Shown piece by piece: positions 1 to 22,643 of a DNA stretch of 22,643 nt. The notes below the pieces were generated by a model. The model made no database searches. It saw nothing but the letters and a program-made list of their open reading frames with translations, and was not told the origin of the DNA. Numbering within the stretch: the stretch's first letter is position 1; every line of letters begins with the position of its first letter. Origin of the DNA: a virus; IMG/VR virus record IMGVR_UViG_3300032242_000693, positions 1 to 22,643 of that record. One strand, 5' to 3'. The translations under genes and the position numbers were made by a program.

Positions 1-7
1 TCTTCAT
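1..7 (-). CDS. 5' end of a gene running off the window
   Basis: An ATG on the minus strand at 7-5 overlaps the TGA stop of the upstream gene (ATGA). This is the same coupling seen between many genes here, so another gene of the operon probably starts at 7 and continues beyond the left edge. Only two codons are visible and nothing can be said about its product. Confidence 0.45.
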
Positions 8-225
8 ATAATTTTTCCTAATCCTAAATAGATTAATGCTTCTAATTCTAGTTGATAGTCTTGTCCAAGTCTACGTTTCTGGTAAATGGATTCTAACACT
101 TCCTTGCCATCTCCATAGTCTAATACACCCGAACCGCGTGACTCTAATTCTTCAATTAGGTCGTCTGTGTCAAATTCTGACAAGTCAACGTCTACTTCGA
201 CTTCTGTGTAAATTGTTTTATACAT
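4..225 (-). CDS. Small acidic hypothetical protein (73 aa)
   Basis: I do not recognise this protein. It is strongly acidic in its first half, with many Asp and Glu residues (VDVDLSEFDTDDLIEELES) and an aliphatic C-terminus ending LGKII. There is no membrane segment or signal peptide. Its ATG shares one base with the TAA stop of the upstream gene (TAATG), which implies translational coupling. It is the last complete gene of the operon at this edge. Coding status rests on tight packing and amino-acid composition rather than on a known family. Confidence 0.75.
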   Translation of the reverse strand: MYKTIYTEVEVDVDLSEFDTDDLIEELESRGSGVLDYGDGKEVLESIYQKRRLGQDYQLELEALIYLGLGKII

Positions 226-479
226 TATTTGATTTCATCCGTTGTTTCTATGAAATGGCTAATAATTAGATCCAATGCTTCTACTGTACGAATGTTAAGT
301 GCTACATCACTAGGGTGTAGCCAATATCCATCCGGATTAGCATCTGTCTTTGGATTCTTCTTCCACTGCTTCAACTCTTTCTTAAGATACGCACGATAGT
401 CTTTTAAGTTAAGACTAGTGATACGATCTGCGGTCTCGCCATCGATCCATTGATAAGGTTTATGTTTCGCTTTGCTCAT
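225..479 (-). CDS. Hypothetical protein (84 aa)
   Basis: Unrecognised, basic in its N-terminal half (KELKQWKKNPK) and rich in aromatic and polar residues. An upstream in-frame ATG at 500 is possible. I prefer the ATG at 479 because GAGAGGA lies at a good Shine-Dalgarno distance before it. That start lies inside the end of the preceding 54-aa gene (20-nt overlap). The stop overlaps the next start by one base. No domain, membrane segment or catalytic motif is visible. Confidence 0.78.
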   Translation of the reverse strand: MSKAKHKPYQWIDGETADRITSLNLKDYRAYLKKELKQWKKNPKTDANPDGYWLHPSDVALNIRTVEALDLIISHFIETTDEIK

Positions 480-624
480 TCTGCTTATCCTCTCTGGCAT
501 CTTGTGCCTTGAACATTGTTTCTAAATCTCTGATACGACTTAATAACTGCTGTCCCTTGATAGCGTGATGCCACGCTTCTAAACTCAATTCTTCTAGAAT
601 TTTATTGCGAATTTCACGATCCAT
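460..624 (-). CDS. Hypothetical 54-aa protein, helical
   Basis: A short ORF that fills the gap between two other genes. The protein starts MDREIRNKILEELSLEAWHH and is rich in Glu, Arg, Leu and Gln, predicting mostly alpha-helix. The ATG directly follows the TAA stop of the upstream gene (TAAATG), with AAGGTG about 8 nt before it as ribosome binding site. Its end overlaps the next gene by 20 nt. No known family is recognised. The packing, the ribosome site and the charged-helix composition support a real gene. Confidence 0.75.
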   Translation of the reverse strand: MDREIRNKILEELSLEAWHHAIKGQQLLSRIRDLETMFKAQDAREDKQNEQSET

Positions 625-873
625 TTATACTTCACCTTTCTTTTCCATGTCGTACTGCTTGACCATTCTGTACAATGGCTCCATCCGCTTGGCAAAAACG
701 TGCGGAGCCTTTTCGGCGGCCATGTCTAGATCGTATTCGCTAGGGAAGTGTCTCAAAATACTTCTAGCTTCGTTTTTAATTTCAGCACTTAGCCCACTCC
801 TAGTGTGCATAATATCAAGTAAAAACTTCTTAGCCATCATTACGGCTCTATAACGTTCATCAGGTAGTGTCAT
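625..873 (-). CDS. BPSL0761-like small protein (82 aa)
   Basis: The protein begins MTLPDERYRAVMMAKKFLLD and contains RSILRHFPSEYDLDMAAE followed by VFAKRMEPLYRM. This matches my memory of the BPSL0761 family of small proteobacterial proteins (T-x-P-x-E-R-x-R-A-V start and an LRH-[FY]-P-S core), whose function is unknown. A TTGACA-N17-TATACT promoter lies immediately upstream and its -10 box is 6 nt from the ATG. The A of ATG is therefore the expected transcription start and the mRNA would be leaderless. No Shine-Dalgarno sequence is present. It heads the operon of the left edge. Confidence 0.82.
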   Translation of the reverse strand: MTLPDERYRAVMMAKKFLLDIMHTRSGLSAEIKNEARSILRHFPSEYDLDMAAEKAPHVFAKRMEPLYRMVKQYDMEKKGEV

Positions 874-879
874 GTTACT

Positions 880-908
880 AGTATAGCATCAGTGTTTGGA
901 TTTGTCAA
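880..908 (-). promoter_or_regulatory. Sigma70-type promoter TTGACA-N17-TATACT
   Basis: On the minus strand TTGACA (908-903) is followed 17 nt later by TATACT (885-880). The predicted start is at about 873, the first base of the next gene's ATG. The -35 box lies 3 nt beyond the stop codon of the upstream operon's last gene. Confidence 0.85.
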
Positions 909-911
909 TGT

Positions 912-1334
912 CTAACAATTTATAATTTGAAATACCTTATTGGCCAATATACGTTCTTTTGAAAACGCTTCTAGTTCCCAGGGTTGCTCAAAATACTTTT
1001 TACGATTTGGTTTACCCATCCAGTAATAAGTTTTGCCACCTATCTTGTGTTTAATTTGTCCTCGAGCATACTGCTTTACATGAACCATTTCGTGTGCTAG
1101 TGTTAGCACTAAACGTTCTACATCTAAACCAGAGTCTATAAACATTATCAAATACTCCGGACCGACGTAGGTGACTGAACCCCTACATTCGTCACTAAAT
1201 CTCATGCCTCTTTTGGTACGTACATCCAATGTCCATTTACTATTCTTTAGCTTGAGTTCGGCTTCAAAGAACTTGACCAACATCCCTACAAATTCTTTTA
1301 CTCCGCTGTTGCGTATGTTTAATTGTACGTTCAT
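912..1334 (-). CDS. HExxH zinc-metallopeptidase-like protein, SprT-like (140 aa)
   Basis: The motif LAHEMVHVKQYARGQ places HExxH at residues 81-85, preceded by a hydrophobic helix as in zinc metallopeptidases. A candidate third ligand Glu follows at 120-122 in PWELEAF. Mode and size resemble SprT-like or minigluzincin domains, but no Cys4 zinc ribbon is visible. I chose the ATG at 1334, which overlaps the upstream stop as ATGA; a longer start at 1358 lies deeper in the neighbour. Two larger proteins in this window (at 12768 and 13457) share the HE-[LIM]-[IV]-H-[VM]-[KR]-Q core. The substrate is unknown, and proteolytic activity is inferred only from the motif. Confidence 0.82.
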   Translation of the reverse strand: MNVQLNIRNSGVKEFVGMLVKFFEAELKLKNSKWTLDVRTKRGMRFSDECRGSVTYVGPEYLIMFIDSGLDVERLVLTLAHEMVHVKQYARGQIKHKIGGKTYYWMGKPNRKKYFEQPWELEAFSKERILANKVFQIINC

Positions 1335-1786
1335 TTTTGATCTTTCGTTAGTTCGCAAATTAATAGGAAATGGTTGTATGCGTTACGAGCCGCAGGGTTT
1401 AATAGTAACTTTTCAGCTTCTTCAGTCATAGCCTTAACAGCTTGTTCGCAGGCCTCTCTGGCACTGGGCCATTCTAGCATACGAGCACTCTCGCCCATTA
1501 CTTTGACTAGGTGTTCCCAGGCCTCACGTTGCTCTTCTGTCAAGGGCTGTTCTTTTGGACGCATATCAGAGGCTTTCATTAAGGCCTTGCTAATAGTGTC
1601 TTCAGCAACACGGCCTGCCGCGATCATCGGAGCATAAGCAGGGTTAATATTGTAACGAGTACTTTGTCCGCCCGGATAACATATTACTAGATGAGATCCT
1701 TTAGGAAAGGCATCCATGAGAGTCTGATCGTACTCATAAACAGGCTTATACTTGCGGCCCACTTTTTCGTAGTAGATCTTTTTCAT
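1331..1786 (-). CDS. Hypothetical protein (151 aa)
   Basis: Not assigned to a named family. The N-terminal third is beta-rich and Tyr/Gly-rich (KKIYYEKVGRKYKPVYEYD, then GSHLVICYPGGQSTRYN). It is followed by a helical, Glu/Ala/Lys-rich C-terminal half with TEEQREAWEHLVKVMGES and NPAARNAYNHFLL. It has no signal peptide or membrane segment. The start overlaps the end of the small membrane protein upstream by about 40 nt, and the stop overlaps the metallopeptidase-like gene as ATGA. Similar proteins occur, as far as I remember, in large aquatic phages, but the function is unknown. Confidence 0.85.
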   Translation of the reverse strand: MKKIYYEKVGRKYKPVYEYDQTLMDAFPKGSHLVICYPGGQSTRYNINPAYAPMIAAGRVAEDTISKALMKASDMRPKEQPLTEEQREAWEHLVKVMGESARMLEWPSAREACEQAVKAMTEEAEKLLLNPAARNAYNHFLLICELTKDQK

Positions 1787-1979
1787 TTTGCGGCTTTCTA
1801 CATTCGTTAATTACTTGTCTTGGAAAGTCTGGATGCCATCCCCCGATGAGCATCTCACAATTATATACTCTGTTGCCAGTCTCAGCAAGTCTATTGCCAA
1901 AGACAATTAAACCAAACATAGTTAATGCAAGAGCTACAACTATTAAAGAGATTGAAATTGTCTTTAACGTTTCTCTCAT
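1746..1979 (-). CDS. Small single-pass membrane protein (77 aa)
   Basis: Residues about 8-28 form one hydrophobic helix (SISLIVVALALTMFGLIVFG). A short polar domain with two Cys residues and a charged tail follow. The hydrophobic segment could be a membrane anchor or an uncleaved signal. The ATG overlaps the stop of the upstream gene (ATGA). The last 13 codons overlap the start of the next gene in another frame. No family is recognised; a role in the host envelope is only inferred from the membrane helix. Confidence 0.78.
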   Translation of the reverse strand: MRETLKTISISLIVVALALTMFGLIVFGNRLAETGNRVYNCEMLIGGWHPDFPRQVINECRKPQNEKDLLRKSGPQV

Positions 1980-2677
1980 TTAAACACTTTCAAAATCATT
2001 GTATCTGCATTAAGGCGTCCATTGAGTTGGATCTCTGTTGCCTTGATGTTCTTGATCCAAGTTTCGATACGGCGTTGAGTGTTTTGATCTTTGAATTCAC
2101 GCAACTGTACTTCTGGTTTACGCAGAGTCTTTTGTGTACTCTTTTCTGTAAAGTTACCAATCGTAGTGCCTTTTACAGTCAAGCCGTTGGAGTTAAGTGC
2201 AGTATAGACACCGATTTTACGTGTCTTAGTGTTATATACAATAGCCCCTTGAGCACCAACTAACTGTGCAGGAGGAACTGAAGTTACACCTAATTTGTCA
2301 TCACTAGCTTTGAATTTGAGTTTAGCCACTACCTTTTCAGCGGGCACCGATTTCTTAGCACGTGGCTTCTTGTTAAGTTTCGCTTCGGCCGCGATTTGAT
2401 CACATGCAGTCATGATGCTTTCATAGAAATCTATCAATTTCTTAATATTTTTCTTGCTAACGTGGCTGTAAGCTTCACGCAACTGTTCGTCAGCATCACC
2501 GCTGGCAAGCTCTAACAATTCATCTTGCCCACGCTTAAAGTAGGTTTTAATGAATCTAGCGTGTGCGGCTTTGGCACCTTTACCACGCAATAGATTAACC
2601 ATTTTAAATGCTTTTGGATCAAATGCATCTGGATCTGTAATCCAACTGTCGATAGCATAGTCAATTTCTTCGCTCAT
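1976..2677 (-). CDS. C-terminal part of a conserved phage protein split by an in-frame UAA (233 aa)
   Basis: This ORF lies in the same frame as the gene ending at 2756. The 26 codons between that UAA (2758-2756) and the ATG at 2677 are all sense and read like a normal linker (VEEVKAVKAVAPVVTIQDRL). I remember a conserved T4-like phage protein of about 390 aa that runs through both parts; this half carries the regions FDPKAFKMVNLLRGKGAKAA, GAQGAIVYNTKTRKIG and QKTLRKPEVQLREF. No ribosome binding site precedes the ATG at 2677, so translation may need stop readthrough or a weak restart. Alternatively the UAA is a mutation or a sequence error. Function unknown. Confidence 0.8.
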   Translation of the reverse strand: MSEEIDYAIDSWITDPDAFDPKAFKMVNLLRGKGAKAAHARFIKTYFKRGQDELLELASGDADEQLREAYSHVSKKNIKKLIDFYESIMTACDQIAAEAKLNKKPRAKKSVPAEKVVAKLKFKASDDKLGVTSVPPAQLVGAQGAIVYNTKTRKIGVYTALNSNGLTVKGTTIGNFTEKSTQKTLRKPEVQLREFKDQNTQRRIETWIKNIKATEIQLNGRLNADTMILKVFK

Positions 2678-2755
2678 GTCGCCGGAAGTTTCTTTTAAAC
2701 GATCTTGGATAGTAACTACTGGGGCTACGGCTTTTACCGCTTTGACTTCTTCTAC

Positions 2756-3154
2756 TTATTCGATATCGTTTTTGCCAGCTTCAATAGCTTCCTTAATACT
2801 TTTCTTTAAGTATTCTCCAAAACTGCGACCATTATTCCAATCTGGATGGCTGTCTGGCATGCCTTTGATTAGACAAGCGGCGATTGCACCCATCGTAGCA
2901 TTACTACGCCAATCTTTAGTTTTCTTGAAATCGGAAATTTCTTGTTTGGCCATGCCCGAACGACCCATCCAATCGATTACTTTTGGCTTGAGATCTTTGC
3001 CGCTAGTTTCTAAACGATACCATTTCATAGCATCGCGATATTTGTTTCCAAACTGCTCACCTGTAAGTCCTGCAACATCATCCCATTTTGGACTCATGTC
3101 GCGCCCTTTATTTTGGCGTATTGCGATACTTGCCTGTTTAAGTTTTGTTGCCAT
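2756..3154 (-). CDS. N-terminal part of the same conserved phage protein, ending at an in-frame UAA (132 aa)
   Basis: The protein has conserved-looking blocks WDDVAGLTGEQFGNKYRDAM, YRLETSGKDLKPKVIDWM and KKTKDWRSNATMGAIAACL. It ends at UAA in a Glu/Val-rich linker (GKNDIE-stop-VEEVK), after which the same frame stays open for another 259 codons. The start is well supported: an AAAGGAG ribosome site 8 nt before the ATG, and a consensus promoter (3186-3214) with about 25 nt of leader. It is the first gene of its operon. Function unknown. Confidence 0.85.
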   Translation of the reverse strand: MATKLKQASIAIRQNKGRDMSPKWDDVAGLTGEQFGNKYRDAMKWYRLETSGKDLKPKVIDWMGRSGMAKQEISDFKKTKDWRSNATMGAIAACLIKGMPDSHPDWNNGRSFGEYLKKSIKEAIEAGKNDIE

Positions 3155-3185
3155 CTAAGACTCCTTTAGTGTTCAATATGTATAT

Positions 3186-3214
3186 ATTATACAGCCTCTT
3201 TTTGGTTTTGTCAA
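3186..3214 (-). promoter_or_regulatory. Perfect consensus promoter TTGACA-N17-TATAAT
   Basis: TTGACA (3214-3209) and TATAAT (3191-3186) on the minus strand, spacer 17 nt. It begins 3 nt after the stop codon of the gene ending at 3218. The predicted start near 3179 gives a leader of about 25 nt with an AAAGGAG site. Confidence 0.9.
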
Positions 3215-3217
3215 CCG

Positions 3218-3772
3218 CTAGTTATCGTCGTCCCAAGGTATAGGAACCCATCCTAATGTGGCAAAATCGCCACGGATTTCTTCAGTAACTTGACCTTCTG
3301 GAACATATCTATTAGATATATCGCCATCATCGTGCCGAATGCCCGAACAGTACCAATCGATGTAATCCCCTCGTTGTAGCATATCTGCCACAATGCCCCC
3401 GGCATGGCGCCAACTACAAGACCAATAGTTTTCTTTGAGTATTTCTAGTGTAACTGCGGGATCATCGCCTTTGACATTACACCATTGCATATTGCATAAT
3501 GCCGCATAGATATTTTGGGCATAACTGTCGCTAGCGTTAGCTTTGGCCAATATCCAATCGGTAGAACGGAGATCGTATTCCAGATTATTACGTTGCCATT
3601 TGGGATCTACTAGATTATCTTCATCTTGTTGTTTAGCTGTTTTCCAAAACTCGAGATAAAACTCTGGGACTTCTTCTCCCTTTTCTTCTGCTCTTTTCTT
3701 AGCCCCTTCAGCTTGAAACGTGTGCCTCTCAGGGCTTGATGCTACTTTTGGGTTTTCGGAATTCTTTGACAT
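3218..3772 (-). CDS. Conserved hypothetical phage protein (184 aa)
   Basis: The N-terminal 50 residues are charged (KKRAEEKGEEVPEFYLEFWK). The rest is a Trp/Cys/Asp-rich domain with the striking stretch NYWSCSWRHAGGIVADML followed by RGDYIDWYCSGI, then VTEEIRGDFATLGWVPIPWD at the end. I remember this YWSCSWRHAGGI pattern from hypothetical proteins of large T4-like phages, but no function is attached to it. I use the ATG at 3772; a TTG six bases upstream is the only alternative. The start lies about 44 nt inside the upstream gene. It is the last gene of the operon driven from 8330-8358. Confidence 0.87.
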   Translation of the reverse strand: MSKNSENPKVASSPERHTFQAEGAKKRAEEKGEEVPEFYLEFWKTAKQQDEDNLVDPKWQRNNLEYDLRSTDWILAKANASDSYAQNIYAALCNMQWCNVKGDDPAVTLEILKENYWSCSWRHAGGIVADMLQRGDYIDWYCSGIRHDDGDISNRYVPEGQVTEEIRGDFATLGWVPIPWDDDN

Positions 3773-4160
3773 CTGCAATAGCGTTGGTTAATGTTGTTGA
3801 ATAATTTAATGCTGTTTGTTCACTCATACTAATTGTAGTTTCGAAATCAACATATCCTTTGATCCAAATAGATTTTGTGAGTTTTAGTCTACGGACTAGA
3901 GTATTATACAGTCCCTTCCAAAATAACTCAAACTCTTGTAACCAAACGTTTTTGATATCGTATTTGGACTTTAGTTCTTCACTCCAGCAGTCAGTTTTTA
4001 CTGTAGTATAGATATTAACGTTCACTCCGCTTTCGTCTGCCTCGACCCAAATATTATGTTCATGATCGGGCTGTCCGCATTCGCAAACAACTTTATAGAC
4101 TTTTGAGTCTCCCCAATCGTTCGTTTTTAGTATGCCTTCGGCTGGTATTTGTGGTTTCAT
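3729..4160 (-). CDS. Hypothetical protein with CxC...H-x-H cluster (143 aa)
   Basis: The N-terminal part contains VCECGQPDHEHNIWVEAD, with Cys-x-Cys and His-x-His close together, possibly a metal site or part of a beta-sandwich. The middle is Trp-rich (WLQEFELFWKGLYNTLVRR) and followed by a beta-like segment and a helix. No signal or membrane segment. The ATG overlaps the upstream stop as ATGA. The end overlaps the next gene by 44 nt. No family assignment is made; metal binding is inferred from residue pattern only. Confidence 0.83.
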   Translation of the reverse strand: MKPQIPAEGILKTNDWGDSKVYKVVCECGQPDHEHNIWVEADESGVNVNIYTTVKTDCWSEELKSKYDIKNVWLQEFELFWKGLYNTLVRRLKLTKSIWIKGYVDFETTISMSEQTALNYSTTLTNAIADVKEFRKPKSSIKP

Positions 4161-4378
4161 TGTAATGTAGGTATATCCAGGGGTTTAACGTCTTTTTTAT
4201 GTGTAATAAAGATAGTTTCCATTAACTGGGAAAAGTCTTCTTCACTTAGCATGGTTTTATACAGGGTCATAGCTTGAGCCATCATGACTCCTGCTACTTC
4301 CATAGGTTTGTAATCGTCGAGCATCTTGCTATTAAACTGCCAGTACTCTTGGTAAATCTCGTCTAATTTATCTGTCAT
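4157..4378 (-). CDS. Small helical hypothetical protein (73 aa)
   Basis: An all-helical, Met-rich small protein (VAGVMMAQAMTLYKTMLSEEDF, then LMETIFITHK). The LYKTxLSEEDF pattern is one I associate with small unknown proteins of large phages. There is one base between the upstream stop and this ATG, and the stop overlaps the next gene as ATGA. No catalytic residues or membrane segment are evident. Confidence 0.8.
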   Translation of the reverse strand: MTDKLDEIYQEYWQFNSKMLDDYKPMEVAGVMMAQAMTLYKTMLSEEDFSQLMETIFITHKKDVKPLDIPTLQ

Positions 4379-4379
4379 A

Positions 4380-4754
4380 TTATCCTTGCCTTATTTCTCT
4401 AGCTAGTTTTTCTCTGAGCTGATCACCGTTCATGATAGCCCAATCTGTCTTTTCACCGATACCGCCTATCTCACCGAGCAAGAATACATGTTTAGGGAAT
4501 CTAGATTTTAGAACGCCAATCACTTCTTCAGTAGTTCTTCCCTGACCTAAAAACTCGTCATCGTCTTTATCAAACCAATATTGCATGTCGCCATGTTCTT
4601 CGATCTTTACTTGATGTATAATATCATTAAGATGCTTTAATTTTTTGATATGATTTTCCATCTGCGCTATTTCTAAGCCTTCTAAAAAGAAATTGGCGAT
4701 CCTGCTGACAATTAAAACTATCAAACAAAACCAAAATAGATCTATTAGGTCCAT
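4380..4754 (-). CDS. Membrane-anchored hypothetical protein (124 aa)
   Basis: Residues about 4-24 form a hydrophobic helix (IDLFWFCLIVLIVSRIANFF). A basic helical linker with KKLKHLNDIIHQVK follows, then a soluble domain with MQYWFDKDDDEFLGQGRTTE and SRFPKHVFLLGE. The soluble part resembles a small unknown domain seen in phage hypothetical proteins. The topology, with a single N-terminal anchor and no cleavage site, suggests an inner-membrane protein. It overlaps the upstream gene by 10 nt. Confidence 0.8.
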   Translation of the reverse strand: MDLIDLFWFCLIVLIVSRIANFFLEGLEIAQMENHIKKLKHLNDIIHQVKIEEHGDMQYWFDKDDDEFLGQGRTTEEVIGVLKSRFPKHVFLLGEIGGIGEKTDWAIMNGDQLREKLAREIRQG

Positions 4755-5584
4755 AGTGACTCCCTGATTTTAATTAAACGGATCATCATAGCTTCATCTT
4801 CTTTAGTGTAGGCCGCTTCGATCTTACGAAGTAACTTGTGTGCCTTTTCGCTCATCTTTCTAAGTTCGGCAGAATCTTTACTACTACCCCAACTTAATTT
4901 CCCACCATTAGCCGCACGACTCGCTTCACAGTAAGCAGTCCAACCGCTTGCTTCATAAGGGTCTGGACGATTACGATATGTAGTAGTCCACCAGGTATAC
5001 AGCTCGATAATCTCGCGGGCGGCTAATGCTTGATTAGTTGGCTTGCCATAAAGTTCGTCGGTAGGTTCAAGCCCCATGTCTTCATTCATAACTAGATCAG
5101 ATGCCCAACGTAGATATTCTAAGCCAGCCTCTGGACAGCGCCAAGTGCGCAGTCGTAACCAACCACTGCGATACCAGGGAACATTGAATTTAGTTTTAGC
5201 TTCGTCACTCCACATACAGTGGTGCCACGCTTGTTCTACTTCAACGAAATCCACAAGCTCTTTAAAAAGACAAGGGAGAAACCGATTACCAACGTCACAC
5301 CAACTGCCAGGGCGGATATCACGAGGGTCGGCAGTAAGAGCATGACTCTTACTAATCCAACGATTGTTGATATAGTATCTGATATCATTTAATTTGTCCA
5401 TAGGATAGTTTACAAAATTTTGTACTGCATCTAATGCTTCTTCAGCTAGCCAATAACGAAAGTTGTGTCGCATTTGGGCAGTAGTATGCCACTCGTCCCA
5501 TTGTTCGCTAGTGCCCGCACCTAGCTTATTAGTACCACGAATCCAATCTGCAAATTTTGAACATGACCAATAATTACTTCTCAT
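4745..5584 (-). CDS. Conserved hypothetical phage protein, Trp-rich (279 aa)
   Basis: The largest unknown of this operon. It is unusually rich in Trp and Arg: NYWSCSKFADWIRGTNKLGA at the start, a middle with IRYYINNRWISKSHALTADP and RDIRPGSWCDVGNRFLPCLF, and later EIIELYTWWTTTYRNRPDPY. The sequence matches my memory of a highly conserved hypothetical protein in T4-like marine phages; no activity is known. AAGGAT about 7 nt before the ATG is a good ribosome site. A 45-aa gene ends one base upstream of the ATG. No membrane segment is present. Confidence 0.88.
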   Translation of the reverse strand: MRSNYWSCSKFADWIRGTNKLGAGTSEQWDEWHTTAQMRHNFRYWLAEEALDAVQNFVNYPMDKLNDIRYYINNRWISKSHALTADPRDIRPGSWCDVGNRFLPCLFKELVDFVEVEQAWHHCMWSDEAKTKFNVPWYRSGWLRLRTWRCPEAGLEYLRWASDLVMNEDMGLEPTDELYGKPTNQALAAREIIELYTWWTTTYRNRPDPYEASGWTAYCEASRAANGGKLSWGSSKDSAELRKMSEKAHKLLRKIEAAYTKEDEAMMIRLIKIRESLWT

Positions 5585-5585
5585 T

Positions 5586-5723
5586 TTAATCCTTAATTAA
5601 ATCAATTCCGTAAAAACTTTCAAATGGCGTATTATACACCGAATGATGAATTGCTTCATGTAGAGTTTCAAAAATCTTCGATCTCAGCACCTGGGCTGTA
5701 TCCCACCATCTCAACTTGTACAT
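5586..5723 (-). CDS. Small hypothetical protein (45 aa), overlapping the glycosylase gene
   Basis: A short ORF between the glycosylase and the 279-aa gene. It reads MYKLRWWDTAQVLRSKIFE, then a helical stretch and NTPFESFYGIDLIKD. AAGGA sits about 7 nt before the ATG. The stop lies one base before the next gene's start, and the ORF exactly covers the otherwise empty 5587-5667 stretch. It overlaps the 3' end of the glycosylase gene by 56 nt in another frame. The protein-like composition beyond the overlap makes it credible. Confidence 0.72.
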   Translation of the reverse strand: MYKLRWWDTAQVLRSKIFETLHEAIHHSVYNTPFESFYGIDLIKD

Positions 5724-6126
5724 CACTTAATCCTTGTAAGTATCTTTTTAATTCTTTATCTGTTGGGCTCACACTATAGTTCTTCTTAAAGAAGATTTCA
5801 TAGCTGTCGCTTCCGTATTTACCGATGCCGTAAAGTGAAGAAGCGTCATTGCCGTCCCACAACAAATAATCTCTAGACATACCTACAAGTCGTTTATATC
5901 TTACATTTACCATTCCTAAGGGTTTGATAATACTTTTAACGAATTCTTCATCTGCACGTAACAGAGCATGAGGACTTGGAAACCAGTAGAGAAACTCTGG
6001 TAAGGTCATCTTTACAGGTTTGCGACTAGTTTGATTCAGCATGATAACACCAACCATATGTTCCCAACTATTATTAATTTGTTGCTGGACCATTAGGTCA
6101 TCACGTAACGGTTCAAAGAACTTCAT
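5668..6126 (-). CDS. MBD4-like HhH-GPD DNA glycosylase (152 aa)
   Basis: The protein follows the catalytic domain of MBD4-type glycosylases: WEHMVGVIMLNQTSRKPV near residue 21, FPSPHALLRADEEFVKSIIK and LGMVNVRYKRLVGMSRDYL in the middle, then the helix-hairpin-helix LYGIGKYGSDSYEIF (99-112). The catalytic Asp would be D123 in SPTDKELKRYL, equivalent to the Asp of HPEDHKL in MBD4. Family members remove thymine or uracil from G:T and G:U mismatches. The CpG-binding domain is absent and there is no Fe-S cluster, as expected. The likely role is repair or processing of phage or host bases. The ATG overlaps the upstream stop (ATGA) behind GGAG. Confidence 0.88.
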   Translation of the reverse strand: MKFFEPLRDDLMVQQQINNSWEHMVGVIMLNQTSRKPVKMTLPEFLYWFPSPHALLRADEEFVKSIIKPLGMVNVRYKRLVGMSRDYLLWDGNDASSLYGIGKYGSDSYEIFFKKNYSVSPTDKELKRYLQGLSDVQVEMVGYSPGAEIEDF

Positions 6127-6299
6127 TCTTCAACTCCAAAATGTTTTTTCATGTAATACGCTTCATCTCTACTATCGTAGTATTCTGTGATATAATCAGC
6201 ACATCCCCGAACAATCAACTCGGCGAAATATTCGATAGATTCTTCATCTTTGTTTAAGAAACCAGCCTGTTCAGCAAGTTCTTTAATTCGTTCGTTCAT
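6123..6299 (-). CDS. Small FAELIVR-motif protein (58 aa), paralogue of the upstream gene
   Basis: Reads MNERIKELAEQAGFLNKDEE, then YFAELIVRGCADYI and a Tyr-rich end. The MNERIxxLxxQ start and the FAELIVR core are shared with the protein encoded just upstream (6303-6536), so the two are tandem paralogues of a small family I associate with phage genomes. GGAGTTGAAGA precedes the ATG. The TGA overlaps the glycosylase ATG as ATGA. Function unknown. Confidence 0.82.
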   Translation of the reverse strand: MNERIKELAEQAGFLNKDEESIEYFAELIVRGCADYITEYYDSRDEAYYMKKHFGVEE

Positions 6300-6302
6300 T
6301 CT

Positions 6303-6536
6303 TCAACTCCTGTAAAATCTTGTAAACCCATAGTTTTTCAAAACCTCTTTGGTAACATCAATCTCTGGATCAATGCCTTGTGTTTGATATGCCTTTGTTA
6401 GACGACTAAATTCAGCAACTTGGTCTAATGTATCACGCACAATCAACTCGGCGAACTTTGTAGAATTAAACCAAGGTGGGTTATACTGTCTTACTTCCCA
6501 GCATTGTTGTTCAAGTTGTTGAATTCGTTCGTTCAT
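6303..6536 (-). CDS. Small FAELIVR-motif protein (77 aa)
   Basis: Begins MNERIQQLEQQCWEVRQYN and contains KFAELIVRDTLDQVAEF, matching the 58-aa protein downstream, with an added C-terminal stretch PEIDVTKEVLKNYGFTRFY. I use the ATG at 6536, which overlaps the stop of the membrane protein upstream (ATGA). A longer in-frame start at 6587 would run through that gene. The region around its stop (GGAGTTGAAGAATGAA) is repeated exactly at the next gene junction. Function unknown. Confidence 0.82.
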   Translation of the reverse strand: MNERIQQLEQQCWEVRQYNPPWFNSTKFAELIVRDTLDQVAEFSRLTKAYQTQGIDPEIDVTKEVLKNYGFTRFYRS

Positions 6537-6688
6537 CTTGCCAATTTGATATTGATATAGACTAATGAGGCATTTACTGCCGCCCAAAGATAGTCACCGC
6601 GACCAAAGCAATCGATAGTGGCTAATGTACACCATCCGGCAATGAAGTAACTTATTTCATACTGATTTCGTTTAAACCATTCAAGCAT
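6533..6688 (-). CDS. Small membrane protein (51 aa)
   Basis: Starts MLEWFKRNQYEISYFIAGW and has two hydrophobic stretches, YFIAGWCTLATIDCF and YLWAAVNASLVYINI, separated by a short charged turn (GRGDY). This suggests a two-helix hairpin in the inner membrane. The ATG at 6688 has GAGGAG about 8 nt upstream and overlaps the end of the 156-aa gene by 8 nt. Earlier in-frame ATGs at 6712 and 6751 lack such a site. No family recognised. Confidence 0.77.
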   Translation of the reverse strand: MLEWFKRNQYEISYFIAGWCTLATIDCFGRGDYLWAAVNASLVYINIKLAR

Positions 6689-7151
6689 TTTCTGTCTCCT
6701 CAATTCCTTCATATTCGGCAAGTTGTTTTTTGTATACTTCAAGTTGCTCAATTAAATTAGTAATGCCGCCGTAGTTCATGCTAATAGCACTATAGCCCAT
6801 CTTAAACTCTAATCGGCCTTCACTAGTCATTCCTAGCGAGTAATAAGTTACAGGCGGCTTCTTAGGTTCCGGAGGTGGCTCTACCAACTTTGGTGCGGGC
6901 GCAGGGAACGGCACTACATTTTCGGGCATTTTATTTTTCTTCATCCAATCAAACATACGATTCTCTTTCATATTAAGCCAGCGAGCCAGCGGATTACAAA
7001 CTAATGGCAAGGCAATGATAAACAACCAACTTACCTGTACCCACGGAAACCAATCTGTTTTGAATACAAAAAGGTTTACCATTCCGGTAATGAAGTATAC
7101 AATACTCCAACCGAATAACCAAAATCCAGCTGAAGGTTTAAACAACTTCAT
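6681..7151 (-). CDS. Two-helix membrane protein with proline-rich linker (156 aa)
   Basis: Residues about 10-30 (FWLFGWSIVYFITGMVNLFVF) and 36-54 (VQVSWLFIIALPLVCNPLA) are hydrophobic helices. A basic stretch (MFDWMKKNKM) and a proline-rich linker (VVPFPAPAPKLVEPPPEPKK) follow. The C-terminal soluble domain contains TYYSLGMTSEGRLEFKMGY and a final coiled helix (LIEQLEVYKKQLAEYEG). The arrangement suggests a membrane hairpin that displays a small cytoplasmic domain. One base separates it from the pyrophosphohydrolase stop. Function unknown. Confidence 0.85.
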   Translation of the reverse strand: MKLFKPSAGFWLFGWSIVYFITGMVNLFVFKTDWFPWVQVSWLFIIALPLVCNPLARWLNMKENRMFDWMKKNKMPENVVPFPAPAPKLVEPPPEPKKPPVTYYSLGMTSEGRLEFKMGYSAISMNYGGITNLIEQLEVYKKQLAEYEGIEETENA

Positions 7152-7152
7152 A

Positions 7153-7524
7153 CTACGACCTTTTGATAAATTGTGCTAGTTCGGGAGCAGTCCAGCCAAC
7201 TGGTTTCAATACCTTACCATCTTCACGCTTACGCACCTTGCCTGTATCTTTATCTATTTTGGCAAAGTTAGTGCGCATGACTTCTTTCCATGCACCTTCG
7301 GCATCTGCACCCATTGAATGGATAGCACCTATAGTAACAACTAGGATATCAATTAAGGCATCTAATTGTTCTACACGATCATTATTCGCCAGTGCTTGAT
7401 CTAGTTCTTTTGATTCTTCGTCAATGAGTCCTACATACATAGCATATTGTTGCGGGTTAGATTCTTCTACTGTTTGATCGCAAGCCCGCATAAACTTCTC
7501 TTGATCACGAAATGGGTTAGTCAT
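7153..7524 (-). CDS. MazG/PRA-PH-like nucleotide pyrophosphohydrolase (123 aa)
   Basis: An all-alpha NTP-pyrophosphatase fold. FRDQEKFMRACDQ leads into the metal-binding motif LIDEESKEL (EExxE at 36-40), with a second acidic motif EQLDALIDILV (E52, D55, D59). A C-terminal block follows with GAWKEVMRTNFAKID, GKVRKREDGKV and a KPVGWTAPEL end, typical of phage members of the phosphoribosyl-ATP pyrophosphohydrolase-like family. Such enzymes hydrolyse NTPs or dNTPs to monophosphates; here the job may be pool sanitation or alarmone removal. The substrate is not predictable. ATGA overlap with the upstream gene. Confidence 0.9.
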   Translation of the reverse strand: MTNPFRDQEKFMRACDQTVEESNPQQYAMYVGLIDEESKELDQALANNDRVEQLDALIDILVVTIGAIHSMGADAEGAWKEVMRTNFAKIDKDTGKVRKREDGKVLKPVGWTAPELAQFIKRS

Positions 7525-7763
7525 TGTAGTGTCCTTTCATTATCTTCATCGTCTAGTAAACTTTGTTTTACTGCATCAGGAAGGTCATCGAAAGATTCCT
7601 GGGTCAAAGGTTGGCTCATTTCTTTTAGTTCTTCAGCAGTTTTATTAGCAAACATATTTTGTATATGTTCTACTAGTTGGTCAAGTTCGTCTTGAGTCCC
7701 GTCAAAATGATCAAACGCACCGGGCGCGAATTCAATCCGAACAGGTTTAGTTTCTTTAGTCAT
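7521..7763 (-). CDS. Acidic hypothetical protein (80 aa)
   Basis: Starts MTKETKPVRIEFAPGAFDHF and continues GTQDELDQLVEHIQNMF, then AEELKEMSQPLT and an acidic tail with DDEDNER. The IEFxPGAxDxFxGTQxELDxL pattern recurs in small phage proteins as far as I remember; its function is unknown. AAGGATCGAG is the ribosome site before the ATG at 7763. A longer start at 7832 would overlap the exonuclease gene. The stop overlaps the next start (ATGA). Confidence 0.82.
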   Translation of the reverse strand: MTKETKPVRIEFAPGAFDHFDGTQDELDQLVEHIQNMFANKTAEELKEMSQPLTQESFDDLPDAVKQSLLDDEDNERTLQ

Positions 7764-7777
7764 CTCGATCCTTTCAG

Positions 7778-8323
7778 TTAACCGTAATTCTTGTGTCTCA
7801 TCAAATAAAGCATGTGGTAATAAATGCGCCATGTGTTTTCTGCATCATCTAGAGCATCATGTTTGCGACCTTGAAACTTTAGATTATAGGACTTCATACT
7901 GGTTCCTAATCCTCCGCTGAAAACTTTACCTTCGGCAATCATCTTGCTCACGTGTACAGTTTTAGCGTCAATCCATCTGCGGCCGAACGGCCATTGAATA
8001 GCATCATCTTGGGGAAGCTGTTCTAGCAGTTCTGCGCTATCCCCACCACCCCATGTGAGAGGATTGATAAAGCTGTCGTGTCTCAAGTGCATGGCCTTCA
8101 AACCTTGATAGGCAGAAAGTAAATCTGTGCCTTTGGTCTTGATGTCATTTTCTGTGATACCAGTTAAGGTTACAATAAATTCTTGTAGGGGTTCGCCTGG
8201 ATCTACATAGGCACGATAGCGTTCAAGAATATCTCCGTTGGTAGTGTCACCTACGACAGCACCTATTTGGATTATCTTACCGCTGGGTTGGTTTAGTTCT
8301 AGATCTAAGCAAGTTATTTTCAT
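7778..8323 (-). CDS. DEDDh 3'-5' exonuclease, DnaQ/RNase T-like (181 aa)
   Basis: All exonuclease motifs are visible: Exo I with D7 and E9 (LDLELNQPSGKIIQIGAV), Exo II with D95 (WGGGDSAELL), and Exo III with H155 and D160 (RKHDALDDAENT). The His in motif III places it in the DEDDh subgroup that includes DnaQ, RNase T and oligoribonuclease. The likely reaction is stepwise removal of nucleotides from 3' ends of DNA or RNA with two metal ions. It is a stand-alone domain, first in its operon. The -10 box ends 6 nt before the ATG, so the mRNA should be leaderless; no ribosome site is present. Confidence 0.92.
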   Translation of the reverse strand: MKITCLDLELNQPSGKIIQIGAVVGDTTNGDILERYRAYVDPGEPLQEFIVTLTGITENDIKTKGTDLLSAYQGLKAMHLRHDSFINPLTWGGGDSAELLEQLPQDDAIQWPFGRRWIDAKTVHVSKMIAEGKVFSGGLGTSMKSYNLKFQGRKHDALDDAENTWRIYYHMLYLMRHKNYG

Positions 8324-8329
8324 AATACA

Positions 8330-8358
8330 ATTATAACACCTGCTTTAGGTTTTGTCAA
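8330..8358 (-). promoter_or_regulatory. Perfect consensus promoter TTGACA-N17-TATAAT
   Basis: TTGACA (8358-8353), 17-nt spacer, TATAAT (8335-8330). The TGA stop of the gene ending at 8355 is inside the -35 box. The predicted +1 is the A of the exonuclease ATG (8323). Confidence 0.92.
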
Positions 8359-8753
8359 GGCTTTTTGGATTGACCGTAGCGCAAATAGTATTCGGTTAAC
8401 TTCTTACCTTCAAACGATGCTGTGATATAGTATTTGTGTCCAAATGTATCTGGATCAGCTACCCGATTCCACATAGGGGTTTCATGTGCGTTTTCCATTA
8501 CCCATTTTCCTTGCGGACTTTCCTGCCATTGGTATAATGGTTCAGCCGCATATAGGTCTGGATCTTCAACATCGCCCATTCGGAAATGATGTACTACGAT
8601 TTGTTTAATCTCTACGACCATGTTATCACGAATAAAGAAACGATGTTTTGGTCCATTTCCACCCCTATAGGGTCGTATGCCATTGTAGTCGATATCGGGT
8701 AGTTCTTCCTCTCCGAATACATTACGCAAGGGTATCCTGCTTGTGATAGCCAT
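8355..8753 (-). CDS. Hypothetical protein (132 aa)
   Basis: Starts MAITSRIPLRNVFGEEELP, then PYRGGNGPKHRFFIRDNM, VVEIKQIVVHHFRMGDVEDP and YQWQESPQGKWVMENAHE. It ends HKYYITASFEGKKLTEYYL with a basic tail. It appears to be a mixed alpha/beta soluble protein with no recognised family. The first 142 nt overlap the 98-aa gene upstream in another frame, unusually long for this genome. Its stop codon lies inside the -35 box of the next promoter. It is the last gene of the operon driven from 11044-11072. Confidence 0.8.
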   Translation of the reverse strand: MAITSRIPLRNVFGEEELPDIDYNGIRPYRGGNGPKHRFFIRDNMVVEIKQIVVHHFRMGDVEDPDLYAAEPLYQWQESPQGKWVMENAHETPMWNRVADPDTFGHKYYITASFEGKKLTEYYLRYGQSKKP

Positions 8754-8908
8754 TTACTTAAATCACTTTCCCAATAGTCTTTTTTATCGTAGTAGCCGCC
8801 GTAGGCTTCTGCATAATGCCCATTTTCTCTATGGAAGGCATTTTGGACATTATTGAATATGATATTACCCAATCCGTCCTCGTTGAAATTTATACGTGCT
8901 CGGCCCAT
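8612..8908 (-). CDS. Hypothetical protein (98 aa), related to its upstream neighbour
   Basis: Contains GHYAEAYGGYYDKKDYWESD, LSKWLSQAGYPCVMYSERK and ends MDQNIVSLFVITWS. The end resembles that of the neighbouring 60-aa protein (KDAVLFSLRWAEHV), which suggests two related small proteins in tandem and supports this frame through the whole overlap with the following gene. No catalytic motif is evident. The ATG overlaps the upstream stop region by 19 nt. Confidence 0.72.
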   Translation of the reverse strand: MGRARINFNEDGLGNIIFNNVQNAFHRENGHYAEAYGGYYDKKDYWESDLSKWLSQAGYPCVMYSERKNYPISTTMAYDPIGVEMDQNIVSLFVITWS

Positions 8909-9072
8909 CTTAATGAAAATAATACAGCATCTTTTTCGTGTGCGAATTCAAAAGTGTAATCACTCCATGAGTAGCCAATCCACATTTCCCAGTTGTCAAA
9001 CTCTAAATTCTTTTGGCACCATTCTCCAGCTTCGTAGCCTGCTGTAGCGCCTTTAATCTTGACTTTGGTCAT
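8890..9072 (-). CDS. Hypothetical protein (60 aa)
   Basis: Starts MTKVKIKGATAGYEAGEWCQ and contains FDNWEMWIGYSWSDYTFEF, rich in Trp, Tyr and acidic residues, ending KDAVLFSLRWAEHV. A small soluble alpha/beta protein is likely. The xDAVLFxLRWA ending is a pattern I associate with small phage proteins. It overlaps the upstream gene by 20 nt and the next gene by 19 nt. Function unknown. Confidence 0.75.
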   Translation of the reverse strand: MTKVKIKGATAGYEAGEWCQKNLEFDNWEMWIGYSWSDYTFEFAHEKDAVLFSLRWAEHV

Positions 9073-9409
9073 CTTCTAGGAAATCTGGATTCATCTCTAC
9101 TTTAGGAAGTGCCATGCCTGTCCTTTGCAACATTTTTTGTGTGGCAGGATCGTTCATCAACAGTTCGCGGAATGATCCGACAGGTCCGTTAACATCTTGG
9201 CTTATGTTTCCCCAAGTGCGAATTTCTAACAGGTCTTCAATACCGTTGGGTATAGCGATAACGTAGTGTACATCCGAATAGCCTTCGATTTCCATAGTGT
9301 GAATTACTTTGCCTTCAGTCAAGCGATTATAACCAGGCCCCGACGCAATACCATAAATCCAGGCGCTATCACCTACTTTGTATTTCTTTTTTACACGAAC
9401 AGAAGCCAT
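9053..9409 (-). CDS. Hypothetical beta-rich protein, SH3-like start (118 aa)
   Basis: Starts MASVRVKKKYKVGDSAWIYG, a pattern of basic residues and short beta strands found in SH3-like barrels, then HTMEIEGYSDVHYVIAIPNG. The C-terminal part is helical (NGPVGSFRELL, DPATQKMLQRTGM). I chose the ATG at 9409, behind AGGGTTAGT; the longer start at 9466 would lie deep in the DUF3307 gene. A nucleic-acid or protein binding role is a guess from the fold only. Confidence 0.8.
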   Translation of the reverse strand: MASVRVKKKYKVGDSAWIYGIASGPGYNRLTEGKVIHTMEIEGYSDVHYVIAIPNGIEDLLEIRTWGNISQDVNGPVGSFRELLMNDPATQKMLQRTGMALPKVEMNPDFLEDDQSQD

Positions 9410-9759
9410 ACTAACCCTATATAAGTTATTTGGTGTGCTAGTTGGTCCGCACCTAACCATGCCCAAAACTTGGGATTATCTATTGTATAGTTGTATTTTT
9501 TATTGATATTCATTTTGGCCCAATCGATATGATAGTGCAGGATCGCATCCATGACACCTAACACAAGGGCTGACGGAAAATCTATAAAGAAACACATGAT
9601 CAACATAGTAGCTAAACCATGTTTGACGCTGTGTTTCATGCCACGCCAATCTAGGTAAGTCCCTTTCCACTGGACCTCCTGCTCAGACTGATTTACAAAA
9701 TCAATATACCAATGCTTGACCTGTAACAGGATCAACATTAAAAAAAGTTCACTGAGCAT
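9391..9759 (-). CDS. DUF3307-like integral membrane protein (122 aa)
   Basis: Matches the DUF3307 pattern: LLQVKHWYIDFVNQSEQEV at the start, GTYLDWRGMKHSVKHGLATM in the middle, then LHYHIDWAKMNINKKYNYT and FWAWLGADQLAHQITYIGLV. Several hydrophobic helices alternate with conserved His and Asp residues (KHWYID, HYHID, DQLAHQ), which are typical of this family and may bind a metal in the membrane. Function unknown. Its ATG overlaps the stop of the 54-aa gene upstream by 10 nt. Confidence 0.88.
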   Translation of the reverse strand: MLSELFLMLILLQVKHWYIDFVNQSEQEVQWKGTYLDWRGMKHSVKHGLATMLIMCFFIDFPSALVLGVMDAILHYHIDWAKMNINKKYNYTIDNPKFWAWLGADQLAHQITYIGLVWLLFV

Positions 9760-9913
9760 CTTTTTCTACCATCTTAGATTCAAGTAGGTCCTTGATGAAC
9801 TTTAGCGCCTTGCGGTTAGTATCAAATATGTATTCGCAGTCCTCTTCTTCTGTCCTCAAGGCAACGATAACACCATTTTTTACTTTACGCAATTCTATTG
9901 AATCAAAGTCCAT
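9749..9913 (-). CDS. Small hypothetical protein (54 aa)
   Basis: Fills the gap between the glycosyltransferase and the DUF3307-like gene. Reads MDFDSIELRKVKNGVIVALR, then TEEEDCEYIFDTNRKALKFI and a charged helix. Two beta hairpins followed by an alpha-helix are likely. A strong ribosome site (GAGGGGG) precedes the ATG by 4 nt. It resembles small unknown proteins of large phages from memory. The packing on both sides argues for a real gene. Confidence 0.8.
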   Translation of the reverse strand: MDFDSIELRKVKNGVIVALRTEEEDCEYIFDTNRKALKFIKDLLESKMVEKDAQ

Positions 9914-9925
9914 AGGACCCCCTCT

Positions 9926-10624
9926 TTATTGTGGTACTGACAAATTATAGTTAAAGTGGAAGATACCGATATGAGCTATTTCTTTGCTCAAATCGTGATC
10001 GACCCAAACGTCAAAGCCTGCTTCTTTGGCTTTATTGCAGAAGAAAATGTCTTCGCCAATTTCTAGATTAAGCTCAGTAACATACTCTTGCAAGTAGTGC
10101 GGCTGTGGAATCTTCTCATAAACAGAGCGATGTACTAGAACACAACCGTGTGGTAGAACATCTACCTTTTGCATCGGAGGACTATTGTCATCTGTTACTA
10201 GTTCTGTGAACTGTCCTGCTTGACCCATCATGCCAGTGAAACCTGGATTTGGAAAACGTCTACGGCGATAGTTAGCGCCAACTAATGGAACGCCACGCTT
10301 CAACAATTTTAATGGAGCGTCAATTGGGAACTTCATGTCTGAGTCAACCCACCATGCATAATCGAAATCACTCTTAAGGAAGATGTCAGTTAGGTTACGA
10401 CGAGCGATAGTGATAACTGATCCGATGTTGAACGCACAGTTGATCTTGATACCGTTAGCCACTAGATTGGCCGCGGCCATTGCTAGGTGTTGTGCAAATT
10501 CTGCATTTACCATTTCCATTGCTGGAACCAAGATCATGATACTTGGTGTTTTGCCTTGCGGAGTTTGTGGTGCTTGTGGCACTTGTGGTTTTGCACTAAA
10601 GGTTGGTTTAGCCTTGTTTTTCAT
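9926..10624 (-). CDS. GT-A type glycosyltransferase (232 aa)
   Basis: A low-complexity Pro/Gln/Lys head (residues 7-25) is followed by a GT-A nucleotide-sugar fold: IMILVPAMEMVNAEF, ARRNLTDIFLKSDFDYAWWV, and the DxD-type motif VDSDM (D94, D96) for metal and nucleotide-sugar binding. GVPLVGANYRRRRFP lines the acceptor side. GEDIFFCNKAKEAGFDVWVD near residue 190 carries the family's ED catalytic-base motif. It may glycosylate phage DNA, a virion protein or a host surface sugar; the substrate is not predictable. AAGGA lies about 7 nt before the ATG. Confidence 0.87.
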   Translation of the reverse strand: MKNKAKPTFSAKPQVPQAPQTPQGKTPSIMILVPAMEMVNAEFAQHLAMAAANLVANGIKINCAFNIGSVITIARRNLTDIFLKSDFDYAWWVDSDMKFPIDAPLKLLKRGVPLVGANYRRRRFPNPGFTGMMGQAGQFTELVTDDNSPPMQKVDVLPHGCVLVHRSVYEKIPQPHYLQEYVTELNLEIGEDIFFCNKAKEAGFDVWVDHDLSKEIAHIGIFHFNYNLSVPQ

Positions 10625-10775
10625 TATTGTCCTTTTGTTTAAATCTAATTTGGCTCTGTAACTTTTTTTGATTCTGGCTTAAAAGTTTATGGCTCTGCAT
10701 GTAATTATCAGAAAAAATTTCCTCCATCGCGAAGTTAGAGTTTGTGGTGGTACTATACTGATATTGATTATTCAT
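10608..10775 (-). CDS. Small Gln/Asn-rich hypothetical protein (55 aa)
   Basis: Reads MNNQYQYSTTTNSNFAMEEI, then a polar, Gln/Lys/Asn-rich tail, probably flexible or helical. The ATG overlaps the stop of the lipoprotein gene by 8 nt and the end overlaps the start of the glycosyltransferase by 17 nt, so it bridges an otherwise empty 143-nt interval. The ribosome site is weak. The low-complexity composition makes this the least certain of the short genes. Confidence 0.6.
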   Translation of the reverse strand: MNNQYQYSTTTNSNFAMEEIFSDNYMQSHKLLSQNQKKLQSQIRFKQKDNNEKQG

Positions 10776-11037
10776 CACATTCTTCTACGCTAGGATCTGC
10801 ATTTTCCCATGCTGTAAACTTAGGGCTTAGTCCGCCTTTGTCTGTCGCAATGTATTTTACACCGTCGATACATAAAAGTGTAATAGTTCCAAACTCTGGG
10901 ATTTCCTTTTCGCTTAGGAAGCGAACATTAGATCCAAACCCTGGCTTGCCTTTGGGAACAGCATAGGTTCCTGAATCGCAGGAAACTAGCCCCATTGAGA
11001 GGCCAGTTATTACTATTAGTTTTAAGTAGGTTTTCAT
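10768..11037 (-). CDS. Small lipoprotein (89 aa), leaderless gene
   Basis: MKTYLKLIVITGLSMGLVSC is a typical lipoprotein signal peptide: a Lys, a hydrophobic core and a lipobox LVSC with Cys20 as the likely lipidated residue. The mature part has LSEKEIPEFGTITLLCIDGV and KYIATDKGGLSPKF, a pattern I recall in phage proteins of unknown function. The export signal predicts attachment to the outer or inner membrane, perhaps to alter the infected cell's surface. The -10 box lies 6 nt before the ATG, so the mRNA should be leaderless. There is no ribosome site. Confidence 0.85.
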   Translation of the reverse strand: MKTYLKLIVITGLSMGLVSCDSGTYAVPKGKPGFGSNVRFLSEKEIPEFGTITLLCIDGVKYIATDKGGLSPKFTAWENADPSVEECDE

Positions 11038-11043
11038 AATAAG

Positions 11044-11072
11044 AGTATACTATCACTTAACGCATTATGCAA
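11044..11072 (-). promoter_or_regulatory. Promoter TTGCAT-N17-TATACT
   Basis: TTGCAT (11072-11067), 17-nt spacer, TATACT (11049-11044). The -35 box overlaps the TAA stop of the gene ending at 11065, and +1 is predicted at the A of the lipoprotein ATG. The -35 match is weaker than at the other promoters. Confidence 0.75.
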
Positions 11073-11460
11073 GACCATTTTGGACTAAAAAGTTTTCCAT
11101 GTTGTCAGCAGTTAATGGTAAAAACTTTTTAGGCACTTTAGTCACTTTAAATTTATGGCCATTAATGATTTTATCAATATGTTCTTCAATAGTAGAGTAT
11201 GTCATACTGACCCATTCAGAATGTCCTCGACCGTCACGTTCGATATCCAAATTAAGTTCTTGCTTGACGGCCTTTTCCAATCTACCTACGGCATTAGCAG
11301 GTCCTATATAAACTACATCAAAACAGGCTACATGACTCTTACGACTGTAGCTGTTTTGATATACGCCTAACCGTACATAGGGGTTTCCTGTTATGCCCAC
11401 TTTACTATCGATGGACCCTAACGGATCCTTAAACACGTAGAATAGTTTATTACCGTTCAT
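11065..11460 (-). CDS. GIY-YIG-like / T5orf172-type protein (131 aa)
   Basis: From the ATG at 11460 the protein reads KLFYVFKDPLG, DSKVGITGNPYVRLGVYQNS and then VACFDVVYIGPANAVGRLEK with a following helix, ending the core at GHSEWVSM. This order (KVGIT...R...Q, a beta strand, a helix starting with Arg and Glu, and G-x-SEW) fits the small GIY-YIG-like domains of the T5orf172/MUG113 type. These may cut DNA or bind it. The canonical GIY-YIG start is degenerate (LFYVF...KVGI), so activity is uncertain. The ATG follows the ParB-like stop by one base (TGATATG). Confidence 0.72.
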   Translation of the reverse strand: MNGNKLFYVFKDPLGSIDSKVGITGNPYVRLGVYQNSYSRKSHVACFDVVYIGPANAVGRLEKAVKQELNLDIERDGRGHSEWVSMTYSTIEEHIDKIINGHKFKVTKVPKKFLPLTADNMENFLVQNGLA

Positions 11461-11461
11461 A

Positions 11462-12670
11462 TCAAACAGTCCATTGGCAAGTAGGAGCAGGCAACAATAC
11501 CTTACCGCCCTTTTGTTTGTAGAAATTGATAAGACCGTTAAGTACACGATACTTGTCATGCTGTGGTTGTTCGCCTACTAGTGTTTTATCATTTACAGCA
11601 GTCCAGTAACTTTCCTTGATACCTTCCTGTACGCTTTCAGCATCGCCCCATTCGTCCACTAACATCTTGGCTAGCTCGTCATCGAATGCCGCAGGCAAAC
11701 TGAATCCCTGTATACTCGCCCATTGGTAAAGATATGACATAGGGCGGAAAATTTCTAGTGTTAAAGAAGACATTGGCCAATGCTTGCGATGGAACGCCAG
11801 CGAACGACCCCAGTAAACACCCATAGATGGACCAGTAGGGCCTTCTAAGTCGAAGCATTCTATACCACTCTTGATCTGACTCCATCCGCCTTCAAACCCT
11901 GGACTACGTTTTGGTACACAGGTATTGGCCTTAAGAATATTCATCATAGCAACAAACTTGTTGTCTCGAGTTTCTAAGCCGATCATGAAGTCATCATATG
12001 GACTTAGGTCACGTTTGTTCAAACCGTTAATACGGCGCATATTACGACCAGCGATGTAGCAACCAAACTTGACACGTTCTTCGTCAGTGTCGCCAAAGCC
12101 TGCATTTTCAATTTCAGCAGTTGTGAATTGATCCAAGTCGATAATCCATGCTTGGAATTTGGTGTAGCCTTTCAATCGGCATACCTGGATAGTGTGATGT
12201 CCGTCCCAAACACAGTAGACTACACGACCGTCAGTAAGTGTAATCTTGATAATACAAGGAACGATAACGCTAGACTCGTCAAAGTCTTTGAAAATCTTTT
12301 CGATATGATTAGGCGCCACATCTCGCTGGAATATAGTCCATAGATATAGTTGTTCCCACGACACATAGTCGAAATACTCTTTTGGCCGTTTACCTTGAGC
12401 ATATCCCAAATAGCTACCGCCGCTTGGGTCGTAGTTAAATGTTAGATTTTGATAGTTCTGGCCCAACATAGTAACGATAGCTTCATGTATCGGCTGTAAT
12501 GGAATCGGACCATCGTTGAAATTTTTAGCCATCTCACGGAGATCGATGCTGTCATCCTTCATATCGAAGGTATGCTCAAACTGTTTTAGGAAGTTTAGGA
12601 TAGCCTGTTTTTTGTTGTAAGGCTTTGCTTTGGGCGTACGAATGGCCCGAGTTTTGAGTTGAATTGTCAT
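11462..12670 (-). CDS. ParB/sulfiredoxin-fold protein (402 aa)
   Basis: The largest gene of the window. The region from about 105 to 180 contains LYLWTIFQRDVAPNHIEKIF, ESSVIVPCIIKI and VVYCVWDGHHTIQVCRLKGY; DGHHT (156-160) is the ParB/Srx phosphate-binding motif (G-x-x-R in chromosomal ParB, here DGHH-T). The long C-terminal region (NMRRINGLNKRDLSPYDDFM, FEGGWSQIKSG) is typical of the phage members. Such domains act as nucleases or CTP/ATP-dependent switches; the reaction is unknown here. AAAGGTG precedes the ATG. It heads an operon with its own consensus promoter and a leader of about 66 nt. Confidence 0.88.
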   Translation of the reverse strand: MTIQLKTRAIRTPKAKPYNKKQAILNFLKQFEHTFDMKDDSIDLREMAKNFNDGPIPLQPIHEAIVTMLGQNYQNLTFNYDPSGGSYLGYAQGKRPKEYFDYVSWEQLYLWTIFQRDVAPNHIEKIFKDFDESSVIVPCIIKITLTDGRVVYCVWDGHHTIQVCRLKGYTKFQAWIIDLDQFTTAEIENAGFGDTDEERVKFGCYIAGRNMRRINGLNKRDLSPYDDFMIGLETRDNKFVAMMNILKANTCVPKRSPGFEGGWSQIKSGIECFDLEGPTGPSMGVYWGRSLAFHRKHWPMSSLTLEIFRPMSYLYQWASIQGFSLPAAFDDELAKMLVDEWGDAESVQEGIKESYWTAVNDKTLVGEQPQHDKYRVLNGLINFYKQKGGKVLLPAPTCQWTV

Positions 12671-12742
12671 GTAACACCTTTGTTCTAATCGTTTTGGAGA
12701 CTAACTGCCCCTATGGCATGCTCTACTTCCGATCGTACAACT

Positions 12743-12771
12743 ATTATAGTGTCAAATGACTTTTATGTCAA
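12743..12771 (-). promoter_or_regulatory. Perfect consensus promoter TTGACA-N17-TATAAT
   Basis: TTGACA (12771-12766), 17-nt spacer, TATAAT (12748-12743). The -35 box contains the TGA stop of the gene ending at 12768. The predicted start near 12736 leaves a leader of about 66 nt before the ParB-like gene; no convincing riboswitch or hairpin was seen in it. Confidence 0.92.
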
Positions 12772-13472
12772 GTCTTTTTTAGGTTTTTATATATTTTTTT
12801 GAGCAACCGCTTGATCACAGGGTGTTTAGCATCCTTATCAAATGTCTGCACATAAGCAAACAAGTTGATACTATCCGTTACACTAATATCTTGTGGATTG
12901 TATAATTTGGCTAGCGGATTCTTTTGAGCCTGTAATTCTTGGGCTATGTTGTATGCGTAAGCCTCGATCTCGTCCGGATCTCCCAAATAGTCTTGGGCAT
13001 CACGGTGTTCGTTGAATGCTGTAGCATGTTTGATGGCGACGTCTTCAAAATCACGTGCCCTATTTTGACGCATATGAATAAGTTCGTGTGCTAGACTGTC
13101 TGCGACCAAAAGGCACAGATTCATCCAAGCTGTAGAATCCAACATGATATGTTCAGTATTTGGATTCGTTATGAGAACTAGTTCTATGGATACTTTCTTA
13201 CGTTCGTCCAAATCTGGATCGTAATAAGCATTTATGTTGATGTCGTCCATATCGACATCGCTTGAATGGGCGGCCACAACGTCTACTCTAAATCGAGTAG
13301 CTATGAACTCGCCCAGTAAATCTAAGAAATCAGTAATAGGAAATAATACATCCACTACACTTTCTTTTAGATCAGTCATAACATTAAGTACATCTGATCT
13401 CTTGGGTATCTGTATGTTGTGCCCTAATTTAGGACTACAATTAATTTTTTTAGTTTTCAATATGTTAACCAA
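12768..13472 (-). CDS. HExxH metallopeptidase-like protein (234 aa)
   Basis: The core is VADSLAHELIHMRQNRARDF, with HExxH at 129-133 and candidate third ligands at E168/E170 in GDPDEIEAYAYNIAQEL. The HELIHMRQxRAR and DE-x-x-AxAxNIA blocks are shared with the next gene upstream, so the two are clear paralogues. The N-terminus is uncertain: TTG at 13472 overlaps the upstream gene, and the first ATG is at 13379. No signal peptide is present, so a cytoplasmic role is likely. The natural substrate is unknown. Its TGA sits in the -35 box of the downstream promoter. Confidence 0.85.
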   Translation of the reverse strand: MVNILKTKKINCSPKLGHNIQIPKRSDVLNVMTDLKESVVDVLFPITDFLDLLGEFIATRFRVDVVAAHSSDVDMDDININAYYDPDLDERKKVSIELVLITNPNTEHIMLDSTAWMNLCLLVADSLAHELIHMRQNRARDFEDVAIKHATAFNEHRDAQDYLGDPDEIEAYAYNIAQELQAQKNPLAKLYNPQDISVTDSINLFAYVQTFDKDAKHPVIKRLLKKIYKNLKKT

Positions 13473-14179
13473 GTAGTTGTTTTGAAAGGCTTGCCATAAT
13501 AAGCATTTTCTAATTGTAGCAGTACCTTGCGTTTCATTCTTCGAATTATTTGATGGTCATGATTCCAATTAAAGACTTTGAGATATTGATACCACCAACT
13601 GTTTTTATTCCTATTGACCTTCTTGCTGTCCATATAATGACTAATAGCTGTAGGATCGTAGCCAAATACATCTAACATCTCGCAGGCAATATTAAAAGCA
13701 AATGCGCCCATCTCGTCTGTGTCGCCGTAGTATTCTTGTTCTTTGCGCTCTTTGGTACTGGCCGCAGTACTTTGATAACCCGGTAGGCTTTTGAAATTGC
13801 GGGCTCTGAATTGGCGCATGTGTATGATTTCGTGAAGCATAACGTCGGCAAAACGTCTGCTGAGTTTGGACCATTTGTAGTTGGTTAGCTTTAGGGATTC
13901 TGTATCTGGATGATAGCTGTAGTTGATTTCTATAGATGCTTTGCCGTGGTCATCGAAATCGCTATAATAACACCCGCCGGTATATACATGGTTTTTTTCT
14001 ATTTTAGGATCTATGCACTTTTTGATACGGATCGGGAGTTGACCCTTTAGGTGTTTTCTGATCTTGCGATGTATTTGCTCAGAACTCAGGCGTTTCCCTA
14101 CAACTTGCTTGTTGAGAGAGTAGAACATGCTATATAGGCTTGTACGGTCTAATTCCGACCAGTTGTATTGTGTATCCAC
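13457..14179 (-). CDS. HExxH metallopeptidase-like protein (240 aa)
   Basis: The zinc motif is FADVMLHEIIHMRQFRARNF with HExxH at 116-120. The third ligand is likely E156 in YGDTDEMGAFAFNIACEM. It is the closest paralogue of the gene downstream and shares the core with the short protein at 912-1334. The start is a GTG at 14179 with AGGAG 7 nt before it. The C-terminus is basic (RRMKRKVLLQLENAYYGKPF). No export signal is visible. It follows tRNA-Leu(UAG) on the same strand and may be read from the promoter at 14345-14373. Confidence 0.86.
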   Translation of the reverse strand: MDTQYNWSELDRTSLYSMFYSLNKQVVGKRLSSEQIHRKIRKHLKGQLPIRIKKCIDPKIEKNHVYTGGCYYSDFDDHGKASIEINYSYHPDTESLKLTNYKWSKLSRRFADVMLHEIIHMRQFRARNFKSLPGYQSTAASTKERKEQEYYGDTDEMGAFAFNIACEMLDVFGYDPTAISHYMDSKKVNRNKNSWWYQYLKVFNWNHDHQIIRRMKRKVLLQLENAYYGKPFKTTTWLTY

Positions 14180-14253
14180 AATTTGCTCCTGTCCTGATAT
14201 AGCTATTTACTCTTTTAGTTTTTTTTAATTATCTGAGTAGATAATTTAGTGTT

Positions 14254-14336
14254 TGGTGCCCCAAGCGAGACTCGAACTCGCACACCGAAGTACTGGCTTC
14301 TAAGACCAGCGTGTCTACCAATTCCACCATCGGGGC
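14254..14336 (-). tRNA. tRNA-Leu(UAG)
   Basis: Acceptor GCCCCGA pairs with TTGGGGC, and CCA is encoded. The anticodon loop CTTAGAA (stem CTGGT/GCCAG) gives UAG. The T-arm is GCGAG/CTCGC with TTCGAGT. A long variable arm marks class II. The promoter at 14345-14373 ends about 8 nt upstream, so the primary transcript starts within a few bases of the mature 5' end. Confidence 0.95.
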
Positions 14337-14344
14337 ATGTTTTA

Positions 14345-14373
14345 ATTATATAGGTACTTTACTAGGTTGTCAA
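14345..14373 (-). promoter_or_regulatory. Perfect consensus promoter TTGACA-N17-TATAAT for tRNA-Leu(UAG)
   Basis: TTGACA (14373-14368), 17-nt spacer, TATAAT (14350-14345), between tRNA-Gly and tRNA-Leu. The predicted +1 is near 14338, 2 nt before the tRNA. It probably also serves the metallopeptidase-like genes downstream. Confidence 0.92.
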
Positions 14374-14379
14374 ACTATT

Positions 14380-14455
14380 TGGAGCGGGATAACGGGTTCG
14401 AACCGTCGACCTTAACTTTGGCAAAGTTACGCTCTACCAACTGAGCTAATCCCGC
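14380..14455 (-). tRNA. tRNA-Gly(GCC)
   Basis: Acceptor GCGGGAT/ATCCCGC with encoded CCA. Anticodon stem TAACT/AGTTA with loop TTGCCAA gives GCC. The T-loop is TTCGAAC. Its 5' end lies one base after the stop codon of the 64-aa gene. Confidence 0.95.
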
Positions 14456-14456
14456 A

Positions 14457-14651
14457 TTATTCTGAATATTGGCTTTGGTTAGTCCAATAGTGATCCAACT
14501 CACATGGTTTGAATGTCATATTGGGAGCAATATCATTATCAAATATCTGACTCATAGTGTTATGGATAGAACTTCTTTCTGTTGCAGAAAGCAGGCCGTA
14601 ATCATGTCTATAAGTCATACACATCGAATGGATGATTTGTTCTCTGTTCAT
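14457..14651 (-). CDS. Small hypothetical protein between two tRNAs (64 aa)
   Basis: From the ATG at 14651 it reads MNREQIIHSMCMTYRHDYGL, then SATERSSIHNTMSQIFDND and an Asn/Gln/Tyr-rich tail. It is probably helical and soluble. I prefer this start to one that would run into tRNA-Arg. The gene begins 21 nt after the 3' end of tRNA-Arg(UCG) and stops one base before tRNA-Gly(GCC). Its mRNA ends would thus be made by tRNA processing. No family is recognised. Confidence 0.75.
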   Translation of the reverse strand: MNREQIIHSMCMTYRHDYGLLSATERSSIHNTMSQIFDNDIAPNMTFKPCELDHYWTNQSQYSE

Positions 14652-14672
14652 ATTAATAATTATCTCTTTATT

Positions 14673-14747
14673 TGGCGGGCTCTGCAGGAATCGAACCCAC
14701 ATCTCGAAGTTCGAAGCATCGCATTCTATCCGTTGAACTAAGAGCCC
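14673..14747 (-). tRNA. tRNA-Arg(UCG)
   Basis: Acceptor GGGCTCT/AGAGCCC with encoded CCA. Loop CTTCGAA gives anticodon UCG. The anticodon stem CGATG/CTTCG has one mismatch. The first ten bases of the tRNA contain the TAG stop codon of the methyltransferase gene upstream, so the two genes overlap. Confidence 0.93.
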
Positions 14748-15367
14748 ACATGATTAATAAAATTACTGCTACCCATTATCCTACCGTTTTCAAAATCTGT
14801 GATTGCATTGACCATTCTGTTAGGGTAGCGATCAACATAGCTGGTATCTTTTAAGAAAACAGCCACATAGTCTCGCCATTGAGAACCATTTGCAAAGCCC
14901 GTAAAGTGCTCTAGAACATCTATGTTATATCCGTTGGCCGATGCCCATTTGACTAATGCTCTTGCGCTGTCTGGATAAAATCTCCAACAGTCTACTGGAT
15001 ACTTGTGGTATTCTCCATTGGATGGTGCATTGAGATAAAATAGTCCAGTTGGTTTCAAGACTCTAATGATTTCTAAAAAGCTAACCCAGAAAAATTCCAC
15101 ATGCTCAAAGGAAGAGCTTGACACGACTACATCAAAGGAATTATCGTCAAACGGGAGTTTGTGCGGATCTTGTGTAAGCACAGTCGCAGGAGCGGCTAAT
15201 GAAAAATCAATACCTGTATACTCAAAAGTTTGGTTGTATTGATTATAGATAGTGAAGTCTGTTCCTGGACCTATTTCCAACACGTGGGGTTTAGTTACAA
15301 ACGCCAGAGTTTTTTGAGCATAGGTATTGAAGAATAGCTGTGAATGTGTTTGGGCAGTAGGGTGCAT
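14738..15367 (-). CDS. Class I SAM-dependent methyltransferase (209 aa)
   Basis: A Methyltransf_11-like Rossmann fold: motif I HVLEIGPGTDF (about 28-38) binds the adenosylmethionine, DFSLAAPATV and DPHKLPFDDNSFDVVVSSSS follow, with EIIRVLKPTGLFYLNAPSNG after them, then YPVDCWRFYPDSARALVKWA. The PVDCWRFYPD block is common in enzymes of glycan biosynthesis clusters. The likely target is a sugar or glycan intermediate; this is inferred from its glycosyltransferase and epimerase neighbours. The stop codon lies inside tRNA-Arg(UCG). One base separates the ATG from the stop of the upstream gene. Confidence 0.88.
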   Translation of the reverse strand: MHPTAQTHSQLFFNTYAQKTLAFVTKPHVLEIGPGTDFTIYNQYNQTFEYTGIDFSLAAPATVLTQDPHKLPFDDNSFDVVVSSSSFEHVEFFWVSFLEIIRVLKPTGLFYLNAPSNGEYHKYPVDCWRFYPDSARALVKWASANGYNIDVLEHFTGFANGSQWRDYVAVFLKDTSYVDRYPNRMVNAITDFENGRIMGSSNFINHVGS

Positions 15368-15368
15368 T

Positions 15369-15941
15369 CTAGTTACGTTTTAGAACGGTAAGTCCGTTAT
15401 TGTTTTCAAACTTCTCAGCGATAGTCCATTCTGGATGCTCTGCTAAAAATTCTTCTATAGCAGGCCAGATACCTTTTGGTGTAAAATCAGGACCGATCAA
15501 GGATTCATAATCTACAGTTTCTGCGTTATCTGCATATAGCGTTGTATCATGAAATATAAGATACTTGGTCACATGCTGTGGGTGGAGCCTGAGTTCTTTC
15601 TTCATATGATCATAGCAATGCCATGTATCTATTAACAGCAGATCAGTTTCTTCGATTTGAAAGTCGGGATCTCCGGAGTCTGCTTTGATAAACTTAAAGT
15701 CAATGCCCAGCTTCATAGCTTCCCATTGTGCGGGTTCGATAGGGCAGTCTGCGATATCAATGCATACTAATTTTTTAGGTCTCGCAGACAAAAAGGCCCA
15801 GGTACTGACCACAGTCCTAGTTCCCATTTCGGTAATACGTTCACATTCTTCGGCGTATCTTTTTAGTGTAGGTAAGTGTTCGTTGATGTCGCTTACGGTA
15901 TTACAAAGATCTGCATAGCGTTGATCGATAAAGTCAGACAT
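15369..15941 (-). CDS. Rossmann-fold methyltransferase-like protein (190 aa)
   Basis: From the ATG at 15941 it has a helical head, then a glycine-poor motif I (ITEMGTRTVVSTWAFL), followed by LVCIDIADCP, FKFIKADSGDPDF and DLLLIDTWHCYDHMKKELRL. The last block and KYLIFHDTTLYA resemble Methyltransf_24 / cephalosporin-hydroxylase-like proteins that often accompany glycosyltransferases. The chemistry could be methyl transfer or hydroxylation and is not settled. The ATG overlaps the upstream glycosyltransferase stop by 8 nt. GTG at 15953 is a less likely start. Confidence 0.8.
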   Translation of the reverse strand: MSDFIDQRYADLCNTVSDINEHLPTLKRYAEECERITEMGTRTVVSTWAFLSARPKKLVCIDIADCPIEPAQWEAMKLGIDFKFIKADSGDPDFQIEETDLLLIDTWHCYDHMKKELRLHPQHVTKYLIFHDTTLYADNAETVDYESLIGPDFTPKGIWPAIEEFLAEHPEWTIAEKFENNNGLTVLKRN

Positions 15942-16800
15942 CTTCAGGAGCACCCATTCTATAGATCATCTGATGTAGTTGTACAAGATCAACGGATCTA
16001 TCTACATAGTTAGGAATGACCCATTGTAGTTCAGCCCATACCATGTCGTTCCAGTCTGCACGTATCTTGTTTCCACGTATCATTAATGCTCGTAGACTTC
16101 CCCACATTTCTTGTTTCCATAATCCGTAGGGTGTCAACAATAGACCAGGTTTGCCCATGAAGCTTTGATCTTCGATCATGTTGACCCAAGATTTAAATTC
16201 GTCATCTGATAGGTAATATGGTGCTTGGAATGTTCCATGGAATCCAAAGCTATCATAATAGCCTGTTGGATGTTCGTGGCTGAATTGTCCGGCTAGTTCT
16301 TTGGGCGCAAACTTGATGCCTCGACCTTCTAACCATTGGCGATGCGTTACGCAGATCAATTGGTCTTCTAACCATTCCTTTTCAATTCCGTTAGGATTGG
16401 TTTTGATCATCTTGGTAAGTTCAAGAAGTTTCTTGCTTCGTAGACTGAAGCCACCATTACCTACTTCCCATCCGGGCTCTACGGCTTGCCACGGTGCACC
16501 TATGTAGTCGTACTGCAAGAAGTCATCGGTCCAACGCTCGGGCTGTACTGGAAAACCATCATACTGGACGAATAGTGCGTAGTCAGTTTCAACTAGATCG
16601 GGGACAACATTAAGACAGATACGACTGTGTTCTTTGCTGTCAAACTTAGGGACTTCTACGAATCTACCTGTATCATGGAAGCGTCGATCACCTATCTGTA
16701 GGACTTGTGCTTCTGGAAATACGGCCAGTGCCTTATCGATAGCGAATCGGGTGGCATTATAATTTAAACTGTCGACTGTTACTATTGTAAGATTTTTCAT
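15934..16800 (-). CDS. DUF5672-like glycosyltransferase (288 aa)
   Basis: Matches DUF5672 signatures: TDYALFVQYDGFPVQPERW (about 72-90), FLQYDYIGAPWQAVEPG, VGNGGFSLRSKKLLELTKM (about 113-131), EDQLICVTHRQWLEGRGIKF, and the ending DSFGFHG. The family is found next to sugar-modifying genes; the sugar donor and the acceptor are unknown. The ATG is only 13 nt after the 3' end of tRNA-Thr and has no ribosome site. The gene probably belongs to the transcript from the promoter at 17032-17059, with its 5' end released by tRNA processing. Confidence 0.87.
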   Translation of the reverse strand: MKNLTIVTVDSLNYNATRFAIDKALAVFPEAQVLQIGDRRFHDTGRFVEVPKFDSKEHSRICLNVVPDLVETDYALFVQYDGFPVQPERWTDDFLQYDYIGAPWQAVEPGWEVGNGGFSLRSKKLLELTKMIKTNPNGIEKEWLEDQLICVTHRQWLEGRGIKFAPKELAGQFSHEHPTGYYDSFGFHGTFQAPYYLSDDEFKSWVNMIEDQSFMGKPGLLLTPYGLWKQEMWGSLRALMIRGNKIRADWNDMVWAELQWVIPNYVDRSVDLVQLHQMIYRMGAPEDV

Positions 16801-16813
16801 ATATATTATTATT

Positions 16814-16889
16814 TGGTGCCCCTTGTCCGACTCGAACAGACCACCTACTGATTACAAATCAGTTGCTCTACCAGATGAGCTAAAGGGGC
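16814..16889 (-). tRNA. tRNA-Thr(UGU)
   Basis: Acceptor GCCCCTT/AAGGGGC with encoded CCA. Anticodon stem ACTGA/TCAGT with loop TTTGTAA gives UGU. T-arm GTCTG/CGGAC with TTCGAGT. It lies between the tRNA-like element and the DUF5672-type glycosyltransferase gene. Confidence 0.95.
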
Positions 16890-16908
16890 TTATAAACTAT
16901 TTACATCA

Positions 16909-17012
16909 GAATTCGGTGTGGCTGGTAGGGTTTGAACCTACAAAGGCCTTGACTAAGTCGTTGCCCCGTCCCTAACATCGTTTTCCCAACGAGTCGGAGG
17001 TCTGCCGAATTC
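16909..17012 (-). repeat. 8-bp inverted repeat linking D-loop and 3' trailer of the tRNA-like RNA
   Basis: GAATTCGG (16909-16916) and CCGAATTC (17005-17012) are exact reverse complements. In the minus-strand RNA they lie in the presumed D-loop and at the 3' end just after the acceptor stem, where CCG replaces the usual CCA. They could pair as an alternative to the tRNA-like fold. Confidence 0.7.
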
Positions 17013-17025
17013 CACTCACAGCCAC
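16915..17025 (-). ncRNA. tRNA-like RNA without a recognisable anticodon arm (111 nt)
   Basis: On the minus strand GTGGCTG (5') pairs perfectly with CAGCCAC (3'). A canonical T-arm GTAGG-TTCAAAC-CCTAC follows the usual layout, and a Leu/tmRNA-like D-loop (TGGAATTCGGCAGA) lies at the other side. Between them 55 nt replace the 17-nt anticodon arm and the variable loop. No 5-bp stem with a 7-nt loop and U33 was found there; TCGTT/AACGA and CTCCG/CGGGG are the main possible helices. CCG follows the discriminator base instead of CCA. A promoter places +1 exactly at the first base. It may be a tRNA-derived or tmRNA-like RNA, or a degenerate class II tRNA. Confidence 0.65.
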
Positions 17026-17031
17026 TATGTA

Positions 17032-17059
17032 ATTATACAGTAATCACAAAAAGTTGCAA
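17032..17059 (-). promoter_or_regulatory. Promoter TTGCAA-N16-TATAAT for the tRNA-like/glycan operon
   Basis: TTGCAA (17059-17054), 16-nt spacer, TATAAT (17037-17032). The -10 box ends 6 nt before 17025, the first base of the tRNA-like element, so the RNA would start at its mature 5' end. Two plus-strand genes start just beyond it. Confidence 0.7.
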
Positions 17060-17089
17060 GTGCCAAAATCACCAATAAATATCGCAGTT

Positions 17090-17707
17090 ATGAACAATCA
17101 ATTAAGTATCCTTTACCAAGCACTCAATGAAAGATATGGTAACTCCTCAGACGGAGTTAAGGTCTTTTGCGACAAGGGAACTGACCATTCCTATATTGAT
17201 TTTTATTATGAACAACTTTCACCATATAAGTCCGATATCAATATGCTAGAAATCGGAGTGATGAGCGGTGGTAGTTTATTACTATGGTCTAAGTTCTTCG
17301 ACAAGTATAAGATCAACGCCATAGATCTAAGTCCTGATTTTTCCGTTAAAACTGACTTCCAAGATATCGTACGCAATGATAAGAATATCCAATTGGCCTT
17401 TAACGTTAATTCTTGCGACTTTGTATATTCCATGATATTCAACAGCGAGGAATTCGATGTTATTATAGATGACGGAGATCATTATCCTTCAACGCAGTTT
17501 GCCACGTTCAAAAACTATTTTAGAACTTTGAAAACGGGTGGCCGTTACTATATCGAGGACGTACAGGGGATCGAAGAATTCAAAATCTTGACTAACAACA
17601 TACTTACTTGGTTAAAAGAAAACTTCCCCCAATCTATACTAAATGTCTATTACGGTGACTTAAATAAACGGGTAGACGACATTATCGTGTATATACAAAA
17701 AATATGA
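17090..17707 (+). CDS. Class I SAM methyltransferase-like protein, MycE-type (205 aa)
   Basis: The first of two plus-strand paralogues. From the ATG at 17090 it reads MNNQLSILYQALNERYGN, then DHSYIDFYYEQLSPYKSDI, motif I INMLEIGVMSGGSLLLWSKF, the Asp motif AIDLSPDFS, and EEFDVIIDDGDHYPSTQFAT followed by KTGGRYYIEDVQG. The pattern (HSYIDFY, LEIGxxSGGSxxLW, IIDDGDH) fits sugar or macrolide O-methyltransferases of the MycE/TylF group, in which IDDG-type Asp residues bind Mg and substrate. The ATG has no ribosome site, and its TGA overlaps the ATG of the next gene. Its plus-strand orientation is unique to this pair in the window. Confidence 0.87.
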   Translation: MNNQLSILYQALNERYGNSSDGVKVFCDKGTDHSYIDFYYEQLSPYKSDINMLEIGVMSGGSLLLWSKFFDKYKINAIDLSPDFSVKTDFQDIVRNDKNIQLAFNVNSCDFVYSMIFNSEEFDVIIDDGDHYPSTQFATFKNYFRTLKTGGRYYIEDVQGIEEFKILTNNILTWLKENFPQSILNVYYGDLNKRVDDIIVYIQKI

Positions 17708-18324
17708 AAACATTATCAGAAATTAACGAAGAGCTAAAAGCTCTATACGGTGAGACAAGTTTAGACTTCACTGACAAAGGTGCGGCCAGTGGTCACAGCT
17801 ATATTGATTTTTATTCAAGATACTTCGATCCAAAAAGATCAGACGTTAAACTTCTTGAGATAGGAATCAGTTCTGGAGGTAGTGCCCTGCTATGGTCCAA
17901 ATACTTTGAAAAGTATCAAATTGATGCGTTTGATTACTTAGAAAACTTTGCTAGTCAAACACCATTCCAAGAAGAACTAATCAGAACTCCGGGAGTCAGT
18001 CTCACGTTCAATAAAAACAGTTTTGACGAAGAATGGGCCAAAAAGTTTCCAGATAATCATTATGACTTCATCATAGATGACGGAGACCATTACATCGCTT
18101 CTCAATGGAAAACTATGTTAAACTACTGGCCAAAATTGGCTGTAGGTGGTACTTACTTTGTTGAAGATATGCTGAACCATACAGCCGCAGAAGAATACTG
18201 TATGCATCTAAAAATATATTTTGAAGATATCAAACAAGACTACAGCGTAGAAACTTATTTAGGTAGACGTATAAGTGAAGGACGCTTAGATGATATTATT
18301 GTTGCTATAACTAAAAAGTCCTAA
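17704..18324 (+). CDS. Class I SAM methyltransferase-like protein, paralogue of the previous gene (206 aa)
   Basis: Shares the same blocks as its upstream paralogue: GHSYIDFYSRYFDPKRSDV, motif I KLLEIGISSGGSALLWSKYF, DAFDYLENFAS, then HYDFIIDDGDHYIASQW and AVGGTYFVEDML. The two genes probably arose by duplication and both may methylate sugars of the surface glycan made by their neighbours. The ATG overlaps the stop of the first paralogue (ATGA). The 3' end overlaps the convergent stop of hldD by a few bases (18321-18324). Confidence 0.88.
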   Translation: MKTLSEINEELKALYGETSLDFTDKGAASGHSYIDFYSRYFDPKRSDVKLLEIGISSGGSALLWSKYFEKYQIDAFDYLENFASQTPFQEELIRTPGVSLTFNKNSFDEEWAKKFPDNHYDFIIDDGDHYIASQWKTMLNYWPKLAVGGTYFVEDMLNHTAAEEYCMHLKIYFEDIKQDYSVETYLGRRISEGRLDDIIVAITKKS

Positions 18325-19196
18325 TAGAACTGATTAGGGCTTTCCAAGTAATCAATATATTCATTGATACCGGTAGTTATATCTCTTTGGTCACTAGGAT
18401 CAAATCCCAATGCTGTAAGTGGTGTTAGGTCAGCCTTAGTAAACTTTTGATATTGTGCTTTTAGATCTTCGGGCATGTCGATCAATTCAATTTTGGCCCC
18501 GGTTCTAATGCCTACCAACATTGCCACTGTTTCAAAGCTAGTCGGAATACCAGTACCCAAATCATAAACTCCAGGACGGAAATTCTTTGCCATCCAATAG
18601 CAGGCCTTGCAAACATCTTCTACAAATATAAAATCTCTACGCAGTTGATCACTGCCTTTAAAGACCTTAATTGATCCTTCTGCGCTTTGATTGAACCAAT
18701 GATAGATAGTCGATGCCATACGTCCTTTATGGTATTCGTTAGGGCCATAGACATTAAAGAATCTAAGGCAAGCGGTAGCAGGACTGAGTTCTAATTCACT
18801 CAAGCTCTTACTAAAGGCATATTGATTTAGGGGGCCGTTGCCGTTGCCATATACCGAAGCCGAACTAGCGAACACAAATGGAATAGCGTTACTACGACAA
18901 AAGTTAGCCCACTGCCTTGTGCTTAGTACATTTTGTTTATAGACTTTTGACCAGTCATTGGCCAAAGTATCACTAATAGCACCCATGTGTATGACTGCTT
19001 CAACTTGTTGAGGATTAGCTAATAGAATCTCAACTTCATTAGTACTAATAAGGCTAAGTTCTTTGCCTACTAGATTTTTAAATTGCTGTGGATGCGGTAA
19101 ATCATCTACTCCGATAACATCAGTTATCCCTAACTTATTAAGATAACCAACCATCACTGAACCGATGAATCCGCCTGCGCCTGTAACTATAATCAT
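18321..19196 (-). CDS. hldD: ADP-L-glycero-D-manno-heptose-6-epimerase (291 aa)
   Basis: A short-chain dehydrogenase/reductase fold with NAD(P)-binding GAGGFIG (6-12). The catalytic Tyr-Lys pair is Y126 and K130 in NQYAFSKS, with Ser residues in ASSASVYG (110-117). The blocks LRFFNVYGPNEYHKGRMAST, GSDQLRRDFIFVEDV and KAQYQKFTKADLTPLTALGF are specific to HldD (RfaD), which epimerises C6 of ADP-heptose for the lipopolysaccharide inner core. It is about 20 residues shorter than the E. coli enzyme. Sixteen nt separate it from tRNA-Arg(UCU), without ribosome site. It likely alters or supplements host core sugar synthesis. Confidence 0.93.
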   Translation of the reverse strand: MIIVTGAGGFIGSVMVGYLNKLGITDVIGVDDLPHPQQFKNLVGKELSLISTNEVEILLANPQQVEAVIHMGAISDTLANDWSKVYKQNVLSTRQWANFCRSNAIPFVFASSASVYGNGNGPLNQYAFSKSLSELELSPATACLRFFNVYGPNEYHKGRMASTIYHWFNQSAEGSIKVFKGSDQLRRDFIFVEDVCKACYWMAKNFRPGVYDLGTGIPTSFETVAMLVGIRTGAKIELIDMPEDLKAQYQKFTKADLTPLTALGFDPSDQRDITTGINEYIDYLESPNQFY

Positions 19197-19212
19197 AATA
19201 ATATTTAATATG

Positions 19213-19287
19213 TGGTCCGGCCACCAGGAATCGAACCTGGATCTATAGCTTAGAAGGCTACTGCACTATCCATTGTGCTATGGCCAG
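19213..19287 (-). tRNA. tRNA-Arg(UCU)
   Basis: Acceptor CTGGCCA/TGGCCGG with encoded CCA. Anticodon stem GTAGC/GCTAT with loop CTTCTAA gives UCU. The T-loop is TTCGATT. It lies 16 nt before the hldD start codon. Confidence 0.94.
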
Positions 19288-19299
19288 GTTGTTGATGAA

Positions 19300-19373
19300 T
19301 GGAGCGGGATAAGAGAATCGAACTCTTGACCGAAGATTGGAAATCTGCTGTTTTACCATTAAACTAATCCCGC
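19300..19373 (-). tRNA. tRNA-Gly(UCC)
   Basis: Acceptor GCGGGAT/ATCCCGC and encoded CCA as in tRNA-Gly(GCC). Anticodon loop TTTCCAA gives UCC; the stem GCAGA/TCTTC has one mismatch. The T-loop is TTCGATT. Confidence 0.93.
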
Positions 19374-19382
19374 AATTAAAAG

Positions 19383-19766
19383 TACCAGGGGCTATGCCTT
19401 CTTACTATTCCGGATACTCGGATGTTGCCTTGTACACTTTATAGGTGCTTTCTGTGGCGCTTGAATCCACGATAGCCCAACTCTTCCTGGCCGGTCCTTG
19501 TGCATGGTCGACATTGACAAGTATTTCGGTGTTCCAGTGTAGCTATTCAGAAAGCACGTATAAAGTGTCTAGCTACTCACACCACATGAGCCCTAGACTG
19601 AGCTGTTACTCTGTCCACTAATTTTTCCTTCTGGAGAGGTATAGTTCCTCACCTACGGATTTCTTCAGGCTCCTGTCAACCAGGACTCTAAGGTAGACCG
19701 TATGCACCCGGCAACTATGGTATCTTGCCTGACCCACTTTTAATCACGGAAAAGTGTAAACCGGGT
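19383..19766 (-). ncRNA. Candidate large structured RNA 1 (about 385 nt)
   Basis: No credible ORF fills this stretch between tRNA-Gly(UCC) and the 48-aa gene. It is rich in complementary segments: a 20-nt helix with one mismatch (19435-19454 with 19548-19567); hairpins at 19567-19598, 19497-19521, 19636-19650, 19671-19685, 19698-19720 and 19735-19756; and a 6-bp helix 19665-19670 with 19727-19732. The 5-nt loop ACCCG at 19706-19710 can pair with 19762-19766 as a pseudoknot. The RNase P, tmRNA and group I/II core motifs that I know are not present. Strand is inferred from the neighbouring tRNAs. Its identity is unknown; giant phage ncRNAs such as GOLLD sit in similar tRNA contexts. Confidence 0.7.
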
Positions 19767-19912
19767 TATCTAGTTACTTTACGTAATAATTTATACCAAT
19801 AATATTTTAGGCCACGATAGGTCGGTAACCAATTAAACATATCTGTAGTGTAGCCTATATCCTTAGGCACATTACCGTATGCCTTGTCCAGCGTATCTTG
19901 TTGTTTTGACAT
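19766..19912 (-). CDS. Small basic protein between tRNA and structured RNA (48 aa)
   Basis: From the ATG at 19912 it reads MSKQQDTLDKAYGNVPKDIG, then TDMFNWLPTYRGLKYYWYKL and a basic tail. It is rich in Tyr and Lys, with no membrane segment. GGAG lies about 7 nt before the ATG, only 17 nt after the 3' end of tRNA-Leu(UAA). An earlier in-frame start would lie inside that tRNA. Its stop overlaps the start of structured RNA 1. Function unknown; the good ribosome site supports it. Confidence 0.72.
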   Translation of the reverse strand: MSKQQDTLDKAYGNVPKDIGYTTDMFNWLPTYRGLKYYWYKLLRKVTR

Positions 19913-19929
19913 ACAGTTTCTCCAATAAT

Positions 19930-20013
19930 TGGTGCCCGGAGCCGGACTCGAACCGGCATGCCCGAAGACGGGAGATTTTAAGTCTCCTGTGTATACCATT
20001 TCACCACCCGGGC
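19930..20013 (-). tRNA. tRNA-Leu(UAA)
   Basis: Acceptor GCCCGGG/TCCGGGC with encoded CCA. Anticodon stem GGAGA/TCTCC with loop CTTAAAA gives UAA. Class II with a variable arm CGTCTTCGGGCAT. It has its own promoter upstream at 20035-20063. Confidence 0.95.
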
Positions 20014-20034
20014 ATTTCCTTAACTCTTGTAGGT

Positions 20035-20063
20035 ATTATATAACAAAATTAATATCATGTCAA
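20035..20063 (-). promoter_or_regulatory. Perfect consensus promoter TTGACA-N17-TATAAT
   Basis: TTGACA (20063-20058), 17-nt spacer, TATAAT (20040-20035). The predicted start near 20028 lies about 15 nt before tRNA-Leu(UAA). It probably drives tRNA-Leu, the 48-aa gene, structured RNA 1, tRNA-Gly, tRNA-Arg and hldD. Confidence 0.92.
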
Positions 20064-20070
20064 TATATTT

Positions 20071-20148
20071 TGGAGCAACGGACAGGATTTGAACCTGTGG
20101 TCTTACGGATTTGCAATCCGTTGCATTGGGCCGCTCTGCCACCGTTGC
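20071..20148 (-). tRNA. tRNA-Cys(GCA)
   Basis: Acceptor GCAACGG/CCGTTGC with encoded CCA and discriminator T. Anticodon stem ACGGA/TCCGT with loop TTGCAAA gives GCA. T-arm ACAGG/CCTGT. Confidence 0.95.
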
Positions 20149-20175
20149 ATAAATGCTCTGCATCCCCCGGCGGTA

Positions 20176-20205
20176 ATTATAGTACATCAGAAATTTGGTC
20201 AGCAA
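20176..20205 (-). promoter_or_regulatory. Candidate promoter TTGCTG-N18-TATAAT for tRNA-Cys
   Basis: TATAAT (20181-20176) preceded at 18 nt by TTGCTG (20205-20200) on the minus strand. The -35 match is weak and the spacing one longer than elsewhere in the window. The predicted start near 20169 would leave a leader of about 20 nt to tRNA-Cys. Confidence 0.5.
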
Positions 20206-20372
20206 GTTTTCACTCACCAATTAGTCTTTCATCACACGTACCCTCCACCCGCTCCCCGACAGGGACCGCTCTCGTGTCGCTAACGGCCTTTCGGTTTAAA
20301 GACTACCACCCGTACATGTCACTGTACTTCTCATCGTGTGGGTCACACTATCCGGAGACACCCGGAACGTTC
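20190..20372 (-). ncRNA. Candidate structured RNA 2 (about 180 nt)
   Basis: This gene-free gap lies between tRNA-Ser(GCU) and tRNA-Cys. It has an 8-bp long-range helix (20222-20229 with 20298-20305) and hairpins CGACA/TGTCG (20257-20279), GTACA/TGTAC (20312-20327), GTGTG/CACAC (20336-20348) and TCCGG/CCGGA (20351-20366). CACACG (20233-20238) can also pair with CGTGTG (20335-20340) as an alternative. GC content looks higher than in nearby spacers. Ends and strand are inferred; the RNA would be released by processing of the flanking tRNAs. No known family is recognised. Confidence 0.58.
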
Positions 20373-20460
20373 TGGCGGAGAGTATAGGAATCGAACCTAT
20401 GCGCCCATTTCTGGACGACGGTTTAGCAAACCGTTGCCTTAACCACTCGGCCAACTCTCC
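20373..20460 (-). tRNA. tRNA-Ser(GCU)
   Basis: Acceptor GGAGAGT/ACTCTCC with encoded CCA. Anticodon stem ACGGT/ACCGT with loop TTGCTAA gives GCU. Class II with a long variable arm. The next tRNA upstream (Trp) ends 5 nt away. Confidence 0.95.
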
Positions 20461-20465
20461 ATTTA

Positions 20466-20539
20466 TGGCGCCCCACCAGGGACTCGAACCCCGACCAACG
20501 GTTTTGGAGACCGCTATACTGCCATTATACTAATGGGAC
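20466..20539 (-). tRNA. tRNA-Trp(CCA)
   Basis: Acceptor GTCCCAT/GTGGGGC with two wobble pairs and encoded CCA after discriminator G. Anticodon stem GCGGT/ACCGT with loop CTCCAAA gives CCA. T-loop TTCGAGT. Confidence 0.93.
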
Positions 20540-20545
20540 ATAATT

Positions 20546-20635
20546 TGGCGGAAGCGGTGAGATTCGAACTCACGGTGCCTTACGACACGTCTGTTTTCAA
20601 GACAGGTGCAATAAACCGGACTCTGCCACACTTCC
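20546..20635 (-). tRNA. tRNA-Ser(UGA)
   Basis: Acceptor GGAAGTG/CGCTTCC with encoded CCA. Anticodon loop CTTGAAA gives UGA; the stem CCTGT/ACAGA has one mismatch. Class II, long variable arm. Its 5' end begins 6 nt after a terminator-like T-tract. Confidence 0.94.
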
Positions 20636-20641
20636 ATTATT

Positions 20642-20686
20642 AAAAAAACTCCCCAAAGTGTGCGGTCTATGACTAAGCATGGGGAG
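20642..20686 (-). terminator. Rho-independent terminator-like hairpin after the GNAT gene
   Basis: On the minus strand CTCCCC (20686-20681) pairs with GGGGAG (20654-20649), with a 26-nt loop, followed by seven T (20648-20642). It lies 10 nt after the GNAT stop codon and 6 nt before tRNA-Ser(UGA), for which no separate promoter is evident. The tRNAs beyond it would therefore need read-through or antitermination. Confidence 0.72.
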
Positions 20687-20696
20687 CCGTGTTGTT

Positions 20697-21131
20697 TTAT
20701 TCGTATTCGTAATTAACTGTGTCCGGATTTTGTCTAAAGATCTTAGCACCGTTTTTTATATGAAAACGGCGAGCTAGTTCCGTAGTTGGACTTAGAGTGA
20801 CGAATCTTGTGATATGATCGTATGTGTCTTCGATATATTGTTTGGCTTCTCCGATAAGACTACGACCTCCACCACTTGCATAACTCCATATGGTATAAAA
20901 AATTGCTGTGTTTGGAGCAATAGCTTCAGTTAGCAATTCTTCTACGGAGCTCGGAATGTTGTCGCAGAACGCAACACACACCATAGCAAGCGGATTTTCA
21001 TTTTCGTCGACTAGAGTAAGCACTTCTCTATTCTTTGACACACGCCATTCGGCTGGAATTTCCGGCCTCACAGGATCGTCTTTGATAAATTTGATCAAAG
21101 GATCATCTTGTGATTTTATAACGTGCAACAT
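20697..21131 (-). CDS. GNAT-family N-acetyltransferase (144 aa)
   Basis: The C-terminal half carries the GNAT core: AIFYTIWSYASGGGRSLIGE with the acetyl-CoA loop SGGGRSL (86-92), a helix (AKQYIEDTYD), then RFVTLSPTTELARRFHIKNG with a C-terminal beta strand. The Q/R-x-x-G-x-G/A loop is partly conserved (S-G-G-G-R-S). The N-terminal half has two beta hairpins (LTLVDENENPLAMVCVAFCD). Substrate unknown. GGGGA lies about 8 nt before the ATG, and a promoter-like TTCAAA-N17-TATAAT is found upstream. A terminator-like hairpin follows its stop. Confidence 0.85.
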   Translation of the reverse strand: MLHVIKSQDDPLIKFIKDDPVRPEIPAEWRVSKNREVLTLVDENENPLAMVCVAFCDNIPSSVEELLTEAIAPNTAIFYTIWSYASGGGRSLIGEAKQYIEDTYDHITRFVTLSPTTELARRFHIKNGAKIFRQNPDTVNYEYE

Positions 21132-21146
21132 TTTTATTCCCCAGGT

Positions 21147-21175
21147 ATTATAGTGGTATTTATTACATCTTTGAA
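21147..21175 (-). promoter_or_regulatory. Candidate promoter TTCAAA-N17-TATAAT for the GNAT gene
   Basis: TATAAT (21152-21147) with TTCAAA (21175-21170) 17 nt before it on the minus strand. The -35 box matches consensus in four of six positions. The leader would be about 9 nt and contains a GGGGA ribosome site. Confidence 0.6.
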
Positions 21176-21188
21176 AAAATGGTCATTT

Positions 21189-21355
21189 CCATTAAAAAAT
21201 AACATTACTGCCTATAGCATGGAACAAATTTCTGAGTGGAGTTCGATATTCCTCATAAGCCATTGTCCACGGTTGTCTCAGAAGGGTAAGATGGCCCTAT
21301 CCTTCATAAGTCTGTGCGTCCACAAACGATACCCGTTAATGTTATTTTTTAATGG
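21189..21355 (-). ncRNA. Candidate structured RNA 3 bounded by a perfect 19-bp inverted repeat
   Basis: CCATTAAAAAATAACATTA (21189-21207) and its exact reverse complement (21337-21355) enclose 129 nt without an ORF. The inner part adds TTCTGAG/CTCAGAA (21230-21236 with 21277-21283), GGA/TCC-type pairing nested within it and AGGG/CCCT (21283-21286 with 21295-21298). The right arm begins at the CCA end of tRNA-Glu, so in the minus-strand transcript the helix starts with the tRNA's own 3' end. It may be a stable RNA or a processing signal. No known family is recognised. Confidence 0.72.
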
Positions 21356-21428
21356 CGCTCGGTAGGGGAATCGAACCCCTCTTCCCGCCGTGAAAGGGCG
21401 GTGTCCTAGACCGATAGACGAACCGAGC
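21353..21428 (-). tRNA. tRNA-Glu(UUC)
   Basis: Acceptor GCTCGGT/ACCGAGC with encoded CCA. Anticodon stem CCGCC/GGCGG with loop CTTTCAC gives UUC. T-arm GGGGT-type with TTCGATT. Its CCA overlaps the arm of a 19-bp inverted repeat. Confidence 0.95.
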
Positions 21429-21441
21429 AAATGTCTAACTT

Positions 21442-21456
21442 AATTTTTAAAGAACA
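21442..21456 (-). promoter_or_regulatory. boxA-like antitermination (nut) site
   Basis: The minus strand reads TGTTCTTTAAAAATT, matching 13 of 15 bases of the E. coli rRNA boxA (TGCTCTTTAACAATT), which binds NusB and S10. It sits directly after the predicted start of the promoter at 21464-21492 and before tRNA-Glu. Confidence 0.65.
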
Positions 21457-21463
21457 AGCAACT

Positions 21464-21492
21464 ATTGTACGCTCTCAAAACGGTTTTGTCAA
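21464..21492 (-). promoter_or_regulatory. Promoter TTGACA-N17-TACAAT for tRNA-Glu
   Basis: TTGACA (21492-21487), 17-nt spacer, TACAAT (21469-21464), between tRNA-Leu(CAA) and tRNA-Glu. The predicted start is near 21457, followed at once by the boxA-like sequence. Confidence 0.85.
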
Positions 21493-21514
21493 CCCTTGTT
21501 GCTGATTTACAACA

Positions 21515-21592
21515 TGGTACCCCTCCCCAGATTCGAACTGGGAGAACTACTCCTTTTGAGAGAGTCGACTTTACCAATTTGTCCAGAGGGGC
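21515..21592 (-). tRNA. tRNA-Leu(CAA) with short variable loop
   Basis: Acceptor GCCCCTC/GAGGGGT (G1-U72 wobble) with encoded CCA. Anticodon stem ACTCT/GGAGT with loop CTCAAAA gives CAA (Leu). D-arm GAC/GTC with AATTGGTA is Leu-like. The T-arm CCCAG/CTGGG is perfect. The variable loop is only about 6 nt, whereas leucine tRNAs normally have a long arm. It begins one base after the kinase stop codon. Confidence 0.85.
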
Positions 21593-21593
21593 A

Positions 21594-22055
21594 TTAGGTA
21601 TACCAAATTTCCTTGAAGCCTTCTTCTTCAGAGGGCATTTCAAAATTATCAATCATTCCTTGTACAACTTCCCACGGAATCTCTTTGCCTGGCCTACTGG
21701 CCAAACGTTCTTTTAACACTGGAATCTCAGGTGTCTTAAACACTACAGCAATATGCTCGTAGTCAGGAAGCATATTAAACTTTCGGGTACGACTTGCGAT
21801 AGTAGTGCTAGTTTGATCCCAAAGGATTGTATGTCCTAATTCGCGAGCTCTAACTACTTGTTCAGCCATTAGTTCAACTGCTCGAGGCATGTAATCCTTA
21901 AACACTTCTGAATAAGTCTTACCTTGCTGTCTCGCATAGTCTTCCACGAAAGCATCAGTTGACACTATGGTCAAACCTAATGCCCATACTTGATTTTTGA
22001 TCCAAGTACTTTTGCCAGCACATGGAACTCCGATTAATTGATAACACTTATACAT
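21594..22055 (-). CDS. P-loop kinase, AAA_33 / polynucleotide-kinase-like (153 aa)
   Basis: Walker A is LIGVPCAGKSTW with GxPxxGKST at 9-17; the Asp motif IVSTDAFVED (30-39) and a lid-like region WDQTSTTIASRTRKF (79-93) follow the predicted-kinase pattern of the Pnk kinase domain. A substrate such as a 5'-OH nucleic-acid end or a small molecule is possible. The ATG at 22055 shares bases with the TGA of the phosphatase gene (TGATG). The stop is one base before tRNA-Leu(CAA). It is thus co-transcribed with both. Confidence 0.87.
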   Translation of the reverse strand: MYKCYQLIGVPCAGKSTWIKNQVWALGLTIVSTDAFVEDYARQQGKTYSEVFKDYMPRAVELMAEQVVRARELGHTILWDQTSTTIASRTRKFNMLPDYEHIAVVFKTPEIPVLKERLASRPGKEIPWEVVQGMIDNFEMPSEEEGFKEIWYT

Positions 22056-22594
22056 CAAATATCACCTTCGTAGTTTTCTCTGTACTTACGCTTGGCATCA
22101 GCTAGCGTAAACACTTTCTCGTTATCATTGGTCCAATCTTCGTCAATTGGAACTCCATTAATAGTGTGGGGCTCGTCTGTATCATAGGTCCAACCCAATG
22201 CCTTCATCATACGATGCTTGACTAGCAGGTTAGGACTGCGGAACACTTCGGTATCGTTGAAACCTAGCATGACACCAACTTCGCAGACAGCACCACTACG
22301 GCATATACCAGCATGACAGTGAACAACAACATTCATACGATTAGCCAATGCGTGTTGTAAAAGAGCCACAAGTTGATTAGCTTGTTCTTGGCTACAGCGC
22401 ATTTCTTCATCGTCAACTGGATCTCGCTCTTCGACATCAAGGAACTCAAATTGATGAATTTCTCGAAATTCACGACCCGGCTTAGGAAACTCCATACCGC
22501 AGTCAACAATTTGAATCAGCATGGCATTGGGTCCTTGATCAAAGTGAAACCCTCTACGTACATCAGCTAGCGATACATTTTGAATCCATGGCAT
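22055..22594 (-). CDS. Dual-specificity/tyrosine-type phosphatase (179 aa)
   Basis: The signature VVVHCHAGICRSGAV carries the catalytic C93 and R99 (HCx5R). A general-acid Asp is expected in the acidic stretch LDVEERDPVDDEEM (52-65). The N-terminal part contains PNAMLIQIVDCGMEF and IHQFEFLDVEE, typical of the DSP fold. Substrates of phage members may be proteins, nucleotides or RNA 5' ends. AGGAAG lies 7 nt before the ATG. It is the first gene of the operon from the promoter at 22615-22643 and overlaps the kinase gene by one base. Confidence 0.9.
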   Translation of the reverse strand: MPWIQNVSLADVRRGFHFDQGPNAMLIQIVDCGMEFPKPGREFREIHQFEFLDVEERDPVDDEEMRCSQEQANQLVALLQHALANRMNVVVHCHAGICRSGAVCEVGVMLGFNDTEVFRSPNLLVKHRMMKALGWTYDTDEPHTINGVPIDEDWTNDNEKVFTLADAKRKYRENYEGDI

Positions 22595-22614
22595 AATTTC
22601 TTCCTATTTTCAAT

Positions 22615-22643
22615 AGTATAACACAGGTTTTACCTTATGTCAA
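22615..22643 (-). promoter_or_regulatory. Promoter TTGACA-N17-TATACT at the right edge
   Basis: TTGACA (22643-22638), 17-nt spacer, TATACT (22620-22615). The start near 22608 gives a short leader with AGGAAG before the phosphatase gene. The upstream side is outside the window. Confidence 0.88.

Follow-up and report, generated by a model that had tools for sequence, protein, structure and literature searches.

A structured RNA family with a pseudoknotted core and exchangeable 3' arms in phage tRNA arrays

Introduction

To our knowledge, few large structured RNAs of phages are known, GOLLD, ROOL and RNAs C and D of T4 among them; all of these lie by tRNAs, and we know of no job for any of them. 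RNAs C and D (species 1 and 2 RNA) are small stable noncoding RNAs from the downstream end of the T-even tRNA cluster, and ROOL is about 600 nt long. GOLLD has been described as a phage-borne, highly structured RNA that occurs beside tRNA islands and has a conserved end and a variable one, and ROOL as an RNA of phages and prophages that lies near tRNA islands and contains multiple pseudoknots (PMC12286853).

The RNA described here, designated RNA-A, is encoded on the minus strand of a phage DNA stretch of 22,643 nt (IMG/VR record IMGVR_UViG_3300032242_000693), which as a whole is called the window in this report. Like GOLLD, RNA-A is phage-borne, highly structured and set among tRNAs, with one conserved and one variable end. 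However, many GOLLD members are longer than 800 nt, and it is the 3' part of GOLLD that is conserved, whereas RNA-A has a conserved 5' core of ~200 nt and a variable 3' arm. With ROOL it shares the location near phage tRNAs and a pseudoknotted fold. Among the T-even phages, the closest precedent is provided by the T4 RNAs C and D; RNA C contains near its 3' end a T-arm-like hairpin (CCGGGUUCGAAUCCCGG), as does the RNA-A arm type that we call M1b, although the two T4 RNAs, at 139 and 119 nt, differ from RNA-A in size. It is in the class of RNA, and not in its setting by phage tRNAs, for which these are precedents, that the novelty of RNA-A lies.

Results

An initial annotation of the window had proposed that a structured RNA of ~385 nt and of an undescribed class lies within a phage tRNA array at this locus. 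We observed that the exact minus-strand 19-mer GTGGACAGAGTAACAGCTC is present in 49 IMG/VR stretches, and that the sequence flanking it is plainly related among them. Two looser patterns matched 90 and at least 120 IMG/VR stretches, respectively; among the matches listed for the latter pattern, a handful were due to chance. At least 107 distinct full-length cores were gathered, and RNA-A is carried by more than 100 uncultured phage contigs, although many of the members come from related metagenomes, so that the sequences are not independent of each other. We based a covariance model, R1, on 31 sequences, all from a subgroup (class I) to which the window does not belong. This model matched the window from 19566 to 19766 on the minus strand at 136.7 bits (E 1.1e-42, R1 E-values being rough), and this segment is the conserved core; its 5' edge, at 19766, coincides exactly with the edge that had been drawn in the initial annotation. 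Also, loci fetched solely by their heptose-epimerase gene (hldD), with no motif used, yielded 6 further members, which scored 74–193 bits with R1. Accepted members score at least 57.8 bits, with the exception of a degenerate second copy in locus L219 (39 bits; positions 4814–5010, minus strand, a few nucleotides before a tRNA-Met), and the best doubtful matches elsewhere reach 17–18 bits.

Neither the isolated phages nor the GTDB genomes that we searched yielded RNA-A. A gapped pattern matched 31 GTDB contigs, none of which has the P8 helix described below, and these are therefore taken as chance matches, including the one (L156) that reaches 16.9 bits with R1. BLASTN searches of 50,697 phage records with four variants of the core gave chance matches only. 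R1 found no match over the whole records of T4 (AF158101, E≤10), Vibrio phage 2.275.O, PA5oct and XacN1. A match of 17.9 bits in Sinorhizobium phage Phosso, which has no tRNA close by, was taken as chance. Also, we found no account of RNA-A in the literature searched, which mostly excluded subscription papers and preprints.

The core is arranged, from 5' to 3', as an invariant CCCG tail, P2, P3, P4, a two-part P5, P6, a near-invariant sequence beginning GUGGACAGAG, P7 and a two-part P8, so that the minus strand indeed holds the six or more hairpins that had been claimed for it. In the class I alignment (31 members), 95.4% of the cells in modelled pairs are paired, and the covariation score is 0.326, as compared with 0.143 in shuffles. 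In the alignment of all classes (96 members), 95.1% of cells are paired as against 37–44% in slid controls, 39 of 44 pairs change on both sides, and the covariation score is 0.550 versus 0.191 in shuffles, a value that none of 500 shuffles equalled. This second alignment was fitted to R1 and so favours structure, yet its 879 two-sided base-pair changes are still far beyond what fitting should give. The test for covariation among homologues from phage metagenomes, which the initial annotation had called for, thus came out in favour of a conserved fold.

The individual hairpins, all on the minus strand, differ in how they vary. P2 (19750–19756 with 19735–19741) has two-sided changes at 6 of 6 modelled pairs; in P3 (19725–19729 with 19710–19714) the first four pairs all show such changes, and 95% of cells are paired. 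P4 (19706–19709 with 19691–19694) exchanges GGU/ACC for GGC/GCC, AGU/ACU and UGU/ACA. For P5a/P5b (19667–19687) the count is 8 of 8 modelled pairs, and for P6 (19647–19653 with 19633–19639) it is 7 of 7 pairs, with 88% of cells paired. The near-invariant motif GUGGACAGAGUAACAGCUC, which is the site of the 19-mer noted above, occupies 19600–19618 together with the small hairpin P7 (GAGU-AACN-RCUC). Support for P7 is thin because it is nearly invariant; in two members its closing U.G is replaced by U-A or C-G. P8a/P8b (19567–19598) is paired in 100% of cells, with two-sided changes at 9 of 10 pairs, and its loop, UGUGGUG (19580–19586), is invariant in our three alignments (A1–A3). This loop sequence belonged to both later search patterns, though not to the first, and all matches to the first pattern have it nevertheless.

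The P4 loop provides the 5' strand of a pseudoknot, which pairs UACGG at 19698–19702 with CCGUA at 19654–19658, in the segment that joins P5 to P6 (minus strand). This pairing is strongly supported by covariation. Outside class I, 64 of 66 members form 5 or 6 contiguous pairs, and the variants include UAAGG/CCUUA, CACGG/CCGUG, UAGGAU/AUCCUA, CAAUGC/GCAUUG and more. Distinct combinations of the two strands pair in 34 of 36 cases, whereas 2000 shuffles averaged 8.5 and never exceeded 17; in this count the partner was free to slide by up to 4 nt, since the alignment register slips, and the shuffles were given equal freedom. For class I, our script counts 3 pairs, and by eye the pseudoknot has two runs of 3 pairs separated by a bulged A. 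The initial annotation had placed a pseudoknot elsewhere, between 19706–19710 and 19762–19766. The letters of these segments are complementary in the window, but two of the pairs are kept in only 28 of 93 and 42 of 91 homologues, respectively, and the pairing competes with P4; that proposal did not survive the comparison.

Directly 3' of P8 lies a further helix, P9 (19548–19566 with 19436–19454, minus strand), which is the 20-bp long-range helix of the initial annotation and which closes an exchangeable 3' arm. We recovered that helix as 19434–19454 with 19548–19568 (21 nt, 95% complementary), and helices of this sort occupy the corresponding place, with a score of at least 13, in 72 of 99 loci, representing 34 distinct arm sequences, as compared with 0 of 297 shuffled controls. 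The contents of P9 differ by phage, with several unrelated modules of about 70–140 nt. In the window, P9 and the enclosed arm (19436–19566, ~130 nt) constitute a module, M1a, of the M1 type, which is common to 33 loci. As assessed by alignment of M1-type modules and with RNAalifold, M1 consists of an acceptor-like helix, inner stems with compensating changes (for example UAGC/GCUA, CGGC/GCCG and UAAC/GUUA) and, by the 3' strand, a T-arm-like hairpin. In the window this hairpin, with the loop UUCAAGC, adjoins the 3' strand of P9 at 19454–19470 (minus strand), where M1b relatives read GGUUCGAUUCC, a canonical T-arm. Two different arm modules occur in tandem in 6 loci (L037, L053, L091, L095, L183 and L190), which suggests that each module is exchanged as a whole. 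In 15 loci the core is followed directly by a tRNA; the arm, which is absent or very short in at least 15 loci, is therefore not essential. A separate, small hairpin module at 19374–19435 (minus strand), between the arm and the downstream tRNA-Gly, is 75–83% identical to stretches in 3 loci only. The ~385-nt proposal was thus correct as to the presence of structure, though not as to a single fixed fold of 385 nt, the conserved unit being the core of ~200 nt with its variable arm.

The predicted fold energy of the minus strand, -127.7 kcal/mol, was not reached by any of 100 shuffles, but its z value of -2.4 is, when taken alone, modestly unusual. The plus strand is similar (z = -2.2), so that energy alone neither shows the strand nor proves function.

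We compared RNA-A with known families by scanning both strands of window positions 19100–20000 (E≤5) and 12 homologous loci (E≤1) with all 4227 models of Rfam 15, using permissive filters. No family matched the window stretch at E≤5 or the cores of the 12 loci at E≤1, and this holds for the GOLLD and ROOL models also; apart from tRNAs and weak spurious matches, the scans of the window and its homologues gave only a tmRNA that lies separately in locus L043. Bacterial RNase P RNA resembles RNA-A in length range, pseudoknotted fold and tRNA context; no RNase P model matched at E≤5. The M1 arm has an acceptor-like helix and a T-arm topology like those of tmRNA and permuted tmRNA, but these models matched neither core nor arm, and we recognized neither a CCA end nor a tag reading frame. 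Group I and group II introns were rejected also, as no intron model matched at E≤5 and the flanking tRNAs are complete. By the tests run, therefore, GOLLD, ROOL, RNase P RNA, tmRNA, introns and the T4 RNAs C and D do not appear to be relatives of RNA-A. Given the failure of all these models and of R1 on the T4 genome, we regard the class as new: RNA-A is a family absent from Rfam 15, with a common fold that is supported by compensatory changes. The initial annotation had seen no plausible gene here, and we observed that an open frame runs through the core in only 6 of 96 members and that the length of the core varies freely (179–208 nt). With abundant covarying pairs, no match to a known family and no protein, its suggestion of an undescribed class is borne out. 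The element in L043 (13–295, minus strand), a contig which also carries RNA-A, is a true permuted tmRNA (RF04321, 97 bits).

All 13 tRNAs found in the window by ARAGORN lie on the minus strand, in agreement with the tRNA array that had been described, and in the loci analysed 1328 tRNAs are on the RNA-A strand and none on the other. In 39 of 85 loci the core starts at most 8 nt after the end of a tRNA, and in 54 of 71 the distance from the end of P9 to the next tRNA is at most 7 nt. RNA-A of the window is not flush with its neighbours in this way: 63 nt separate the arm from tRNA-Gly(UCC) downstream (19300–19373, minus strand), and 165 nt separate the core from tRNA-Leu(UAA) upstream (19930–20013, minus strand). 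The latter interval contains the gene for a conserved protein of 48 aa beginning MSKQQDTLDKAYGNVPKDIG (19769–19912, minus strand), which has tblastn matches in 23 loci and whose stop codon, UAA, directly abuts RNA-A on its 5' side; the longer frame that contains it had no match in PHROG. Downstream neighbours of the family include tRNA-Gly(UCC), which is the commonest (36 loci), initiator-type tRNA-Met (24), tRNA-Asn (6) and others, and the commonest upstream neighbour is tRNA-Thr(UGU). Within arrays RNA-A tends to occupy the downstream part, with a mean of 18.8 tRNAs before it and 5.3 after it (10 loci). Each of 17 contigs, the longest of 355 kb, has one strong copy, and beyond these the contigs gave just two sub-threshold matches of 12–13.5 bits. 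The gp23 capsid gene (T4-type) is present in 9 of 12 large contigs, and one gp23 protein encoded by a contig is ~65% identical to known jumbo phage proteins. Among array tRNAs, 98% encode CCA, and the commonest end is CACCA (325 of 1055). The order of RNA-A and the heptose epimerase gene varies: in four loci (L004, L005, L007 and L008) RNA-A comes second, ~20 nt beyond the end of the gene, and in the window and L003 it comes first; hldD of the window matches TIGR02197 at 252 bits, slightly below the cut-off of 274.6.

Discussion

We consider it probable that RNA-A is a noncoding RNA gene of the tRNA arrays of T4-type jumbo phages, whose product is freed by tRNA processing, is stable and acts in trans. 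RNA-A would be co-transcribed with the array tRNAs; its 5' end would be set by cleavage after the upstream tRNA and its 3' end by the RNase P cut at the downstream tRNA. The predicted product consists of the pseudoknotted core of ~200 nt and an exchangeable 3' arm of about 70–140 nt, or two such arms in tandem in some phages, and it may act during infection, most likely on translation or on the tRNA machinery. A released trans-acting RNA is favoured over a cis element of the leader type by the close packing of RNA-A with tRNAs of the same orientation, by its presence as a single copy, by its varying neighbours and by its mostly downstream position, and the variety of downstream neighbours fits trans action better than the control of one gene.

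The best of the other explanations, although we think it unlikely, is that RNA-A is a cis-acting element of the array transcript that serves in antitermination, stabilization or processing, as do HK022 put or the EAR element. Its constant presence on the strand of the array tRNAs, its high degree of structure and its invariant loops would be expected of such an element. However, a 5' antiterminator should come first in its transcript, and RNA-A occurs mostly after the greater part of the tRNAs; furthermore, its neighbours change, and the contigs searched have a single strong copy whatever the length of the array. A second explanation, to which we give still less weight, is that RNA-A is a decoy or counter-defence RNA, the T-arm and stem of which mimic tRNA and so soak up RNases or host defences that cleave tRNA. 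A common view of large phage tRNA sets is that they respond to tRNA depletion, and in M1 arms a T-arm does stand beside an acceptor-like helix. However, the arms are of several types, of which M1 is just one, there are loci that lack an arm altogether, and the conserved core does not match the tRNA model. That RNA-A is a selfish or catalytic RNA within the array, such as a divergent intron or self-cleaving ribozyme, appears very improbable: its modular, recombining 3' arms look like insertions, but the flanking tRNAs are intact, no intron or ribozyme model matched at E≤5 and each contig has one strong copy. Chance structure in AT-rich intergenic DNA, with which a fold energy just 2.4 sd below that of shuffles could by itself be reconciled, is refuted by homologues in more than 100 contigs and by pervasive covariation.

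That the P8 loop stays invariant on a stem that varies freely makes an outside partner likely. CCA ends are recognized by base pairing in RNase P and T-box RNAs; by analogy, UGGUG of the loop might pair with the mature tRNA 3' ends CACCA, to which it is complementary, a tentative suggestion, and on balance a doubtful one, that is drawn from one invariant loop. We can also imagine, with about the same reserve, that the arrays are RNA islands with several trans-acting RNAs, namely RNA-A, the two RNAs described below and, in one relative, a permuted tmRNA, which would jointly handle tRNAs or ribosomes during infection; RNA-A might then use its invariant loop to read the 3' ends of tRNAs, and its exchangeable arms for different partners. 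With its defined fold, well-supported pseudoknot and natural arm variants, RNA-A is a compact subject for probing and structure work, and it offers a direct route to asking why phage tRNA arrays keep drawing ornate RNAs.

Other structured RNAs in the array

Two other segments of the window, both on the minus strand, correspond to conserved structured RNAs. RNA-B (20154–20372) has similar stretches in 28 loci, the best of which are 79–89% identical, and 25 of the 55 pairs assigned by RNAalifold show two-sided changes (19 sequences); no Rfam model matched it, save for a weak, sub-threshold overlap of tmRNA_permuted in locus L054. RNA-C (21187–21346), which has a long terminal stem, occurs in 13 loci at 77–89% identity, and 20 of its 52 RNAalifold pairs change on both sides (9 sequences).
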